Below, piece after piece: positions 1 through 64,000 of a DNA stretch of 64,000 nucleotides (its first letter is position 1; every line of letters begins with the position of its first letter). Source of the stretch: Croceivirga thetidis (GTDB lineage: Bacteria > Bacteroidota > Bacteroidia > Flavobacteriales > Flavobacteriaceae); assembly GCF_012272815.1 (NCBI RefSeq), contig NZ_JAAWWL010000002.1, positions 898,280-962,279 on the forward strand, in the 5' to 3' direction. The notes beneath the pieces are model-generated. The model was not told the origin of the DNA and ran no database searches. It saw nothing but the letters and a program-made list of their open reading frames with translations. The position numbers and the translations under genes are program-made.

Positions 1-1
1 G

Positions 2-184
2 ACTTTCAATGAGTTTAAAATTAAAGGTCGATTTGTCAATGTAGAGGTTTCAAATAATCCTGGAGGCAATAAAAGACGGAAAGACCGAAAAAAGGGACAC
101 CGCAAAGGAGGGAATTCAAACTTTCGTTCCCGCAAAGAATCGTCAGGCAAAAGAAGAGGTGGAAGAAAAAAAGGCTTCCAGTAA
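2..184 (+). CDS. DEAD-box RNA helicase, C-terminal tail (partial)
   Basis: The open frame enters from the left edge and stops at TAA 182-184. The visible 60 residues begin with a strand pattern (KGRFVNVEV) typical of the end of the DbpA-type RNA-binding domain. A basic, Gly/Arg/Lys-rich disordered tail follows, with runs such as RRKDRKKG and KRRGGRKK. Such tails are common on bacterial DEAD-box helicases of the DbpA/CsdA/RhlE group, where they add RNA affinity. The helicase core lies outside the window, so the family call rests on the tail alone. Confidence 0.6.
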   Translation, partial: TFNEFKIKGRFVNVEVSNNPGGNKRRKDRKKGHRKGGNSNFRSRKESSGKRRGGRKKGFQ

Positions 185-208
185 TGTTAAGACGCTGCTA
201 AAGATTTG

Positions 209-238
209 CAAAGGCCGTTCTAAATGGCCTTGTTTTGT
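209..238 (+). terminator. Probable rho-independent terminator after the helicase gene
   Basis: A perfect 6-bp stem, AAGGCC (211-216) with GGCCTT (226-231), has a 9-nt loop and is followed by GTTTTGT. It lies 27 bp after the helicase stop. The T-run is broken by a G, so strength is uncertain. Confidence 0.5.
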
Positions 239-260
239 AACTTTAACAACAAATCTGCTA

Positions 261-1049
261 ATGAAGAGAGTTCTACTGGTAATCCTTTTTCTAACCACAT
301 TTGTGGCTCTGGCTCAAGACGACACTGCAAACGTAATGTCAGATGAATTGACTGCTACTGTGGTTAATGCCCAGACCAGTTTTGCTTTAGAAAGTGTACA
401 TGTCATTAACCTCACACAAGTTGTTGGGACAATCACGGGTAAAAAAGGTGAATTTACCATTAAGGCTGCTGTCAACGATACCCTGTATTTAACCTATCTG
501 GGATTCAAGCCACAAAAAATTAGGGTTACCAACGATATGTTTAAAATTGAGGATAACAAAATTGCATTGACCGAATTGGCATTTGCCCTTGAAGAAGTTG
601 TTGTCAGACCATATCAATTAACCGGATATCTTGAAATAGATGTTAAAAACCTGCCGTTAAATAGTGCTTATCAGTATAGTATTTCTGGACTAAACAAAAG
701 TTATGAGGCAGGGAATAAAAGTCCGAGTGCTGTAACAAAAGTTTTGGGTGCGATTCTAAACCCTGCAGATCTCTTGCGAAATTTATTTGGTAAAAAGCCA
801 AAACAAATGCGAAAACTCCAACAAATGAAGCAAGATGAGGATATTAGAAACTTACTGGCTTCAAAATTTGATCGCGTAACCTTGACGGAGTTATTGCAAA
901 TAGAGAAAATTGATATCGAAGATATTTTGAACAACTGCAGTTACTCACGAAGTTTTATCGCTACGGCCAATGACCTGCAAATACTTGATGCCATTAGTAG
1001 TTGCTATGAAGATTATAAGGCTTTGAACAAAGGAAATCGAGGTCGTTGA
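261..1049 (+). CDS. Secreted carboxypeptidase-regulatory-like domain protein
   Basis: A 262-residue exported protein. I start it at ATG 261, which gives a clean signal peptide (MKRVLLVILFLTTFVALAQ). The open frame continues upstream only to a GTG inside the helicase gene. After the signal peptide comes a beta-rich domain with VVNAQTSFALESVHVIN, a GTITGKKGEF turn and DTLYLTYLGFK. This is the CarboxypepD_reg-like/DUF4480 fold that also caps many TonB receptors. Here it stands alone, followed by a charged helical tail. Its function is unknown. An envelope location is inferred from the signal peptide. Confidence 0.75.
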   Translation: MKRVLLVILFLTTFVALAQDDTANVMSDELTATVVNAQTSFALESVHVINLTQVVGTITGKKGEFTIKAAVNDTLYLTYLGFKPQKIRVTNDMFKIEDNKIALTELAFALEEVVVRPYQLTGYLEIDVKNLPLNSAYQYSISGLNKSYEAGNKSPSAVTKVLGAILNPADLLRNLFGKKPKQMRKLQQMKQDEDIRNLLASKFDRVTLTELLQIEKIDIEDILNNCSYSRSFIATANDLQILDAISSCYEDYKALNKGNRGR

Positions 1050-1104
1050 ACAATTAATTTTTCGTTTCAACATTCATTTCTATCTTTAGGCAAAATCCCT
1101 AAAT

Positions 1105-2796
1105 ATGCGTAAAACGCTTATTGCCATGTCAATACTTTCGTTGCTTTTTGCTTGTAAAAAGGTCACAAAAGAGGTTCCCAAAAACGATACTATTGTTGCT
1201 GAAAATGAAGAGGTTACCCCAAATAAAAACCCTTTTTATTGGGATGGTGCCAACATCTATTTTTTACTGACAGATCGCTTCAACAACGGTAATCCAAATA
1301 AGGACATAAATTTCAACAGAACAGATTCTACTGCTGTTCTTCGGGGTTTTGAAGGAGGTGACATCGTTGGTATTACACAAAAAATAGAAGAAGGATACTT
1401 TACAGATTTGGGAATAAATGCCATTTGGTTCACTCCTGTAGTGGAACAGATTCATGGTTCAACCAATGAAGGCACGGGCAATACCTACGGTTATCATGGT
1501 TATTGGACCAAAGATTGGACGAACATAGATCCTAACTTCGGAACGAAAAATGAGTTGCAAGAATTGGTTAAAACAGCTCACAAAAATGGAATTCGTGTGT
1601 TGCTGGATGTGGTTTTAAACCATACCGGACCGGTGACCGATGTAGATCCTGTTTGGCCCAGTGAATGGGTGCGAACAGATCCAAAATGCGATTTTACCAA
1701 CTACGAGGGTACTACGGCATGTACCCTTGTTGAAAACCTTCCGGATATTTTAACCGAATCAGATGAAGAAGTGGAGTTGCCTGATGCGCTCTTGGCCAAA
1801 TGGAAATCTGAAGGTAGGCTTAGTCAAGAACTGGACGAGCTGCAACGTTTCTTTGACCGAACCGGCTATCCGCGAGCGCCTCGTTTTTACATAATCAAAT
1901 GGTTAACGGATTACATTCACGAGTTTGGTGTTGACGGTTTTCGGGTAGATACAGTAAAGCACGTAAACGAAAATGCCTGGGGTGAATTACGGAAAGAAGC
2001 AGACTACGCCTTCGCAATGTGGAAGCGTAAACACCCCAAAGATGTACTCGATGACCTACCGTTTTATATGGTTGGTGAAGTTTATAATTATGGTATTTCA
2101 GGAGGGCGTTTCTATGATTTTGGAGATAAGAAGGTAGACTATTATAATAATGGTTTCAGTAGCCTGATTAATTTCGAATTAAAGTATGATGCCAATAAGA
2201 GTTACGAAGAGGTTTTTAGGAAATACAGTTATTTGTTGGGTTCTAAATTATACGGCAAAAGCGTTCTTAATTATTTAACCTCGCATGATGATGGCTCCCC
2301 CTTTGACCCAGACAGAAGTCGTCCCATTAGAACAGCCAATATGTTATTGATGACACCAGGAGCTTCCCAAGTTTATTATGGTGATGAAACCATGCGCCCT
2401 TTGCAGATTGAAGGAACGGAAGGTGATGCCACGCTACGTTCATTTATGAATTGGGAGGATTTAGATAGCCTACCCAACGTCCAAAAAGTACACAAACACT
2501 GGCAGAAACTAGGACAGTTTCGAGCTAAGCATCCTGCTATAGGTGCCGGGAAACACAAAAAATTAGCCAACAAACCGTATGTGTTTTCCAGAACCTTTAC
2601 CGATGGTGAATTCAGGGATAAAGTAGTTGTAGCTTTGGATTTACCTAAAGGAAAGAAATCCCTATGGGTCAAAGGCTTTTTTGGTGATGGCACCAGGCTT
2701 TTTGACGCCTATTCCCAGACTGAAGTCATAGTCAAAAATGGTCGAGTAGCACTGGATAATGAGTATGATACAGCGCTTTTAGAACTGGTGGAATAG
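1105..2796 (+). CDS. GH13 alpha-amylase family lipoprotein
   Basis: A 563-residue lipoprotein with signal peptide and lipobox ending at Cys17 (SLLFAC). All GH13 landmarks are present: region I DVVLNH near residue 170, nucleophile Asp282 in GFRVDTVKH, acid/base Glu325 in GEVYN, and the third acid Asp395 in LTSHDD. The early NIYFLLTDRFNNG motif is typical of cyclomaltodextrinase and neopullulanase-like amylases. It should cleave alpha-glucans or maltodextrins at the cell surface or in the periplasm. No susCD pair lies nearby, so it is not part of a visible polysaccharide-utilisation locus. TATCTTTA just upstream resembles a -7 box with its last base changed. Confidence 0.9.
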   Translation: MRKTLIAMSILSLLFACKKVTKEVPKNDTIVAENEEVTPNKNPFYWDGANIYFLLTDRFNNGNPNKDINFNRTDSTAVLRGFEGGDIVGITQKIEEGYFTDLGINAIWFTPVVEQIHGSTNEGTGNTYGYHGYWTKDWTNIDPNFGTKNELQELVKTAHKNGIRVLLDVVLNHTGPVTDVDPVWPSEWVRTDPKCDFTNYEGTTACTLVENLPDILTESDEEVELPDALLAKWKSEGRLSQELDELQRFFDRTGYPRAPRFYIIKWLTDYIHEFGVDGFRVDTVKHVNENAWGELRKEADYAFAMWKRKHPKDVLDDLPFYMVGEVYNYGISGGRFYDFGDKKVDYYNNGFSSLINFELKYDANKSYEEVFRKYSYLLGSKLYGKSVLNYLTSHDDGSPFDPDRSRPIRTANMLLMTPGASQVYYGDETMRPLQIEGTEGDATLRSFMNWEDLDSLPNVQKVHKHWQKLGQFRAKHPAIGAGKHKKLANKPYVFSRTFTDGEFRDKVVVALDLPKGKKSLWVKGFFGDGTRLFDAYSQTEVIVKNGRVALDNEYDTALLELVE

Positions 2797-2808
2797 GTAT
2801 TGATTCAT

Positions 2809-3189
2809 TTATTTTTGAGAATGCAAGGCCAACCGATTGCCTTCAGAATCAATAAATAGGCCCATAAAACCGTGCCCGGGTCCGATTTCTTTTTTTTGTT
2901 GCAATACTTTACCTCCAGCCGGTTCTACCCTATCCAACTGCACCTGTAGGTCTTCGCATGAAAAATAGACCAAAGTGCCTTTGTTTTCACTGGGAAAGTA
3001 AAAATCTTTGTGCTTGACCAAAGAACCCGTAGCACCCGATTTACCTTCAGCAAAAGGAAACCAGCCCATTACAAGTTCATTCATATCATGGACTTTGATA
3101 TCAATTTCGAATACAGTATCATAAAATTTTTTAGCACGGTCCATATCCGTTACCGGAATCTCAAACCAGCCTACCATGTTATGCGCCAT
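2809..3189 (-). CDS. VOC family protein (glyoxalase/bleomycin-resistance fold)
   Basis: A 126-residue single-domain VOC protein. It opens with WFEIPVTDMDRAKKFYDTVF, the standard first beta-alpha unit, and ends with GFMGLFIDSEGNRLALHSQK, the usual DPEGN-like strand. These small proteins are metal enzymes or ligand binders, and the substrate cannot be read from sequence. Its stop lies 12 bp past the convergent amylase gene. It starts 4 bp after the stop of the SRPBCC gene on the same strand, so trmH, the SRPBCC gene and this gene probably share a transcript. Confidence 0.85.
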   Translation of the reverse strand: MAHNMVGWFEIPVTDMDRAKKFYDTVFEIDIKVHDMNELVMGWFPFAEGKSGATGSLVKHKDFYFPSENKGTLVYFSCEDLQVQLDRVEPAGGKVLQQKKEIGPGHGFMGLFIDSEGNRLALHSQK

Positions 3190-3193
3190 ATAG

Positions 3194-3715
3194 CTATTTT
3201 TCCAGTAAAGTTTTCAAATCACCAAGTCCTTCCTCAAAATCTTTACCTATCATTTTATCCATACTCATAAAAAGCATCATGATGCTCATGGGAAATTTAT
3301 TATAACCCTTAAACCCCCATGTTACCTTCGTTCCACCTTCTGAATCCTCCGTCATCATAAAGGCATCTGATGTTGACTTCCATGGTTTTAAAAAACGGAG
3401 TTCACTCTCAATACGTTCTCCGTCAACAATTTTTTTGATTTCCTGTTCGCCTTCTCCAACTTCTTTATTGCCTTTCCAGTGGCTAATGGCTCCAACTTCA
3501 CCATCAGTTCCCGTAAAAGATTTTTCCATATTCGGGTCTCGTTTGCCCCATGGAGACCATTCATCTTGCTTTTTTAAAGATTTCAAGTATTCAAAAACCT
3601 CTTTTTTGGGCTTTGTTATTACGATTGAGCGGGAAACTTCATAGGTTTTGGGAGCTATCATTGCCAAAATTAAAACCAAGGCAACGATTCCGATTAAAAT
3701 GTACAGAATCAGCAT
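3194..3715 (-). CDS. SRPBCC family membrane-anchored protein
   Basis: A 173-residue protein started at ATG 3715. The longer frame begins inside trmH and adds a tail with no domain. Residues 1-20 form one TM helix (MLILYILIGIVALVLILAMI). The rest is a START/SRPBCC (polyketide cyclase-like) domain: SRSIVITKPKKEVFEYLKSL, then DEWSPWGKRDP, and a final long helix. Such domains bind hydrophobic ligands. No catalytic residues stand out. It lies between trmH and the VOC gene on one strand. Confidence 0.8.
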   Translation of the reverse strand: MLILYILIGIVALVLILAMIAPKTYEVSRSIVITKPKKEVFEYLKSLKKQDEWSPWGKRDPNMEKSFTGTDGEVGAISHWKGNKEVGEGEQEIKKIVDGERIESELRFLKPWKSTSDAFMMTEDSEGGTKVTWGFKGYNKFPMSIMMLFMSMDKMIGKDFEEGLGDLKTLLEK

Positions 3716-3756
3716 GTTAATATATTTATTGGTTGATTTTAAATGTACAAAATTCT

Positions 3757-4410
3757 TTAATCCGCCAGGTAACGTTCTATAATACCTTCCACATTTTTGA
3801 TTGACTTTTTTGCCCAATCCAATCTTTTACGCAATATCTCATCTTCAGATAGGGTCCAATCAAAATTCGAATTCCGAAGTTTTTTAGAAAGTGTTTGAAG
3901 GATAATTGCGGCAGAAACAGAGACGTTTAAACTTTCAGAAAAGCCTATCATTGGTATATGAAGAAATCCATCGGCTTTGTCCAAAACTTCCTGGGATAGA
4001 CCATGCCACTCCGTGCCAAAAAATAGCGCAGTCTTTGATGAAAACTCAAAACTGTCTAAGGTCACAGATTGCTCGTGAGGAGAAGTTGCGATAACTTGAT
4101 AACCTCGGCTTTTTAATTCGTCAACACAAGTAGACGTTGATTGGTAACGATGAACATCTACCCACTTTTGTGCACCCATGGCTATATTTTTGTCCAAGCG
4201 TTCTTGATACCGCTCTTCAACCACATGAACTGATTGAATACCAAATGAGTCGCAGCTTCTAACGATGGCACTTGTATTATGTAATTGAAATACATCTTCA
4301 ATCGCCACAGTTAAAAAATTTGTTCGTTCAGAAAGTATCTTTTCGAAACGCGCTTTACGCTCCGTGGTTAAAAATCCTTCTAAATATTCCAACAAATCAA
4401 TATCGACCAT
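3757..4410 (-). CDS. trmH: tRNA (guanosine-2'-O-)-methyltransferase, TrmH-like
   Basis: A 217-residue SPOUT methyltransferase started at ATG 4410; a TTG three codons upstream is less likely. All three SpoU motifs are present: NTSAIVRSCDSFGI, FGTEWHGLS, and IPMIGFSESLNVSVSAA, which forms the trefoil knot that binds AdoMet. An extra C-terminal helical region (about 45 residues) matches TrmH proteins that methylate G18 of tRNA. Methylation of another RNA cannot be excluded. It is divergent from the sirtuin gene across about 45 bp. Confidence 0.88.
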   Translation of the reverse strand: MVDIDLLEYLEGFLTTERKARFEKILSERTNFLTVAIEDVFQLHNTSAIVRSCDSFGIQSVHVVEERYQERLDKNIAMGAQKWVDVHRYQSTSTCVDELKSRGYQVIATSPHEQSVTLDSFEFSSKTALFFGTEWHGLSQEVLDKADGFLHIPMIGFSESLNVSVSAAIILQTLSKKLRNSNFDWTLSEDEILRKRLDWAKKSIKNVEGIIERYLAD

Positions 4411-4454
4411 AAAAAGCAAGATAACTAAAATGCTAAATTTGAATTGTTTCCTAA

Positions 4455-5171
4455 ATGAAGGGAATTAAAATTGAACTTGAGATGAGAAAGAGAGCTGTAA
4501 TTCTAACTGGAGCCGGAATGAGCGCCGAAAGTGGGCTTAAAACCTTTCGGGATGCCAATGGTCTTTGGGAAGGACATGACATAATGGAAGTGGCTTCCCC
4601 TCAAGGTTTTGCGAGAAATCCAGAGCTTGTTTTTGAATTTTACAACCAACGAAGACGACAGCTCCATTCAGTTGCTCCAAACGCTGGGCATAAGGCTTTG
4701 GTAGATTTAGAAAGAGAATTTGAGGTCAATATCGTTACGCAAAACGTGGATAATCTGCATGAAAAAGCAGGCAGTACGAATGTATTGCATTTACACGGGG
4801 AACTGTTCAAAGTGCGCAGCACTGAGAACGAGAACCTGATTTTGGATTGGACCAAAGATTTGAATCTTGGAGATGTGGATGAAAATGGAATCCAATTACG
4901 TCCACACATTGTTTGGTTTGGTGAAATGGTACCCATGCTGGAACCTGCAATAGAACTGATCATGAAAGCTGATGTTGTTCTAATTATCGGAACTTCTATG
5001 CAAGTCTACCCAGCTGCAAGTTTGGTGAACTATGCCAAACCCGGAATACCCATCTATTTTATCGACCCCAAACCCAGTGTTCACGAATCAGACTTTCAAA
5101 ATCTAACCATCATACCTAAAACCGCAGCGATAGGTGTTCCAGAACTTGTTGCAGAACTACTTCAGAACTAA
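4455..5171 (+). CDS. cobB: NAD-dependent protein deacylase, sirtuin (SIR2/CobB-like)
   Basis: 238 residues from ATG 4455. A second ATG at 4482 (MRKRAVILTGAG) would give the usual sirtuin N-terminus and is a fair alternative. NAD-binding GAGMSAESG is at 19-27, TQNVDN at 95-100, and catalytic His114 lies in LHLHGEL. Tyr63 and Arg66 match the Tyr-x-x-Arg pair that gives class III (SIRT5/CobB-type) sirtuins their preference for succinyl or malonyl lysine. The protein contains no cysteine at all, so the structural zinc site is missing. It is likely co-transcribed with the next gene, 5 bp away. Confidence 0.9.
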   Translation: MKGIKIELEMRKRAVILTGAGMSAESGLKTFRDANGLWEGHDIMEVASPQGFARNPELVFEFYNQRRRQLHSVAPNAGHKALVDLEREFEVNIVTQNVDNLHEKAGSTNVLHLHGELFKVRSTENENLILDWTKDLNLGDVDENGIQLRPHIVWFGEMVPMLEPAIELIMKADVVLIIGTSMQVYPAASLVNYAKPGIPIYFIDPKPSVHESDFQNLTIIPKTAAIGVPELVAELLQN

Positions 5172-5176
5172 GTTCA

Positions 5177-5758
5177 ATGACCGAAAAAGAACTGACTCAA
5201 ATTTTGGATGCCGGCAGAATATCAATGGCGAAGCGTGATGAATTAGTTGAAGCCATCATTAAAAATTCAAGGCCTGTAGAAATGACCGGTCACCTACTTC
5301 ATCTGGTTTTTGAAGAAGACAAAACGGATTTATGGCAAAGTAGTTGGGTATTTGATAACGTTATGCGTAAGAAACTATCCTTATTATTCCCACATATCGA
5401 TACTTTTTGTGCCAGTTTGTCCTCTTTAAAATCGGAATCGGTCATAAGACCCATGGCACATACCTGCGAAATGTTGATACTAAAATATTTTAATAAAAAA
5501 GACCCCTCGGTTATTCAAACCTTAAAGCCAAATCATTTGGAACAAATAACCGAAGCCTGTTTTGATTGGCTTATTGGTCAACATAAAGTGGCCAGTAAGG
5601 TATTCGCCATGACCAGTCTTTTTTATCTCGGTGAAAAACTCGAATGGATTCGACCTGAATTGAAATTGGTGATTGAGCAGCAAATTACAGAGGGTTCGGC
5701 AGGCTTTAAAAGTAGAGGTTCTAAAACCCTTGCACTCCTAAACAATTTAGGGGTTTAA
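5177..5758 (+). CDS. Conserved hypothetical helical protein upstream of purB
   Basis: A 193-residue soluble protein with no signal peptide or TM segment. It is almost wholly alpha-helical, with repeated helix pairs that suggest a small HEAT-like fold. Examples are EMTGHLLHLVFEEDK, MAHTCEMLILKYF and VASKVFAMTSLFYLGEKL. I recognise no catalytic motif. It sits 5 bp after the sirtuin gene and 31 bp before purB. A nearly exact promoter box lies just after its stop, so purB probably also has its own transcript. Confidence 0.7.
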   Translation: MTEKELTQILDAGRISMAKRDELVEAIIKNSRPVEMTGHLLHLVFEEDKTDLWQSSWVFDNVMRKKLSLLFPHIDTFCASLSSLKSESVIRPMAHTCEMLILKYFNKKDPSVIQTLKPNHLEQITEACFDWLIGQHKVASKVFAMTSLFYLGEKLEWIRPELKLVIEQQITEGSAGFKSRGSKTLALLNNLGV

Positions 5759-5760
5759 CT

Positions 5761-5768
5761 TATCTTTG
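5761..5768 (+). promoter_or_regulatory. Bacteroidota -7 promoter box for purB
   Basis: TATCTTTG is an exact TAnnTTTG match ending 21 nt before the purB ATG. No TTG is seen at the ideal 19-nt spacing, so only half of the promoter is supported. Confidence 0.5.
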
Positions 5769-5789
5769 CAACTTCTAAAACCAACGCTA

Positions 5790-7133
5790 ATGTCGCTTAC
5801 TCCACTAAATGCCGTTTCGCCTATTGATGGCCGCTACAGAACTAAAATTGAAGCTTTAGGCAGCTTTTTTTCAGAGGAAGCCCTCATAAAATATCGGGTT
5901 TTAGTTGAGATTGAGTATTTCATTGCGCTTTGTGAGCTCCCATTACCCCAATTGGCTAGTTTTAAAGCTGTCGATTTTGATAAATTGAAAAAAATCTATC
6001 AAGATTTTTCAACTTCTGATGCAGCACAAATTAAAGAAATAGAGAAAACCACAAACCACGATGTAAAAGCGGTTGAGTATTTTATAAAAGACCATTTTGA
6101 CAAATTAGGTTTTCAAGAATTCAAAGAATTCATTCACTTTGGTCTGACCTCACAAGACATTAATAATACGGCCATACCACTTTCAATAAAAGAGGCCATG
6201 AACGATGTCTATGTCCCTTTATATTTTAAGCTGTTTGATAAGCTTAAAAAACTATCTCTCGAGTGGAAAGGAATTCCAATGTTGGCCCGAACCCATGGAC
6301 AACCGGCTTCACCAACGCGTTTAGGCAAGGAGTTTGAGGTATTTGTGGAGCGTCTTAAACAACAATTTGATTTGTTGAATGATATTCCTTCCGCAGCGAA
6401 GTTCGGCGGTGCTACGGGCAACTACAATGCGCATCAAGTTGCTTACCCAGGCGTGGATTGGAAAACCTTCGGAAAGGCCTTTGTACAATCAAAATTGGGG
6501 CTGCACCATTCTTTTCCAACCACTCAAATTGAGCATTACGATCATATGGCCGCTTTATTTGATTGCCTGAAACGAATCAATACGATTATCATTGATTTGA
6601 ATCGAGATATTTGGACCTATATCTCTATGGACTATTTTAAGCAAAAAATAAAAGAAGGTGAAGTCGGTTCGTCTGCAATGCCCCACAAGGTAAATCCAAT
6701 TGATTTTGAAAATTCTGAAGGTAATCTTGGTATGGCAAACGCCATTTTTGAACACCTTTCAGCCAAATTGCCGGTTTCACGATTACAACGCGACCTGACT
6801 GATAGTACCGTATTACGTAATGTTGGCGTACCCTTTGCACATACATTAATCGCCTTTAAATCAACCTTGAAAGGTCTTGATAAGTTGGTCTTGAACCAAG
6901 AGCGTTTTGACGCTGATTTAGAAAACAATTGGGCCGTGGTGGCTGAAGCCATTCAGACCATTTTAAGACGAGAAGGGTATCCTAACCCCTATGAAGCTTT
7001 AAAAGGACTGACCCGTACCAATAAAAAAATAGACCAGCAAAGCATCAAGGATTTCATTGAGACTTTAGATGTATCTGAAGCCATAAAGGACGAACTAAAG
7101 CAAATAACACCAGCGAATTATACCGGTATTTAA
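5790..7133 (+). CDS. purB: Adenylosuccinate lyase
   Basis: A 447-residue fumarase/aspartase-superfamily enzyme. It cleaves adenylosuccinate to AMP and SAICAR to AICAR in purine synthesis. The start is ATG 5790 (MSLTPLNAVSPIDGRY), the classic PurB N-terminus; the open frame reaches an upstream TTG. The fumarate-lyase signature GSSAMPHKVNPIDFE lies near residue 295, TSQDINN near 120, and the catalytic His region ARTHGQPASPT near 168. Length is normal for the long (E. coli-like) PurB type. A strong bidirectional terminator follows. Confidence 0.97.
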   Translation: MSLTPLNAVSPIDGRYRTKIEALGSFFSEEALIKYRVLVEIEYFIALCELPLPQLASFKAVDFDKLKKIYQDFSTSDAAQIKEIEKTTNHDVKAVEYFIKDHFDKLGFQEFKEFIHFGLTSQDINNTAIPLSIKEAMNDVYVPLYFKLFDKLKKLSLEWKGIPMLARTHGQPASPTRLGKEFEVFVERLKQQFDLLNDIPSAAKFGGATGNYNAHQVAYPGVDWKTFGKAFVQSKLGLHHSFPTTQIEHYDHMAALFDCLKRINTIIIDLNRDIWTYISMDYFKQKIKEGEVGSSAMPHKVNPIDFENSEGNLGMANAIFEHLSAKLPVSRLQRDLTDSTVLRNVGVPFAHTLIAFKSTLKGLDKLVLNQERFDADLENNWAVVAEAIQTILRREGYPNPYEALKGLTRTNKKIDQQSIKDFIETLDVSEAIKDELKQITPANYTGI

Positions 7134-7184
7134 TAGTACTGTTTTATAGGATTACAAGGTTGTATTTGCAACCAGTAAAAAAAT

Positions 7185-7206
7185 AACCCCGGAAAATTCC
7201 GGGGTT
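7185..7206. terminator. Bidirectional terminator between purB and mscS
   Basis: AACCCCGGAA and TTCCGGGGTT form a perfect 10-bp stem around AA. It is flanked by an A-run on the left and a short T-run on the right, so it can end both convergent genes. Confidence 0.85.
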
Positions 7207-7215
7207 TAGTAGTAT

Positions 7216-8037
7216 TTAGTTCTTGTATACTTTTTTGACTTCCACCTCGTGTGGATAAGGAATTTCGATTCCAGCCTTGTCAAGGGCATTCTTGCATCCC
7301 TCATAGGTCGCAAAGTAAACGTCCCAATAATCTTCAGGTTTGCAAAAAGGTCGAACCGCAAAATTTACCGAACTATCGGCCAATTCCAACACATTAACTG
7401 ATGGGGCGGGATTCTGTAAAACCTGTGGGTTGGAAGTAAGAACTTCTAGCAATACCTCCTTAACTTGTTTGATATCCTCTTCATACGCGACTCCGATTAC
7501 GGTATCAACACGAATTTTTCCTTCGGCTGTATAATTAATAATATTACCATTGGCCATGGCACCGTTAGGTACTATTGCAAGTTTATTTTCAGGGGTGGTA
7601 AGCTTAGTGGTGAATATCTCTATTTCTTTCACAACACCCAAGACACCTTGAGCTTCGACCAAATCGCCAATTCTATAAGGTTTAAAAATCATGATAAGCA
7701 CTCCGCCTGCAAAATTTGAAAGAGATCCTTGTAATGCAAGCCCGACTGCTAAACCAGCAGCAGCTATTACTGCAGCAAAAGTCGTAACGTCTACGCCGAG
7801 TTGAGAAATCACCAATAAGATTAAAAAGACCTTAAGTGTCCAAGAAAGTAAGTTTAAAAGGAATTTTTGCAGTGATTCGTCATATTTACTTTTGGCCATT
7901 ACCTTACGCAATGCCCCAACGATTTTTTTGACTATCCATGAACCAACAATGTATATCAGTATTGCTGTCAGCAATTTTGGCCCAAATTCTTTTGCAAGAT
8001 CTAATCCGTAATTAATCCACTCTTGTGCTTTTTCCAT
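7216..8037 (-). CDS. mscS: Small-conductance mechanosensitive channel, MscS family
   Basis: A 273-residue inner-membrane channel that opens under osmotic downshock. Three TM helices lie in the first 125 residues. The pore-lining TM3 is AAGLAVGLALQGSLSNFAGGV, with the alternating Gly/Ala pattern of MscS. It leads into the FKPYRIGDLVEAQG beta-domain signature, and the C-terminal cytoplasmic cage ends near PYPHEVEVKKVY. Size matches E. coli MscS (286). It stands alone, convergent with purB. Confidence 0.95.
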   Translation of the reverse strand: MEKAQEWINYGLDLAKEFGPKLLTAILIYIVGSWIVKKIVGALRKVMAKSKYDESLQKFLLNLLSWTLKVFLILLVISQLGVDVTTFAAVIAAAGLAVGLALQGSLSNFAGGVLIMIFKPYRIGDLVEAQGVLGVVKEIEIFTTKLTTPENKLAIVPNGAMANGNIINYTAEGKIRVDTVIGVAYEEDIKQVKEVLLEVLTSNPQVLQNPAPSVNVLELADSSVNFAVRPFCKPEDYWDVYFATYEGCKNALDKAGIEIPYPHEVEVKKVYKN

Positions 8038-8104
8038 AATTATTAGGTTTTTAGTGTTCTTGTTTTAAGAAACTAAAAATAGAGAGAAGTCACTATGTTT
8101 CATA

Positions 8105-8136
8105 AAAAAATCCTGTGTCGCTAGGATACAGGATTT
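8105..8136 (-). terminator. Terminator of the DUF4252 operon
   Basis: On the minus strand AAATCCTGT pairs with ACAGGATTT across an 11-nt loop and runs into seven Ts. It lies 23 bp past the last DUF4252 gene. Confidence 0.85.
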
Positions 8137-8158
8137 AAAATTTACTACTGAACTTGAT

Positions 8159-8698
8159 TTAACCTTTTAAGAACTTTCCTATTTCACCAAGTCCCTCCCC
8201 TTCATAGTCAGATTTCTTTATTGCTTCCATTAGGTGCATTACATGGGCTGGATTCATGTCTTTACCCAAGACCCTGATTACTGCAAAACCTTGTTCTTTG
8301 TTATCGCCATATATAATTACCTCATCAATGGCGTCATCATCTCCCAAATACTTAATGACCCCTTTGCCATAAGTTGAATTGATTTTCATTAAGTCAACAA
8401 ATTCCTCGTCTTTAAGAATTTCTTTAACCTTAGCTTTTTCCAATTTATATTCTTCGCTATTATCAGCTGTTTTTCGAAAAGCCAACATGTTGAACTTGCG
8501 AAGCGACTCTACAGCTTCTTTCTGAATATCGCTAAGCTCCACCTCGTCCATCTTTAAAATACTTGCTGGTATATCCAATGAAATAAAATTTGGATTCTCT
8601 TGATTGTCAACATAGTATTCCTGCAGTGATTGCTGAGAAGCACAAGAAGCCAACAACAATGGAATACAAACAAAAAGTGATTTAATTAGTGATTTCAT
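8159..8698 (-). CDS. DUF4252 lipoprotein (third paralogue of ECF operon)
   Basis: A 179-residue lipoprotein: the signal peptide ends in LLASC, with the lipidated Cys at about residue 19. The mature part is the DUF4252 domain: ILKMDEVELSDIQKEAVESL, then LDKIG-like and VIRVLGKDMNPAHVMHLMEAI segments. DUF4252 has no known activity. It is typical of Bacteroidota and often follows ECF sigma genes. Unlike its two neighbours it is a lipoprotein and is diverged from them. It starts 6 bp after the previous DUF4252 gene. Confidence 0.85.
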   Translation of the reverse strand: MKSLIKSLFVCIPLLLASCASQQSLQEYYVDNQENPNFISLDIPASILKMDEVELSDIQKEAVESLRKFNMLAFRKTADNSEEYKLEKAKVKEILKDEEFVDLMKINSTYGKGVIKYLGDDDAIDEVIIYGDNKEQGFAVIRVLGKDMNPAHVMHLMEAIKKSDYEGEGLGEIGKFLKG

Positions 8699-8704
8699 AA
8701 GTTC

Positions 8705-9238
8705 TTATTTTTTTCCTTTTTCAGCTTTTTCCAATTCCTTGGGTAAATTCATTTTATTTACCAAGGTTCCAATCTTTGCCAATTCGATTTCTCCAGTCAT
8801 TGAAACCAACACGGATTCAAAACCAGTATCGTCTTCATCCATACCTTTCACGAACATTAAAAGTTCATTTACAATTTCGTCATTTTTAGTGCTTTTTACA
8901 TAAAAATCGACTTTGTTGTCTTTCTCCTTCACCTGCATCAAAAGCTCAAGGTTTTCTTTTCTAAGGTATTTTTTTACCGTCTCTGACATTTCTTTTGACG
9001 CTGATGGCTTATCGGTAATGAAAACCCGAATCTCATCAATATTTTCAGCCATTTCAATAAACTCCTTGGCTTCTTCGTCCTTATCATTTGCCGAGATATT
9101 GGCTACCATACCCAACAAACTTTTATTGATGACTACAGCCCCTACATCATCTGAATCTAAATATTTGTCAAATGCTGATTGCGCCATAAGACCAAATGGC
9201 ATAACCAAAAATGCGATTACTACTACTATTTTTTTCAT
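8705..9238 (-). CDS. DUF4252 secreted protein (second paralogue of ECF operon)
   Basis: 177 residues with signal peptide MKKIVVVIAFLVMPFGLMAQ. The mature domain is SAFDKYLDSDDVGAVVINKSL, then an acidic helix and VRVFITDKPS-like strand, and ends in IELAKIGTLVNKMNLPKELEKAEKGKK. The same skeleton recurs in the neighbour at 9323 (SVFDKFEDYDEVTSVVVSKKA; KINSLTKKMNLPDELNKAGKKGK), so the two are clear tandem duplicates. No enzyme motif is visible. A periplasmic location is inferred. Confidence 0.85.
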   Translation of the reverse strand: MKKIVVVIAFLVMPFGLMAQSAFDKYLDSDDVGAVVINKSLLGMVANISANDKDEEAKEFIEMAENIDEIRVFITDKPSASKEMSETVKKYLRKENLELLMQVKEKDNKVDFYVKSTKNDEIVNELLMFVKGMDEDDTGFESVLVSMTGEIELAKIGTLVNKMNLPKELEKAEKGKK

Positions 9239-9322
9239 GTTCGTTTTATTTGAATGATTTTGATTTTAATAGCTAAATGGACGATAGAAAAACCATCGCC
9301 CATTCTGCAAAATTCATGTGAT

Positions 9323-9865
9323 TTATTTCCCTTTCTTCCCTGCCTTATTCAACTCGTCTGGAAGATTCATTTTTTTTGTTAGGGAGTTGATTTTGTTCAA
9401 GTCGATGTCACCCGTGAGGGTCAATAAGACGGTTTCGATTTTTCGATCGTTCATCTCTACATTCTGAACCCCAGTCATGAACATCAATAATTCACGAACA
9501 TGGTCATCGTCCTTACCCTCTCGAATATAAAATTTAACGTTAGCGTCTTTATCTTTCACGCGCATCAACTCACTAAGTTGAGAACTACCCAAGTACTTAT
9601 CAACAGCAGCCTTCATTTCTGCTGAAATACCTTTGTCTTCAGTGGTAAAAACCTTCATTCCTGACAAACTCGTCGCGATATCCATAAAATCTTGACCGTC
9701 TGGGTCATCTACATCTATGTCAAACTTTGCCAAAAGTTCAAAGGCCTTTTTAGAGACAACTACTGAGGTTACCTCATCATAATCTTCAAACTTGTCAAAG
9801 ACCGATTGTGAAAACCCAAATAAGGGCATTATGGCCAGTGCAAATACTACTATGCTCTTTTTCAT
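9323..9865 (-). CDS. DUF4252 secreted protein (first paralogue of ECF operon)
   Basis: 180 residues, started at ATG 9865 so that the protein begins with signal peptide MKKSIVVFALAIMPLFGFSQ. In-frame ATGs at 9886 and further up overlap the anti-sigma gene and would bury the signal peptide. DUF4252 domain as in the 8705 gene, with conserved FDK...D.V.SVVV.K start and MNLP.EL end. It follows the anti-sigma stop by about 10 nt and is presumably part of the regulon output or a sensor of it. Confidence 0.85.
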   Translation of the reverse strand: MKKSIVVFALAIMPLFGFSQSVFDKFEDYDEVTSVVVSKKAFELLAKFDIDVDDPDGQDFMDIATSLSGMKVFTTEDKGISAEMKAAVDKYLGSSQLSELMRVKDKDANVKFYIREGKDDDHVRELLMFMTGVQNVEMNDRKIETVLLTLTGDIDLNKINSLTKKMNLPDELNKAGKKGK

Positions 9866-9875
9866 CTGTTTAAAA

Positions 9876-10301
9876 TTAATTTTCATTGTAAATTTTTTGT
9901 TTAACGACTTCAAATTCATTGAGATACCCAATTTTTTCCGTACCTCGATTAAAATTTTCGGCCAAGAGGTTTAATGCCTCTCTGGTTTCTTGGTACGCAA
10001 TTTCTGCTTGTCTGCGTTCCCAATATTGATTACCGAAATAAATTCCAAAGATTAGCACTATAGATGCTGCCAAGGATAGCCTTCTAAAATTCACTTTTCT
10101 TCTAGGTGTTAATGGCTCCTGCGATGAATACCGCTCTTCTTTGGCTACAGAAAAGTAATGGAACATCGGACGGTATTGTTCTAAATGTGAAGCCACATTA
10201 TCAGTGGCAAAATAAGCCCTAAGTTCTTGCTCTTCAGCTTCTGATGTAGTCGCTTCAAAGTACTTTTCCAATAGTTTTTCTATGTAATTATGCAATTCCA
10301 T
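9876..10301 (-). CDS. Putative anti-sigma factor, single-pass membrane
   Basis: 141 residues. The N-terminal 75 are cytosolic, helical and acidic (MELHNYIEKLLEKYFEATTS, EQELRAYF). They are followed by a basic stretch, one TM helix (LSLAASIVLIFGIYFGNQYW, about 76-95) and a short outer tail. The layout, and a 14-bp overlap with the upstream ECF sigma gene, identify it as the cognate anti-sigma factor by context. It lacks a recognisable zinc (HxxxCxxC) motif. Confidence 0.75.
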   Translation of the reverse strand: MELHNYIEKLLEKYFEATTSEAEEQELRAYFATDNVASHLEQYRPMFHYFSVAKEERYSSQEPLTPRRKVNFRRLSLAASIVLIFGIYFGNQYWERRQAEIAYQETREALNLLAENFNRGTEKIGYLNEFEVVKQKIYNEN

Positions 10302-10797
10302 ATGTATGCTTTTCTAGTAGTTTTTCTCTTACTGTTTTTCTAGCCCTTGATAAGGTTACCCTAATCGCTGTAGGCTTCATGTCCAACATTTCTCCAATTT
10401 CTTCATAGTCGTAATCCTCAATGTCCCTAAGCTGCAAGACCATTTTTTGTTGTTCGGGCAATTCATCCATAATTTTCTCTACCCAATTAACACTATCTTG
10501 AGCCTCAATCTTTTTCTGAACCGAAGTGCTTTCATCACGATAGTTACTATGTACTAACTTCAGGTTACCTGCTTGCTTCGATTTTAGACGGTCAAGACAA
10601 AAATTCTTTGTCATTGTCATCGCAAAGGCCTCAATACTTCTGTATTTGGAAATACTTTCATTGTTCGACCATAATTTCAATAAAACCTCTTGTACGGCGT
10701 CTTCAGCTTCTTCTCGCGATACCAATAACCTTTTGGCCATTCTGTAAAGCTTGTCCCTAAAGGGCATTACAAGATTTATAAATTCGTTCTGTTGCAT
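10288..10797 (-). CDS. ECF RNA polymerase sigma factor
   Basis: 169 residues. Region 2 carries EEAEDAVQEVLLKLW and the DNA-melting stretch SIEAFAMTMTKNFCLDRLK. Region 4 carries the helix-turn-helix DIEDYDYEEIGEMLDMKPTAIRVTLSRARK. The short length without regions 1 and 3 fits an ECF sigma. It heads an operon with an anti-sigma gene (14-bp overlap) and three DUF4252 genes. A GTAACA-N15-CGTCA sequence upstream suggests it drives its own operon. Confidence 0.92.
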   Translation of the reverse strand: MQQNEFINLVMPFRDKLYRMAKRLLVSREEAEDAVQEVLLKLWSNNESISKYRSIEAFAMTMTKNFCLDRLKSKQAGNLKLVHSNYRDESTSVQKKIEAQDSVNWVEKIMDELPEQQKMVLQLRDIEDYDYEEIGEMLDMKPTAIRVTLSRARKTVREKLLEKHTYGIA

Positions 10798-10844
10798 TTT
10801 TTGATTGGTTCAACAAATCAACTTTTTAGCTGCTGTTATTAGGA

Positions 10845-10870
10845 TGACGACATACATCGAAAATTGTTAC
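10845..10870 (-). promoter_or_regulatory. Candidate autoregulated ECF promoter
   Basis: On the minus strand GTAACA (10870-10865), a 15-nt spacer and CGTCA (10849-10845) lie 48 nt before the sigma ATG. A GTAAC-type -35 with a CGTC-type -10 is the usual shape of ECF-dependent promoters. No TAnnTTTG box is seen in this gap. Confidence 0.5.
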
Positions 10871-10984
10871 ACAAAGATTTTTATTTAGTTGGAATGTAAG
10901 TATTTTAGGGTTTTTTAAACTAAAGTTGTTCCAGTATAAACATATTGGAACGGTTCTTGACCCCAATAGAAAAAAATACTTGCA

Positions 10985-12457
10985 ATGAAAAAATTATTCT
11001 ATCTCCTTTTTGGTTCACTATTATTTTTGGCATCATGCAACAATGATGATGACGGCTTAAATATCGACGGCAACCCTGACCCAACAAATACTGATGTCAC
11101 CGTTCAGAATTTTATCTGGCAAGCGATGAACTTGTGGTATTTCTGGCAGCAAGACGTTCCGGATTTAGCGGATAACAGATTTAGTACCGATGAAGAGTAT
11201 ACGACGTTCCTAGCTGGAACTTCTGACCCAGAAGATTTCATTCAAAGTATCCTTTTTCAAGAGGATAGGTTTACATTCTACAATTCAGATTATACCACTT
11301 TGGTTAATAATTTAAATGGGGTCTCAAAAAGTAATGGTCTAGAATTCTCGCTAAGGTTTACGGATGCTTCGCAAAACGAAATAGTGGGTATTGTTGAATA
11401 TATAGTTGAAGGTTCTGATGCAGCCACCAAGGCAATACAACGTGGTGATATTTTCACTCGCGCCGAAGGGCAGGTTTTAACCATCAATAATTATATCGAT
11501 TTGCTGTTCGAAGGTACCGACACCTATACCCTAACCTTGGCTGAATTTCAAAATGGAACCCTGGTTGAAACCGGTGAAGAGGTTACCTTAACAAAATTCG
11601 AAGGTTTGGAAGAGAATCCTATTTTGATAGCGGATACCTTTGATGTTAATGGAACTACAGTTGCCTATTTAATGTATAATCGTTTTAATCGAAACTTCAA
11701 TTCAGAATTGAATGATGCTTTTGGCCAGTTTATAGCCGCTGGTGCTACCGAATTAATCGTAGATTTTAGATACAACCCTGGTGGATCGGTCAATACTTCA
11801 AGACTTCTTGCTAGTATGATTTATGGTACGAACACAAACGAACTATACATCAGACAACGATGGAATGATAAATTGCAAGAAGCATTTGAAGGCAATCTTG
11901 AAGATTTCTTTGCAAATAATGTTAACGGTCAAACCTTAAACTCAATGAATCTTTCTAAAGTCTATGTTATTACATCGAGCGGCACGGCTTCTGCAAGTGA
12001 ATTGGTAATAAACGGTTTAGAACCTTATATAGATGTAGTTATTGTTGGTGAAACTACAAGGGGTAAAAACGAATTCTCGATAACATTGGTTGACGATCCA
12101 GAGAGAGAAGGTTCACCTTTTGTATATACAAGTTCGAGAGAAGACCAAATAAATCCTGATAACAGCTGGGCAATACAACCCTTAGTTGGTAGAAATGAAA
12201 ATGCAGATGGGTTTTCGGATTACACGAATGGAATACAACCAGACATCGTACTGGAAGAGGACATTACAAACCTAGGTGTACTTGGTGATCCAACAGAACC
12301 ATTATTAGCGCGTGCATTACAAGAATTTGATGGTGGTCTTGATAGTAAACAGAATTTTGAAGTTAAAGTATCCTCACGCTTTTTTACCTCTTCGAAAATG
12401 GAAGGCCCGTTGAAGGATAATATGTTCTACGATATTCCGAAAGCATTTTTTGAATAA
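10985..12457 (+). CDS. S41 family peptidase lipoprotein (tail-specific protease-like)
   Basis: A 490-residue lipoprotein (LFLASC, Cys18). A helical N-terminal domain begins VQNFIWQAMNLWYFWQ, followed by a PDZ-like part with GDIFTRAEGQ and then the S41 catalytic core. The core has DFRYNPGGSV, Ser336 in SSGTASASE and Lys361 in TTRGKN. The 25-residue Ser-Lys spacing matches the catalytic dyad of CtpA/D1 proteases. It should cleave proteins in the periplasm or at the cell surface. The gene is monocistronic, with a strong terminator. Confidence 0.9.
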   Translation: MKKLFYLLFGSLLFLASCNNDDDGLNIDGNPDPTNTDVTVQNFIWQAMNLWYFWQQDVPDLADNRFSTDEEYTTFLAGTSDPEDFIQSILFQEDRFTFYNSDYTTLVNNLNGVSKSNGLEFSLRFTDASQNEIVGIVEYIVEGSDAATKAIQRGDIFTRAEGQVLTINNYIDLLFEGTDTYTLTLAEFQNGTLVETGEEVTLTKFEGLEENPILIADTFDVNGTTVAYLMYNRFNRNFNSELNDAFGQFIAAGATELIVDFRYNPGGSVNTSRLLASMIYGTNTNELYIRQRWNDKLQEAFEGNLEDFFANNVNGQTLNSMNLSKVYVITSSGTASASELVINGLEPYIDVVIVGETTRGKNEFSITLVDDPEREGSPFVYTSSREDQINPDNSWAIQPLVGRNENADGFSDYTNGIQPDIVLEEDITNLGVLGDPTEPLLARALQEFDGGLDSKQNFEVKVSSRFFTSSKMEGPLKDNMFYDIPKAFFE

Positions 12458-12460
12458 ATG

Positions 12461-12489
12461 AAAAGGGCCGCTAGTAGCGGCCCTTTTTT
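12461..12489. terminator. Bidirectional terminator, S41 peptidase / btuB
   Basis: AAAA-GGGCCGC-TAGTA-GCGGCCC-TTTTTT. The stem is perfect and GC-rich, with A and T runs on opposite sides. The btuB-like stop codon (12488-12490) sits in the T-run. Confidence 0.9.
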
Positions 12490-14374
12490 ATAGATTAAGG
12501 TTGAGTCCAAAGTTGAAGTTTCGACCTCTTGTTGAATATCCTATTATCTCTTCATACGCAGTGTCAAATATATTGGTGACACCAGCAAATACTTTCAATT
12601 TTTTATTCTTGAATTCATGTGAAACATTTAAGTCCCATAATGAGTACGGATCAAGCACAACATCTTGAAAAGTGCTAAAATCGGTATCCATTCGGCTACC
12701 TACGTATTGATAGTTCAAAAGAACCATCGTTGATTTCAAGGCTTGAAAGGAAATATTGGCATTAGCTCTGTGCTTTGGTAAACGCACCCTATACCCCTCT
12801 TTGAATTCACTGAATGAATAATTGGCTTGCACAGTTAATCCTTCAAAAAACTGTGACGACAATTCTACTTCAGCACCCTGAATTTTCGCATCTTCTTCTG
12901 CATTTAAATATTGTGAGATAAAATTAACCGGGTCTACTAATGTGAATAAAACCGTATTTTCTTCATTTCTGTTAAAATAAAGGGCACTGAATCGAATTTT
13001 AGATCCCAAATTCCACTCAAATCCGGTTTCAAGCGTACTATTTTCCTCAGGCTCCAATTGGGGATTGCCGAATGTATTATCAAACAATTGAAATAAACTC
13101 GGAGCAATAAATGAGGTACTATAAGAACCAAAAAACTTCCCATATCCAGACCCTAACTGAAAAGTATAAGATGGATTGAAATTGTAAATAAACTGACTGC
13201 CGTATTCACTATGATTGTTCAAGCGCCCGCCAAGGTTTAGGTTCAAACCAAAATCGGTGATATAGACCATGTTGGCATATGGATCATTAGTGGTAAATGT
13301 CACCTCTTCAGAAAAATCAGTTTTACTGTTCTGATGGTTGAATCCAATAATTGTGTAAAACTTATCATTAAAAACATACTTGTTAAAAGCGTCTACAACG
13401 ACCCCACTCGATTCAAACGAAGAAGGAAAATCAGAAACGGTTTCGCGTTTTATATTCAAATAACCTGCATTTATCTTGAAGCTTCCATTTTTATAGGTGA
13501 ACTCTGGCGAGATAGCTACTCTCTTTTGATTTGAAGTTGACCTATCGTCCGTATCTGAAAAAAGAAACAATGGTGCCGGAAATCCGTCAATCGCCGTATT
13601 GAATTTACTTTGACTACCAAGAACATCAATTTTAAAATTCTCAGAAAATTGGTAGCCTAGTTTTACATCTGTAGTAATTCTAGAAAATGGGTCATTTTCT
13701 GAATTCTCGCCTGAAGCTGCTGACATACCATCGGCATATTGGCTTGCAAAGTTCACTACATAAGAGAATCGATTAACCGTTCCATTTAGGGAAACTGAAT
13801 TTGTAAAGTTTGCAAGCGGTTTATTTTCCTGGTTCTGAACTGCATTGGTACTAAAGAAAGTGCTGGCCGATAACCTAATTCCATCTTTAGCTGCTTGCTT
13901 AGTAGCTATGTTGATAACTGCAGTAGCTGCAGAATTTCCATACAACGTACTCGCCGCGCCTTTAATGATTTCAATTGATTCAATGGTATTGATATCAAGT
14001 AACCGCAAATCAAAATCATTCGAAATTTGTGAGGGGTCATTGACTTGAATACCATCGATGAGCACTAATACCTGACGATTATTTCCCCCTCTAATAAAAT
14101 AACCTAAGTTCTGACCTGCAACACTACGTGAACCGTTGATTTCTATACCACTTTTGGTATTTATGATATCAGCCACAGTCCTACCAATATTTTGCTGTAG
14201 TTCTTCACTGGTAATTTTGATGACGGTCTTACCAGAATTTTCGCGTTTTAATTGAAATCGCGAATCACTAAGTACGACTTCTTCAAGATTTTGAACTTGA
14301 ATGGAGTCTTGTTGTGCAAAGCAATAAAGATTGCAAAGCAGCAGTACCAAAGGCACCAAAAAAGATTTTCTCAT
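12488..14374 (-). CDS. btuB: TonB-dependent receptor, vitamin B12 (BtuB-like)
   Basis: A 628-residue outer-membrane receptor. A signal peptide is followed by a TonB-box-like stretch (VQNLEEVVLSD). The plug domain (about 45-160) contains NIGRTVADIINTKSGIEI, VLVLIDGIQVND and IEIIKGAASTLYGNSA. A 22-strand barrel ends in aromatic-rich strands with GRNFNFGLNLNL at the C-terminus. The size matches BtuB (about 600) rather than SusC (about 1000). A cobalamin riboswitch directly upstream and btuFCD divergent from it make cobalamin or a corrinoid the likely substrate. Confidence 0.93.
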   Translation of the reverse strand: MRKSFLVPLVLLLCNLYCFAQQDSIQVQNLEEVVLSDSRFQLKRENSGKTVIKITSEELQQNIGRTVADIINTKSGIEINGSRSVAGQNLGYFIRGGNNRQVLVLIDGIQVNDPSQISNDFDLRLLDINTIESIEIIKGAASTLYGNSAATAVINIATKQAAKDGIRLSASTFFSTNAVQNQENKPLANFTNSVSLNGTVNRFSYVVNFASQYADGMSAASGENSENDPFSRITTDVKLGYQFSENFKIDVLGSQSKFNTAIDGFPAPLFLFSDTDDRSTSNQKRVAISPEFTYKNGSFKINAGYLNIKRETVSDFPSSFESSGVVVDAFNKYVFNDKFYTIIGFNHQNSKTDFSEEVTFTTNDPYANMVYITDFGLNLNLGGRLNNHSEYGSQFIYNFNPSYTFQLGSGYGKFFGSYSTSFIAPSLFQLFDNTFGNPQLEPEENSTLETGFEWNLGSKIRFSALYFNRNEENTVLFTLVDPVNFISQYLNAEEDAKIQGAEVELSSQFFEGLTVQANYSFSEFKEGYRVRLPKHRANANISFQALKSTMVLLNYQYVGSRMDTDFSTFQDVVLDPYSLWDLNVSHEFKNKKLKVFAGVTNIFDTAYEEIIGYSTRGRNFNFGLNLNL

Positions 14375-14456
14375 TAAAAATTAGTTGCTCGGAAAAGCCA
14401 TATGTCTATCATATGCAAACTTCTATCCCGAAAGTTTAACACTGTTGTTTGAATGT

Positions 14457-14620
14457 GGCAGGTCTCCTGACTTTTCAACTTTTCTTTGTCTTCCCACGAA
14501 TATGCAGTGACGTTGCAGCAAGAAAAGTCCCCTTTTTAAGAGGTACCAACAGAAGTCGGTATGAATTTACAGTTGCGGGAACAGTTCCAGATTTACACTG
14601 GATTCCCTTTTAATTCCATG
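14457..14620 (-). promoter_or_regulatory. Cobalamin riboswitch (B12 element)
   Basis: Read on the minus strand, the segment carries the landmarks of the cobalamin aptamer in order: AAAGGGAATCC...GTG, GGAACTGTTCCCGCAACTGTAA, a central variable arm, GGGAAGAC, and a closing AGTCAGGAGACCTGCC. It lies 83 nt before the BtuB-like start codon, so it should lower receptor expression when B12 is plentiful. The oppositely directed btuF does not contain it in its leader. Confidence 0.93.
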
Positions 14621-14673
14621 AACAAAATCATGAAAACCAAATTCGGGGCGAAGCTACTCTTTTTGTTTAACTT

Positions 14674-14702
14674 TTGAAGCTTTTCTAAATAATTTACTTT
14701 TG
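14674..14702 (+). promoter_or_regulatory. Promoter of btuFCD
   Basis: TTG (14674-14676), an 18-nt spacer and TACTTTTG (14695-14702) form a near-ideal Bacteroidota promoter. The -7 box ends only 3 nt before the ATG of btuF, so transcription would start at or next to the start codon. Confidence 0.6.
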
Positions 14703-14705
14703 AAG

Positions 14706-15851
14706 ATGCCAAAAAATATTATACCAGTTTTTGCTTTCCTTTTTATCCTCCTGGGCTGCAAAAGAGAGGTCTCGAAGAACGAACAAGAAAATCCATCGGA
14801 TACTTATACGATAGAATTCGCCAAAGGTTTTTCAGTTAAACAATTTGATAGCTATACGGTTATTGAAGTTTTAGAACCTTGGCCTAATTCCGATAAGACC
14901 TTAAAGTATCTGGTGGTTGAAAAAGAAAAATTAGCTGCATTAAGCTTTCCAAAAGATGCCTACGATGCCATTGTTACAACACCGATTTCTAAATTGGTGG
15001 TTACCTCAACGACCCATATTCCTGCCTTGGAATCCTTAGAATCGTTAGACAAATTGGTTGGTTTTCCGAATACCCAATACATCTCCTCCCTTCCAGCGCG
15101 TAAAGGAATCAAAGAAGGAAGAATCAAAGATTTGGGGCAAAATGAAAATTTGAATACGGAAATGACCTTGGCACTCCAACCTGATTTGGTTGTTGGTTTT
15201 GCGATTACAAATGAAAACCAAAGCTATGATGTACTTAAAAGGGCAAATATCCCTGTCGTTTTTAATGGCGATTGGGTAGAACGGACACCTTTGGGTAAAG
15301 CTGAATGGATTAAATTTTTTGGGGTTTTATTGAATAAGGAAAAAGAAGCAAGCGAGCTTTTTGAAACTATAAAAAGTGATTATCAGAACGCAAAAAGTCT
15401 AGCGTCACAAGCCACATCCAAGCCGAAAATTTTGAGTGGTGCCTTATACAAAGATGTCTGGTATGCTCCGGCAGGTGGTAGCTGGGCTGCCAGGTTTTTG
15501 AAGGATGCAAACACCGAATACCTTTATGAGTCAAGCGAAGGTGCTGGTAGCCTTTCATTAAGCTTAGAGACCGTTTTGGAAAATTCCGACGAAGCTGAAA
15601 TATGGATTTCCCCCTCTCAGTTCACAAGCTACAATGAAATGGAAAATAGCAACGAACATTATACCCAATTTAGACCGTTCAAAAACAAAACCATCTTCAC
15701 CTTTGCGGCCACCAAAGGACCCACTGGGGGTTTGCTATACTATGAATTGGCACCACAAAGGCCTGATTTGGTTTTAAAGGATTTGGTAAAAATCACCCAT
15801 CCTGAATTACTTCCAGACTACAGTCCTTTCTTTTTTACACCTTTGCAATAA
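14706..15851 (+). CDS. btuF: Cobalamin ABC transporter substrate-binding lipoprotein
   Basis: A 381-residue lipoprotein (LLGC, Cys18). The start is ATG 14706; the frame opens two codons earlier at TTG. The mature part is a class III periplasmic binding protein. The first lobe has KLVVTSTTHIPALESLESLDKL and LQPDLVVGF. A long linking helix precedes the second lobe, which has DVWYAPAGGSWAARFLKDA. It carries a ligand to the FecCD-type permease encoded next, with the stop and start overlapping by one base (TAATG). Cobalamin as ligand is inferred from the riboswitch and receptor alongside; an iron-siderophore is the alternative. Confidence 0.88.
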   Translation: MPKNIIPVFAFLFILLGCKREVSKNEQENPSDTYTIEFAKGFSVKQFDSYTVIEVLEPWPNSDKTLKYLVVEKEKLAALSFPKDAYDAIVTTPISKLVVTSTTHIPALESLESLDKLVGFPNTQYISSLPARKGIKEGRIKDLGQNENLNTEMTLALQPDLVVGFAITNENQSYDVLKRANIPVVFNGDWVERTPLGKAEWIKFFGVLLNKEKEASELFETIKSDYQNAKSLASQATSKPKILSGALYKDVWYAPAGGSWAARFLKDANTEYLYESSEGAGSLSLSLETVLENSDEAEIWISPSQFTSYNEMENSNEHYTQFRPFKNKTIFTFAATKGPTGGLLYYELAPQRPDLVLKDLVKITHPELLPDYSPFFFTPLQ

Positions 15852-16870
15852 TGCAAAGAAGGCTGTCTTTCGGAATTCTAACCACATTTCTGGTTTTGGC
15901 TTTGCTGAGCTGTTTGCTGGTGAACCTTTCATTAGGCTCTGTAACCATTCCTTTTAAAGAGACCATAAGCATACTTACCGGTGGGAATTCACTTAATGAA
16001 TCATGGAATTACATCATATTAAACTATCGCTTACCTAAGGCGATTACCGCTATTCTAGTTGGCGGTGGGTTATCGGTTAGTGGTTTATTAATGCAAACAC
16101 TATTTAGAAATCCGTTGGCAGGACCATTTGTTCTAGGCATTAGTTCAGGTGCCAGTTTGGGGGCTGCCCTTTTATTGATGGGTTCATCGTTTTTGGGTCT
16201 TGCCTTTATCGGTGATATATCATTGGTCATGGCGGCAAGTATTGGTGGTTTTCTGGTTTTGCTCATTGTGTTGGTAGTTGCTAACCGCGTTAGGGATACC
16301 ATGGCCACCTTGATTATTGGTTTGATGTTTGGAAGTATTACTGCGGCTGTGGTAAGCCTATTGGCTTATTTTTCAGAAGCCGAACAACTACAACGTTTCA
16401 TTTTTTGGTCGTACGGAAGCGTTGGAAACCTTTCTTGGAATCAAATTGGTTTACTCACCTTAATCATTTGTTTCGGATTGGTGGTAAGTCTTTTGAGTAC
16501 TAAGGATTTGAATTCGCTATTACTAGGAGAACGCTACGCCCAAAGTCTTGGGGTCTCGTTGAAAAAAACAAAATACCTAATAATCATTGCCACAGGATTA
16601 TTAGCTGGTAGTATAACGGCTTATGCCGGACCCATTGCTTTCATAGGCCTTGCGGTACCCCATTTGACCCGTCAAATTTTTGACACAACAAACCACAAAA
16701 TCTTATTACCGACCGTGTTTTTGTATGGAGCCATTTTGCTTTTGATTTGTGATACCATTGCCCAACTACCTACTTCTGATAGTGTATTACCCATCAACGC
16801 CATTACCTCTTTGGTTGGAGCTCCGGTGGTAATATGGTTATTGGTACGAAAACGAAAAATGCTATTTTGA
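15851..16870 (+). CDS. btuC: FecCD-family ABC permease (BtuC-like)
   Basis: A 339-residue polytopic protein with about 10 TM helices. Family motifs are LPKAITAILVGGGLSVSGLLMQTLFRNPLAGPFVLGISSGAS (described by key parts RLPKA, GLLMQ, RNPLA and GISSGA) and the coupling region GPIAFIGLAVPHLTR. These define permeases for B12, haem and siderophores. It forms the membrane dimer of the importer with the flanking genes. Confidence 0.92.
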   Translation: MQRRLSFGILTTFLVLALLSCLLVNLSLGSVTIPFKETISILTGGNSLNESWNYIILNYRLPKAITAILVGGGLSVSGLLMQTLFRNPLAGPFVLGISSGASLGAALLLMGSSFLGLAFIGDISLVMAASIGGFLVLLIVLVVANRVRDTMATLIIGLMFGSITAAVVSLLAYFSEAEQLQRFIFWSYGSVGNLSWNQIGLLTLIICFGLVVSLLSTKDLNSLLLGERYAQSLGVSLKKTKYLIIIATGLLAGSITAYAGPIAFIGLAVPHLTRQIFDTTNHKILLPTVFLYGAILLLICDTIAQLPTSDSVLPINAITSLVGAPVVIWLLVRKRKMLF

Positions 16871-17634
16871 GCCAATTACTGCACATAGAGAATCTTAGTG
16901 TCGGTTATAAAAATAAAGCTATAATCGAGGCTGTTGAATTTCAACTTAATAAAGGTGAAATCTGTGCCATAGTCGGGGTGAATGGCATTGGTAAATCAAC
17001 CTTATTACGCACTCTTGGCAAATTACAGCCAAAGATTAACGGGAGTATACAAATTGAAAATCGAGAACTGGAAGCTTATTCCCCTATTGATTTAGCAAAG
17101 CAAATCGCTTTAGTGCTAACAGATTCCATCGCTTCTAAAAATTTAAGGGTAAAAGAACTACTGGCTCTTGGTAGACAACCACATACGAATTGGATTGGAA
17201 CGCTCTTAAAAGAAGACCAGGAAATTATACGGGAAACACTTCAAAATTTTCAGCTTGAAAACCTGAAAGACAAAAAATGTCATGAATTGAGTGATGGGCA
17301 ATTACAGCGTGTATTAATTGCCCGAGCAATGGTGCAAGACACGCCTTTGATACTGTTAGATGAACCTACCACCCATTTAGACCTTTCCCATAAAGTTGGC
17401 ATTTTTAAGTTACTTAAAGACTTGGCACACGTGCATAAAAGAACGGTTTTGTTGACTACGCACGAAATAGAATTGGCAATACAACTTGCAGATAAGATGT
17501 TGGTGTTAAATGGAAAGGAGAATCCTTTTGGAACACCCCAAGACCTAATTTCAAAGGGCTATTTTGATGAACTCTTTCCGAAAGATGTCGTACAATTTGA
17601 CGCAAAGACAGGCACCTTTAGAGTAAAGAATTGA
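16834..17634 (+). CDS. btuD: ABC transporter ATP-binding protein (BtuD-like)
   Basis: 266 residues from ATG 16834, which overlaps btuC by 37 bp. A TTG at 16867, overlapping the btuC stop by 3 bases, would give the more usual N-terminus MSQLLHIENLSVGY. Walker A GVNGIGKST is at 48-56, the signature is LSDGQ instead of LSGGQ, Walker B is LILLDEPTTH, and the H-loop is LLTTHE. It powers import through the BtuC-like permease. It ends the btuFCD operon. Confidence 0.92.
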   Translation: MVIGTKTKNAILSQLLHIENLSVGYKNKAIIEAVEFQLNKGEICAIVGVNGIGKSTLLRTLGKLQPKINGSIQIENRELEAYSPIDLAKQIALVLTDSIASKNLRVKELLALGRQPHTNWIGTLLKEDQEIIRETLQNFQLENLKDKKCHELSDGQLQRVLIARAMVQDTPLILLDEPTTHLDLSHKVGIFKLLKDLAHVHKRTVLLTTHEIELAIQLADKMLVLNGKENPFGTPQDLISKGYFDELFPKDVVQFDAKTGTFRVKN

Positions 17635-17683
17635 TTAGAACTGGAAAGACAATTCGACTATCTTTACGTTTAGAATACACTTT

Positions 17684-19042
17684 ATGAGCGCTGAATTAAT
17701 TTATGTCTTCGTAGGATTGGGTTGCCTGGCAATTGGCACATTCTTAGGAATGTATATCCAGAAATTAAAAACGAAATCGAATGAAAGTGTTTGGATAGAA
17801 CGTGAAAGTCAACTGAACCAATCCATGTCCTCACTGCGTGATAGCTTGAGCACAGAAACAGAGGACAAAAAGCAGCTGCAACAGGAAAAAGAACAATTGG
17901 GCAATCAAATTGTTCGTTACCAAGCAGATCTAGAAAACCTACAACGCCTTAATTCAGAACAAAAAGAAGAAGTTGAAAAGCTTCAAGAAAAATTCACCAA
18001 AGAGTTCGAAAATCTTGCAAACAAGATTTTGGATGAGAAAAGCGAAAAATTCACCAAGCAAAATAAGGTGAACATAGAAAATATACTGACCCCGCTCGAT
18101 AAAAAAATAAAAGAGTTTGAAAAGAAGGTCGAAGAAAATCAAAAACAAAGTTTTGGTATCAATGCCGCTTTGAAAGAACAACTTCGATTGCTACAAGAAC
18201 AAAACCTCAAGATTACCAAAGAAGCTGAAAACTTGACCAAAGCGTTGAAAGGCGACAGTAAGATGCAGGGTAATTGGGGCGAATTGGTACTTGAACGGGT
18301 CTTGGAAAAATCCGGTCTTGAAAAAGATCGCGAATACAGTGTGCAGCAAAGCTTTAAATTGGAAGATGGGTCTCGCGTAATGCCCGATGTTATCATTCAT
18401 CTACCAGATGGCAAAAAAATGGTTGTCGATTCAAAAGTTAGCTTAACAGATTATGAGCGGTATACCAATGCCAAAGATGAAGACAAACCAAAATATCTGA
18501 AAGACCACATAAACTCCCTCAAAAAACATGTCGAGCAACTTTCTGCCAAGAAATATGAGGATTTGTATGAAATGGAAAGCCCCGATTTTGTTTTGTTATT
18601 CGTGCCTATAGAGCCTGCTTTCGCCATCGCCATTAATGAAGACAATGCGATTTACAACAAAGCCTTTGAACAAAATATTGTAATCGTTACCCCTTCAACG
18701 TTACTGGCTACCCTTCGCACCATTGATACGATGTGGAGCAATGAGAAACAACAACGCAACGCCATTGAAATTGCAAGACAAGCAGGAGCGCTTTACGACA
18801 AGTTTGAAGGTTTCGTTACTGATTTAACCAAGGTCGGCAAAAAAATGGATGAGGCTAAAACGGAATATCGCGGTGCCATGAACAAATTAGTTGAAGGGCG
18901 TGGTAATATCGTAACCAGTATCCAAAAATTGAAGAAAATGGGTGCTAAAGCAAAGAAGTCAATTCCAGAACCCATTTTGAAAAGAGCTGAAGAAGATGAT
19001 GATTTGGAGTTGACGCAAGAACAATCAAAACTTAAGCTCTAA
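17684..19042 (+). CDS. rmuC: DNA recombination protein RmuC family
   Basis: 452 residues: one N-terminal TM helix (LIYVFVGLGCLAIGTFLGMYI), a long coiled coil (about 40-190, Gln/Glu/Lys rich), then the RmuC nuclease-like domain. The domain has MQGNWGELVLERVLEKSGL, DGSRVMPDVIIHLPDGKKMVVDSKVSL and FVPIEPAFAIA. The D...DSK pattern resembles PD-(D/E)XK enzymes. RmuC proteins limit inversion at short repeats. TATCTTTA about 20 nt before the ATG is a near-match to the -7 box. Confidence 0.93.
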   Translation: MSAELIYVFVGLGCLAIGTFLGMYIQKLKTKSNESVWIERESQLNQSMSSLRDSLSTETEDKKQLQQEKEQLGNQIVRYQADLENLQRLNSEQKEEVEKLQEKFTKEFENLANKILDEKSEKFTKQNKVNIENILTPLDKKIKEFEKKVEENQKQSFGINAALKEQLRLLQEQNLKITKEAENLTKALKGDSKMQGNWGELVLERVLEKSGLEKDREYSVQQSFKLEDGSRVMPDVIIHLPDGKKMVVDSKVSLTDYERYTNAKDEDKPKYLKDHINSLKKHVEQLSAKKYEDLYEMESPDFVLLFVPIEPAFAIAINEDNAIYNKAFEQNIVIVTPSTLLATLRTIDTMWSNEKQQRNAIEIARQAGALYDKFEGFVTDLTKVGKKMDEAKTEYRGAMNKLVEGRGNIVTSIQKLKKMGAKAKKSIPEPILKRAEEDDDLELTQEQSKLKL

Positions 19043-19408
19043 ATGAAAAAAATATTCCTTTTAATCTTCGCCTTTTTCGTTTTAGGCCTAGCTGGCTATT
19101 TTGCATTCATCTATTATGTACCATTCAGTGAAGGGTATCGGTCTGGTGAACTCATTAAATTCAGTAACAAAGGTGTCTTGGTAAAAACTTGGGAAGGTGA
19201 AATCAGTCAAGGAATTTCAGGGGCGCAGATTTTTACATTTTCGGTGGAGGATGGTGAGCAAGAGGTCATCAAAAAATTAATCGAACTACAGGGTAAATAC
19301 GTAAAATTGACCTACAAGGAACGTTATGCCACCTTTTTTTGGTTGGGCGATACAAAGTACTTTATTCAAGAAGTAGTCGAAGAAGAATCACCACATTTTG
19401 GCAATTAA
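19043..19408 (+). CDS. Conserved small membrane-anchored protein, function unknown
   Basis: 121 residues. One N-terminal TM or signal segment (KKIFLLIFAFFVLGLAGYFAFIYY) is followed by a compact beta domain: GYRSGELIKFSNKGVLVKTW, EGEISQGIS and LQGKYVKLTYKERYATFFWLG. The family is common in Flavobacteriaceae. I recall it sometimes carrying a misleading '6-phosphogluconate dehydrogenase' name, but nothing in the sequence supports an NAD(P) domain. It starts directly after the rmuC stop and is followed 1 nt later by a thioesterase gene, so the three are co-transcribed. Confidence 0.75.
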   Translation: MKKIFLLIFAFFVLGLAGYFAFIYYVPFSEGYRSGELIKFSNKGVLVKTWEGEISQGISGAQIFTFSVEDGEQEVIKKLIELQGKYVKLTYKERYATFFWLGDTKYFIQEVVEEESPHFGN

Positions 19409-19409
19409 G

Positions 19410-19955
19410 ATGAAAAAGTATAAATCCGCCAAAGAATCTAGGGTTTCCATTACAGAATTAATGCTCCCCCAACACTCCAACTTTGGAGGGAAAGTACATG
19501 GTGGACATGTTCTAAATTTGATGGACCAAATTGCATTTGCTTGTGCGAGCAAACATTCTCAAACCTACTGCGTTACGGCCTCAGTCAATCGCGTAGATTT
19601 CTTGAATCCAATAGAAGTTGGTGAATTGGTTACACTAAAAGCAAGTGTAAACTATACAGGCAGAACAAGCATGGTGATTGGGGTACGTGTTGAAGCTGAG
19701 AACGTTACCACAGGAAAGCTACGTCACTGCAACTCTTCTTATTTTACCATGGTGGCCAAAAGTAAAGACGGCAAAAATGCAAAGGTGCCAGGTCTATTAA
19801 TCAAAAACAAAGAAGAACTAAGGCGTTTTGCACGAAGTGTTGAACGTAAAATGGCAGTTTACAAAAGGGATTCGAAATACGATTCCAAAAAAATTAAGGC
19901 AGATGAATATCTTGAATATTTAGAAGGGGAAAATGTTAAGCTTAGTCTGGATTAA
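19410..19955 (+). CDS. Acyl-CoA thioesterase, hotdog fold
   Basis: 181 residues from ATG 19410. The upstream TTG would overlap the previous gene. The hotdog core is HSNFGGKVHGGHVLNLMDQIAFACAS, with the central helix after GGKVHGG typical of YciA/BACH-type acyl-CoA hydrolases, then VTASVNRVDFLNPIEVGELVTL. A charged C-terminal extension of about 50 residues follows (RRFARSVERKMAVYKRD). Acyl chain preference cannot be read. Its TAA overlaps the stop of the convergent HxlR gene within TTAA. Confidence 0.9.
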   Translation: MKKYKSAKESRVSITELMLPQHSNFGGKVHGGHVLNLMDQIAFACASKHSQTYCVTASVNRVDFLNPIEVGELVTLKASVNYTGRTSMVIGVRVEAENVTTGKLRHCNSSYFTMVAKSKDGKNAKVPGLLIKNKEELRRFARSVERKMAVYKRDSKYDSKKIKADEYLEYLEGENVKLSLD

Positions 19956-20287
19956 CAAGCTAATTCCATATCCTTAAGTCCCCAATCCTGCATCGTGTCA
20001 ATTACTGGCAACAATGTTTCGCCATATTTAGATATGCCATATTCTACCCTGGGAGGAACTTCCGCAAAAACCGTTCTATCCAAAATGCCATCAGCCTCCA
20101 ACTCCCGTAATTGATTTACCAGCATTTGTTTACTAATATCTGGAATGGCTCTTTGCAGCATTGAAAATCGATTACAATCCTTTCGAATTAAATAAATAAT
20201 TACAGGTTTCCATTTGCCTCCAATCTTATTTAGACAGTGAGTCACAGGGCAACCATTTGGATTAAAATCTTTGTTTTTCCTTACCAT
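19952..20287 (-). CDS. HxlR-family transcriptional regulator
   Basis: 111 residues, started at ATG 20287 (MVRKNKDFNPNGCPVTHCLN); TTG 20293 is the frame's first start. The winged-helix is GCPVTHCLNKIGGKWKPVIIYLI, then ISKQMLVNQLRELEADGILDRTVF and PPRVEYGISKYGETL, the wing signature of HxlR. The N-terminal Cys pair is typical of redox or electrophile sensors of this family. It is divergent from the gene at 20378 across 90 bp, which is its most likely target. Confidence 0.92.
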   Translation of the reverse strand: MVRKNKDFNPNGCPVTHCLNKIGGKWKPVIIYLIRKDCNRFSMLQRAIPDISKQMLVNQLRELEADGILDRTVFAEVPPRVEYGISKYGETLLPVIDTMQDWGLKDMELAC

Positions 20288-20377
20288 ACTCAATAGTCTA
20301 TTTTTTTATACTATAACTAATAATAATGACTAGTACTGCTAATTAGACAAAAGTCGACAATTTAGCCAATAAATTCA

Positions 20378-21067
20378 ATGATAATGAATAAAACAATTTG
20401 GGTTTTGGCCATGACAGTCAGCATAATTGGTCTTCAATCCTTAAAATCACAAAACATGAAATCAATACGAGAAAAAGCAAAATGGATGGTGCAAGAACCC
20501 AAAACTTTGGAAGAGGTAAAGGAATATGCAATTGGAGAATGGAAAAGTATTTCTGTGGAACTACGCCCGACAGAAGATAGAACAGGTAGTGGCACCATTC
20601 AGCCGACTTACTTAAAAAGGCACTTTAAATATTTTGAGGATGACAAGTTCGTGGGCACAATAACTCTTTATGGGGATAACTACGGTCAAATGCCTCTTAT
20701 GGAATTTGAATTCAAGGGAGATTTGGTCTGGGGAGTTGAGCATCCCATCGCTGAAGGGGCATGGAAAATTGACTATGTGCTGAATGAGGGTTTTGCCGTA
20801 ACACCCTTAAATGAACAAACGGTACAAATGCTCAATACCGGGCTCCCTGAAGGTATGTCGCCTTTTGAAAACAATGTCAAAAAAGACATCTTGGGCAAGG
20901 CTTTTCCTATGTTTCATATTGAAGAAGGTCAGATTGTTTCCGATTATGACCTCATTTATTTTAAAAATGGTCTTTTGTTCATGGGGGCAAAGCATGTGGA
21001 TGGAACTCCCTTTGACAAAGTGGAAAATAGACCTCATCAACTTCAGATTCCCCTGGAGCGGATTTAG
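20378..21067 (+). CDS. Exported protein of unknown function next to HxlR gene
   Basis: 229 residues with an N-terminal signal sequence (NKTIWVLAMTVSIIGLQSLKSQ). ATG 20384 is an equally good start. The mature part is beta-rich and lipocalin-like in feel: EYAIGEWKSISVELRP, LKRHFKYFEDDKFVGTITLYGD and AEGAWKIDYVLNEGFAVTPL. A GxW near the first strand and alternating strands suggest ligand binding, but that is a guess. Control by the divergent HxlR regulator is inferred. Confidence 0.65.
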   Translation: MIMNKTIWVLAMTVSIIGLQSLKSQNMKSIREKAKWMVQEPKTLEEVKEYAIGEWKSISVELRPTEDRTGSGTIQPTYLKRHFKYFEDDKFVGTITLYGDNYGQMPLMEFEFKGDLVWGVEHPIAEGAWKIDYVLNEGFAVTPLNEQTVQMLNTGLPEGMSPFENNVKKDILGKAFPMFHIEEGQIVSDYDLIYFKNGLLFMGAKHVDGTPFDKVENRPHQLQIPLERI

Positions 21068-21085
21068 TTTTTTAGATTGATGGAT

Positions 21086-21113
21086 AAACCTCTTCTAAAT
21101 GGAGAGGTTTTTT
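21086..21113 (+). terminator. Terminator after the exported protein gene
   Basis: AAACCTCT pairs with AGAGGTTT over a 9-nt loop and continues in a T-run to 21113. The T-run reaches the stop of the convergent pgl gene. Confidence 0.8.
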
Positions 21114-21822
21114 ACAATTTGGAAGCTGCTGCCTCATCCATGAAAAAAACCAATTGTCCTGAATCTGGATTGACCAAAGAGGCTGGATACTTTTCAAAAC
21201 CTGCTTTTTTATGGTGAATTTCATCTACTTTTTGTGCTTTTGATGACCCGGTGACCAAGAACACCACTTCTTTTGAGCAATTAATAACCTTACCGTTTAT
21301 AGATACCCGTTTCTGTCCAGAATCAGGATGAGTGGCCACAACACAATGGTCGTTTGAATTCCAAAGAGCTATTTCATGTGGAAATATTGAGGCCGTATGA
21401 CCATCATCACCCATACCCAAAATCACCAAATCAAATTGGGGAACACCCTCTACCCTATCCAGATTTATTTCCAGCAAATTGGCATAACGCATGGCTTCGC
21501 CCATCGGGTCAGCTTCACCAAGAACTCTATGGATGTTTTTTGACGGAACATCAATTTTCGAAAACAGATGTTCAACGGTCATTTTATAATTACTCTGGTC
21601 ATCTGAAGGAGGAACGCAACGTTCATCACCCCAATAAAAATGAATTCTTGACCAGTCAATTTTATCGCCATAGTCAGCAGCAAGAACATCAAATACTATT
21701 TTGGGAGTACTGCCACCAGATAGGGCCACTTGAAAAATTTCTTTTCCTTTTACCAATTCTTTAAAGTATGCCGAAAATTTATGGGCAACTTCATTTTTAT
21801 CCTTGAATACTTTTACTTCCAT
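21112..21822 (-). CDS. pgl: 6-phosphogluconolactonase
   Basis: A 236-residue DevB-type lactonase of the glucosamine-6-P isomerase fold. It hydrolyses 6-phosphogluconolactone, the second step of the oxidative pentose phosphate pathway. Motifs are VALSGGSTPKIVFDVL near residue 35, HFYWGDERCVPPSDDQSNYKM (split here as HFYWGDERCVP and SNYKM) and DLVILGMGDDGHTASIFPH. It lies 37 bp downstream of zwf on the same strand, so it is co-transcribed. Confidence 0.96.
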   Translation of the reverse strand: MEVKVFKDKNEVAHKFSAYFKELVKGKEIFQVALSGGSTPKIVFDVLAADYGDKIDWSRIHFYWGDERCVPPSDDQSNYKMTVEHLFSKIDVPSKNIHRVLGEADPMGEAMRYANLLEINLDRVEGVPQFDLVILGMGDDGHTASIFPHEIALWNSNDHCVVATHPDSGQKRVSINGKVINCSKEVVFLVTGSSKAQKVDEIHHKKAGFEKYPASLVNPDSGQLVFFMDEAAASKL

Positions 21823-21859
21823 TTCAAAAACGTTTTTCTCTTTTTCCTATTCAATCATC

Positions 21860-23392
21860 CTAACAAATCACGCAGAACCCGGGGTCATCGGTAAGATTGT
21901 CTCCAGGATTTCTCCAGAACCCGACACCTTCAATTAAATCATCAGCGTTTTCAGGACCCCAAACACCAGCTGAGTAACCGTACATGCGAACATCTTTACC
22001 CGTATTCCAATATTGAAGTATGGGGTCTACAAATTCCCAGGCAGCCTCTACTTCGTCTGCTCGTGCATAAAGGGTGGCATCGCCCTGCATGGCATCCAAT
22101 AATAACCGCTCGTAGGCCTCCATTACATGGGTCTCCACCAAATCTGAATAATAAAAATCCAAATTGGCGCGCTCTACCTTAAATCCTTGCCCAGGAACTT
22201 TAACACCGAACTTGACCAGAATTCCCTCATTGGGTTGTATCCGTATTACCAATTTATTGGCCTTTTCCCCCATTTGCTCATCTTGAAAAATCTGGTGATG
22301 TGGTTTTTTAAAATGAATCACCACCTCAGTAACCTTTGTTGGCATTCGTTTCGCAGTCCTTACATAGAATGGCACATCACGCCATCGCCAATTATCCACA
22401 AAGAATTTGATAGCGGCATAGGTTTCAGTTTTGGAATCCGGGTCCACACCATCTTCTTCTCGGTACCCGTTCACTTTTTTACCATCAATTGTTGATGACA
22501 TATACTGCGCACGGATGGTATGGTCAAACAAGGTTTTGTCATCTTTCATGATTCGTAGAGACTTCAGCGCTTTGACCTTTTCATTACGAATCTCTTCGGG
22601 GGCATCACCAATCGGAGGCTCCATAACCACCAATGAAACAATTTGTAATAGGTGATTTTGGAACATATCTCGTAGCGCTCCAGATTTGTCATAATACCCA
22701 CCTCTTTTTTCCACACCTACACTTTCAGCATTTGTGATTTCAACATGGTGTACGTAATTCCGATTCCACAAAGGCTCAAAGATGCTGTTTGCGAATCGCG
22801 TTACCAGAAGGTTCTGCACGGTTTCTTTACCGAGGTAGTGATCAATTCTAAAAATCTGGGGTTCCTCAAAATAATTCTGAAGGCCAACATTCAAATCTTT
22901 GGCCGTTTCAAGACTCGTACCAAAGGGCTTTTCAATTAGTAAACGTCTCCAACCTTCAAATTGTAGGTTCAAATTTTGTTCCGCCAATCTTGCTGCTATG
23001 GTCTCGTACAATTGAGGTGGCGTCGACAGGTAATAGATTTGATTGCCATCGGTTCGATACTTCTGGTCCAAATCCGCAATGCGTTTGGCCAACTTTCCGT
23101 AAAAGCTATCGTAGGAATCTCCTAAGTCTTGGTAAAAGAAGAGCTTCGCAAAATTATCGACATGTTCTTTTGATTTTTTTGCCAGTCTTTCCTTTAGATA
23201 ATTGCTATTGTATACAATTCGATCACGAAATTGATTATCGGTAAGATTGCTTCTGCTCGCTCCGAGAACAACAAAATTATCGGGCAAATGTCCTTCAACA
23301 TATAGATTGTAAAGGGCAGGCACCAATTTTCTTGCCGTTAAGTCACCTGAGGCTCCAAATATGACAAGCAATTGATTTTCCGTTTTTTTCAT
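21860..23392 (-). CDS. zwf: Glucose-6-phosphate 1-dehydrogenase
   Basis: 510 residues, a normal length. The NADP site is VIFGASGDLTARKLVPALY near the N-terminus. The substrate and catalytic motif RIDHYLGKE lies near residue 180, preceded by EKPFGTS. It oxidises glucose-6-phosphate to 6-phosphogluconolactone. It leads the zwf-pgl transcript and is divergent from gnd, so all three oxidative pentose phosphate enzymes share one control region. Confidence 0.97.
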   Translation of the reverse strand: MKKTENQLLVIFGASGDLTARKLVPALYNLYVEGHLPDNFVVLGASRSNLTDNQFRDRIVYNSNYLKERLAKKSKEHVDNFAKLFFYQDLGDSYDSFYGKLAKRIADLDQKYRTDGNQIYYLSTPPQLYETIAARLAEQNLNLQFEGWRRLLIEKPFGTSLETAKDLNVGLQNYFEEPQIFRIDHYLGKETVQNLLVTRFANSIFEPLWNRNYVHHVEITNAESVGVEKRGGYYDKSGALRDMFQNHLLQIVSLVVMEPPIGDAPEEIRNEKVKALKSLRIMKDDKTLFDHTIRAQYMSSTIDGKKVNGYREEDGVDPDSKTETYAAIKFFVDNWRWRDVPFYVRTAKRMPTKVTEVVIHFKKPHHQIFQDEQMGEKANKLVIRIQPNEGILVKFGVKVPGQGFKVERANLDFYYSDLVETHVMEAYERLLLDAMQGDATLYARADEVEAAWEFVDPILQYWNTGKDVRMYGYSAGVWGPENADDLIEGVGFWRNPGDNLTDDPGFCVIC

Positions 23393-23450
23393 GTGATTCT
23401 CGGTATTAAATTTTTGAGCAAAACGAATATAACGTTTAAATTATCTGTAT

Positions 23451-23489
23451 GCAGGTGAAATTCGATTACTTAGTACTATCTTAACCTGC
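23451..23489. promoter_or_regulatory. Inverted repeat in the zwf/gnd control region
   Basis: GCAGGTGAA (23451-23459) and TTAACCTGC (23481-23489) are inverted with one mismatch around a 21-nt centre. They sit within the 111 bp between the divergent genes, where an operator would be expected. No repressor is encoded nearby. Confidence 0.3.
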
Positions 23490-23503
23490 CTAAATTGATT
23501 TTA

Positions 23504-24919
23504 ATGGCTACAGAAAAGTACGATTTCGGTATGGTAGGGCTCGGTGTGATGGGTCGAAACTTTATCTTGAATGTTGTAGACAATGGCTTCTCTGCTTATG
23601 GTAATGATCTAGACCCTGAAAAAGTGAAGGCTTTGATTGATGAAGGCGGTGATCTCGATAAGGTTAATGCCAGTTCCGACGCCAAAACTTTTGTAGATGC
23701 TTTAAGTACTCCTAGAAAAATCATGCTTTTAGTACCAGCCGGGAAAATCGTGGATGCTGTTATTGAAAGTCTCATACCCTTGCTTGATGAAGGTGATATT
23801 ATCATTGATGGTGGAAATTCTTTTTATACCGATACCGATAGACGTGAAGCCTATTTAAAACAGAAAGGGATAAACTTTTTTGGCTCTGGGGTATCCGGTG
23901 GTGCGAAAGGCGCTCGAAAGGGCCCTAGCATAATGCCCGGTGGTTCTCGAAAGGCCTACCAGCATGTTAAACCAATCTTTGAGGCTGTAGCGGCCAAATA
24001 TAAAGGAGAGCCCTGTGTTACCTATTTGGGACCTAAATCAGCGGGAAATTATGTAAAAATGGTGCATAATGGCATTGAGTACAGCATGATGCAGCTGACC
24101 TCTGAAATCTATGATTTACTAAAAAAGGCAGGAAAGTTGACCAATGAAGAACTTCATCAAACCTACTCCAAATGGAATGATGGTCGTTTGCAATCCTTTT
24201 TGGTCGAAATTACGGCTGATATTTTTTCACAAAAGGATGAACTCACCGATGGTGATTTGGTCGATATGATATTGGATAAGGCCAAACAAAAAGGAACCGG
24301 AAAATGGACCTCGCAGAATGCAATGGATTTGGGTATACCCGTGCCAACCATCGATATTGCAGTAAGCATGCGCCAAATCTCCGCCTTAAAATCTGAGCGC
24401 ATAAAAGCTGATGAACTTTACGATAGGCCCACACCTTCACCAATAGACAAAGAAGAACTGATTGAAAACTGTGAACAAGCATTGTTCTTTTCTTTCATTA
24501 TGTCCTATGCCCAAGGTATGCACCAATTATCGGATGCCAGTGTGGAATATGGTTACGAATTGGACCTTGGGGAAATCGCTAAAATTTGGCGTGCGGGTTG
24601 TATTATACGCGCGGCCTTGTTGGCTGACATAACAGAGGCCTATCAAAATGAACCTGAATTGGAAAATCTGTTGCTTTCAAATTCTTTTGTTGGCAAGGTG
24701 CAAAGCACGGTTGGCGCTGCCCGAAAAGTGGTGGCTTATGGCGCTGCCAATGGAATTCCACTTCCAGGGCTATTTAATGCGCTCACCTATTTTGATGCGT
24801 ACACTTCAGAAAGGCTGCCTTTAAATGTAATTCAGGCGCAACGCGATTACTTTGGCTCCCACACCTACGAGCGTATTGACCGTGAGGGTATCTTCCATAC
24901 GGAGTGGGAAGAGGATTAA
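23504..24919 (+). CDS. gnd: 6-phosphogluconate dehydrogenase, decarboxylating
   Basis: 471 residues from ATG 23504; the frame opens at TTG 23495. The Rossmann motif GMVGLGVMGRNF is at the N-terminus. Also present are IIDGGNSFYTDTDRR, the substrate signature GSGVSGGAKGARKGPSIMPGG and catalytic KMVHNGIEYSMMQ. It converts 6-phosphogluconate to ribulose-5-phosphate, CO2 and NADPH. Length matches the long tetradecameric-helix type of E. coli. No terminator is evident after it. Confidence 0.97.
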   Translation: MATEKYDFGMVGLGVMGRNFILNVVDNGFSAYGNDLDPEKVKALIDEGGDLDKVNASSDAKTFVDALSTPRKIMLLVPAGKIVDAVIESLIPLLDEGDIIIDGGNSFYTDTDRREAYLKQKGINFFGSGVSGGAKGARKGPSIMPGGSRKAYQHVKPIFEAVAAKYKGEPCVTYLGPKSAGNYVKMVHNGIEYSMMQLTSEIYDLLKKAGKLTNEELHQTYSKWNDGRLQSFLVEITADIFSQKDELTDGDLVDMILDKAKQKGTGKWTSQNAMDLGIPVPTIDIAVSMRQISALKSERIKADELYDRPTPSPIDKEELIENCEQALFFSFIMSYAQGMHQLSDASVEYGYELDLGEIAKIWRAGCIIRAALLADITEAYQNEPELENLLLSNSFVGKVQSTVGAARKVVAYGAANGIPLPGLFNALTYFDAYTSERLPLNVIQAQRDYFGSHTYERIDREGIFHTEWEED

Positions 24920-25014
24920 CCGATATTCTGTTAAAAAGGAAGTCAGCATATTGGTCTGTTCAAAAATTGATTACCTTGAGGGGACACTACAGTTAACACA
25001 AAAATTCCTTCATC

Positions 25015-25524
25015 ATGAAAATCGAAAAGCACTTTAGAAATCTCCGACACAATCTAGCCTTAACCTTGGTCATTGTTTTTTTAACCATTACCAGTTGCAG
25101 TTCTGACGAGACTGATAATCCAGTTGATGAAACTGAGCAAATGGGAGAAGAAGGGACTTTAGACTTCAATTTATTGGTTGATTCTTGGGAGGCCCAAAAC
25201 TTTATTTTTGAGAGCCCAAACAACACAACACCTGACACTGATGTTAAGGCAATTGGCGGCTCCGTAGATTTGAACGTTATGGAAGATGGCACTTTTGTTT
25301 TTGACTTCACCTTTACAGATTTTCCGGCATTCATGAATTCAGGCGAATTTCGAATTGAGGACAATACACTACAAGCCCGGTTTGAAACCGATATGGATTT
25401 TCGTGATTTAGAAGCTGAATTAAATCAACAATTACTAAAAATCAAAGGCGAAGGCCGTTTTGATTTAAGTGGGGAAGGCTCCAATGTAACCAGTGGATTT
25501 GTGGCCTCCTTCGTTAGAAAATAA
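25015..25524 (+). CDS. Lipoprotein of unknown function
   Basis: A 169-residue lipoprotein: basic N-terminus, hydrophobic segment ALTLVIVFLTITSC with the lipidated Cys near residue 29, then an Asp/Glu-rich linker. The mature domain alternates strands: LLVDSWEAQNFIFE, VDLNVMEDGTFVFDFTF and FRIEDNTLQARFET. It resembles the small lipocalin-like lipoproteins widespread in Flavobacteriaceae, but I cannot assign a family. It lies 12 bp before the TfoX-like gene. Confidence 0.65.
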   Translation: MKIEKHFRNLRHNLALTLVIVFLTITSCSSDETDNPVDETEQMGEEGTLDFNLLVDSWEAQNFIFESPNNTTPDTDVKAIGGSVDLNVMEDGTFVFDFTFTDFPAFMNSGEFRIEDNTLQARFETDMDFRDLEAELNQQLLKIKGEGRFDLSGEGSNVTSGFVASFVRK

Positions 25525-25536
25525 GTTGTCTTCGAA

Positions 25537-25902
25537 ATGGCATACGACGAATACTTAGCCGATAGAATTCGAAATCAATTCCGTGACCTGAAACATCATT
25601 TTGAAGAAAAGAAAATGATGGGTGGCCTTTGTTTCATGGTGGATGACAAGATGTGCTGTGGAATCCTAATTGATAAGAATACCAATGATTCGCTATTAAT
25701 GGCACGTGTCGGACTCTATTTTTATGAGGAAGCCTTAAGTAAAAAGGGGGCACTAACTATGGATTTTACGGGTAGGCCAATGAAGGGTTATGTGTTTGTT
25801 GGTTCAGAAGGCATTGATTCAGAACCAGAATTGCAATTCTGGATTCAGAAGTGTCTTGATTTTAACCCACTTGTCAAAACAAGTATAAGAAAGAAGAAAT
25901 AG
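25537..25902 (+). CDS. TfoX N-terminal domain protein
   Basis: 121 residues matching the TfoX_N domain: MAYDEYLADRIRNQF, KKMMGGLCFMVDDKMCCGI (the MFGG..F..ng.m..gi pattern), DFTGRPMKGYVFV and a C-terminal helix. Proteobacterial TfoX/Sxy controls competence through CRP, but it also has a second domain missing here. Stand-alone TfoX_N proteins have no established role. Confidence 0.85.
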   Translation: MAYDEYLADRIRNQFRDLKHHFEEKKMMGGLCFMVDDKMCCGILIDKNTNDSLLMARVGLYFYEEALSKKGALTMDFTGRPMKGYVFVGSEGIDSEPELQFWIQKCLDFNPLVKTSIRKKK

Positions 25903-25922
25903 TATTTTCCAAATTCTACTTC

Positions 25923-25950
25923 ATCAGCCAAGTTGCTGATAACGTTTGTT
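25923..25950 (+). terminator. Weak hairpin after the TfoX-like gene
   Basis: ATCAGC (25923-25928) pairs with GCTGAT (25935-25940) around a 6-nt loop, followed by AACGTTTGTTTT. The T-run is displaced from the stem, so termination is doubtful. Confidence 0.3.
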
Positions 25951-26008
25951 TTAAAACTTTTTATCTTAAATTTAGTAAAACTAAAAGTTAACCGTAAAAA
26001 CTAACCAA

Positions 26009-26785
26009 ATGACTAAATCTAAAAACTTCTTTTTTTTATTTCTATCTATTATTATCGCTTCTATTCACAGTCAGGACTTAAAAAACGTTAGACTGCAAAA
26101 TCATAAACCTTATACAAGTCCGAATGGTAAATATGGATTGGTCATGCAGGACGATGGCAACCTAGTTATCTATAATCAAGGTCTTGGGACTTCAAGATGG
26201 GCATCTAATACCATGAATAAAGGTGGGAATTACGCTCAAATGCAAAATGATGGTAACCTTGTAATTTATAAAAACGACGGTACTCCAGTTTGGAGTACTG
26301 GTACTCATGGAAATACTGGTGCGACGCTTAAGATGCAAAATGATGGTAATCTCGTTATATATTCTTCAGAAAGCGTCCCACTGTGGAGTAGCAACTCTCA
26401 AGCAAGGCCCGGAAATTTCCCAATTCGAGTAGCACCAAACTGCAATCGAATTGCTGGAAAGTCATGGAGGTGTTGTGGACAAGCTACTTTAACGGAAGAA
26501 GGGGTATTGTCAGCAGATATTAAGACTTCCTCGAATAACCTGCGGGGGTTCACTGGCGGAATTAAATTTACATTTTACGACATAAAATATAGACCAATTT
26601 ACTTTGTCTACAGCAATTCCTATGGCGTTAATGCCGAAAGTAGTAGGAATGATGCTTTCTCAATTAATGTCGAAAAGGGAATTTTACCATATGTAGCACA
26701 AATAGAAGCGGTTGGCGTTCATAATCAGTCATGCAAACTTTGCAAGCAAGTTCTTGAAGCTGGTCTTGAATATTTAAAGAATTAA
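26009..26785 (+). CDS. Secreted bulb-type (B-lectin) mannose-binding-like protein
   Basis: 258 residues with a signal peptide ending near residue 22. Residues 25-135 form one bulb-lectin (GNA-like) prism domain with three intact QxDxNxVxY sugar sites: QDDGNLVIY 47-55, QNDGNLVIY 79-87 and QNDGNLVIY 110-118. The remaining 120 residues are a separate domain with Cys in pairs (RCCGQ, SCKLCK) and LRGFTGGIKFTF, which I do not recognise. Bacterial GNA lectins include lectin-like bacteriocins and adhesins. No secretion or immunity gene is adjacent. Confidence 0.85.
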   Translation: MTKSKNFFFLFLSIIIASIHSQDLKNVRLQNHKPYTSPNGKYGLVMQDDGNLVIYNQGLGTSRWASNTMNKGGNYAQMQNDGNLVIYKNDGTPVWSTGTHGNTGATLKMQNDGNLVIYSSESVPLWSSNSQARPGNFPIRVAPNCNRIAGKSWRCCGQATLTEEGVLSADIKTSSNNLRGFTGGIKFTFYDIKYRPIYFVYSNSYGVNAESSRNDAFSINVEKGILPYVAQIEAVGVHNQSCKLCKQVLEAGLEYLKN

Positions 26786-26852
26786 AATTGATATTTACTA
26801 CAGAATCCAATTAATTATAAGAATAGATTTTTCAGGATTTTGATTTCTTAAA

Positions 26853-27203
26853 ATGGATAAGGTTAAATATCATATTTATGTTATTGAGTTATCGAAAAAG
26901 GTATTCACCGAAAATAGACGCTTTCGAGAAGCCAATCCCCAATTCAATGGGGTCTTGGAATGTCTTTACGTAGGTATGACAAGCAAAACTCCCAAGGAAC
27001 GTTTTCTGCAGCATAAGAAGGGTGCGCTTAGCAAAAAGGGACATCGATTGTCCTCATCCATCGTAAAGAAATATGGTTCCTATTTAAGACCCAGCCTGTA
27101 TAACCATCTAAAACCATTGACCAATAGAACCGATGCGCTAAAACTAGAAGAACAATTGGCCCTTGAGCTTCGTAGAAAACGCTATGCAGTTTGGTATAAT
27201 TAA
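26853..27203 (+). CDS. GIY-YIG nuclease-superfamily protein
   Basis: A 116-residue single-domain protein. The GIY half is HIYVIEL, the YIG half is LYVGMT, followed by PKERFLQHKKG with the Arg and His expected in the active site. A C-terminal EEQLALELRRKRY supplies the glutamate helix. There is no partner DNA-binding domain, so it is not a homing endonuclease. Its stop overlaps that of the convergent 771-residue protein gene inside TTAA. Confidence 0.8.
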   Translation: MDKVKYHIYVIELSKKVFTENRRFREANPQFNGVLECLYVGMTSKTPKERFLQHKKGALSKKGHRLSSSIVKKYGSYLRPSLYNHLKPLTNRTDALKLEEQLALELRRKRYAVWYN

Positions 27204-29515
27204 AGTTCTTTAGAAAGTTTTATCAATCGTAGCAGGAACTGAATTCGTAACTCATTAATTCTAAAAATATGTTGGTCTGACTGTTCTTTATTTAAAACTA
27301 GTGCTCCTGAATTGCTAAAATGGAGATGTTCCTTTTTGATTAAATATTCCTCTCTTACTTCATTCAATAAGGAGAAAATATTTTCTTTATAACCTGTAAA
27401 ATTGGAATTCAAATCAATAAATTGATTTATATCACTGAATAATGAAATGGTTTGTTTCATCCACTTATTAATTGCTCTATTGGCTGTAACATTATTTATG
27501 AATTGGGATAATTCCCATGAAAAATTACTAAATGATAGTTCTTCAGAAAACTCTTTGGGATAAAGAGTAACGTGTTCTTCGCCTTCAAATCCATCCTTAA
27601 TATTTACTATTCTTTGGACAATTCCATATCTAAGCATTCTTATTCTTAAGTTCTTTATTCCAATTTGATTTTTCTCTTTGAAGTCTAACTTTTTGGTGTT
27701 CATCAAAAATATTGACCAGTACCAAAAACCAAAGAGTTCTTTTTTCGCATCGAAGAAAAACCAATAATTAAACAAATCCATATAAACATGGTCTACAAAA
27801 TCTTTATTTATCAAATCTAGAATTTGACTTTCTTTCAATTCTAGCCTTGCACCAATTTTGAAAAGAAATTCTACTTCAACAGCATTCTTAAATCGTATCA
27901 AAGCTTTTTCACCCATTCTCAATTGAGAATATTTAGTGAAAAGTGGATATTTTTTGAATTCTTCTCTATTACCTACTAAATAAAGGTTGAACATCTCTGC
28001 TCCAATAAGACCGCAAAACCGTTCTGGTTTTATCAAGTTATAAAGATTGAGATTCAACGATTGATCAGTAATTCTCATTTCACAATCATAGTCGAAATGG
28101 ACAAAAAAACCAGGTACACCAAAAACTTGAGCGAAAGTACTGCACATTTTATTGTAGGCAGCCAATACTTCACTCATACTACACTTGGTTGTAATGAAAA
28201 TATCGCTAGTCTTTTCATATACTGGAGAACTATGCAATATGTTTTCAATAGCCTGCTCCAAAGCTTTTGTAAAGGCCTTGAGTTTTCTGGAAATTAAATA
28301 AGGTGAATAATTATATTTTCTATCTCGATATTCACAATAAATATCATTTATGTCTGCAATAAAAGTTGTGATTGGTTCCTCAAGAGATAATATTCGATTC
28401 GCAATTGTTGGGTTGGCTAAGTATCTATTATAATTTTTGATAAGAAACATTAAAGCACTCCTTTCCGGGGTAGGAACCTTTAGTACTTTTAATTGATTAT
28501 AAAAATCTTCTAATTGAGATTGTGATAAAGTCTGATTATTTTTTAATGAAGGGCTTTCTCTTTTCTTAATTTCACTCTCTTTCTGAACAAACCTCTTAAA
28601 AAAAGTTGTAGAAATTTCAATATTTATACCTTCAGAACTAACGTGGTTATAAATATGAATTAAATGCTTGACTAGATTTCTAGTTGAAAGTGTCTTAACC
28701 GAATTTGTAATTCTTGGTTGTATGAACAAATCAACTTTTCCAGCAACTCTGTAGGTATCTATTTTATTTACCAGTACTTGATTAAAATAATCTTCATAAC
28801 TATATTCATTTGGGCTAATTCCACCCATGATAACATTTAATTCGTCTCTGTCATCCAAATTTTCAACCAGTTTTTCAAATCTCTTGGTAGGCCATTTTTG
28901 TTCTTCAACTTTTTTTGGCATTAATTCAACATTCAGTCCGAGGGTTGTTTCTGTTTTTGGAAACATGGACCCAGAATCACCTTCAAAATTCAAAGCTCGC
29001 AAAGCGTCTGTTACGAAAAAGACATTGGATATTGAGTTCGTTTTAACTAAAACTTGATATTCATCCCACGCATAACTCCTAAATAATCTAAATTTTAATG
29101 AGGGATATTTACTTAAAAGAAAAGAAATGATTTTTTTATTCAAGGACGAACTGTTCTCAGTTTCCAAATGAGGATTGACTTTAAGTCTTATCAAACCCAA
29201 AATTAGCTCAGAATTAGAATAGTTCTGGGAGGAGAAAACTAAATTGGACCAATTAGAATAAGTTAAAAAATTGTCAAATCCTTTGGTTGAAGTAACTTCT
29301 CTTGAAATATAAAAATTGGAAAATTTTCTGGCTAGTAAATCGAAATCGGAATTTAATGTTGTAATTGTCAATACATCATAATCCCCAAAAATCAAGTAAT
29401 GTGAGATTTCATCTCTCGAAACAAAAAATCTGTTGAGGGAATCGAGATGATTTTGAAAATTACTTAGCCTGCTTGTAGAATAACCAAAGAAGTATCCCTC
29501 ATGAATTAAACTCAT
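27200..29515 (-). CDS. Large protein of unknown function (771 aa)
   Basis: I do not recognise this protein. It has no signal peptide, Walker motif, nuclease motif or zinc cluster. Residues about 39-62 (HYLIFGDYDVLTITTL) and about 145-175 (AWDEYQVLVKTNSISNVFF) look like two copies of one beta-alpha-beta unit, reminiscent of Lrp-type ligand domains. The middle is helical. The C-terminal third is rich in Phe/Tyr/Trp (LFNYWFFFDAKKELFGFWYW) but lacks a clear TM helix. A hand count of 27421-27480 gives 15 G/C of 60. It lies 18 bp behind a small membrane protein gene and ends the row of genes after carB. Confidence 0.75.
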   Translation of the reverse strand: MSLIHEGYFFGYSTSRLSNFQNHLDSLNRFFVSRDEISHYLIFGDYDVLTITTLNSDFDLLARKFSNFYISREVTSTKGFDNFLTYSNWSNLVFSSQNYSNSELILGLIRLKVNPHLETENSSSLNKKIISFLLSKYPSLKFRLFRSYAWDEYQVLVKTNSISNVFFVTDALRALNFEGDSGSMFPKTETTLGLNVELMPKKVEEQKWPTKRFEKLVENLDDRDELNVIMGGISPNEYSYEDYFNQVLVNKIDTYRVAGKVDLFIQPRITNSVKTLSTRNLVKHLIHIYNHVSSEGINIEISTTFFKRFVQKESEIKKRESPSLKNNQTLSQSQLEDFYNQLKVLKVPTPERSALMFLIKNYNRYLANPTIANRILSLEEPITTFIADINDIYCEYRDRKYNYSPYLISRKLKAFTKALEQAIENILHSSPVYEKTSDIFITTKCSMSEVLAAYNKMCSTFAQVFGVPGFFVHFDYDCEMRITDQSLNLNLYNLIKPERFCGLIGAEMFNLYLVGNREEFKKYPLFTKYSQLRMGEKALIRFKNAVEVEFLFKIGARLELKESQILDLINKDFVDHVYMDLFNYWFFFDAKKELFGFWYWSIFLMNTKKLDFKEKNQIGIKNLRIRMLRYGIVQRIVNIKDGFEGEEHVTLYPKEFSEELSFSNFSWELSQFINNVTANRAINKWMKQTISLFSDINQFIDLNSNFTGYKENIFSLLNEVREEYLIKKEHLHFSNSGALVLNKEQSDQHIFRINELRIQFLLRLIKLSKEL

Positions 29516-29533
29516 TTAAAAAGTCTAAAACAA

Positions 29534-29731
29534 TTATGTAGATAAATCATCGTCATATGCCCGGTCAAAGCCTATAACTTTTCTTTGTTTATTAGAATGC
29601 TTATGAAAATTTTGTGAATCATTAAAAAATGATAAACCGGTTTTTCCTTTACTTCTTAATTTTAAATCTAAAAAAGAAAGGAGAATTGCTAAAAAGCAAA
29701 AGAAGGAAAGTAAAATAAGAAAAAGACCCAT
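29534..29731 (-). CDS. Small single-pass membrane protein (65 aa)
   Basis: 65 residues: one N-terminal TM helix (GLFLILLSFFCFLAILLSFL), then a basic loop (KLRSKGKTG) and a polar tail with FDRAYDDDLST. The tail should be cytosolic by the positive-inside rule. No family is recognised. Its position, 18 bp before the 771-residue gene and 56 bp after the 4-TM gene on the same strand, suggests it works with them. Being short and AT-rich, it is less certain than its neighbours. Confidence 0.55.
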   Translation of the reverse strand: MGLFLILLSFFCFLAILLSFLDLKLRSKGKTGLSFFNDSQNFHKHSNKQRKVIGFDRAYDDDLST

Positions 29732-29787
29732 TTTGTTGTGTAGGTAGTGTTTATAACGATAACAAATATATAATATTTTATTTTTTT

Positions 29788-30204
29788 TTAATTCATTGAT
29801 AAACAGAAGTTTATAAAATAAGTGTAAAGAAAAAGGAATAAATATAAAATTATATATAATAATTCCTTATAAATATCATAATTACTTTTTATGGAATAAC
29901 TGGTCGCAAAATATAAAAAAAACGAGGCCAGCAAGGCCAAAACGATTAGAAGCGAATCAAAAAACAATCTATTAGTTTGGTCTTCATATTTATCTCTTAA
30001 AACATAAATCGAATAAATATTCAGAACAGATTTTGTAGCCAAAACTGCTGACACTATGTTTATAAAGTCAATAAACAATGATAAATCAAATGAATATTCA
30101 TTGTCAACAAATATCTTCTTAAATACTGCTAATAATATTGCGACTACAAAAGGAAGGGACATATTTATAATTCCCTTATTAGAAATTATTCTATTTAACT
30201 TCAT
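29788..30204 (-). CDS. Four-helix membrane protein of unknown function (138 aa)
   Basis: 138 residues with four hydrophobic segments: INMSLPFVVAILLAVF, FIDFINIVSAVLATKSVL, SLLIVLALLASFFLYFA and LLYIILYLFLFLYTYFI. A charged loop (LRDKYEDQTNRLF) lies between helices 2 and 3. It begins only 10 bp after the carB stop, so it is probably transcribed with carB. Composition is extreme: bases 29821-29880 hold 8 G/C of 60 by hand count. No family is recognised; small SLATT-like effectors share the general shape but not a motif I can point to. Confidence 0.7.
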   Translation of the reverse strand: MKLNRIISNKGIINMSLPFVVAILLAVFKKIFVDNEYSFDLSLFIDFINIVSAVLATKSVLNIYSIYVLRDKYEDQTNRLFFDSLLIVLALLASFFLYFATSYSIKSNYDIYKELLYIILYLFLFLYTYFINFCLSMN

Positions 30205-30214
30205 TTTGGCGATT

Positions 30215-33067
30215 TTACTTACTCAAATACATCTTTCGTCTAGAGTACAAATTATAAAACTCGTCATCCTTTAAATCGTCAATAAACAAAATGCTTTCCC
30301 CTGTACTTTTCATTTCAGGACCAAGGTTCTTGTTTACATTCGGGAATTTATTGAAAGAGAATACCGGTTGCTTAATAGCAAAGCCTTCCAGCTGTGGATT
30401 GAACTTAAAGTCCTTGATTTTCTTTTCACCCAACATCACCTTAGTTGCAAAGTTTACGTAAGGTTCTCCATAGGCCTTAGCAATAAACGGTACCGTTCTA
30501 GAAGCACGCGGATTGGCCTCAATGATGTAAACCGTATCATCCTTTACCGCAAATTGAATATTGATAAGCCCTACCGTATTCAAGGCCAACGCTATTTTCT
30601 TGGTGTGGTCTTTAATCTGCTGTATTACAAACTCACCCAAATTAAATGGCGGTAAGGTCGCATTGGAGTCACCAGAATGGATACCACAAGGTTCAATATG
30701 CTCCATGATACCAATAATTTGAACCTCTTCCCCATCGCAGATGGAATCTGCTTCGGCTTCTATCGCTCCATCCAAATAGTGGTCGAGCAACAATTTGTTA
30801 TTTGGAATCTTGCGAAGTAAGTCAACTACATGGGCCTCTAGGTCTTCTTTGTTGATGACGATTTTCATACCCTGCCCACCAAGTACATACGAAGGTCTTA
30901 CCAATAATGGGAAGCCCAATTCGTCTGCCAAGGCCAAGGCCTCGTCAGCACTTTCTGCCACTCCGAATTTTGGGTAAGGAATGTCGTTCTCTTTTAAAAG
31001 TCGCGAGAAACTACCACGGTCTTCAGCCAAGTCGAGAGACTCAAAGCTGGTACCGATAATGTTGATTCCATAGCGGTCCAATTTCTCAGCAAGTTTCAAA
31101 GCGGTTTGCCCCCCAAGCTGAACAATAACCCCTTCAGGTTTTTCATGAAGGATAATATCGTAGATATGTTCCCAGAAAACAGGTTCAAAATAGAGCTTGT
31201 CGGCGGTATCAAAATCAGTTGAAACTGTTTCAGGGTTGCAGTTTATCATAATGGTCTCATAACCACACTCGGCAGCTGCTAAGACACCGTGCACGCAACA
31301 GTAATCAAATTCAATACCCTGCCCTATTCGGTTTGGCCCTGAACCTAAAACAACGATTTTCTTTCTATCGGTGACCTCACTATCGTTGGCTACAAAACGT
31401 TTGCCGTCAGCAGTTTCAATTTCTTCTTCAAAAGTGGAATAGTAGTATGGTGTCATCGCCTTAAACTCGGCGGCACAGGTATCCACCAATTTGTACACCC
31501 TATTGATATTCTGCTCTTGTCGCTTTTTATGCACCTCACTTTCATAGCAGTCCAACATATGCGCAATTTGACGGTCGGCGAAGCCTTTTTGCTTGGCCTC
31601 CAACATCAACGCCCGTGGTAAACTGGCTATGGTATGGGTTGAAATTTCTTGCTCTAGAAGATGCAGTTCTTCATACTGGCGCAAGAACCACATGTCTATT
31701 TTGGTGATTTCGTGAATACGACTTAACGGAATTCCCAACTGAATGGCATCATAAATTACAAAAACACGGTCCCAACTGGGTACCGTTAACTTTTGAATGA
31801 TGGTGTCGTAGTCTTTGTAGCCTTTACCATCGGCTCCAAGACCGTTTCGTTTAATCTCTAAAGATTGTGTCGCCTTGTGCAGTGCTTCCTGAAAAGAACG
31901 ACCTATTCCCATTACCTCACCAACAGCCTTCATTTGCAACCCTAGCGTACGGTCTGAACCTTCGAATTTATCAAAGTTCCATCTTGGAATCTTTACGATT
32001 ACATAGTCCAATGTGGGCTCAAATAATGCCGAAGTTGATTGGGTGATTTGGTTTTGAAGTTCATCCAAACTATAACCAATGGCCAGCTTCGCGGCCACTT
32101 TTGCAATAGGATATCCAGTTGCTTTAGATGCCAAAGCAGAAGAACGTGACACCCTTGGATTGATTTCAATGGCGATAATCTCTTCTTCCTCATCGGGACT
32201 AACTGCAAACTGAACGTTGCATCCACCTGCAAAATCACCAATGCTACGCATCATATGAATGGCCATATCGCGCATACGCTGGAAAGTAGTATCCGACAAG
32301 GTCATCGCCGGTGCTACTGTTATTGAGTCACCAGTATGGATTCCCATAGGGTCCATATTTTCAATGGTACAGATAATTACAACATTATCATTCTTATCAC
32401 GAAGAAGCTCCAATTCGTATTCCTTCCATCCCATCATCGCCTTATCGATCATCACTTCGTGAATGGGCGAAACTTCTAAACCGTGACTTAGCTGCTTATC
32501 AAAATTTTCTTCTTCGTAGACAATACCTGCTCCTGCTCCACCCAAGGTAAAAGAGGCTCGAATCACCAATGGAAAACCGAACTCTTGGGCAATTTCCTTT
32601 CCTTTCAAGAATGAGGTCGCCGTGGCCTGTGGCGCCATGCCCACCCCAATTTTTGTCATCAAGGCCCGGAACTGTTCCCGGTCTTCGGTGATGTTGATGG
32701 CATCAATATCAACACCTATAATTTCAACATCAAAATCCTCCCAAATTCCTTTTTCGTCTGCTTCAATACAAAGGTTCAATGCGGTTTGACCACCCATTGT
32801 GGGTAAAACGGCATCAACGTTGGGGTGTTTTTTGAGAATCTCAATAATCGATTTGGTGTTCAACGGCTTTAAATATACATGGTCTGCCATCGACGGATCC
32901 GTCATAATTGTTGCCGGATTGCTATTGATGAGAATGGTTTCAATACCATCTTCACGCAAGGAGCGAAGTGCTTGCGAACCGGAGTAATCAAATTCACACG
33001 CCTGGCCAATGATAATAGGGCCAGAGCCAATAATCAAAATCGATTTTAAGTCTTCTCTTTTTGGCAT
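30215..33067 (-). CDS. carB: Carbamoyl-phosphate synthase large subunit
   Basis: 950 residues forming the two homologous ATP-grasp halves. The first starts LKSILIIGSGPIIIGQACEFDYSG and the second starts KKIVVLGSGPNRIGQGIEFDYC, with repeated GGQTALNL/GGQTALKL and IEINPRVSRS/IEANPRASRT. It makes carbamoyl phosphate for pyrimidines and arginine using ammonia from CarA, which is not in the window. The protein ends about 120 residues early compared with E. coli CarB (1073), just where the C-terminal MGS-like regulatory domain would begin. Confidence 0.97.
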   Translation of the reverse strand: MPKREDLKSILIIGSGPIIIGQACEFDYSGSQALRSLREDGIETILINSNPATIMTDPSMADHVYLKPLNTKSIIEILKKHPNVDAVLPTMGGQTALNLCIEADEKGIWEDFDVEIIGVDIDAINITEDREQFRALMTKIGVGMAPQATATSFLKGKEIAQEFGFPLVIRASFTLGGAGAGIVYEEENFDKQLSHGLEVSPIHEVMIDKAMMGWKEYELELLRDKNDNVVIICTIENMDPMGIHTGDSITVAPAMTLSDTTFQRMRDMAIHMMRSIGDFAGGCNVQFAVSPDEEEEIIAIEINPRVSRSSALASKATGYPIAKVAAKLAIGYSLDELQNQITQSTSALFEPTLDYVIVKIPRWNFDKFEGSDRTLGLQMKAVGEVMGIGRSFQEALHKATQSLEIKRNGLGADGKGYKDYDTIIQKLTVPSWDRVFVIYDAIQLGIPLSRIHEITKIDMWFLRQYEELHLLEQEISTHTIASLPRALMLEAKQKGFADRQIAHMLDCYESEVHKKRQEQNINRVYKLVDTCAAEFKAMTPYYYSTFEEEIETADGKRFVANDSEVTDRKKIVVLGSGPNRIGQGIEFDYCCVHGVLAAAECGYETIMINCNPETVSTDFDTADKLYFEPVFWEHIYDIILHEKPEGVIVQLGGQTALKLAEKLDRYGINIIGTSFESLDLAEDRGSFSRLLKENDIPYPKFGVAESADEALALADELGFPLLVRPSYVLGGQGMKIVINKEDLEAHVVDLLRKIPNNKLLLDHYLDGAIEAEADSICDGEEVQIIGIMEHIEPCGIHSGDSNATLPPFNLGEFVIQQIKDHTKKIALALNTVGLINIQFAVKDDTVYIIEANPRASRTVPFIAKAYGEPYVNFATKVMLGEKKIKDFKFNPQLEGFAIKQPVFSFNKFPNVNKNLGPEMKSTGESILFIDDLKDDEFYNLYSRRKMYLSK

Positions 33068-33104
33068 TCTCTTTCGAAATTTTTATTTCAATCGTTAAAA
33101 ATAG

Positions 33105-33141
33105 GTCAAAAAAAAGGTGCTGATTTTAAATTCAGCACCTA
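33105..33141 (-). terminator. Terminator after rpmH
   Basis: On the minus strand AGGTGCTGA, an 8-nt loop and TCAGCACCT are followed by eight Ts. It separates rpmH from carB, whose ATG is about 40 nt further on. Confidence 0.85.
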
Positions 33142-33167
33142 TTAATTAACGAGTTATTGACATTCAT

Positions 33168-33326
33168 CTATTTCTTGTGTCTTGGTTCAGATGAAACTGT
33201 CAGTTTTTTTCTTCCTTTGGCACGTCTTCGAGCAAGAACCTTGCGTCCATTGGCTGTAGCCATGCGCTCTCTAAACCCATGCTTATTTCTTCTTTTTCGC
33301 TTCGATGGCTGATACGTTCTTTTCAT
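33168..33326 (-). CDS. rpmH: 50S ribosomal protein L34
   Basis: 52 residues read on the minus strand from ATG 33326 to TAG 33168. It begins [18 protein letters not shown], continues with [22 protein letters not shown] and ends in SEPRHKK. This is the textbook L34 sequence, with a slightly long basic tail normal for Bacteroidota. It is preceded by an ideal promoter and followed by a strong terminator, so it is a single-gene unit. Confidence 0.97.
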
Positions 33327-33374
33327 TGTTATCTTGCTTTCAGGTTTTTACCTAGCCTTTTCAAAATCTGGGCG

Positions 33375-33404
33375 CAAATATACAAAGACTTTTTGCTCTG
33401 ACAA
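33375..33404 (-). promoter_or_regulatory. Consensus promoter of rpmH
   Basis: TTG (33404-33402), exactly 19 nt, then TATATTTG (33382-33375), ending 48 nt before the rpmH ATG. It is a full match to the Bacteroidota TTG-N19-TAnnTTTG promoter. Confidence 0.85.
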
Positions 33405-33428
33405 GCACCTTGCAAAAAATGTTTGTGT

Positions 33429-33436
33429 TAGTTTTG
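33429..33436 (+). promoter_or_regulatory. -7 box for the DUF6263-like gene
   Basis: TAGTTTTG is an exact TAnnTTTG match 23 nt before ATG 33460. A TTG lies 16 nt upstream, closer than ideal. Confidence 0.45.
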
Positions 33437-33459
33437 TTCTCTGATAAATTGAACGCTAA

Positions 33460-34353
33460 ATGAAACCTTCTATAAAGTCTATTTTACTGCTTTTGGCCCT
33501 TAGCTTAAGTACGTTCACTCAAGCCCAAGAACTACTTGGCTATAACCTTGAAACAGGACAAAATTTCATCATCAAGCAAAGTGCCCTGCAAGAAATGACC
33601 ATGGATATTGAGAACACCCAACAAATCATTACCAATGATATGGAAAGTGTTTTCTCATTTACGGTAGCCGAAATCACCGAAAGCGGATACAACCTGACTT
33701 TTGAGTTCAAAGATTTTGCAATGAAATCTTCTTCGAACCTCCAAGGTACCATGATTGATGTTCGGGCCTCAGAACCAAAGGAAGGTGATATCATGTCTGC
33801 CATTTTCGCGGGCCTTTTGGGTTCGCAACTGCAAATTAGCCTATTAAAAACGGGTGAGATAAGCAGTGTCAGTGGAGCCGACCAATTAATCGAGAACATG
33901 CTCAATGCCGCGGGAGATTTAGATGAATTCACCAAAAATCTAATGCGAAAGTCCCTGGACAAGGATTTCAGCTCTGAGAGTTTGTCGAACAACTTTGAGC
34001 AGATGACCTTTATCTACAGTGATAAAGCGGTTGACAGCGACTCAAGCTGGACCACCAATTTTGAAGGTAAAATCAATTCGTTAAACGAATGGAAAATTGA
34101 AAAAATTGAAGGGGATACCGTTTCCCTTAGCGGTAATTCCGCAATTACGATGAATACACAGGAATCGAGCCTTTCTATGGACTTGTCAGGAAAGCAAGAA
34201 ATTGTTCTTGAGGCTTCAAAAGAAACAGGGTTTTTAACAAAAATGATGGTCAAGGCCAATGGGGAAGGCAGTTCAACCATGTCTATGGCAGAGAATGTTG
34301 AGATTCCTACCAAACTGACGCAGACCATTACTTACGAATTAATAGAGGAATAA
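33460..34353 (+). CDS. Exported DUF6263-like protein
   Basis: 297 residues with signal peptide KSILLLLALSLSTFTQAQ. The mature protein is a beta-rich repeat of strand pairs (FIIKQSALQEMTMDIENTQQ, YNLTFEFKDFAMKSSS, VSLSGNSAITMNTQES) ending LTQTITYELIEE. The pattern MxMDI.NTQQ...ND matches DUF6263-type envelope proteins of Bacteroidota, whose role is unknown. The next gene starts at the base after its stop codon. Confidence 0.75.
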   Translation: MKPSIKSILLLLALSLSTFTQAQELLGYNLETGQNFIIKQSALQEMTMDIENTQQIITNDMESVFSFTVAEITESGYNLTFEFKDFAMKSSSNLQGTMIDVRASEPKEGDIMSAIFAGLLGSQLQISLLKTGEISSVSGADQLIENMLNAAGDLDEFTKNLMRKSLDKDFSSESLSNNFEQMTFIYSDKAVDSDSSWTTNFEGKINSLNEWKIEKIEGDTVSLSGNSAITMNTQESSLSMDLSGKQEIVLEASKETGFLTKMMVKANGEGSSTMSMAENVEIPTKLTQTITYELIEE

Positions 34354-34899
34354 ATGTTTAATAAGAACATCAAAATAGTTATTGCAGCCGCTATCATAGC
34401 GTATGCCGTTTACCAATTTATTGAAGGTTATATCGGGAATGGGATATTTCTAATCCTGCTTTCCTTAATCTTTGTTTTTCTGTATTTCAGAAATGAAATG
34501 ATTTTAATGGCCTTTTTGCGTATGCGCAAACAGGATATGGAAGGAACCGAAAAGTGGCTCAACAAAATCAAGAATCCAGAATCGGCTTTGGTCAAAAAAC
34601 AGCAGGGCTATTTCAACTACATGCACGGTATTCTGCAAAGTCAAAAGAACCTAACCAAGGCCGAAAAGTTCTTTCGAAAAGCGCTTCGCTTAGGTTTGAA
34701 TATGGACTACGATAAGGCCATGGCCAAAATGAGCTTGGCGGGTATCGCCATGCAGAAAGGGAGAAAACGCGAGGCCACTACCCTACTGAACGAGGCAAAG
34801 AAACTGGACAAGAACGGTATGATGGCCGACCAGTTAAAGATGATGCAACAGCAACTAAAAAAAGGTCCCCAGCAAGTGCGCCGGGGTGGCTATCGTTAA
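34354..34899 (+). CDS. Membrane-anchored TPR-like protein
   Basis: 181 residues. Two close TM helices at the N-terminus (IKIVIAAAIIAYAVYQFI and GIFLILLSLIFVFLYF) form a hairpin. The helical cytosolic part has TPR-like pairs (ALVKKQQGYFNYMHGILQSQ, LTKAEKFFRKALRLGL, AMQKGRKREATTLLNEAKKL) and a basic tail (GPQQVRRGGYR). It is probably a scaffold; no enzyme motif is seen. It is translationally coupled to the preceding DUF6263-like gene. Confidence 0.75.
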   Translation: MFNKNIKIVIAAAIIAYAVYQFIEGYIGNGIFLILLSLIFVFLYFRNEMILMAFLRMRKQDMEGTEKWLNKIKNPESALVKKQQGYFNYMHGILQSQKNLTKAEKFFRKALRLGLNMDYDKAMAKMSLAGIAMQKGRKREATTLLNEAKKLDKNGMMADQLKMMQQQLKKGPQQVRRGGYR

Positions 34900-34901
34900 G
34901 C

Positions 34902-35858
34902 CTACTTTGATTCTCGGTAATACCCTTTGTTCGGAATTTCTATCATGTACTTCTTGCGTGAAGCATTGTTCAAATGCGGTTCACGCAGCCAAGGGTTATG
35001 ACGCTTTAAAATCTTGTAATTGATTTCGTAGGTTTCGGCAAAATCAGCCCAGTCACTTATCGGTTCATCAATTTCTACGGCAAAGGTGGGCACATCTTGA
35101 TAGAGGTCATCCTTCTCCAATTCAAAACCGTATTTCTCTGGGTGTGATAATATCTCCTTAATGGCCAAAATACGGAACACATAGCGCCCTGTCTCCTGTC
35201 CCAAAAGCAAATCGTAGTAATCGTCTACCTTTTGAATGTTCATATACTTTTGAATTCCTGCAGGGCCTGCATTATAAGCAGCTGCTGTCGTAGTCCATGT
35301 GCCAAAACGCTTTTTCCATTTGTTCAAATAGTCACAGGCCACTTGGGTTGATTTGGCGAGGTGGTAACGCTCGTCCACATTATCGTTGACTTCAAGACCG
35401 TATTCACGACCCGTACCTTTCATGATTTGCCAAAAACCGGTAGCTCCGGCATGTGAAACCACGTTTTGAAGCCCACTTTCCGCTACGGCCAAATACTTGA
35501 AATCATCAGGAATACCGTTCTTGGCCAAAATAGGCTCAATGACCGGAAAATATTTGTTGGCGCGCTTCATGAGTAATAGCGCATTCGACTGCCAATATGT
35601 GTTGACCAAAAACTCGCGATCTACGCGCTCCATGATTTCCGGGTCTTCTTGCGGCACCATTTCGCCAGCAAAATTCAAATCTTCAGGTATGTCGATGGCG
35701 CTTATTCGGTACCCGTCGCTTACGTTCTTATCGCTTACCACTTCGTGGTTCTGTAAGACAATGTCGTTTTGGGTAGGTTCGTCTTGTGTCGCATAAATCA
35801 AACTCCCGATAACACAAATGAAGCCGATAACTGCCAATATATTCTTGATAACCTTCAT
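34902..35858 (-). CDS. Lytic transglycosylase, MltD-like
   Basis: 318 residues. An N-terminal signal/anchor (NILAVIGFICVIGSLIYA) precedes a GH23 SLT domain with catalytic Glu in LAVAESGLQNVVSHAGATGFWQ (key parts AVAESG and GATGFWQ), YGLEVNDNVDERYHL and AAAYNAGPAGIQKY. The C-terminal 60 residues (YEINYKILKRHNPWL...KYMIEIP) resemble a degenerate LysM. It cleaves peptidoglycan between MurNAc and GlcNAc to give anhydro ends. It is shorter than E. coli MltD, which has full LysM repeats. Confidence 0.9.
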   Translation of the reverse strand: MKVIKNILAVIGFICVIGSLIYATQDEPTQNDIVLQNHEVVSDKNVSDGYRISAIDIPEDLNFAGEMVPQEDPEIMERVDREFLVNTYWQSNALLLMKRANKYFPVIEPILAKNGIPDDFKYLAVAESGLQNVVSHAGATGFWQIMKGTGREYGLEVNDNVDERYHLAKSTQVACDYLNKWKKRFGTWTTTAAAYNAGPAGIQKYMNIQKVDDYYDLLLGQETGRYVFRILAIKEILSHPEKYGFELEKDDLYQDVPTFAVEIDEPISDWADFAETYEINYKILKRHNPWLREPHLNNASRKKYMIEIPNKGYYRESK

Positions 35859-35943
35859 GAACTCAATTTTTCCGCAATATACTATTAATACTATGGTGGT
35901 TTTAAAACTTGGAATTTCAAAACCTCATAAGTATACAACTCTG

Positions 35944-36624
35944 CTACTGCAAAATTAGTGTGGGCAGGTGTTCATTGAACCATCGGGCACGATGAATGAT
36001 CATGGTGTGCGTGCCGTTTTTGACTTTTATGCAATTGTGTATGTTAACAATGGGGAACACCGCATCCTGCTCCCCATGAATATGAATGAGGTTTTCTGGA
36101 GGCGTCACCTGCTTCCAATTCACAATTTGGTCAATGGCCCAATCAATATAGGCCTTATCGCGAACCCCTAGGTACATCTCGTAGAGTTTAAGGCGTTTGG
36201 TGACCGATTCACCAAAGGCATATTTTGCCAACAGTTCTACATTATTGATGAGCCCGGTGGGCAATAGTTTGTGTACCTGGGTGTACTTTGCAAACCACAT
36301 GCGTTTGGGCAGTTCTCGATTTGATTTTACCGCAGAGACCACAATGACTTTGCTTACCTTGATGAGCTTGGCCATCTCTTGAACCAGCATGCCCCCGAAC
36401 GAAACCCCAAGCAAGACGGGGTTCTCATGAACGACCTGTTCGCACATTTTTTGGGCATAGGCTGAGAAGCTCATTTTTGGGGTTGGAACAAACCAATTCA
36501 ACCGAATAATTTCAAACTGATTTTTATCAAATTGTAAATTATCAAAAATGGTTGGCGAGGCTGCCATACCCGGCATAAGATAGAGTGGTATTTTAACACC
36601 ATTTACTGGCTGATTATCTGACAT
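35944..36624 (-). CDS. Alpha/beta hydrolase
   Basis: 226 residues, no signal peptide. The fold starts IPLYLMPGMAASPTIF, with the oxyanion region. The nucleophile elbow is LGVSFGGMLVQEM (Ser in G-V-S-F-G-G), the acid is in HGEQDAVFP, and the catalytic His is in GTHTMIIHR. The triad is complete. Substrate unknown; an esterase, lipase or acyltransferase-like hydrolase is plausible. Single gene, divergent from the acetyltransferase gene. Confidence 0.88.
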   Translation of the reverse strand: MSDNQPVNGVKIPLYLMPGMAASPTIFDNLQFDKNQFEIIRLNWFVPTPKMSFSAYAQKMCEQVVHENPVLLGVSFGGMLVQEMAKLIKVSKVIVVSAVKSNRELPKRMWFAKYTQVHKLLPTGLINNVELLAKYAFGESVTKRLKLYEMYLGVRDKAYIDWAIDQIVNWKQVTPPENLIHIHGEQDAVFPIVNIHNCIKVKNGTHTMIIHRARWFNEHLPTLILQ

Positions 36625-36651
36625 TTACTAGGTTTCTAGTGATATTTTCAG

Positions 36652-36659
36652 TACTTTTG
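36652..36659 (+). promoter_or_regulatory. -7 box before the acetyltransferase gene
   Basis: TACTTTTG is an exact TAnnTTTG match. It lies 119 nt before the ATG, so the transcript would have a long untranslated leader with no obvious structure. Confidence 0.45.
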
Positions 36660-36778
36660 TGGTCCTTATGCGGAAAACTTATCCCAACAAATTAGTGAAT
36701 CTCTCGCACTCTATGCACCAAAACCAACCACTAATAGATAACGAATTCCTAAACTAAAACTAACGCTATATTAATAAT

Positions 36779-37066
36779 ATGGAAATTAAGGACAATAGCT
36801 TCTTGCGTCAATTTGAGACCACAGTTGACGGACATCTGGCCAAAATCGAATACTCTTCACAAGAGCGAAAAGTATTCTTAACCAAATTGATTATCCCCGA
36901 AGAAATTACTGAAGATGGCTTTAAAGAAACCTTCATAAAGTCGGTTTTAAACCATATTCAAGACCAAAATCTAAGGGTGGTACCAACTAGTCCGCACATC
37001 GCCGGTTTCTTGCGTAAGAACAGACATCAGTACAAAGAAATGTTGCCAGTAGGCATTCGTATCTGA
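36779..37066 (+). CDS. Small GNAT-like N-acetyltransferase (NATD1/YjdJ type)
   Basis: 95 residues matching the compact GNAT family PF14542. Features are FETTVDGHLAKIEYS, then a strand-loop KLIIPEEITEDG and TFIKSVLNHIQDQNLRVVPTSPHIAGFLRKN, in which V.P.CP...F...N is the usual ending. It binds acetyl-CoA. In these short proteins the acceptor is unknown. The family Cys before the final Pro is Ser here (PTSPH). It ends in a bidirectional terminator. Confidence 0.85.
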   Translation: MEIKDNSFLRQFETTVDGHLAKIEYSSQERKVFLTKLIIPEEITEDGFKETFIKSVLNHIQDQNLRVVPTSPHIAGFLRKNRHQYKEMLPVGIRI

Positions 37067-37084
37067 GTCTAGATGTAACAATTA

Positions 37085-37113
37085 AAAAAAATCCCGCTTC
37101 GTCGGGATTTTTT
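37085..37113. terminator. Bidirectional terminator, acetyltransferase / mtaB
   Basis: AAAATCCCG-CTTCGT-CGGGATTTT with A and T runs on opposite sides; it serves both convergent genes. Confidence 0.88.
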
Positions 37114-38483
37114 TATGCCAGTACTTTTTCAGGAATAAACTCAAAACGCACCAAGCCGTCTTCATCAATCTTGGTCAGTTCAATTCGATGTAAGGTATTC
37201 ACCAACTCAGGATTCCAAGGGGTTTTGACCTTGACATAGTTTTCGGTAAAGCCGTGAACGTAACCTTCTTTATTCTCCCCTTCGAACAAAACGGTACGCT
37301 CAGTACCCAATTGGCTTTCATAGAATGCCCTGCGTTTTTTGGCCGATAGCCCACGAAGCATTTTACTGCGCTTGGCCCGAACTTGCTTGGGCACTACCCC
37401 ATCCATTTCGGCGGCCACGGTATTGTCGCGCTCCGAATAGGTAAACACATGCAGGTACGAGATATCGAGTTCGTTGAGGAAATTGTAGGTCTCCAAAAAG
37501 TCTTCGTCGGTTTCCCCGGGGAAGCCCACAATCACATCGACCCCAATACAGGCATGTGGCATGGTTTGTTTAATACGTGCCACACGGTCCACATAGAGAT
37601 TGGACAGGTAACGGCGGCGCATCAATTTTAAAATCTTATCACTACCGCTTTGCAACGGAATATGAAAGTGCGGTACAAAAGCCTTGCTCTGTGCCACAAA
37701 ATCAATGGTTTCATTTTTAAGCAAATTCGGCTCTATGGAGGAGATACGCAAACGGTGAATACCTTCAACCTCGTCCAAAGCCTGCACCAATTCAAAAAAG
37801 GTGTGCTCATGTTTTTTGTTGCCAAACTCCCCTTTGCCATAATCGCCAATATTGACCCCGGTCAATACAATCTCTTTGATGCCCTGCTGAGAAATCTCAC
37901 GGGCATTGTTAAGTACGTTTGCTAGGGCATCACTACGTGAAATACCCCGTGCCAGGGGTATGGTACAATAGGTGCATTTGTAATCACAGCCGTCCTGAAC
38001 CTTTAAAAAAGCACGAGTACGATCACCAATGGCATAGCTGCCCACATAAAAATCGGCCTCATCTATTTCACAAGCATGTATTTGAGCTACCCTCCCACTA
38101 CTCGTGCCCTGAGCGGAGTCGAAGGGCTTTGGCCCCGTTTGTATTAAATCATTTATGTAAGAGGTTACCTTAAACTTTTCGGTGGCCCCCAACACCAAAT
38201 CAACCCCATCAACTGCAGCCAGTTCTTCGGGTTTTAGTTGGGCGTAGCAGCCTACCGCTACCAAAAAGGCTTCAGGGTTTGCCTTTTGGGTCTGTTTTAC
38301 AATGGTTTTAAAGCGCTTATCGGCGTTTTCGGTAACCGAACAGGTATTGATGACATAAATGTCTGCTTTCTCAGCAAAGTCAACCCGAGAAAAGCCCTCG
38401 TTTTCAAAGCTGCGTGCAATGGTCGAGGTCTCCGAAAAATTAAGCTTACAGCCTAGGGTATAAAATGCGACTTTACTTGACAT
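37113..38483 (-). CDS. mtaB: tRNA t6A37 methylthiotransferase MtaB
   Basis: 456 residues. The N-terminal UPF0004 domain has FYTLGCKLNFSET, NTCSVTENAD and AVGCYAQLKPEE, which hold the three Cys of the auxiliary cluster. The radical-SAM motif CDYKCTYC lies near residue 165, and a TRAM domain closes the protein. It adds methylthio to t6A37 of ANN-decoding tRNAs. Odd feature: residues about 117-131 (KPFDSAQGTSSGRVA) are encoded by a palindromic repeat (38106-38127) placed in frame between the two domains. Confidence 0.95.
   Translation of the reverse strand: MSSKVAFYTLGCKLNFSETSTIARSFENEGFSRVDFAEKADIYVINTCSVTENADKRFKTIVKQTQKANPEAFLVAVGCYAQLKPEELAAVDGVDLVLGATEKFKVTSYINDLIQTGPKPFDSAQGTSSGRVAQIHACEIDEADFYVGSYAIGDRTRAFLKVQDGCDYKCTYCTIPLARGISRSDALANVLNNAREISQQGIKEIVLTGVNIGDYGKGEFGNKKHEHTFFELVQALDEVEGIHRLRISSIEPNLLKNETIDFVAQSKAFVPHFHIPLQSGSDKILKLMRRRYLSNLYVDRVARIKQTMPHACIGVDVIVGFPGETDEDFLETYNFLNELDISYLHVFTYSERDNTVAAEMDGVVPKQVRAKRSKMLRGLSAKKRRAFYESQLGTERTVLFEGENKEGYVHGFTENYVKVKTPWNPELVNTLHRIELTKIDEDGLVRFEFIPEKVLA
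38106..38127. repeat. Palindromic interspersed repeat inside mtaB
   Basis: GCCCT-GAGCGGAGTCGA-AGGGC. The core CCCTGAGCGGAGTCGAAGGG matches a core at 53972-53991 at 17 of 20 positions, with paired changes that keep the stem. It reads through mtaB in frame as PFDSAQG. Confidence 0.8.
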
Positions 38484-38777
38484 TCACCTATTCGTATTGG
38501 GCTGCAAAGATAAAAATTGATTGTGGATAAGCTCATGAAAGAAGGGTTCAAAACACCGAAAAGCCAGTTTAATGTTAAGCTAACTTCTTTACAAGGCCGA
38601 ACTTGTTTCAGAATCAACTGACAGAACTCCAGATATGGAGATTATATGTAAAAGTTCTAATCAAGTAGAAAAACCCAAAATAATCTAAAAGTTTGCTTTC
38701 AAAGAAACCTACTTTTTAATCCATAGCTACTTTGAAGTAATACTTGCAATAAAATTATTCGCATAATGTGATTTTTA
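38484..38777. other. Intergenic stretch with no recognised feature
   Basis: Between mtaB and the MarR operator I see no open frame of useful length, no tRNA and no strong hairpin. It is AT-rich and probably serves as the upstream region of both divergent units. Confidence 0.5.
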
Positions 38778-38804
38778 TTGTCGCGTATATTATATTTGCG
38801 ACAA
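38778..38804. promoter_or_regulatory. MarR operator-like inverted repeat over a promoter
   Basis: TTGTCGC (38778-38784) and GCGACAA (38798-38804) form a perfect 7-bp inverted repeat with a 13-nt centre. The centre and right arm include TATATTTG (38791-38798), an exact -7 box, about 52 nt before the MarR ATG. A MarR dimer bound here would block the promoter. Confidence 0.6.
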
Positions 38805-38855
38805 CTTAATTTATTTTAATAGTCAATTTTTTGACTTCTCAAGAAAATTAAATGT

Positions 38856-39314
38856 ATGAGTAGAGAAAACAAGCCATACAAACCAGATGAGGACTTAGGG
38901 TTTCTACTTTGGCATACGAATATGCTTTGGCAAAGAGAACAAAATAGAGCATTGGATAGCATTGGTTTAACACAAACTCAATTTGCCATCCTAGCTGCAC
39001 TTAATTCTTTATTACAAAGGTCGAATAGTGTTACACAGAAAGCTATTGCTGAACGTAGCAATACAGATACCATGATGGTGTCGAAAGTACTCAGAACACT
39101 TGAAAAAAAAGTAATCATTGAAAGAAAACAACATAATACTGATACACGAGCAAAATGTGTATTTATAACAAATAAAGGGGTGAAAATTTTTCAGGACGCT
39201 TTCGAAGTTGCCACTAAATCAAACGCTACTTTTTTTAACAAATTATCAGATGAAAATCGTTTTCGTAAAGAGCTGCAGCGAATAATTCAATTAGACAAAT
39301 CATTAATAAAATAA
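38856..39314 (+). CDS. MarR-family transcriptional regulator
   Basis: 152 residues: helical dimer arm, then the winged helix with LTQTQFAILAALNSLLQ, VTQKAIAERSNTDTMMVSKVLRTLEKK (recognition helix) and the wing IERKQHNTDTRAKCVFITNKG. The N-terminal LGFLLWHTNMLWQREQNRAL is typical of a small-molecule-responsive subgroup. It leads an operon with GH3 and DUF3500 genes (7- and 9-bp gaps) and has an operator-like repeat over its promoter, so it probably represses itself and both. Confidence 0.93.
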   Translation: MSRENKPYKPDEDLGFLLWHTNMLWQREQNRALDSIGLTQTQFAILAALNSLLQRSNSVTQKAIAERSNTDTMMVSKVLRTLEKKVIIERKQHNTDTRAKCVFITNKGVKIFQDAFEVATKSNATFFNKLSDENRFRKELQRIIQLDKSLIK

Positions 39315-39321
39315 TATAACC

Positions 39322-41256
39322 ATGAATAAATCAATCATAGTCTTTTTAGCGCTTTTATTATTCTCCAGTTGTAATGAGCCAAAGCAAAAAGAAACAAATA
39401 CTTCAAATTTTGAATTAGTCACGCAAAAATCAAAAGTCTTACTTGAAAAAGATGATTTAACATTCAGGGACTTAAACGGGAATGGACAATTAGATATATA
39501 CGAAGATGTCAATCAACCTATCGAAGCGAGAGTTAATGATTTGCTGAGCCAAATGACTTTGGAAGAAAAAGCAGGTATGATGTTCATTAATGGAGCACCT
39601 GTTAGTGCTGATGGAAAACCGGATGGCAATGAAGGTCTTGAAGGTCCTGCATCACGAATGGCCTCCGTTGTTGAAAATATGAACGACCTAAAAATGACGC
39701 ATTTTAATATTTGGAGTATTCCTGCCGACCCAAATGTGTTTGCAAAATGGTACAACAACTCACAACTATTCGCTGAAAAAACAAGATTAGGTATTCCAAT
39801 TACTATCGCTTCTGACCCTAGGCATCATTTTAGTAATACGATTTTTTCACTGAGTGCTAAAGGTTTTGCTCAATTCTGTGAAATGCCGGGTTTTGCGGCT
39901 CTTGGTGATGAAAACTTGGTGGAAGAATTTGCAAATATCGTCCGTGAAGAATATTTGGCTGTTGGTATTAGAGAAGCATTACACCCTCAAATTGACTTGG
40001 CGACTGAACCACGTTGGTCAAGGATTAGTGGAAACTTTAGCGAAGATGCAGAGCTAACAGCTAGATTGGTCAAACCGTACATTCGTGGTTTGCAAGGAGA
40101 AAAACTAAGTAATGGCGTGGCTTGCATGACGAAACACTTCCCAGGAGGTGGTCCACAAAAAGAAGGCTTAGACCCACATTTTTCATTTCAAAAAGGACAA
40201 ATATATCCAGGTGATAATTTTGACTATCATCTTATTCCTTTCGAGGCTGCTTTCGAAGTCAATACGGCTGCTATCATGCCTTATTATGGCGTTCCGACTG
40301 ACCAAACGGACGAGAATGTAGCTATGGCTTATAACAAAACGATTATTACCACTTTATTGAGAGAAAAATATAAATATGATGGTGTTGTTTGTACCGATTG
40401 GGGCTTAATTACCGACCGACCTATGGGACCCGATGTGGTTTGGAAAGCAAGGGCTTGGGGCGTGGAAGATTTGAGTGCTGCTGACCGTGCACTTAAAATT
40501 ATCGAAGCAGGTTGTGACCAATTTGGCGGCGAAAATAGACCTGAGTTGATTATTCAATTGGTCAATGAAGGAAAATTAACTGAAGAACGTATTGATGTTT
40601 CTATAAAGCGTTTATTGAAGCAAAAATTCGAGTTGGGTTTGTTTGATAATCCCTTTGTAGATGAAACAAAAGTCGATGAAATCGTTGGCTCAGAAGCATC
40701 AAGAGCTTTGGGAGAGAAAACGCAAAAAATCTCCATGACGCTTCTCAAAAATGATAACTCAACATTACCATTGGAACAAAAGAAATTCAAAGTATATATT
40801 GAAAATATAGATAGTTTGACGGTAGCGAATTATGCAGAAGTAGTTGCGGCGCCTGAAGCGGCTGATTTTGCTATTATCAGATTAAATACGCCGTGGTATC
40901 CTGCTGAAACTAATGTTCCTTTTGCAAAAGGTTTTCATCATGGTGATTTAGATTTTAAAAGCGATGAGAAACGGCGAATTTTAGATTTGTTAAATAAAGT
41001 GCCAACCATTGTTGATATTTATTTAGACAGACCTGCTGTCATTCCTGAAATCACGAATGCTGCAACGGCTTTAATTGCCAATTTTGGGGCAAGTGACAAA
41101 TCGGTTTGTGAAGTGCTTTTCGGAAATACCGCTCCACAAGGCAAGTTACCTTTCGAGTTGCCTGTTTCTATGAAAGCGGTAGAAAATCAAAAAACAGATG
41201 TGCCATATGATAGCGAAAATCCATTATTCAAATTTGGATTTGGGCTAACGTATTAA
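39322..41256 (+). CDS. Glycoside hydrolase family 3 lipoprotein
   Basis: A 644-residue lipoprotein (LLFSSC, Cys17). An N-terminal piece DLNGNGQLDIYED looks like a single dockerin/EF-hand calcium loop. The GH3 (alpha/beta)8 domain follows with IASDPRHHF, ACMTKHFPGGGPQKEG and the nucleophile Asp in VCTDWGLI. A C-terminal alpha/beta sandwich ends NPLFKFGFGLTY. The acid/base residue cannot be assigned. It should remove beta-linked glucosyl or xylosyl units outside the cytosol. It is unusual for GH3 to sit with MarR and DUF3500 and no susCD. Confidence 0.92.
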   Translation: MNKSIIVFLALLLFSSCNEPKQKETNTSNFELVTQKSKVLLEKDDLTFRDLNGNGQLDIYEDVNQPIEARVNDLLSQMTLEEKAGMMFINGAPVSADGKPDGNEGLEGPASRMASVVENMNDLKMTHFNIWSIPADPNVFAKWYNNSQLFAEKTRLGIPITIASDPRHHFSNTIFSLSAKGFAQFCEMPGFAALGDENLVEEFANIVREEYLAVGIREALHPQIDLATEPRWSRISGNFSEDAELTARLVKPYIRGLQGEKLSNGVACMTKHFPGGGPQKEGLDPHFSFQKGQIYPGDNFDYHLIPFEAAFEVNTAAIMPYYGVPTDQTDENVAMAYNKTIITTLLREKYKYDGVVCTDWGLITDRPMGPDVVWKARAWGVEDLSAADRALKIIEAGCDQFGGENRPELIIQLVNEGKLTEERIDVSIKRLLKQKFELGLFDNPFVDETKVDEIVGSEASRALGEKTQKISMTLLKNDNSTLPLEQKKFKVYIENIDSLTVANYAEVVAAPEAADFAIIRLNTPWYPAETNVPFAKGFHHGDLDFKSDEKRRILDLLNKVPTIVDIYLDRPAVIPEITNAATALIANFGASDKSVCEVLFGNTAPQGKLPFELPVSMKAVENQKTDVPYDSENPLFKFGFGLTY

Positions 41257-41265
41257 TAATTCAAA

Positions 41266-42564
41266 ATGAAAAAAGTAATATTTATAATCGCCCCTTTGTT
41301 TGTGTTGGTTGCAATAATAGCTTGGAATAAAAGTGGCAATAATAATTCTGTCCCAAACACATTAATTGATTGTAGTGGCACTCCAAATACAGCGCCCCAA
41401 TCTACAGATAGCACCATAGAAAGTTTTAGACAAGCTATGGTCGAATTTAGGGCATCTCTTTCTGATGAACTATTAAAAACAGCATCGGCATGCCTTGATG
41501 ATAAACGATTGACGGAGTGGAGTAATGTGCCTCCAAAGTTTAATGCAAGAGATGGTATCAATTACGGGCAATTAACTCCATCACAATTGACTGCTTTTAA
41601 GGAATTATTGCAGCTATTTTTGAGTGCAGAAGGTTATCAAAAAGTAGATGAAATTACTGTTTTGGCAGAGGGGTTTTTAAATACAAAAAATCCAAAAATA
41701 TTTGGACCTAACAAATATCATATTTCTTTATTTGGAGACCCAGTTAACAGTGGCTCTTGGGGTTTTCAATTGGATGGACATCATTGTGCTATAAATTTCT
41801 TAGTACATGGAGATAATGTATCCATAGTCCCTGCTTTTATGGGTGCAGAACCAATTGTTGGTGCTTTTAATAATATCAATTTTGATATTATTAAGGATGA
41901 AAGAGATATGGGATTATCTCTATATCATGGATTATCAGCTATTGAAAATAGAGCTGCGACTTCAAGTCAAGGTGTAGCCAAATTGCAAGTTGGACCTCCT
42001 TCAATTAAAGGTGTAGATGCTTTTGCAGGAAATTATGACTACTCTCAATTTTCCAATGGTTTGAAGTATTCAGATATGTCTGAAACCACCCAAGCAAATT
42101 TGATTCTATTGATGAAGGAATATGTGTATAATTTAAACACAAAATTTGCAGATATTTGGTGGGCTGATGTCATGGCTAATATTGATGAGACTTATTTTGT
42201 TTGGTTGGATAATGTAGAGTCACCGACTACTAAAACTCAATTTTACTATAGAATATACAATCCTTATTTATGGGCAGAGTTTAGTGTTGAGCCACCTGTT
42301 GAAAAATCTATAGAGTTATGGAATCATGCACATTCTATTACAAGAATTCCTAACAACCCTACGACTACTAAAGGAGGAGATTATGGACTATTTGCCCAAA
42401 TCATCAATAATGGCGGTGTGAGAACAATGTACGAGCATTACATATCTGCCGAACACCACATGGAAAGTAAATTGTTTTTGGATTACAAAGTAGAACTCCA
42501 TGGCTTCCATAATTACGATCATAATCATTCTCACGCTCATAACGAGAATCATACTCACAGCTAA
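41266..42564 (+). CDS. DUF3500 protein with His-rich tail
   Basis: 432 residues. An N-terminal TM/signal segment (IFIIAPLFVLVAIIAWN) is followed by DUF3500: LSAEGYQKV, ISLFGDPVNSGSWGFQLDGHHCAINF (key part WGFQLDGHH) and VPAFMGAEP. The HH after W.FQLDG is the family hallmark and suggests a metal site. The last 20 residues are HNYDHNHSHAHNENHTHS-like, a strong metal-binding tail. The activity of DUF3500 is not established. It is co-transcribed with GH3, 9 bp away. Confidence 0.88.
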   Translation: MKKVIFIIAPLFVLVAIIAWNKSGNNNSVPNTLIDCSGTPNTAPQSTDSTIESFRQAMVEFRASLSDELLKTASACLDDKRLTEWSNVPPKFNARDGINYGQLTPSQLTAFKELLQLFLSAEGYQKVDEITVLAEGFLNTKNPKIFGPNKYHISLFGDPVNSGSWGFQLDGHHCAINFLVHGDNVSIVPAFMGAEPIVGAFNNINFDIIKDERDMGLSLYHGLSAIENRAATSSQGVAKLQVGPPSIKGVDAFAGNYDYSQFSNGLKYSDMSETTQANLILLMKEYVYNLNTKFADIWWADVMANIDETYFVWLDNVESPTTKTQFYYRIYNPYLWAEFSVEPPVEKSIELWNHAHSITRIPNNPTTTKGGDYGLFAQIINNGGVRTMYEHYISAEHHMESKLFLDYKVELHGFHNYDHNHSHAHNENHTHS

Positions 42565-42603
42565 GAAAACTTCTAAAAATGAAAAATGCATGCTAGCGCG
42601 AAC

Positions 42604-42628
42604 AATGCCTAAAATAATAATAGGCGTT
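42604..42628 (+). terminator. Hairpin after the DUF3500 gene
   Basis: AATGCCTA and TAGGCGTT pair with one G-U across a 9-nt A/T loop, 40 nt after the stop. No T-run follows, so it may be a processing or pausing hairpin rather than a full terminator. Confidence 0.35.
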
Positions 42629-42731
42629 ATGGAGCCCTAGTGCTTTTATACGAGACCAATCACTAAACCCTTATATTTAAAAAGCGCTACAGGGTTAATT
42701 CTAAATGGAGCTAAATCTATTTCTTGGTGAT

Positions 42732-44744
42732 TTATGTTTTAAATTTTGGCAAAGAAAAAATTATTTTGGTTCCGGCCATAGAGGTGCTTTCTATCCATAT
42801 TTCACCGTTGTTTTGTGTCACCAAATCTTTACAAATTTTAAGCCCCAAACCTGTTCCCTTCTCTTTATTTGTTCCTAAAGTAGAGATATAGCCATTCTCT
42901 TGAAAAACCTTATTCTGAATAGACCTTGGGATACCATGTCCTGAATCTTGAATACAGGTCTCTACTCTCTCATCGAGCTCTTCGGAATTTATATTAACCG
43001 AGCTACCAGAGGAAGAAAATTTTATGGCGTTACTCAGTAAATTTCTCAAAATAATCTCTACATGATATTCATCGGCATAAACCTTGATGTCTTTGGCGAT
43101 TTCACATCTAACCCTAATTTGCTTCGCAGTAGCCATATAGTCTAAAAATGCTATCGCATTTGTAACCTTTTCAAAAAGGTTCACGGAAACTTTATTTAAA
43201 ACAGCCCCATCCATTTCAGCAGAGCCCCAAGAAAGTAGATTGTTCAAGGCAAAAAGTATATGGTCAATTTTCGTTTTTACACTAGGCAAAACTTCTTGAA
43301 ATTGCTCCTTTGAAATACCTTCAGCTATATATTGATTAAATAAGGTCTGAATATTACCAACCGGCCCTTTAAAATCATGACCCATGATAGAAAACAATCT
43401 GTCTTTTGTTTTATTGGCAGCGTCAAGTTTTATTGTTTTTTCTTCCAATTCCAATTGGCGGTCTGCAATCTTTTTGTTTAAAATCTTTAGTGCATTGGCA
43501 TTCTTTTTTATCAAATAAATACCAGACGTTAGAAATAAAATAATCAAAGTTGAAATAATGATAATAGAACGTTGGTTGTCTTTGGATTTTTCAATTTTCA
43601 AAGAAAGTAACTCTTGTTCATTTTGAAAATCGTTTTCAATCAAGGCTATTCTTAGTTTGTTCTCGTTCTCACTAAAATTTATAGAATCTTTGAGTTCAAT
43701 AAATTCTTTAATCAAAACATTTGATAGCTCATGTTGGCCAATTCTATTATTGATTTCTGATAATAGTCTGAGTGATGACTGTTGCCCATCAAAGTAGTTT
43801 GTTTTACGGGAAAAGATCAATGCATCGTCGGCATATTTTTTAGCCTCTTCAAAATTATCGGTATTGAATTCAAGGTTAGCCAAGGCCAGATTTAAGTTGA
43901 TTCTATCTATATTGTTGCTCGACCCTTCAAGAATTTTTGCTGTCTTTTGCAGCAATTTTCTTGACCCGATGAATTCTTCCCCGGCAATTAGTAAACTAGC
44001 TTGAAGAATATCTTTTTTAATGTTTAATGCCTTGTTTTCAATTCTTGTAAGATGGGTTGTCGCTGCGCTTAGGTATTTTTCCGATTGGTCAAGTATGCCT
44101 TTTTTATAATAAGCCTCGGAAATTTCGATAAACACCTCAGCATATTTATAATCATCTGGGTTGCGATTAAGTAATTGAATACATTCTTCAAAAAACTCTA
44201 TGGCTTTTTCGAATTCGTCTAAATCAACCATTAAAGAGGCCGCATTGGCAGTAAAAACATAAAGTTTGTCCCAATTTTTGAATGCTTTGGCATATTTACG
44301 CCCTAACGAGTTGTATTCATAAACTTTATCAATTCGCTTTATTCTATAATTGCCAAAACCCAAAACATTTATGGTTTCCAGTAAAATTGTGTCTGCCCCA
44401 ACTTGTTTCGAATATTCAAATGCTTCGTTCGCCAATTCAAAACTAAGACTGTCGCTCTTCTTGAACATAGAAGCTCTAGCAATGGACTCTTTTGCCTTAG
44501 CTATTCCGATTTTATAATCAATTTGAGAACTTATGGTTAACATTTTATTTCCTAGCACAAGTGCACTATCAGGAAATTTTCTATACTGGTTACGGAATTG
44601 AATGTAAAGAGAGTCCACAAATTGTGGGTTTAATTCTTCAAAAGGAATATTTCTTTTAGAGGGGTTTTGAGCCAATAGGCCCACGAAAAAAATCTGGCAA
44701 CCCAGGGAAATAATTAGATTAAAAACTGAAAATTTAATCAACAA
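42732..44744 (-). CDS. TPR-repeat sensor histidine kinase
   Basis: 670 residues. N-terminal signal segment, periplasmic TPR array (about 40-370), one TM helix (SIIIISTLIILFLTSGIYLI), coiled coil, then HisKA with the phospho-His in IMGHDFKGPVGN and HATPase_c with NLLSNAIKFSS, DSGHGIP and GTGLGLKICKDLV. It autophosphorylates in response to an unknown signal. No response regulator lies beside it. No in-frame ATG exists near the N-terminus. The start must be TTG 44744 or the adjacent TTG 44741, because an in-frame stop lies 33 bp upstream. Confidence 0.9.
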   Translation of the reverse strand: MLIKFSVFNLIISLGCQIFFVGLLAQNPSKRNIPFEELNPQFVDSLYIQFRNQYRKFPDSALVLGNKMLTISSQIDYKIGIAKAKESIARASMFKKSDSLSFELANEAFEYSKQVGADTILLETINVLGFGNYRIKRIDKVYEYNSLGRKYAKAFKNWDKLYVFTANAASLMVDLDEFEKAIEFFEECIQLLNRNPDDYKYAEVFIEISEAYYKKGILDQSEKYLSAATTHLTRIENKALNIKKDILQASLLIAGEEFIGSRKLLQKTAKILEGSSNNIDRINLNLALANLEFNTDNFEEAKKYADDALIFSRKTNYFDGQQSSLRLLSEINNRIGQHELSNVLIKEFIELKDSINFSENENKLRIALIENDFQNEQELLSLKIEKSKDNQRSIIIISTLIILFLTSGIYLIKKNANALKILNKKIADRQLELEEKTIKLDAANKTKDRLFSIMGHDFKGPVGNIQTLFNQYIAEGISKEQFQEVLPSVKTKIDHILFALNNLLSWGSAEMDGAVLNKVSVNLFEKVTNAIAFLDYMATAKQIRVRCEIAKDIKVYADEYHVEIILRNLLSNAIKFSSSGSSVNINSEELDERVETCIQDSGHGIPRSIQNKVFQENGYISTLGTNKEKGTGLGLKICKDLVTQNNGEIWIESTSMAGTKIIFSLPKFKT

Positions 44745-44864
44745 TGGATTTCTTTTATAAAAAATTATAAAACCTTATTATAAAGATAAAGAAGAACAAC
44801 ATTTGATTACACCCCCTCTAAGAACACAAAATTATTGGTTAGATAGCTTTAGAAAAGTTCGACA

Positions 44865-46028
44865 TTAATAATTCCGCCATTGTTGGGTCAGCTCAAAAAC
44901 GGTTTCCAAGAGTTCTTTTTCCACTGCATCAAACTCCACTTTACGTCTGGCCATCATTACCTGGGCCGCTTCAAAGGCCTTATTGGTGCGATAAGTCGTA
45001 AACCCTGAGGCTCCACCCCAAGAATAGCTGGGTATAAAATTGCGTGGGAAACCACTACCAAAAACATTGGCACAGACCCCAACAACCGTACCCGTATTGA
45101 ACATGGTATTGATACCCGCCTTGCTATGGTCGCCCATCATAAGTCCACAAAATTGTAGTCCTGTTTGCGCAAAACCCTGGGTTTGGTAATTCCATAGTTT
45201 TACAGGAGCGTAATTGTTTTTGAGGTTCGAGGTATTGGTGTCCGCCCCTAGGTTGCACCACTCCCCTAAGACCGAGTTGCCCAAAAAGCCTTCGTGCCCC
45301 TTATTTGAGTAGGCGAACAGCACAGCATTGCTGACCTCTCCACCCACTTTGCAATGGGGTCCAAAAGTCGAAGCCCCATAAATCTTGGCGCCCATTTTTA
45401 ATACGGAGTTGTTACACATGGCCAAAGGGCCACGCACGATACAGCCTTCCATAATTTCGGCATCCTTGCCCACATAGATTGGCCCAGTAGAGGCATTGAG
45501 TATGGAACAGGAGACTTTGGCCCCTTCTTCCAAAAATATATTTTCAGGGCTGATGACCGTATTGGTATCGGGTATGGGCTGACTTGTACGCCCCTTGGTC
45601 AAGAGTTCAAAATCGGCTTGCAGGGCTTCCCCATTTTTGGCGAAAATGTCCCACGGGTGTTCAATGGTGAGTACATCACCTGAAAATTCAACGGTTTCGA
45701 ATCCACCGCCTGTATGAACCTCGGCCGTATGGCGGGCAATTTCTTTTCCATCAGCGACCAACTGCTGATTTTCCTTCAAAGCATTAATGGCTGCCACCAT
45801 TTCTTGATTGGGCAAAAAAGAGGGATTAATGACCACATTTGCCGCCGCTACCTTTATAGGGAATTTTTTCGATAGATAGTCCTCCGTTAAATAACTCACC
45901 TCGGCAGTTAACCATTTTTCCCATTTTTCGGCTATGGTCAAAATACCCACACGAATATTGGCCACTGGTCGGGTAAAGGTAAATGGCAATAAACTATCTC
46001 GGTTCTGGTCGGCTAGTATGTAGTTCAT
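44865..46028 (-). CDS. GlmU-family putative sugar-nucleotidyltransferase
   Basis: 387 residues from ATG 46028 (MNYILADQNRDSLLPFTFTRPVA); the open frame adds six codons back to a TTG. The N-terminal half is a reduced nucleotidyltransferase-like domain lacking the usual GxGTRM loop. The C-terminal half is a left-handed beta-helix with hexapeptide repeats (IYVGKDAEIMEGCIVRGP, GEWCNLGADTNTSNLKNNY). Bacteroidota carry this GlmU-like family beside true GlmU, and the substrate is unknown. Confidence 0.85.
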   Translation of the reverse strand: MNYILADQNRDSLLPFTFTRPVANIRVGILTIAEKWEKWLTAEVSYLTEDYLSKKFPIKVAAANVVINPSFLPNQEMVAAINALKENQQLVADGKEIARHTAEVHTGGGFETVEFSGDVLTIEHPWDIFAKNGEALQADFELLTKGRTSQPIPDTNTVISPENIFLEEGAKVSCSILNASTGPIYVGKDAEIMEGCIVRGPLAMCNNSVLKMGAKIYGASTFGPHCKVGGEVSNAVLFAYSNKGHEGFLGNSVLGEWCNLGADTNTSNLKNNYAPVKLWNYQTQGFAQTGLQFCGLMMGDHSKAGINTMFNTGTVVGVCANVFGSGFPRNFIPSYSWGGASGFTTYRTNKAFEAAQVMMARRKVEFDAVEKELLETVFELTQQWRNY

Positions 46029-46097
46029 TGATTGGTATTTTTTCAAAATTACGCTTTTGCTTTATTTGCAAAATGTTCAGGATTAATCGTAAACAAG

Positions 46098-46130
46098 TCC
46101 TCTCCCCTGGGAGAGGATTAAGGTGAGGGG
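46098..46130. repeat. Interspersed hairpin repeat (CCTCTCCC type)
   Basis: TCCTCTCCC and GGGAGAGGA form a perfect 9-bp palindrome at 46098-46117, followed by TTAAGGTGAGGGG. The overall pattern is a known class of short dispersed repeat in bacterial intergenic DNA. It lies between the GlmU-like gene and the rpmE2 terminator. Confidence 0.65.
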
Positions 46131-46133
46131 ACA

Positions 46134-46172
46134 AAAAAACGCCTCCGTTAAAAAACGAAGGCGCTTACTATA
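46134..46172 (-). terminator. Terminator after rpmE2
   Basis: On the minus strand GCGCCTTCGTT and AACGGAGGCG pair with one wobble and lead into seven Ts, 19 nt past the L31 stop. Confidence 0.85.
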
Positions 46173-46190
46173 TATTCTTTAAAGAGTGGT

Positions 46191-46451
46191 TTACTTCTCT
46201 TCTTTCTTGAATTTCTTGTATTTGTTCTTGAACTTATCGATACGACCTGCAGTATCAATAAGTTTGGTTTTACCAGTATAAAATGGATGTGAGGTTCTAG
46301 AAATCTCCAATTTAATCAATGGATATTCTGTACCGTCAACCGTAATGGTTTCTTTAGCCTCTGCAGTAGATTTGGTGATGAACACATCGTCATTTGACAT
46401 GTCTTTAAAAGCGACCAATCTGTACTCTTCTGGGTGAATTCCTGCTTTCAT
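46191..46451 (-). CDS. rpmE2: 50S ribosomal protein L31 type B
   Basis: 86 residues beginning [19 protein letters not shown], with [30 protein letters not shown] (key parts SHPFYTG and GRIDKF). No Cys is present, so this is the zinc-independent type B form. The tail is Lys-rich. A consensus promoter precedes it and a terminator follows. In other bacteria the zinc-free paralogue is used under zinc shortage, but here it may be the only L31. Confidence 0.97.
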
Positions 46452-46477
46452 TTTCGTTACATCAATTTTTCGGACTG

Positions 46478-46507
46478 CAAATTTAGTTATTTTTTCTTCC
46501 AGAACAA
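46478..46507 (-). promoter_or_regulatory. Consensus promoter of rpmE2
   Basis: TTG (46507-46505), 19 nt, TAAATTTG (46485-46478), 26 nt before the ATG. The spacing is identical to the rpmH promoter in this window. Confidence 0.85.
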
Positions 46508-46604
46508 GCTTTCCCGATTAAAATAATAAAACTATGGTCGCATGTGTAACAAAAGTTTAACTTCGGCAACTAACCCACGGTAATCAACTTAAAAATTTAT
46601 CATC

Positions 46605-47123
46605 ATGGAAAACAAACCAAAATTAAGTAAGTACTCAATAAAGTTTGGCCTGATAGCCGGAATCATTGGATTGGTTTTTGGCCTAATGCTTTTCTTTCAA
46701 GGATTGCACTATGAGCAAAGCGCAGTAACCACTGTCATCAATATCTCGATTTTATTTGCAGTTGTTGCATTTTGTGTAAATCAGTACAAAAAAGACAATG
46801 AGGGCTTTTTAAAATTGGGTGATGCCCTTAAACTAGGTACCGGTGTAGCGCTTATCGCTGCTGTAATCGGTTTGGTGTGGTACTTTTTACTATCAAACGA
46901 CATCATTGAGCCCGGTTATATGGACAAAGCGATGGATATCGCCAAGGAAAAGGCCATGGAGAATAATCCGCAAATGACCGATGAGCAATGGGACCAAGGT
47001 GTAGCCATGCAGAAGAAGTTCATGTGGATGGCCTACCCTATCGGATTAATATTTAATGCTATACTAGGTTTGGTTGCGGGATTGGTTTTTGGACTTATCC
47101 TAAGAAAAGACAGACCAGAATAA
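46605..47123 (+). CDS. DUF4199 membrane protein
   Basis: 172 residues with four TM helices: two at the N-terminus (FGLIAGIIGLVFGLMLF and TVINISILFAVVAFCV), a third VALIAAVIGLVWYFLL, then an acidic helical loop (MDIAKEKAMENNPQMTDEQWDQ) and a final IFNAILGLVAGLVFGLIL. The Tyr/Lys-rich segment QYKKDNEGFLKLGDALKLG is the DUF4199 hallmark. Function unknown. It directly precedes the glycosyltransferase gene but that gene has its own promoter box. Confidence 0.88.
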   Translation: MENKPKLSKYSIKFGLIAGIIGLVFGLMLFFQGLHYEQSAVTTVINISILFAVVAFCVNQYKKDNEGFLKLGDALKLGTGVALIAAVIGLVWYFLLSNDIIEPGYMDKAMDIAKEKAMENNPQMTDEQWDQGVAMQKKFMWMAYPIGLIFNAILGLVAGLVFGLILRKDRPE

Positions 47124-47135
47124 GCTTTAAAAGTT

Positions 47136-47143
47136 TACTTTTG
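47136..47143 (+). promoter_or_regulatory. -7 box before the glycosyltransferase gene
   Basis: TACTTTTG is an exact TAnnTTTG match 22 nt before the ATG; no TTG at the ideal distance. Confidence 0.45.
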
Positions 47144-47165
47144 AAGGAATTTCGACCGACAAGAA

Positions 47166-48107
47166 ATGCAATTATCGCTAGTTATTCCTTTACTTAACGA
47201 AGCTGAATCGCTCAACGAATTACACGGTTGGATTGCAGAAGTCATGCAGTCCAACCGTTTTTCATATGAAATCATTTTTGTGGATGATGGCAGTACGGAT
47301 GCCTCGTGGGACATCATCCAAAGCCTATCCAAAACAGATACCAACGTCAAGGGTATTCGTTTTCTAAAGAATTTTGGAAAATCGCAGGCCCTCAACGCCG
47401 GTTTTCATGCAGCCCAGGGTGACGTCATCATTACCATGGATGCCGACCTACAAGACAATCCTGAAGAAATTCCCGAACTCTACCAGTTGGTGACCAAAGA
47501 AGGATTTGATATTATTTCGGGCTGGAAAAAGAAACGCTACGACTCCGTTCTCGCCAAAAACCTGCCTTCGAAATTGTTCAATTGGGCGGCAAGGCGCACC
47601 TCTGGATTGAAGCTTCACGATTTTAACTGTGGCCTAAAAGCCTACCGAAACGATGTGGTCAAGGCCATTGATGTTTCTGGCGATATGCACCGTTACATTC
47701 CAGTATTGGCCAAGAATGCGGGCTACGATAAAATCGGTGAAAAGGTCGTTAAGCACCAAGCCCGTAAATACGGAAAGACCAAATTTGGTATGAGCCGCTT
47801 TATCGTTGGTTTCTTAGACCTGGCGACCATTTGGTTCATTTCAAAATTCGGGAAAGCACCCATGCACCTTTTTGGGGCTTTAGGCGTAGTTATGTTTTTT
47901 ATAGGTTTTGCTTTTGCCTTATATTTAGGAGTGGACAAGCTGTTCATCAACAAGACTGGTAGGTTAATCACCAGTCGACCCCAATTTTACATAAGCTTAA
48001 CAGCGATGATAATTGGAACACAGCTATTTTTGGCAGGATTTCTAGGTGAAATCCTCATCAGAAACCGTAAAAACGACGCGAGATATACAATAATAGACCA
48101 GATTTAG
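47166..48107 (+). CDS. Family 2 glycosyltransferase, polyprenyl-phosphate type
   Basis: 313 residues. The GT-A domain has LSLVIPLLNEAESLNELHGW, IIFVDDGSTDASW and the metal DxD in ITMDADLQDNPEEIP. An amphipathic segment RKYGKTKFGMSRFIVGFLDL and two C-terminal TM helices (LFGALGVVMFFIGFAFALYL; FYISLTAMIIGTQLFLAGFL) follow. This is the DPM1/ArnC/GtrB-like layout that moves a sugar onto undecaprenyl phosphate. The sugar is unknown. Cell-envelope glycan assembly fits with the phosphohexomutase and ABC exporter that follow. Confidence 0.9.
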   Translation: MQLSLVIPLLNEAESLNELHGWIAEVMQSNRFSYEIIFVDDGSTDASWDIIQSLSKTDTNVKGIRFLKNFGKSQALNAGFHAAQGDVIITMDADLQDNPEEIPELYQLVTKEGFDIISGWKKKRYDSVLAKNLPSKLFNWAARRTSGLKLHDFNCGLKAYRNDVVKAIDVSGDMHRYIPVLAKNAGYDKIGEKVVKHQARKYGKTKFGMSRFIVGFLDLATIWFISKFGKAPMHLFGALGVVMFFIGFAFALYLGVDKLFINKTGRLITSRPQFYISLTAMIIGTQLFLAGFLGEILIRNRKNDARYTIIDQI

Positions 48108-48161
48108 CATTTTAGTAAGTAAAAACTTACATATATGCTTGCTGAAAACACCACCAAAAAC

Positions 48162-49871
48162 ATGAATCCAATTGTAGCTTCTGCACAAAAATGGCTTACC
48201 GATTTTTTCGATGCCGATATCAAAGCACAAATCCAAAACCTAATTGATACCAACGAAGACGAATTAACGGACTCGTTCTACAAAGATTTAGAATTCGGTA
48301 CCGGCGGTATGCGCGGTGTAATGGGCGTAGGCACCAACCGAATCAACAAATACACCTTGGGCAAGAATACCCAAGGCCTGAGCAATTACCTCAAAAAGAG
48401 CTATCCCGGTGAAGACCTTAAAGTGGTCATTGCCTACGATTGCCGTCATAACAGTGACACCTTATCACAGGTGGTTGCCGAAGTACTTTCCGCCAACGGA
48501 ATTCATGTGTACCGATTCTCTGAGCTACGTACCACGCCTGAACTGTCTTTTGCGGTACGCCACTTAAAATGCCATGCAGGTATCGTATTGACTGCTTCGC
48601 ACAACCCCCCGGAATACAATGGGTATAAAGTGTATTGGACGGATGGTGGTCAAATTGTACCACCTCAGGATGGAGAAATCATTGCCGAAATCAATGCGCT
48701 TGACTTTACAGACATCAATTTTGAAGCTAATGAGAGCTTAATCGAGTCCATAGACAAGGAAGTTGACGAGGCCTTTTTTGAAGAATCAGTTAAGGTGGGG
48801 AATTTCAATGCCGCTGGCAAAGATGATTTCCATATCGTATTTACCTCGATTCACGGTACCTCAATTACAGCGATACCCGAAGTACTGAAAAGGGCTGGAT
48901 ATAACAATGTTACCGTTATTGAAGAGCAGGCCACGCCTGACGGTAACTTCCCGACAGTGAAATCACCCAATCCAGAAGAACCGGAAGCCTTGGCCATGGC
49001 TATTGCCAAAGCCGAAGAAATTGGGGCCGATATGGTCGTGGGCACTGACCCTGATAGTGACCGCCTCGGTATTGCGGTGCGCAATCTTGACGGTGAAATG
49101 GAATTGCTGAACGGTAACCAGACCATGGTCTTGATGACCAAATTCTTATTGGACCAGTATAAGGCCAAAGGTTTCGCAGGTAATGAGTTTATCGCTACCA
49201 CAATTGTTTCCACTCCGATGATGGAACAAATGGCAAATGCCTATGGTGTAGAATTCAAGACTGCCCTTACAGGCTTCAAGTGGATTGGCAAGATGATAAA
49301 AGACTTCCCGCAATCAGAATTTATTGGTGGTGGTGAAGAAAGTTTTGGGTATATGGTGGGCGATTTCGTGCGCGACAAAGATGCGGTGACCTCCACCCTA
49401 CTCGCCTGTGAAATAGCCTCGCAAGCCAAGGCAAATGGGAGCTCGTTTTACAAAGACCTTATCGATTGCTACACCCAGTTCGGGTTCTATAAGGAGAAAC
49501 TGATTTCATTGACCAAGAAAGGAATGACCGGTGCCGAGGAAATCAAGCAAATGTTGAAAGATTTCAAAGAAAATCCTGTTGAATCAGTGCAGGGCTCAAG
49601 ACTCTTGTACATAGAAGATTACAATACCTCAACGGTTAAAAATGTGCAGACTGGCGAAGAAAAACCCATTGATATTCCGAAGTCAAACGTATTGATCTAC
49701 GAAACCGAAGACGGCACGAGAATCGCTGCAAGACCTTCAGGTACAGAGCCTAAGGTGAAATTTTACATCAGTACTAACACAACTTTAGCAAATGCTTCAG
49801 ATTTTAAAAGCGTAAATTCGCAGCTGGATTCCAAGTTAGACGGAATTCTAGCTGAATTGAATTTAGGTTAA
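48162..49871 (+). CDS. Phospho-sugar mutase (phosphoglucomutase/phosphomannomutase)
   Basis: 569 residues from ATG 48162 (MNPIVASAQKWL); ATG 48135 adds nine residues and is also possible. An alpha-D-phosphohexomutase with the phosphoserine loop TASHNPPEYNGYK, metal loop GTDPDSDRLG, sugar loop GGEESFGYM and phosphate loop RPSGTEPKVKFY. The EFGTGGMRGVMG start matches the long PGM2-like type. It interconverts hexose-1- and 6-phosphates to feed nucleotide sugar synthesis. The ABC exporter start overlaps its stop by one base (TAATG). Confidence 0.95.
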   Translation: MNPIVASAQKWLTDFFDADIKAQIQNLIDTNEDELTDSFYKDLEFGTGGMRGVMGVGTNRINKYTLGKNTQGLSNYLKKSYPGEDLKVVIAYDCRHNSDTLSQVVAEVLSANGIHVYRFSELRTTPELSFAVRHLKCHAGIVLTASHNPPEYNGYKVYWTDGGQIVPPQDGEIIAEINALDFTDINFEANESLIESIDKEVDEAFFEESVKVGNFNAAGKDDFHIVFTSIHGTSITAIPEVLKRAGYNNVTVIEEQATPDGNFPTVKSPNPEEPEALAMAIAKAEEIGADMVVGTDPDSDRLGIAVRNLDGEMELLNGNQTMVLMTKFLLDQYKAKGFAGNEFIATTIVSTPMMEQMANAYGVEFKTALTGFKWIGKMIKDFPQSEFIGGGEESFGYMVGDFVRDKDAVTSTLLACEIASQAKANGSSFYKDLIDCYTQFGFYKEKLISLTKKGMTGAEEIKQMLKDFKENPVESVQGSRLLYIEDYNTSTVKNVQTGEEKPIDIPKSNVLIYETEDGTRIAARPSGTEPKVKFYISTNTTLANASDFKSVNSQLDSKLDGILAELNLG

Positions 49872-51703
49872 TGAACAACATACTTGGCAAAATCTTACGG
49901 TTTGCCAAACCGTACAAGCTTTATGGCATACTCAACATCATTTCAAATGTTTTGTATGCCTTTTTTAATGTGCTTTCGATTATCATCTTTATTCCCACAT
50001 TGGGCATCCTCTTTGATAAGCAGGAGGAGGTCTATACCAAACCGGTATACGAGGGTTTCTCTAACCTTAAGACCTATGGGGAGGATTCATTGAATTACTT
50101 TTTGACCGAAAAAGTGAGCGCCGACGGCCCAATGGCCGCATTGGCCTTTATTTGTATAGCGAGTATCGTTATTTTCTTCTTGAAAAACCTGTTTCGTTAT
50201 GCAGCCATGTATTTTCTGGCCTTTATGCGTACGGGTATGGTCAAGGACATTCAAGACGAGCTCTACCATAAAACTGTGGATTTACCCATTTCGTTTTTCT
50301 CAGAAAAACGTAAGGGCGATTTGTTGGCCCGAATGACCTCTGATGTAAAGGAAGTCGAAGGTTCCATTATTAATTCACTTGAAGCCTTGGTTCGCGAACC
50401 CATTACCATTGTCATCGTATTGGTCTCCATGTTGCTCATCAGTGCACAATTGACCTTATTTGTCTTTTTGTTTTTGCCCATTGCGGGATTTTTGATTTCC
50501 GCTGTTGGCAAACGACTTAAGGCCCAATCGGCTGAAGCCCAAAAAGAAACGGGCACCTTTCTCTCATTTTTAGAGGAAACCTTATCTGGATTAAAAGTGA
50601 TTAAAGGATTTAATGCCGAAGCGAAGCTTGCACAGAAGTTTACCGATTCCACTTTGCGATTCAAGAATATTATGACGGCCGTGCTGCACCGTAAAGGTTT
50701 AGCATCGCCTTTCAGTGAATTTTTGGGCGTTGCAGTAGTCATCACGGTATTATGGTATGGAGGTAGTCTGGTCTTTGCCGAAGGCAGTACCCTTAAACCC
50801 CAAGATTTTATGGGGTATATCGGACTCTTCTACACCATCATCAATCCAGTAAAAGCAATTACGACCGTCAACTACAATATTAAAAAAGGGAACGCGGCTG
50901 CAGAACGGATTTTTGAGATTTTGGAATTGAAAAACCCAATAGTTGACAAACCCGACGCAAAACAATTGGACACAATCGAAGATGCCATAGCATTCGAGAA
51001 CATCTCGTTTAAATATGAGGACGATTGGGTGATAAAGGACTTTCATCTTAAGGTCAATAAAGGTCATACAGTAGCCTTGGTCGGCCAATCCGGTAGTGGT
51101 AAGAGTACCATAGCCAATCTGATTACCCGATTTTACGATGTCAACGAGGGTCAAATTACCATTGACGGTATTGACATCAAGGATATCAGTAAAAAATCAC
51201 TCCGAGGAATGATGGGACTTGTAACCCAAGATTCCATCTTGTTCAACGACTCTGTCAAAAACAACATTGCACTAAGCAAGGACAATGCGACCGATGAAGA
51301 AATTATGGAAGCAGCCAAGATTGCCAATGCCCATGACTTTATCATGGAATTGCCCAATGGCTACGAAACGAATATCGGCGATGGCGGAAATAAATTGAGT
51401 GGTGGTCAAAAACAACGACTTTCCATAGCACGTGCAGTTTTGAAAAACCCTCCTATTATGATCTTGGACGAGGCAACTTCGGCCTTGGATACTGAAAGTG
51501 AACGTTTGGTGCAAGATGCCTTGGAAAAGATGATGCAGAATCGAACCTCCATAGTTATTGCACACCGTCTATCAACCATCCAAAATGCCGATTCGATTGT
51601 ACTTATGAAACAAGGTGAAATCGTGGAACAAGGTACCCATGAAGAATTGATGCAGTCTAAAAAAGGGTACAAGAAATTGGTCGAACTCCAGACACTGGCC
51701 TAA
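49871..51703 (+). CDS. ABC exporter, fused permease and ATPase (MsbA-like)
   Basis: 610 residues. The TM domain (about 1-330) has six helices and an intracellular loop PISFFSEKRKGDLLARMTSDV typical of type I exporters. The ATPase half has Walker A GQSGSGKST, Q-loop LVTQDSILF, signature LSGGQKQR, Walker B IMILDEATSALD and H-loop IAHRLST. It works as a homodimer, and lipid, lipid-linked glycan or drug export are all possible. Context with a polyprenyl-P glycosyltransferase and a hexomutase favours an envelope substrate. Confidence 0.93.
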   Translation: MNNILGKILRFAKPYKLYGILNIISNVLYAFFNVLSIIIFIPTLGILFDKQEEVYTKPVYEGFSNLKTYGEDSLNYFLTEKVSADGPMAALAFICIASIVIFFLKNLFRYAAMYFLAFMRTGMVKDIQDELYHKTVDLPISFFSEKRKGDLLARMTSDVKEVEGSIINSLEALVREPITIVIVLVSMLLISAQLTLFVFLFLPIAGFLISAVGKRLKAQSAEAQKETGTFLSFLEETLSGLKVIKGFNAEAKLAQKFTDSTLRFKNIMTAVLHRKGLASPFSEFLGVAVVITVLWYGGSLVFAEGSTLKPQDFMGYIGLFYTIINPVKAITTVNYNIKKGNAAAERIFEILELKNPIVDKPDAKQLDTIEDAIAFENISFKYEDDWVIKDFHLKVNKGHTVALVGQSGSGKSTIANLITRFYDVNEGQITIDGIDIKDISKKSLRGMMGLVTQDSILFNDSVKNNIALSKDNATDEEIMEAAKIANAHDFIMELPNGYETNIGDGGNKLSGGQKQRLSIARAVLKNPPIMILDEATSALDTESERLVQDALEKMMQNRTSIVIAHRLSTIQNADSIVLMKQGEIVEQGTHEELMQSKKGYKKLVELQTLA

Positions 51704-51708
51704 GGCTA

Positions 51709-51742
51709 AAATTTCAAAAAACAAATTCCAAATTTCAAAGGT
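51709..51742 (+). repeat. Short AT-rich degenerate repeat
   Basis: Units of the form AATTTCAAA / AAATTCCAAATTTCAAA recur three times between the exporter and the second ECF gene. It is low-complexity and looks like a dispersed intergenic repeat rather than a regulatory site. Confidence 0.4.
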
Positions 51743-51887
51743 TAGGTTTGTGCAAATCTCTTTTTCAGCGGATTCAATTCTACCATTTGCATCAAACTTT
51801 TAGCGTTTAACCAGGAGCATTCAACATCTAGAACCTAGAAAATTAAACCTTTCGCTACTTTTATAGTCAAAGAACAAAACGACCCTT

Positions 51888-52430
51888 TTGATTGCCGAAG
51901 AAACTTTAGTTTCAGACCTTAAGAACAAGGAAACCCAAGCAAAAGCCTTTGAAGTATTGGTAAATACCTACAAAGAGCGTTTGTATTGGCATATCAGAAG
52001 GATTGTGATGAACCATGATGATGCCGACGATGTGCTACAAAATACCTTTATTAAGGTGTATCGTAACATTGACGGGTTCAAGGGAGATAGTAAGTTGTAT
52101 TCATGGATGTACAGAATCGCAACGAACGAGTCCTTAACCTTTTTAAAGCAAAAGTCTAAAAAGTTAGGGGTAAGTAATGAGGAGTACCAAGAATCCTTGG
52201 TTGAGAATTTAGAATCCGATGTTTATTTTGAGGGGGATGCGATTCAATTGAAATTGCAGCAAGCTTTGGCCACCCTTCCTGAAAAACAACGATTGGTGTT
52301 TAATATGAAGTATTTTCAAGAGATGAAGTATGAGGAAATCTCAGAAGTTTTGGAAACCTCGGTAGGCGGTTTAAAAGCTTCTTACCATCTTGCAGTAAAG
52401 AAATTAGAAGCCTATTTAAAAGAATCTTGA
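51888..52430 (+). CDS. ECF RNA polymerase sigma factor
   Basis: 180 residues. Region 2 is MNHDDADDVLQNTFIKVYRNI and LYSWMYRIATNESLTFL; region 4 is LPEKQRLVFNMKYFQEMKYEEIS with VGGLKASYHLAVKKLE. The first in-frame ATG is about 40 residues in, past the start of region 2, so the start is taken as TTG 51888 (MIAEETLVSDLK), which fits the usual N-terminus of these sigma factors. It leads an anti-sigma-like gene and a Spy-like gene. TACTTTTA 25 nt upstream is a near-match -7 box. Confidence 0.9.
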   Translation: MIAEETLVSDLKNKETQAKAFEVLVNTYKERLYWHIRRIVMNHDDADDVLQNTFIKVYRNIDGFKGDSKLYSWMYRIATNESLTFLKQKSKKLGVSNEEYQESLVENLESDVYFEGDAIQLKLQQALATLPEKQRLVFNMKYFQEMKYEEISEVLETSVGGLKASYHLAVKKLEAYLKES

Positions 52431-52464
52431 ATCCCCTCCTCATATGGAGGGATTGAGGGAGGTG
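52431..52464. repeat. Interspersed hairpin repeat (CCCCTCC type)
   Basis: CCCTCC and GGAGGG pair around TCATAT, followed by ATTGAGGGAGGTG. It begins at the base after the ECF sigma stop codon and resembles, in layout, the repeat at 46098. It splits the sigma gene from its probable anti-sigma gene. Confidence 0.6.
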
Positions 52465-52510
52465 TAAAAACGATTAAACCTTTCACAACTATTGAAGTCA
52501 TATTAGTGAC

Positions 52511-53038
52511 ATGAAGAAGAACCACAAAACTCAATTCAATACGCCAGAAGGCTACTTCGAGTCTTTTAATGAGCGGCTAATGGCCAGAATCAAGGAAGAG
52601 GAAGAAGAGGTCAACACCGACTTTCTTCCAAAAACCGATGGTTTTGGGGTTCCGCAAGGGTATTTTGATGATGTAGAAACAACGATTCTTCAAAATACTA
52701 CCCAGAAAAAAAATAAGGTCATTCAACTGTTTCCGAAGCAGGTCTATTATGCCGCCGCCTCAATTGCTGCACTATTTTTTTTGGGAATCCTATTGTTCAG
52801 TCCTTCTGAAAACGAAATTAGTTTTGACGATTTGGCCAGTACTGAAATCGATGCCTATTTTGAGTCGAACGAATTGGGCTTGACCTCCTATGAATTGGCC
52901 GAATATGTTAATGTGGAGGAACTGACCCTTGCAGATATGACCGATTCCAATATTGAAGATGATAGCATTTTAGAATATTTGGACGAAAATGTAGAGGAAA
53001 TAGAAGATTTAAATTTGGATTATGATGCGTTTGAATAA
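52511..53038 (+). CDS. Putative anti-sigma factor, membrane-anchored
   Basis: 175 residues. The cytosolic N-terminus carries two NTPEGYFESF / VPQGYFDDVE repeats, a GYF motif seen in flavobacterial proteins that follow this ECF type. A basic stretch and one TM helix (VYYAAASIAALFFLGILLF, about 78-96) follow, then a very acidic outer domain (DDLASTEIDAYFES, VEEIEDLNLDYDAFE). The role is inferred from layout and position. It overlaps the next gene by 17 bp. Confidence 0.75.
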   Translation: MKKNHKTQFNTPEGYFESFNERLMARIKEEEEEVNTDFLPKTDGFGVPQGYFDDVETTILQNTTQKKNKVIQLFPKQVYYAAASIAALFFLGILLFSPSENEISFDDLASTEIDAYFESNELGLTSYELAEYVNVEELTLADMTDSNIEDDSILEYLDENVEEIEDLNLDYDAFE

Positions 53039-53468
53039 AATAGTAGTCTTTGCAGCATTAGTGTTTTGGGGAACAACTTTGGTTGCCCAAGGTCCTGCCC
53101 GAGACCGCATAAAAACATTGAAGGTTGCCTACATCACTGAACAATTGGCCCTGACCAGTAAGGAAGCCCAGCAATTTTGGCCCATTTACAATGAACATGA
53201 AGATGCCATGAATGCCATACGCCAAAACGAACGCCAAAAATTTGCAGGAAGGCTTGCTACCTTATCGGATGTATCGGAAGGTGAGGCTTCAACTATGCTT
53301 TCACAATACCTCAGCATACAAGAACAAAAACAAAAGGAGGACAAACGGTTTATTTCAGAATTGAAGAATGTTATTTCCGATAAAAAGATCATCCTGCTTT
53401 TGAGAGCTGAAGAAGGATTTAAGAAACAACTCTTAAAACAGTACCGACAACGACGCGGGAATCGATAA
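53022..53468 (+). CDS. Spy/CpxP-like periplasmic protein
   Basis: 148 residues with signal peptide LNKIVVFAALVFWGTTLVAQ; ATG 53025 is equally possible. The mature protein is all-helical and charged: RIKTLKVAYITEQLALTSKEAQQFWPIYNEHE, in which LTSKEAQQFWPIYNE is the key motif, then DVSEGEASTMLSQYLSIQEQKQ. LTxxEAxxFWPIY is the motif of a Bacteroidota helical family similar to Spy/CpxP chaperones. It probably reports envelope protein damage to the ECF pair. A strong terminator follows. Confidence 0.82.
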   Translation: MMRLNKIVVFAALVFWGTTLVAQGPARDRIKTLKVAYITEQLALTSKEAQQFWPIYNEHEDAMNAIRQNERQKFAGRLATLSDVSEGEASTMLSQYLSIQEQKQKEDKRFISELKNVISDKKIILLLRAEEGFKKQLLKQYRQRRGNR

Positions 53469-53492
53469 GCGTATAAATCGACAAAAAACATA

Positions 53493-53519
53493 AAAAAGAG
53501 GCTGAATGGCCTCTTTTTT
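53493..53519 (+). terminator. Terminator of the ECF module
   Basis: AAAAAGAGGC pairs with GCCTCTTTTT around a short loop (TGAATG), with the T-run at 53514-53519; 25 nt after the Spy-like stop. Confidence 0.9.
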
Positions 53520-53577
53520 AATTAAACCTTGTTCCAAAGCAAGAGTCAAAAGAATAGAAACCCAAAAATTAATCATT

Positions 53578-53928
53578 ATGAAAAATTTGAAACTTATCCT
53601 TTTGACTGTTGCCCTAATGGGCGGATTATTGGCTACGAACGCTCAACGAACTGTTGTCAAGGTTTATCCAAGACACGGAACCGTAGTTACCACGGTTAAA
53701 AAACCAAGAGTTGTTGTACATAACAAAACCAATTTCTATTTCGCTGATGGGATATGGTACAAAGCTAGAGGTAGAAAATATGTAGTCGTTGGTGCTCCTG
53801 TTGGTGTAAAGGTTCGAAATCTGCCCAGGGGAAATAAAGTCGTTGTGGTAAATGGAAGAAAACTATACAAGTATAAAGGTATCTGGTATAAAAAATCTGG
53901 AAGGAACTATGTAGTCGTAAACGTCTAG
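53578..53928 (+). CDS. Secreted DUF6515-like protein
   Basis: 116 residues from ATG 53578 (signal peptide MKNLKLILLTVALMGGLLATNAQ); the frame reaches a start inside the terminator upstream. The mature part is very basic and Val/Tyr-rich. Two related units occur: FADGIWYKARGRKYVVVGAP and YKYKGIWYKKSGRNYVVVNV. GIWYK..GR.YVVV is the family signature; DUF6515 proteins are small envelope proteins with no known role. It may belong to the regulon of the preceding ECF sigma. Confidence 0.8.
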   Translation: MKNLKLILLTVALMGGLLATNAQRTVVKVYPRHGTVVTTVKKPRVVVHNKTNFYFADGIWYKARGRKYVVVGAPVGVKVRNLPRGNKVVVVNGRKLYKYKGIWYKKSGRNYVVVNV

Positions 53929-53956
53929 ATTGATTTGGATTGATGCATTTACAAGA

Positions 53957-54009
53957 AAAGGAGCGGTTGGTCACTGAGCGAAGTCGAAGTGTAACCGCTC
54001 CTTTTTTAT
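53957..54009 (+). terminator. Terminator carrying a palindromic repeat in its loop
   Basis: GGAGCGGTT (53960-53968) pairs perfectly with AACCGCTCC (53993-54001), followed by TTTTTT. The loop is the interspersed repeat core CACTGAGCGAAGTCGAAGTG (53972-53991), which is itself a hairpin (CACT/AGTG). Confidence 0.88.
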
Positions 54010-54355
54010 AAGACGTTTGCAAAATTGATTTGGTAAAAAAATTCGACGCCCGAGGAAAATTTAAATGCCGCAGAAACCTTTTGGTTTTGAGGACTGAAAA
54101 TTTTTGAAAAGAAAGAATTTTAAAGCGAAATCAAAATGCGCTCTATTCATCAAAAAAGATTGCAAAGGTCTTAGAAACCGATAAAATGCACATGCTTTCG
54201 GTGTAGTGCAATTCAGCCTAAAAACGTTCGTCGATGATAAAAAACACTTTAACCGATTAAATGTTTTTTAGCGAGTTTTTTGACTCGGTAAACGACCAAA
54301 ATCCTTGCTAGGCTTGACTTGGAGGTAATTTTACATTGTAAGAAAAACCCAAGTC
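54010..54355. other. Gap with a possible small RNA and hairpin
   Basis: No open frame of note. A long AT stem (AAAAAACACTTTAA / TTAAATGTTTTTT, 54239-54269, one bulge) could end a transcript from 54010-54240. The stretch before 54356 has TTGACTTGG and TTTTACATTG, a loose promoter for the next gene. Confidence 0.3.
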
Positions 54356-54592
54356 ATGAAAGCAATCTTAACCTTAATCTTCGGAATCTTGATCAGCACT
54401 TCAGCAATGGCCAACACTCCTGCTAAAGAAGTTAAGGTAAGCACAATTTCTTACGGTGTTGAATTGAACATCGATATCAAGAAGTCTGATGTTAAAGAAA
54501 CTGAAGTTGCTAGATTGTACATGTACAAAAATGCAAGAGTAAAGAAAGCATTGTCTTTCAAGACTAAAGCTAACAAAGCTAAAATGGCCTAA
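54356..54592 (+). CDS. Small exported basic protein (78 aa)
   Basis: 78 residues: signal peptide KAILTLIFGILISTSAMA cleaved after AMA, then NTPAKEVKVSTISYGVELNID and a Lys-rich tail ending FKTKANKAKMA. The mature chain is about 58 residues, with a net positive charge. Similar short proteins are frequent in Flavobacteriaceae and lack a known role. Codon use looks strong (many GCT/AAA/GTT), which fits high expression. Confidence 0.65.
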   Translation: MKAILTLIFGILISTSAMANTPAKEVKVSTISYGVELNIDIKKSDVKETEVARLYMYKNARVKKALSFKTKANKAKMA

Positions 54593-54649
54593 TCCCCAAA
54601 CCAAACTGCCGACATCCCACAAAGTCCCAAACCAAACAACTAAAGCAAA

Positions 54650-55684
54650 CTATTTAAAGCGTAATTCCGCAATTCTATTCCTTCCTGCCGCAAAGGCAAC
54701 CGAATCATTCAAAAATCGAAGCGTGTAAAAGCCTTCATCGCTAAGATGCTTCCATTGCATTCCACCATCTTTTGAATAGGATATTCCTGTGAAACCAATG
54801 GCAATCAAATCCATTCCGCCAGAATTGGGAATGTATTGCACACAACTCTTATAACCTGGTTCAATTCCATCGGCGACTACCTTCCAAGTTTGTCCACCGT
54901 CCACAGTTTTGATTTTATTCGAAAGATTTAAATCCGGTTTACTGAAATCCCCACCAACGCCATAGCCATTTAGGGCATCATAAAAGGCTATGGAATATAT
55001 GCCTTGATAGGTTTCTTTGATTTGAATCGGTGTACGTATGGCATTCCATGAGTTACCCTTATCCGGGCTATACAATAAGATTTCATTTGAGGTCATCACC
55101 CATGTCTGGTCTCCCTTTATTTCAATATTGGTATTGCTAGCGGCATAGGCTCCTGTATCACCATCCAGCTTTGGAAGTTTATCACAGGAAAGTTTATTCC
55201 ATGTTTGGCCCCCATCACGTGTGATTATAATTGAAAAACAACCGTTTACGGTATCCCCGATGGCAATACCTTCAGAACTATTCCAAAATTTCATGGCATC
55301 GTAAAATACGCCTTCACCTTCTTCTTTGTACACCAATTCCATTTGGCCTGCATCACCTGTCTTGTACAACAAAGCAGGGCTAGCAACTGATAGCATAAAA
55401 AAATCAATATCGCTATGGGCCGCTGCCCTAAACTCCGGTATAATGGAATCATAAGTCTGGACATTGGCACGCACCTTTCCTGAACTGACATCAATAGTTC
55501 CAAAAACCCCTCTACTTCCAGCAAAGGCAAGTGTCTGTGCATCAAGAAATTCTATAGCCCGAATACTTACTGAATCTTGATAAACCGTTTTGACTGTGAC
55601 CGTTGTGTACTCGTGCGAGGTTTCTTTATCGGAACAACTAAAACAAATAACAAGTATTAAGAGCGGTAGAAGTAGTTTTTTCAT
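54650..55684 (-). CDS. YCF48-like beta-propeller lipoprotein
   Basis: 344 residues started at ATG 55684, giving MKKLLLPLLILVICFSC with the lipidated Cys at 17; a TTG lies six codons further up. The mature part is a seven-bladed propeller with repeated RDGGQTWNKL, DKGNSWNAI, VDGGQTWKVV and KDGGMQWKHL (BNR/Asp-box) motifs. It is named after photosystem II stability factor Ycf48 and often misnamed oxidoreductase. A binding or assembly role is more likely than catalysis. Confidence 0.88.
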   Translation of the reverse strand: MKKLLLPLLILVICFSCSDKETSHEYTTVTVKTVYQDSVSIRAIEFLDAQTLAFAGSRGVFGTIDVSSGKVRANVQTYDSIIPEFRAAAHSDIDFFMLSVASPALLYKTGDAGQMELVYKEEGEGVFYDAMKFWNSSEGIAIGDTVNGCFSIIITRDGGQTWNKLSCDKLPKLDGDTGAYAASNTNIEIKGDQTWVMTSNEILLYSPDKGNSWNAIRTPIQIKETYQGIYSIAFYDALNGYGVGGDFSKPDLNLSNKIKTVDGGQTWKVVADGIEPGYKSCVQYIPNSGGMDLIAIGFTGISYSKDGGMQWKHLSDEGFYTLRFLNDSVAFAAGRNRIAELRFK

Positions 55685-55826
55685 GGATATGGTTTTTTTC
55701 AAAGATAAAGCTCATCCTGTCGAAGAAGCTAAAATCTTAGAAGGGATATGCCATAACTAACATTTCAAAATAAATGGCAATCGACATAAGGAAAAACACC
55801 TCCCTTCATCCCTCCAAACTTAATGT

Positions 55827-55834
55827 TACCTTTG
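55827..55834 (+). promoter_or_regulatory. -7 box before the rRNA methyltransferase gene
   Basis: TACCTTTG is an exact TAnnTTTG match 17 nt before ATG 55852. It lies inside the longer open frame, which argues against the upstream start. Confidence 0.5.
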
Positions 55835-55851
55835 CGCCTCTAAATAATACC

Positions 55852-57066
55852 ATGCGTCTTCACCGAAATTTAGTCTTTGCAGTTATTGATGCCCTCAACA
55901 TGATTTTTAATGAACGGAATTATGCGGATAAGGTCATTGAAAAGGTTTTGAAATATGACAAACGATGGGGCGCTAGGGACCGTGGTTTTATTGCTGAAAC
56001 CACCTATGAGATAGTTCGCTACAAACGCCTCTATGCAGAAATAGCAGAAGTATATGAACCCTATTCAAGAGCGAATTTGTTTCGGTTATTCGCAGTCTGG
56101 GCGGTTCTAAGGGGCATTCCCTTACCCGATTGGAAGCAATTGGAAGAAACCCCCGTCAGGCGCATTAAAGGACGTTTTGACGAACTCTCAAAAACACGAA
56201 AGTTTCGAGAAAGCTTCCCGGATTGGTTGGATGAATTGGGTGAAAAGGCCTTGGGCAATGAATTATGGACCAAAGAAAGCGCTGCGTTGAATAAGCAAGC
56301 AGAGGTCATACTTAGAACCAATACTTTAAAAACTACAAAAGCATCACTCAAAAAAGCACTTGCACAAGAAGAAATTGAAACAACAACCTTAAACGAATTT
56401 CCACAGGCCCTAAAACTTTCGGTTCGAAAAAATGTGTTTGTGACGCAAGCCTTCAAAGATGGGTTGTTTGAAGTGCAGGATGCTTCTTCCCAACTGGTAG
56501 CCGATTATCTAGAGGTGCAACCAGGGCAACGTGTTGTAGATGCCTGCGCAGGAGCCGGTGGTAAAACACTACACCTAGCTGCCTTAATGCAAAACAAAGG
56601 TCAGCTTATTGCCATGGACATTTATGAGAGTAAACTGAAAAAACTGAAGATAAGGGCTCGAAGAAATGGTGTTCACAATATGGAGACCAGAGTCATTGAC
56701 TCCACAAAAGTGATTAAAAAACTTCATGGCAAAGCGGACCGGGTATTGTTGGATGCCCCTTGCTCTGGCCTTGGGGTCATTAGAAGAAATCCGGATAGCA
56801 AATGGAAATTGGAACCGGAGTTTTTGGAGCGCATCAAAGGGATTCAAAAAGATATTCTTCGCGACTATTCCAAAATGGTCAAACCAGGCGGGAAGCTGGT
56901 ATATGCCACATGCTCCATTTTACCGGAGGAAAACGCTGAACAAGTGGTCAACTTCTTAAATTCCGAAGCTGGCGAATCTTTTGAATTGGTCAAAGAGCAG
57001 AACATCTATGCCTCAAAAAGTGGTTTTGATGGGTTTTATATGGCGCTCCTTACCAAGAAAGCATAA
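55852..57066 (+). CDS. RsmB/NOP2-family RNA (cytosine-5) methyltransferase
   Basis: 404 residues from ATG 55852 (MRLHRNLVFAVIDALNMIF). The N-terminal helical NusB-like region is followed by the Rossmann methyltransferase with AdoMet loop VDACAGAGGKTLHLAA. The catalytic Cys motif is DAPCSGLGVIRRNPD and the second Cys is in YATCSILPEENAEQV. It methylates C5 of a cytosine in RNA, most likely 16S rRNA (RsmB-like C967). Length is near E. coli RsmB (429). A hairpin follows the stop. Confidence 0.92.
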   Translation: MRLHRNLVFAVIDALNMIFNERNYADKVIEKVLKYDKRWGARDRGFIAETTYEIVRYKRLYAEIAEVYEPYSRANLFRLFAVWAVLRGIPLPDWKQLEETPVRRIKGRFDELSKTRKFRESFPDWLDELGEKALGNELWTKESAALNKQAEVILRTNTLKTTKASLKKALAQEEIETTTLNEFPQALKLSVRKNVFVTQAFKDGLFEVQDASSQLVADYLEVQPGQRVVDACAGAGGKTLHLAALMQNKGQLIAMDIYESKLKKLKIRARRNGVHNMETRVIDSTKVIKKLHGKADRVLLDAPCSGLGVIRRNPDSKWKLEPEFLERIKGIQKDILRDYSKMVKPGGKLVYATCSILPEENAEQVVNFLNSEAGESFELVKEQNIYASKSGFDGFYMALLTKKA

Positions 57067-57094
57067 AAAAACCCATCTAAAAGATGGGCTTTAA
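57066..57094 (+). terminator. Terminator after the rRNA methyltransferase gene
   Basis: AAACCCATCT, AAA loop, AGATGGGCTTT: a 7-8-bp stem directly after the stop with a short T-run. Confidence 0.75.
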
Positions 57095-57110
57095 ATCAGA
57101 TTAAATATTT

Positions 57111-57884
57111 CTAATTACTGAATTCGGTATTGGCATAACCGTTTTGAGAATTGTTATAATCGTTTACCAATTTCAGTAGTGCTTCCATGAATGGTGTATC
57201 GCAGTTTGTCGCAAAAGATGAAGTTCTTTGCAATTGCGAACTAAACTCATAGTCACCATTTAAATATTTTTCATCGATTGCCTCTTTATCTCCTATATAG
57301 TTCTTTAAATTCACATTTTTTATGTTGCGTGGATTTTTAGCCTTGTCTTTTTGAACAAGTAACTCAAAGTTATTTGTAATAAAATCCAAATGTTGCTGCC
57401 CACCTTCAAGCCAAGAATCCATTACAGGTCTGTGGATGAAACCATTCTTTGTTCTATAAAATTTGCGGAATACAGTTATTTCACCATCAGCGATGACTTC
57501 TAAAAAGAACCTTTTTGGTAACATTCCGATTTTGGTAGTTGCAGAGAGGTCTAAGTATTTTACCTGTCGAAACTCCCTGCCGTTTTCAAGCACAAAACTT
57601 TGTATCTGCTTCACTTTAAACTTTTCAATGACTTTCTTTTTGATTTTTTTCCCCTTCTTGTATTTTTTGAAGGATTTCTCATCAATAATTCGTAACCCTG
57701 ATTGAAACAAGTGAGGATTACAATTGTCGATAAAGATGTAGGCTTCTTTAGATTTTCCGTTCTTAAAGGTAATTGTCCCTTTGTAGTAGTCCGCACATTT
57801 TTGTGGCGTTGTTGAAGATGCAAAACCAATGGCTACAAAACCAATGAGCATCAAAATGGCAAGTGTAAAAGATCTGTAGGTCAT
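57111..57884 (-). CDS. Exported protein of unknown function (257 aa)
   Basis: 257 residues with a signal peptide (FTLAILMLIGFVAIGFAS). The mature protein begins with a strand-rich part (YYKGTITFKNGKSKEAYIFI, FVLENGREFRQVKYLDL) and a very basic loop KKYKKGKKIKKKVIEKFKVK. It ends in a helical tail with CDTPFMEALLKLVNDY. Two Cys may pair. The pattern resembles flavobacterial exported proteins that read out a property through a beta domain, but I know no function. Confidence 0.65.
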   Translation of the reverse strand: MTYRSFTLAILMLIGFVAIGFASSTTPQKCADYYKGTITFKNGKSKEAYIFIDNCNPHLFQSGLRIIDEKSFKKYKKGKKIKKKVIEKFKVKQIQSFVLENGREFRQVKYLDLSATTKIGMLPKRFFLEVIADGEITVFRKFYRTKNGFIHRPVMDSWLEGGQQHLDFITNNFELLVQKDKAKNPRNIKNVNLKNYIGDKEAIDEKYLNGDYEFSSQLQRTSSFATNCDTPFMEALLKLVNDYNNSQNGYANTEFSN

Positions 57885-57951
57885 AATTTTAAGTTTGGTT
57901 TCTAATTAGAACTTAAAATACTGCCTTTTAGTATTTTACACTTCTGAATAT

Positions 57952-59535
57952 TTAACGTTCTGATTTCAAGGTGGGGTATTCAATGCCCAATTGTTCTAAA
58001 TATGTATCGAATTTGGTTTCATCATAATAGAATTTCTCTAAATCAGCGCGAAACTGATCTTGTTTGTCCTTATTCATGTAAATAGGTGGTAAATCATCTG
58101 CAGAAATCATGGGTTCATAAGTGTCATCTTTGCTTTGAACGTCATTGAAATAAGTCCAAGCATCTTTTAAGAGTTGTGGTTTTAAAAGGAAATCCAAAAT
58201 GGTCATTGCTTCTGCTTTAGCCCCTGCAACAACTCCTTTATGTGCAATAGGTGTTGCCATTGTTATGGCATTACTCCAGTGATGTCCTTGCAATCCCGGA
58301 ATGTTTGACGGATACCGCATTGTTACTGTTGGTATCTTCCACGAAATATCACCAATGTCATCGGAGCCTCCGCTTATTGGCGTTACCATTGGCAAACCAA
58401 GGTCCATTAATTCAGTTGCCAAACCATCAACATTTAAAGAATTCACTTCTTTTTGAACGGCCTTGGCCAAAGTTTGGTCCGCTTCTGACCATTCTGGCAA
58501 TCCAATTGTCTTTATGTTCTCATACATGGTCTCTGCAATCACTTTATTAAAATGACGCGGCCAAGCAGCGCCCAAAACCCTTGATGACATTTTTGTTCCT
58601 GTCATTAGGGCTGCTCCTTTTGCTATATCATTTGCTTCGGCATACATTTTCATGATGCCCCTGTATTTGATATCTCGAAAATAAAACCAAATGGCCGCCT
58701 TTGAGGGAACCACATTAGGTTGGTCACCAGCATCTGTAAAAATAGAATGTGAGCGCTTTAACGGGTGCAAATGTTCTCGCTTATAATTCCAGCCAATATT
58801 CATTAACTCCACTGCATCAAGAGCACTTCTACCGCGCCAGGGCGCTCCGGCGGAATGCGCTGCCTCACCTTCAAACATATACTCAACTGAAATCAACCCA
58901 GTACCTGTTGTCGGACCGTAGGAAACGCCAAGGTTACTGCTAACATGGGTGAAAATGCACATATCGATGTTATCAAATAGTCCGTCACGCACATACCAGG
59001 CTTTAGAACCTAATAGTTCTTCCGCAATACCCGGCCATACTAAAAGCGTACCACCAATATTTTCACGCTCCATAATTTTCTTGACGGCTAAAACTGCAGC
59101 AATATTCAAAGGAATACCCGAATTATGTCCTTCGCCATGCCCCGGGGCACCTTCAACCATAGGTTTGTGATAAGCAACACCTGGGTATTGGGATGCTTTC
59201 GGAATACAATCAACATCGCTACCAATTGCAATTGTTGGACCTTCACCATTACTCCACTCCGCAAACCATGCAGTAGGAATTCCTGAAATGGAATTTTCAA
59301 TTTTAAAACCATTCGATTCTAAGATTCCAGTGAGATATTTCGAACTCTCCTGTTCTTGGAAACCAAGCTCTGCAAAGCTAAATACTTTGTCAACCATTAC
59401 TTGAGCTAGTTTTTTGTCAGCCTCTACCAACGCTGCTACTTCGGTTTTTAATTTTTTGATTTTACCCTTGGAGAATTTTTGTGCCTGAATAGTTAGGGCA
59501 CAAGAAAGAAGAGTCAATACGAATAGTGTTCTCAT
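57952..59535 (-). CDS. Exported M20-family amidohydrolase (AbgB-like)
   Basis: 527 residues from ATG 59535 (signal peptide RTLFVLTLLSCALTIQAQ); the open frame starts 23 codons earlier at a TTG with no signal sequence. The M20/M28-type core has AIGSDVDCIP, GHGEGHNSGIPLNIAAVLA and FTHVSSNLGVSYGPTTGTGL. A dimerisation domain follows and a C-terminal EWSEADQ..GGSDDIGDISW part resembles p-aminobenzoyl-glutamate hydrolase subunit B. It hydrolyses an amide or peptide bond, probably in the periplasm. It follows the D-amino-acid operon but is separated from it by 156 bp. Confidence 0.88.
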   Translation of the reverse strand: MRTLFVLTLLSCALTIQAQKFSKGKIKKLKTEVAALVEADKKLAQVMVDKVFSFAELGFQEQESSKYLTGILESNGFKIENSISGIPTAWFAEWSNGEGPTIAIGSDVDCIPKASQYPGVAYHKPMVEGAPGHGEGHNSGIPLNIAAVLAVKKIMERENIGGTLLVWPGIAEELLGSKAWYVRDGLFDNIDMCIFTHVSSNLGVSYGPTTGTGLISVEYMFEGEAAHSAGAPWRGRSALDAVELMNIGWNYKREHLHPLKRSHSIFTDAGDQPNVVPSKAAIWFYFRDIKYRGIMKMYAEANDIAKGAALMTGTKMSSRVLGAAWPRHFNKVIAETMYENIKTIGLPEWSEADQTLAKAVQKEVNSLNVDGLATELMDLGLPMVTPISGGSDDIGDISWKIPTVTMRYPSNIPGLQGHHWSNAITMATPIAHKGVVAGAKAEAMTILDFLLKPQLLKDAWTYFNDVQSKDDTYEPMISADDLPPIYMNKDKQDQFRADLEKFYYDETKFDTYLEQLGIEYPTLKSER

Positions 59536-59691
59536 TTGATTGGTTTTGGATTTGCAGAATATTCTAAAATAAGAAACTTCTGAACCAATTGATTTACAGA
59601 ACATGACTTTTTAATTCTTTGCGAAAAGTGCTAATGGTATTTGGAATAATTGGAATTTAAAGCCCTACAATTCTTGATATCATAAAAGGAG

Positions 59692-60765
59692 TTAAACCCA
59701 AGTCTGTTCTAAAAAGGACAAAAAATTACCATTTAGGATTTGCTGGATTTCCAATGTTGAATATCCTCGAGCACCCAATAGTTCTGGTAGCTTTTGCAAA
59801 TCGGCAATGCTATCCAAGTCTTTGGGCGACTGTTCTTTACCAAAGGCGCCATCCAAATCGGTACCGATTCCAACATGGTTTGCATTACCCGCTAATTGAC
59901 AAATATGGTCAATATGGTCTACTACATTTTGAAGTCCCACATTCATGCTTTGAGGTGTGGATACGCCTCGTTGCCAATTTGGAGTCAACATCCATGCATC
60001 CATAGCAACACCAATGACACCCTTTCGGTTGATGATTTCTTTGATTTGTTCATCTGAAAATTGCCGATTGTGGTTCACCAAGACCCTACAATTGTTGTGA
60101 CTGGCCCAAAGCGGTCCTGAATACAAATCCATGGCTTCCCAAAAGCAGGTATCACTTAAATGGGTAACATCCAATATCAAACCCAACTCGCTTATTTTCT
60201 TAAGGAGCTCACGCCCTTTAGAGCCTAATGGTCCATCTGAATCCGTACCAAAAGCATAGGTCCCAGGGCCATAATGGGCAGGCCCAATTGCCCTTAACCC
60301 GTTTTGATAGGCCTTTTCGAGATAGTCCATATTAATAATGGAATCCGCTCCTTCAAGGCTTAAAATGTAACCGATTGGGGTTAAACCAGGGTCTTTATCC
60401 CAATTTGCCAAATGGGCCTGAAGTTGTTTTAGATTGGTTATTTGGACCATTTCCCCACACTGCTCCATAGTCCGATACCACTCAAATTGGGCTTGTGTTT
60501 GCGCCCATGCCTGTTCCGGAGAATACCAACCGGGTAACGTACTGCCTTTTTTTACATAGCGCGCAATTTGTGTGGCCACACAGATACCCACATTCCCTTC
60601 ACGCAAAGCAGGTAAAGAAACCGTTCCTTGAGCACGGTCTGGCTTATCGCTCATACCAGATTCCCTTTCTCGTATTTCTTCTACTGAAAGCCGTAAATCG
60701 CGATTCCATTCCATCGCATTCATGGAAAGGTCTAGATGAGCGTCAAAGATTAATGGTGCGTCCAT
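59692..60765 (-). CDS. Membrane-dipeptidase family M19 dipeptidase
   Basis: 357 residues, no signal peptide, so probably cytosolic. A binuclear zinc TIM barrel: DAHLDLSMNAM (first HxD), bridging Glu in LSLEGADSI, LDVTHLSDTCFW, WASHNNCRVLVNHNRQ and GTDLDGAFGKE. M19 enzymes cut dipeptides and accept a D-residue at the C-terminal position. It overlaps the D-TA gene by one base (TGATG) in the operon. Confidence 0.92.
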   Translation of the reverse strand: MDAPLIFDAHLDLSMNAMEWNRDLRLSVEEIRERESGMSDKPDRAQGTVSLPALREGNVGICVATQIARYVKKGSTLPGWYSPEQAWAQTQAQFEWYRTMEQCGEMVQITNLKQLQAHLANWDKDPGLTPIGYILSLEGADSIINMDYLEKAYQNGLRAIGPAHYGPGTYAFGTDSDGPLGSKGRELLKKISELGLILDVTHLSDTCFWEAMDLYSGPLWASHNNCRVLVNHNRQFSDEQIKEIINRKGVIGVAMDAWMLTPNWQRGVSTPQSMNVGLQNVVDHIDHICQLAGNANHVGIGTDLDGAFGKEQSPKDLDSIADLQKLPELLGARGYSTLEIQQILNGNFLSFLEQTWV

Positions 60766-61877
60766 CAGAAATTAATTTTTCGGTCTCTTGCTGCGACCTT
60801 CCAACTACTTGAAATTCTTCCATCCTCAACCACATGAACGTTGGGATATTTAGCCACAGTCGGACATATATGCATTGGTATCGCATAGAATAGGTCTCCT
60901 ATTTCATAATTCTCTGGATTACTGACTGAAAGCACAAAATGCTCCTCACTCTGCCCTAATTGCTCAAAATCATCTGAGTTTAAAAATTTGACCCGAGGAA
61001 ATGGCATTTCAGAAGCCAAAGACTTGTGCCCCAAATCCAAACAGAACTGTTCCGATTGAGGCTTACTTATCAATCGGGTTACCAGCACCGCAGCATGTTG
61101 AAAGTTCATTTCGGGGAATTTGGAACCATACCCTTCGTCCCATAGTAGCGTCGTACCCGGAGATAACACAATATCATCTCTGTGGGCATGGGCTGGAAAA
61201 GTTGGTGAGCCACCAACTATGATTGATTCGACTTTATATCCATCGGCTTCAAGGGTATCGCGCATTTCCAATACGGGCTGCAGCGCTTCTGCACAGGCTT
61301 TTTTGCGTTCTTCAAAATCTTGAATCCGTAGGTGACCATCATACACATGAAATCCTCTTGCCACTAAATATTCATTCCCAGAAATCGATTTAAACAATTC
61401 AAGTACCGCAACACTTGGTGCGATGCCCGTGCGGTTCATACCATTGTTAATATCGATAAAGGCCCCTACACTTTGTTTCCGCTCTAAAGCCATTGCTTCA
61501 ATGCGGTTGGCGATGCCAAGATTATCAACTAAACAGGCAAACATAGCATTCGGAAAGTTTGCCGCAACCTCAAAAAATCGTTTGATTTCTGGCCCAACGG
61601 GCTGCATCGCCAAAAGAATATCTTTGGCACCAGTGGAGGCCAGCAATTCCATTTCGGCAATGGTGGCACATTTAAATTTGTTGATGCCATGCTTTTGTTG
61701 CATTTGAATGACCTCGGCCATCTTATACGTCTTAATATGCGGCCTAAGTTTCTCTGCTGAACCTGCAATACGCAACATTTCTCTAATGTTGTGTTCAATA
61801 CGGTCAGGATATAATAGTAACGAGGGAGTAGTTAGCGCCTCAATATTTTGAACCGTAAACCAATTGGAATCACTCAT
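60765..61877 (-). CDS. PLP-dependent D-threonine aldolase / D-serine dehydratase family
   Basis: 370 residues of the alanine-racemase-like type III fold. The PLP lysine is in LRPHIKTYKMAEV. Barrel strands follow, then the C-terminal domain with DLGHKSLASE and PMHICPTVAKYP. The H-x-C pair in PMHIC matches the zinc site of eukaryotic-type D-serine dehydratase and D-threonine aldolase. It should split D-threonine-like beta-hydroxy-D-amino acids or deaminate D-serine to pyruvate. One-base overlaps with both neighbours tie it to RidA and M19. Confidence 0.9.
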   Translation of the reverse strand: MSDSNWFTVQNIEALTTPSLLLYPDRIEHNIREMLRIAGSAEKLRPHIKTYKMAEVIQMQQKHGINKFKCATIAEMELLASTGAKDILLAMQPVGPEIKRFFEVAANFPNAMFACLVDNLGIANRIEAMALERKQSVGAFIDINNGMNRTGIAPSVAVLELFKSISGNEYLVARGFHVYDGHLRIQDFEERKKACAEALQPVLEMRDTLEADGYKVESIIVGGSPTFPAHAHRDDIVLSPGTTLLWDEGYGSKFPEMNFQHAAVLVTRLISKPQSEQFCLDLGHKSLASEMPFPRVKFLNSDDFEQLGQSEEHFVLSVSNPENYEIGDLFYAIPMHICPTVAKYPNVHVVEDGRISSSWKVAARDRKINF

Positions 61878-62341
61878 TATTCGTAAAGTTCAAAATGTGC
61901 TTCAATTTCAACTAGAATATTACTGGGAAGCATCATACCAACGGCACTTCGTACACCTATCCCGTTTTCCTTTCCGAAAACGTCGGCCATTAATTCACTA
62001 AAACCATTGATGACATACGGATGTTCTTTAAAATCAGGGGTGCAGTTGACCATTCCCAATACCTTCACCACACGCTTGATACGGTCTAAATCACCAAAGT
62101 GTTCTTGAATTGTGGAGAGCATCGTTAAACCAACCTGTCGTGCCCCTTCTTTTCCTTTATCCTTATCCGCATCGTCCCCAACACGTCCGGTCATTAGGCT
62201 TCCATCTACATTAACAGGGCCTTGCCCTGAAACATACAAGAATTTATCCACCACTAAGACAGGTCTGTATACGCCTGCAGGCGGTGGAGCTGGAGGTAAC
62301 TCTAGCCCAAGGGCGGTAATTCGTTCTTTGATTGAATTCAT
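61877..62341 (-). CDS. ridA: RidA family enamine/imine deaminase
   Basis: 154 residues from ATG 62341; the open frame runs back into gntP but the longer N-terminus lacks a domain. The RidA/YjgF fold has FLYVSGQGPVNVDGSLMTG, VKVLGMVNCTPDFKEHP, the catalytic Arg in GVRSAVGMMLPSN and the C-terminal Glu in VEIEAHF. RidA removes 2-aminoacrylate, the reactive intermediate of serine dehydratases, which fits its place before the D-TA/D-serine dehydratase gene. It starts 2 nt after gntP. Confidence 0.93.
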   Translation of the reverse strand: MNSIKERITALGLELPPAPPPAGVYRPVLVVDKFLYVSGQGPVNVDGSLMTGRVGDDADKDKGKEGARQVGLTMLSTIQEHFGDLDRIKRVVKVLGMVNCTPDFKEHPYVINGFSELMADVFGKENGIGVRSAVGMMLPSNILVEIEAHFELYE

Positions 62342-62343
62342 GA

Positions 62344-63657
62344 TTAGATAAATTGATTTAATACTAGCGTTCCTAAAAGTCCCATGATACCTACTAAGGT
62401 TTCCATCACCGTCCAAGTTCTAAGGGTTTGTTTCACTGAAAGGTTGAAATACTCCTTAAACAACCAAAACCCGGAATCATTCACATGGGAAAGCATTAAA
62501 CTACCTGAACCAATGGCCAACACCAACAATTCAGCACTAACCCCAGCTGTTGAGGCCAATGGCAAAACGATACCTGCAGCGGTCAAACCGGCGACAGTAG
62601 CGGAACCCACACAAACCCGAATGGCTGTGGCAATCAACCAAGCCAAGATAATTGGGGAAAAATTAGAGTTTTCCAATAAGCCAGCGATATAATCGCTTAC
62701 TCCACTATCGATTAAAATCTGTTTTAGTGCGCCGGCACCACCAATAACCAATAGAATCATGGTGATTCCAACAACGCCTTCAACAACGGTATCCATAACT
62801 TCTTTCATCTTTTTACCTTGGCGAAGACCCAAAGTGTAAATGGCCAAAAGCACGGCCAACAGCATGGCCATCACTGGATTCCCCAGAAAAACTAAAACTG
62901 TTCGCAAGGTTCCTTCTTCAAGAAACTGCTCTGCTGCAATAGCAATAAAAATTAAGATAATGGGAAACAATGCGGTAAAAAGACTAATGCCCGTTTTAGG
63001 CATTTCATGGTCTTCCAATACCTGCGGATTGTAAAATTTAGCCAAGGGCTTGGCCTCTATGTTTTTTAAGGTTCGTGCAAATAATGGTCCACCAACTATA
63101 ATGGCAGGTATGGCCACTATCAAGCCATAAAGTAAGGTCTTCCCAAAATCGGCTTCAAACATAGTTGCGATTGCTGTTGGCGCAGGATGCGGTGGCAAAT
63201 AGCCATGGGTAACCGAAAGTGAAGTCAACATCGGAAGGCCCACGTACAAAAGGGGTAATCTCGTGGTTGCGGCAACCGTAAATACCAAGGGCACCAAGAT
63301 TACAAAACCGACCGAATAAAACATTGGGATTCCCACAATGAATCCGGTCAAAACCACGGCCCATTGCACGTATTTGATTCCAAAGGTGTCCACCAGTTTT
63401 GTGGTTATCCGTTGCGCTGCGCCGCTATCGGCAACGAGTTTGCCCAGCATTGCTCCAAGACCGAGGATGAGCACTAAAAAACCAAGTGTGCTTCCTATTC
63501 CCTTTTGTATGGAAGCAACAATGGCAAGGGGCTCCATGCCTTGTAATAATCCAACAAATAGACAAACGATGATAAAAGATAAAAAAGAGTTGAGCTTTAA
63601 ACCGGCAATCAGGGCGAATAACAACAAGATTCCAGCAATAACAATTAGTAAGGTCAT
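62344..63657 (-). CDS. GntP family permease (gluconate / D-serine type)
   Basis: 437 residues with 12-14 TM helices. Motifs include LKLNSFLSFIIVCLFVGLLQGM (key part LNSFLSFIIV), GLGAMLGKLVADSGAA, GIPMFYSVGFVILVPLV and the signature VTHGYLPPHPAPTAIA. The last is found in all GntP/DsdX/IdnT proton symporters. Downstream genes for a D-serine/D-threonine enzyme and RidA make a DsdX-like role (D-serine or related D-hydroxy acid) more likely than gluconate. It is the first gene of the operon. Confidence 0.92.
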   Translation of the reverse strand: MTLLIVIAGILLLFALIAGLKLNSFLSFIIVCLFVGLLQGMEPLAIVASIQKGIGSTLGFLVLILGLGAMLGKLVADSGAAQRITTKLVDTFGIKYVQWAVVLTGFIVGIPMFYSVGFVILVPLVFTVAATTRLPLLYVGLPMLTSLSVTHGYLPPHPAPTAIATMFEADFGKTLLYGLIVAIPAIIVGGPLFARTLKNIEAKPLAKFYNPQVLEDHEMPKTGISLFTALFPIILIFIAIAAEQFLEEGTLRTVLVFLGNPVMAMLLAVLLAIYTLGLRQGKKMKEVMDTVVEGVVGITMILLVIGGAGALKQILIDSGVSDYIAGLLENSNFSPIILAWLIATAIRVCVGSATVAGLTAAGIVLPLASTAGVSAELLVLAIGSGSLMLSHVNDSGFWLFKEYFNLSVKQTLRTWTVMETLVGIMGLLGTLVLNQFI

Positions 63658-63755
63658 AAATTGGTTGAGTTTGTGCTAAAAGTAACGATTTTAAAACTTT
63701 GGAAAATTGTTGTTTTCCTTATCTTTCGAAGCCTAAGCGAATACCTTTTAAGACT

Positions 63756-64000
63756 ATGAAAAAGTTCTACGATTTTAAAAATTTCAAAGGTGATTTAACC
63801 GGCGGTTTGGTCGCCGGGGTGATTGCACTTCCGTTGGCTTTGGCTTTCGGGGTTCAATCCGGAATGGGTGCTGCAGCTGGGCTCTATGGCGCAATTGCAG
63901 TGGGTATTTTTGCTGCGCTTTTCGGCGGCACGGAAACCCAAGCAAGTGGACCCACGGGCCCAATGACTGTCGTTTCAGCAGCATTGGTTGCTGGGGCAAT
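63756..64000 (+). CDS. SulP family inorganic anion transporter (partial)
   Basis: The first 81 residues of a gene that runs off the right edge. It starts MKKFYDFKNFKGDLTGGLV; then AGVIALPLALAFGVQSGMGA, GLYGAIAVGIFAALFGG and the signature TQASGPTGPMTVV follow. SulP proteins exchange sulfate, bicarbonate or other anions. The C-terminal STAS domain is not visible. It is divergent from the GntP operon across about 98 bp. Confidence 0.9.
   Translation, partial: MKKFYDFKNFKGDLTGGLVAGVIALPLALAFGVQSGMGAAAGLYGAIAVGIFAALFGGTETQASGPTGPMTVVSAALVAGA

Follow-up and report, generated by a model that had tools for sequence, protein, structure and literature searches.

The closest described counterpart of the locus presented here is the ong cluster of Pseudoalteromonas prydzensis, which underlies oxidative chitin utilisation (PMC9537276) and for which a structure of OngB is available (PMC12017989). 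In Pseudoalteromonas, OngB has been proven to carry out the deacetylation and OngC the conversion of glucosaminate to 2-keto-3-deoxygluconate (KDG), and growth requires the RidA-like OngD (PMC9537276, PMC12017989). OngC formed KDG in vitro without OngD, and PMC9537276 assigns OngD no role; the same paper reports the pathway almost only from Gammaproteobacteria.

Here, we analysed a window of 64,000 nucleotides from the genome of Croceivirga thetidis (Flavobacteriaceae), with an operon that probably imports and degrades oxidised amino sugars, the substrate being a 2-amino-2-deoxy-D-aldonate. Parts of this operon recall other known systems. dsdXA, a D-serine system, likewise has a permease of the GntP family next to an enzyme that deaminates a D-amino acid, DsdA, which is a fold-type II enzyme unrelated to the PLP enzyme of the window. 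The M19 dipeptidases (renal dipeptidase family; 3ly0, 3neh) share family and metal-ligand motifs with the M19 protein. The best sequence and fold matches of the PLP enzyme are BhcC (3-hydroxy-D-aspartate aldolase) and D-threonine aldolase, which carry an H-x-D pair, whereas the window enzyme has H-x-C and an Ile at the His193 column. Zinc D-serine dehydratase (3anu) and D-threo-3-hydroxyaspartate dehydratase (3wqc) have its fold and a His/Cys metal pair, read for 3wqc from the mutant structure titles H351A and C353A; they show 19-22% identity to it in structural alignment and belong to a separate clade or context. For 3anu, PMC4401734 gives the His/Cys pair and states that an equivalent of His193 is absent.

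Organisation and conservation of the operon

Four genes follow one another on the minus strand from 63657 to 59692, and a fifth lies downstream:

62344..63657, minus strand: GntP-family permease of the gluconate:H+ symporter type (PF02447, TIGR00791), putative (N-acetyl-)amino-aldonate importer
61877..62341, minus strand: RidA/YjgF-family protein (PF14588, PF01042; ATG start at 62341), putative role in enamine/imine hydrolysis
60765..61877, minus strand: fold-type III PLP enzyme (PF01168 and PF14031), putative D-glucosaminate (2-amino-2-deoxy-D-gluconate) dehydratase/deaminase
60864..60872, minus strand: metal-ligand motif H-I-C within the PLP enzyme (residues 336-338)
59692..60765, minus strand: M19 protein (PF01244), putative cytosolic amide hydrolase (N-acetyl-D-glucosaminate deacetylase)
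57952..59604, minus strand: M20-type (AbgB-like) amidohydrolase (TIGR01891 below cut-off), a neighbour outside the unit

The packing is as tight as a preliminary description had stated: 2 nt separate the GntP stop (TAA) from the RidA ATG, and single-base overlaps join RidA to the PLP enzyme (TAATG) and the PLP enzyme to M19 (TGATG). That description had extended the operon to 57952; the four-gene unit at 59692-63657 stands, and the M20 gene to which position 57952 belongs is only adjacent.

Conservation was assessed mainly on loci L027-L108, a set of 82 retrieved with the PLP enzyme, mostly from Bacteroidota. A full unit required that RidA, M19 and GntP all lie on one strand within 3 kb, truncated contigs being scored as misses. 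It was found in 50 of the 82 loci, with RidA near the PLP enzyme in 72, M19 in 66, GntP in 58 and M20 in one. Two further sets gave 9 full units in 12 loci (L015-L026, window counted in) and 12 in 20 (L109-L128, drawn from the 40 enzyme-bearing genomes of a phylum sample, ten of them from a single genus, g47). The four-gene association thus exceeds chance. About a tenth of the genomes (40/392) in that evenly drawn Bacteroidota sample encode the PLP enzyme. The homologues also occur in other settings: some sit without M19 and GntP, those of L024 and L025 adjoin PF00144 hydrolases, and class III aminotransferase and 3HCDH-like genes accompany them in L122 (Pfam) and, from a similar gene order, L124. 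Within the Aquimarina genus, the three enzyme-bearing genomes other than that of Aquimarina megaterium (L047) are without the operon. An SSF gene directly precedes GntP only in L070 and L087, among 114 loci.

The M20 gene begins 87 nt past M19 at its longest ORF, or 156 nt if it starts at ATG 59535, the probable start, which yields a signal-peptide-like N-terminus. Its product scored 148.7 bits against TIGR01891, below the cut-off of 153.75. Apart from the window itself, the only examined locus in which it adjoins the unit is that of Croceivirga lutea (L017, identical to L027). Being present in one of 82 loci, it is no conserved partner.

Family assignments and active-site residues

The PLP enzyme (72.9 bits against PF01168, 61.9 bits against PF14031) carries the intact H-x-C pair announced earlier, H336-I-C338, and every one of the 113 rows in the clade keeps this pair. 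The pair resembles that of zinc D-serine dehydratase and differs from the H-x-D of aldolases; together with the two domains it gives the protein the sequence features of the metal-dependent fold-type III dehydratases, and, judged from the aligned residues, it belongs to the dehydratase type and not to that of the aldolases. The signature of D-threonine aldolase, H-x-D plus the catalytic base His193 (both taken from PMC4401734), was not found in the window enzyme, where the base column holds Ile; His occupies this column in 3/113 clade rows versus 11/11 H-C-D rows. An invariant H182 (113/113 in the clade) lies three residues before that column, so that it could in principle replace His193 and an aldolase-like base is possible. 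An AF2 model (pLDDT 92.1, 12-row alignment) matched BhcC, D-threonine aldolase and then D-serine dehydratase best in Foldseek; its score on the BhcC model NF045642 (119.9 bits) stayed below the cut-off of 690. The 113-row clade stands apart from the ong-like L148, our OngC stand-in by gene context, and its 3gwq-like kin.

The permease scored about 530 bits (530.5) against PF02447 (cut-off 22.5), and 555.6 bits against the gluconate:H+ symporter model TIGR00791, over the cut-off of 292.75. The gluconate model NF011560 gave 559.9 bits, under its equivalog cut-off of 744, and the DsdX model NF007395 only 311.3 bits, far below its equivalog cut-off of 618. By these scores the permease is closer to gluconate transporters than to DsdX.

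The RidA protein passed the cut-offs of PF14588 (54.6 bits, cut-off 35) and PF01042 (33.9 bits, cut-off 27.3), and fell short of the archetypal RidA model TIGR00004 (23.7 bits, cut-off 106.25). R131, within GVRSAVG, is invariant across its homologues (95/95), and the protein belongs to the RidA family as OngD does.

The M19 protein (174 bits against PF01244) shows H10-x-D12 in 89/89 homologues and E138 and H202 in 87/89, which we take to be the metal-ligand positions. No signal peptide was evident by eye. Its best solved sequence matches are the M19 dipeptidases 3ly0 and 3fdg and the renal dipeptidase family member 3neh. That these are dipeptidases was counted against a deacetylase role, and no deacetylase is known to us among M19 proteins. 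In the alignments obtained, the solved chains leave uncovered an N-terminal stretch of ~90 to 145 residues, which holds many of the positions invariant in the 89 homologues.

Sugar-acid genes beside the operons of relatives

A neighbourhood survey of 114 loci (distance of at most 2.5 kb from the PLP enzyme, Pfam run on representatives) revealed a KDPG aldolase of the PF01081 type (Eda) in 11 loci (L047, L048, L049, L058, L096 and L109-L114), all but L048 also having a PfkB-type kinase. These loci occupy three separate places on the FastTree tree of the PLP enzyme. Within the phylum sample, eda lies beside the PLP enzyme in 6/40 enzyme-bearing genomes, all of genus g47, where the number of eda genes and the size of the genomes would predict ~0.05; in L027-L108, Eda was in the fetched stretch of only 5/82 loci. 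The best solved match of the L058 kinase is the 2-keto-3-deoxygluconate kinase 2afb (E 1.1e-97), so the PfkB-type kinase looks like a KDG kinase (KdgK).

In g47, KdgK and Eda are inserted between RidA and the PLP enzyme, the order SusC-SusD-GntP-RidA-KdgK-Eda-enzyme-M19 being found in 6/10 loci, while all 10 are accompanied by a GH20 and a DeoR-like gene (by Pfam in L109 only). Aquimarina megaterium (L047) carries on one strand GH20, SMP-30/gluconolactonase, an esterase-like and an FG-GAP protein, GntP, RidA, the enzyme, M19, KdgK, Eda and GH18, and its genome (G450) has an AA10 lytic polysaccharide monooxygenase (LPMO). Over L027-L108, GH20 occurred in 3/82 loci (L047, L063, L089) versus ~1 expected, so there is no clear GH20 link outside g47 and L047.

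None of KdgK, Eda, glycoside hydrolases or SusC/D lies beside the window's operon, and no KDG kinase was found in the stretch read or in L026. The genome of the window has a KdgK-Eda pair elsewhere (L158), in a uronate-type cluster, and two GH20 matches, none of them around the unit in L026.

A candidate route for amino-aldonates

Since KdgK and Eda beside the core imply a route ending in KDG, they point to D-glucosaminate, which is itself a beta-hydroxy amino acid of D configuration. Our observations concern gene content, conservation, types of residue and gene neighbourhoods; from them we infer every activity of the following route. GntP would carry the aldonate across the inner membrane, and the cytosolic M19 protein would hydrolyse the amide (N-acetyl or N-acyl) to give D-glucosaminate. 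The H-x-C PLP enzyme would then eliminate the beta-hydroxyl, activated by the metal, as water, and RidA would aid enamine/imine hydrolysis to KDG and ammonia. KDG kinase and then KDPG aldolase, whose genes adjoin the operon in some relatives, would complete the route. For it we counted the Eda and KdgK neighbours in relatives, the sugar genes around the g47 and L047 units, the KdgK-Eda pair of the window's own genome, the OngB/OngC precedent, the gluconate-type GntP and the dehydratase-type metal pair; against it, the lack of sugar genes beside the window's operon, the rarity of AA10 LPMOs, the OngD-independent formation of KDG in vitro and the varied contexts of the homologues. The leading candidate for the aldonate is N-acetyl-D-glucosaminate (GlcNAc1A), which forms the oxidised terminus of chitin oligosaccharides; that it is itself the substrate is a slightly less than even prospect.

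As in the ong cluster, a transporter, a metal-dependent amide hydrolase, a fold-type III PLP deaminase and a RidA protein come together, joined in g47 relatives by KdgK, GH20 and outer-membrane transport. The operon differs in that M19 stands where ong has the D-aminoacylase-like OngB, and GntP where it has the SSS-family OngIT; further differences are a PLP enzyme clade distinct from the gammaproteobacterial stand-in, a DeoR-like regulator (g47) instead of MurR/RpiR, and the absence of an AA10 LPMO from most genomes with the operon. No AA10 LPMO was found in the genome of the window, in any of 80 genomes tested, or in the 40 phylum-sample genomes with the PLP enzyme; the only one among the 392 belongs to a genome lacking this enzyme. 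GlcNAc1A as substrate would therefore need scavenging. A counterpart of the GlcNAc1A pathway that is widespread among Bacteroidota, with the M19 subfamily as cytosolic GlcNAc1A de-N-acetylase and the H-x-C enzyme as D-glucosaminate dehydratase, is a tentative proposal.

The original reading of a D-hydroxy-amino-acid operon was right as to class, namely a dehydratase-type H-x-C enzyme, a RidA for the enamine and a hydrolase that might free the amine, and doubtful as to D-serine. Uptake and breakdown of D-serine-like amino acids, or of dipeptides ending in them, would have M19 cleave X-D-Ser, the PLP enzyme form aminoacrylate and RidA yield pyruvate; RidA, the H-x-C pair shared with zinc D-serine dehydratase and the closeness of M19 to dipeptidases suit this scheme, as do the PF00144 hydrolases beside the homologues of L024 and L025, a family which includes D-stereospecific peptidases. 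Yet D-serine leads to pyruvate, D-threonine to 2-oxobutyrate and 3-hydroxy-D-aspartate to oxaloacetate, and none of the three would call for the KDG kinase and KDPG aldolase of relatives, which is why this reading is probably wrong; it leaves unexplained the Eda of 11 relatives and the KdgK of 10, the gluconate-type GntP, and GH20, SusC/D and the lactonase. We consider it unlikely, D-serine turnover being possible as a side activity, since the analogous OngC also deaminates D-Ser and D-Thr according to PMC9537276.

The same route could, with still lower probability, act on another amino-aldonate or N-acyl form (e.g. D-galactosaminate or aminoacyl-glucosaminate), with M19 remaining peptidase-like. 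The KdgK/Eda relatives gave additional matches, below the cut-offs, to models of KDG/KDGal kinase and phosphogalactonate aldolase, and nearly all genomes lack an LPMO as a source of GlcNAc1A; however, the GH20, GH18 and gluconolactonase of L047 fit glucosamine-derived aldonates and the kinase's best solved match is a KDG kinase. A general D-amino-acid detoxification or scavenging set, into which KdgK/Eda were drawn because GntP carries gluconate, would account for the varied homologue settings and for the 6-phosphogluconate dehydrogenase and small SKI kinase (Pfam; by reading, a gluconokinase) that L049 and L048 have close to the unit, but is very improbable, as the g47 KdgK/Eda lie inside the unit and gluconate requires neither PLP enzyme, RidA nor M19.

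Implications

The logic of the GlcNAc1A pathway is known from the ong cluster; the enzyme set and its occurrence in Bacteroidota would be new. If the amino-aldonate route is correct, it would represent a second version of oxidised amino-sugar catabolism, with other enzymes, in a phylum important for polysaccharide turnover. It would provide a function for many genes that now carry the label 'membrane dipeptidase' or 'D-TA family PLP-dependent enzyme', and an unsuspected amide hydrolase would join carbohydrate deacetylation as a new deacetylase lineage. It would also suggest cross-feeding on LPMO products by LPMO-less bacteria: as none of the 40 enzyme-bearing sample genomes has an AA10 LPMO, many bacteria may live on the amino-aldonates of others.

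Organization of the four-gene unit

Four minus-strand genes at the end of the window form the unit, in which the fold-type III PLP enzyme (PF01168 and PF14031) is named DTA here after its usual annotation:

63657-62344, minus strand, GntP permease
62341-61877, minus strand, RidA-like protein
61877-60765, minus strand, DTA, fold-type III PLP enzyme
60765-59692, minus strand, M19 peptidase

The tight packing reported in the preliminary description is real, with a gap of 2 nt between GntP and RidA and one-base overlaps at both RidA/DTA and DTA/M19. A divergent sulfate-permease gene lies upstream. Downstream, the gene of an AbgB-like amidohydrolase (M20) with a signal-peptide-like N-terminus starts 87 to 156 nt past M19; it had been proposed to add a further hydrolytic step, and we leave it out of the finding, as, of the loci examined, only the window and that of Croceivirga lutea have it next to the unit. 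Elsewhere in the window (21112-24919), look-alike ORFs for 6-phosphogluconolactonase, glucose-6-phosphate dehydrogenase and 6-phosphogluconate dehydrogenase were seen by eye on divergent strands.

Distribution and conservation

DTA was matched in 13 genomes, the window's own included, in a search of 60 relatives, and in 40 of the 392 genomes of an evenly drawn phylum sample. A set of 82 loci (L027-L108) combined the best 80 loci from named genomes with two from plasmid records, one of them from Parabacteroides distasonis; loci ending at contig edges were kept in the denominator. The best 80 come from Flavobacteriaceae, Chitinophagaceae, Dyadobacter, Mucilaginibacter and others, including some Verrucomicrobia, Opitutales, Acidobacteriota and Rhodoferax MAGs. 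Among the matches listed, RidA, M19 and GntP all occur on the same strand within 3 kb of DTA in 50/82 loci and, taken singly, near DTA in 72, 66 and 58 of the 82, respectively, with M20 in one. The full unit was present in 12 of 20 stretches from the 40 sample genomes, ten of the 20 having been picked from one Bacteroidota genus, g47. Across three close kin (L015-L017), conservation within the unit is lowest for DTA (59-69% identity), GntP reaching 88-94%.

Additional genes occur within some copies. By annotation, a DUF4833 gene separates GntP from RidA in the gut copy of Parabacteroides distasonis (L107, 6955-7476). A small lipoprotein-like gene of ~151 aa lies between DTA and M19 in several Flavobacteriaceae (L044, L054 and L060; also at 8585-9040 of L023).

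DTA homologues also occur in other contexts (L024, L025, L122, L124, L154-L156). Those of L024 (9314-11531), L025 (9465-12138) and L156 (7738-10421) are found without RidA, M19 or GntP; in L024 and L025 the homologue, 42% identical, adjoins a PF00144 serine hydrolase, and by eye a MarR-like gene is close by in L024 and L156. These three loci perhaps reflect a use of this enzyme family on D-peptides. In L122 (3301-10739) and L124 (3748-10733), M19 and DTA accompany a class III aminotransferase and two 3HCDH-like proteins, with a PF04734-like protein between M19 and DTA (families assigned in L122, and in L124 by similar order).

Reaction of the PLP enzyme

The H-x-C metal pair was correctly recognized in the preliminary description, and an alignment of 135 homologues places it in all 113 rows of the DTA clade, as H-I-C in 87 and H-V-C in 26; gammaproteobacterial rows of the same alignment display H-C-D in 11/22. 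According to PMC4401734, D-threonine aldolase binds its metal through His347 and Asp349 and has His193 for its proposed base; in zinc D-serine dehydratase the ligands are His and Cys, and His193 is absent. At the His193 column, the window's enzyme has Ile, and His occurs in 3/113 clade rows, versus 11/11 H-C-D rows. Three residues before this column, H182 is invariant in the clade (113/113) and, judging from its position, is a possible alternative base.

The AlphaFold model of DTA (pLDDT 92.1) matches BhcC, D-threonine aldolase, D-serine dehydratase and D-threo-3-hydroxyaspartate dehydratase. An aldolase was considered, BhcC and D-threonine aldolase being nearest in both sequence and fold, and was set aside on the dehydratase-type metal pair and the non-His residue in the His193 column; aldol cleavage thus appears less likely, and the H-x-C pair points to water elimination.

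Probable genes for KDG metabolism beside the unit in relatives

In 11 of 114 loci examined (L047, L048, L049, L058, L096 and L109-L114), a gene for KDPG aldolase (Eda) lies no more than 2.5 kb from DTA; the 114 include the window itself (L026) and L017, a duplicate of L027. A PfkB-type kinase accompanies Eda in ten of the 11, L048 having none. The arrangement KdgK-Eda-GntP-RidA-DTA-M19, with few-base gaps, is that of L058, whose kinase has 2-keto-3-deoxygluconate (KDG) kinase 2afb as its best solved match (E 1.1e-97) and whose Eda passes the KHG/KDPG aldolase model NF005499 (356.6 against a cut-off of 275). The Eda of L047 likewise passes TIGR01182, another KHG/KDPG aldolase model (180.2 against 156.05). 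The kinases exceed no NCBIfam cut-off, the top models being those of an aldolase/kinase fusion and of KDG/KDGal kinases.

In the even sample, eda directly adjoins DTA in 6/40 DTA genomes, where the number of eda genes and the genome sizes would predict 0.05; all six belong to g47, so that lineages are the fair count. On a FastTree tree, the Eda-linked loci fall into three separate positions, namely Aquimarina and kin, L096 and g47, their DTA being 48-51%, 42% and 38-42% identical to that of the window, respectively (38-51% overall). When the Aquimarina genus was searched with the Eda of L047, 14/52 genomes matched, with full identity only in the genome of origin (G450, Aquimarina megaterium).

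The window's genome has a KdgK-Eda pair with two SDR genes (search matches) on another contig, C1 (L158, 89-11298), along with SusC/D-like, FadR-like and MFS-like genes seen by eye. This looks like a uronate (alginate-type) utilization cluster, and its KdgK-Eda pair could complete the route proposed for the window's operon.

Sugar-related neighbours

The order SusC-SusD-GntP-RidA-KdgK-Eda-DTA-M19 was found in 6/10 g47 genomes, and a DeoR-like gene and a GH20 β-hexosaminidase follow in all ten (Pfam assignments from L109). In L047 of Aquimarina megaterium, a single strand carries GH20, SMP-30/gluconolactonase, an esterase-like gene and an FG-GAP protein, then GntP, RidA, DTA, M19, KdgK, Eda and GH18. 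An SSF transporter gene precedes GntP in L070 and L087 (Pfam assignment from L070). None of these sugar genes is present in the window's neighbourhood, and the amino-sugar reading hence rests on relatives.

The Eda-linked operons of L049 (3417-5248) and L048 (13824-15701) have a 6-phosphogluconate dehydrogenase gene nearby, together with that of a small kinase (Pfam SKI) which we read as a gluconokinase; in L048 the two are fused into a single ORF.

Among the matches listed for L027-L108, GH20 occurs in 3/82 loci versus ~1 expected, and hence shows no clear link outside g47 and L047. A genome-level GH20 link (49/49 genomes with the enzyme versus 25/31 without) was rejected as weak, the two sets being unlike in kinship and genome size. 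The GH20 sets and the 80-genome LPMO set leave out G017, G027 and G029, from the 13 search matches; the enzyme-negative set comprises 31 genomes out of an initial list of 42, G450-G454 being dropped there.

The AA10 LPMO (PF03067), the oxidative chitin-cutting source of N-acetyl-D-glucosaminate (GlcNAc1A), was matched in 0/80 genomes, the window's included, and in one of the 392 phylum-sample genomes, itself without DTA. With LPMOs nearly absent, these bacteria would have to scavenge GlcNAc1A. Within the genus of Aquimarina megaterium, AA10 LPMOs occur in 33/52 genomes and DTA in 4/52, all four with an LPMO (p 0.15, not significant); three of these four are without the operon, only A. megaterium having it. 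The other four Eda-linked named genomes (G451-G454) gave no AA10 match. A general LPMO-DTA co-occurrence was dropped on these counts.

The M19 protein

The metal-motif residues H10, D12, E138 and H202 are conserved. N16, W20, N21, D40, R44 and others within the first ~100 residues are invariant in 89 homologues, and this N-terminal part is mostly unaligned with solved M19 chains in the alignments shown, which suggests a specialized subfamily rather than demonstrating a new substrate. The replacement of EGGH, which we take to contain H152 of renal dipeptidase, by EGAD was rejected as a non-dipeptidase mark, since that His is likewise missing from the solved bacterial M19 proteins 3ly0, 3fdg and 3neh (EGAE, EGIE). 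M19 enzymes accept X-D-Xaa dipeptides, and GlcNAc1A, chemically an N-acyl-D-amino acid whose carboxylate is free, is shaped like the C-terminal half of such dipeptides.

Comparison with the ong pathway

Jiang and others (PMC9537276) established for Pseudoalteromonas that OngB removes the acetyl group of GlcNAc1A and that OngC turns glucosaminate into KDG with release of ammonia; D-Ser and D-Thr, too, are deaminated by OngC. In their account, KdgK phosphorylates KDG; the RidA-like OngD is required for growth on GlcNAc1A, although OngC is active without it in vitro, and the whole set is almost confined to Gammaproteobacteria. Other papers describe OngB as a GlcNAc1A-specific, D-aminoacylase-like enzyme (PMC12017989), mention the pathway and list an LPMO in Aquimarina muelleri (PMC10535946), or report a search for ong genes in Aeromonas (PMC11653859). 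Neither a Bacteroidota version of the pathway nor an M19 deacetylase was found among the open-literature papers listed, subscription journals lying mostly outside this search.

The window's unit has M19 where ong has OngB, and GntP where ong has an SSS transporter. Its DTA falls outside the clade of L148, which stands in for ong and is not OngC itself. L148 combines sss- and amidohydrolase-model matches under cut-off, a 3gwq-like enzyme and a weak KdgK-like gene 7 kb off, and is the only ong-like locus among 25 gammaproteobacterial homologue stretches, a set without the matches in G696 and G816. The window's unit is not a member of ong, and by analogy may work like it.

Substrate class of the unit

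The preliminary description had read the unit as an operon for D-serine-like compounds. The D-hydroxy-amino-acid class stands; D-serine as main substrate would not account for the Eda/KdgK and sugar-gene neighbours of the relatives, as D-serine, D-threonine and hydroxyaspartate yield pyruvate, 2-oxobutyrate and oxaloacetate, which require neither KdgK nor Eda. D-serine is thus probably not the main substrate. A D-specific β-hydroxy-amino-acid dehydratase, KDG, a gluconate-type permease and hexosaminidases together lead to the D-glucosaminate/GlcNAc1A class, and 2-amino-2-deoxy-aldonates are, to our knowledge, the only compounds fitting all four features. In the window's unit, GntP would take over the role of the SSS transporter and M19 would perform the OngB-equivalent step, hydrolysis of the GlcNAc1A amide. 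We therefore lean, with some reserve, towards catabolism of amino-aldonates (GlcNAc1A/D-glucosaminate) as the function of this operon.
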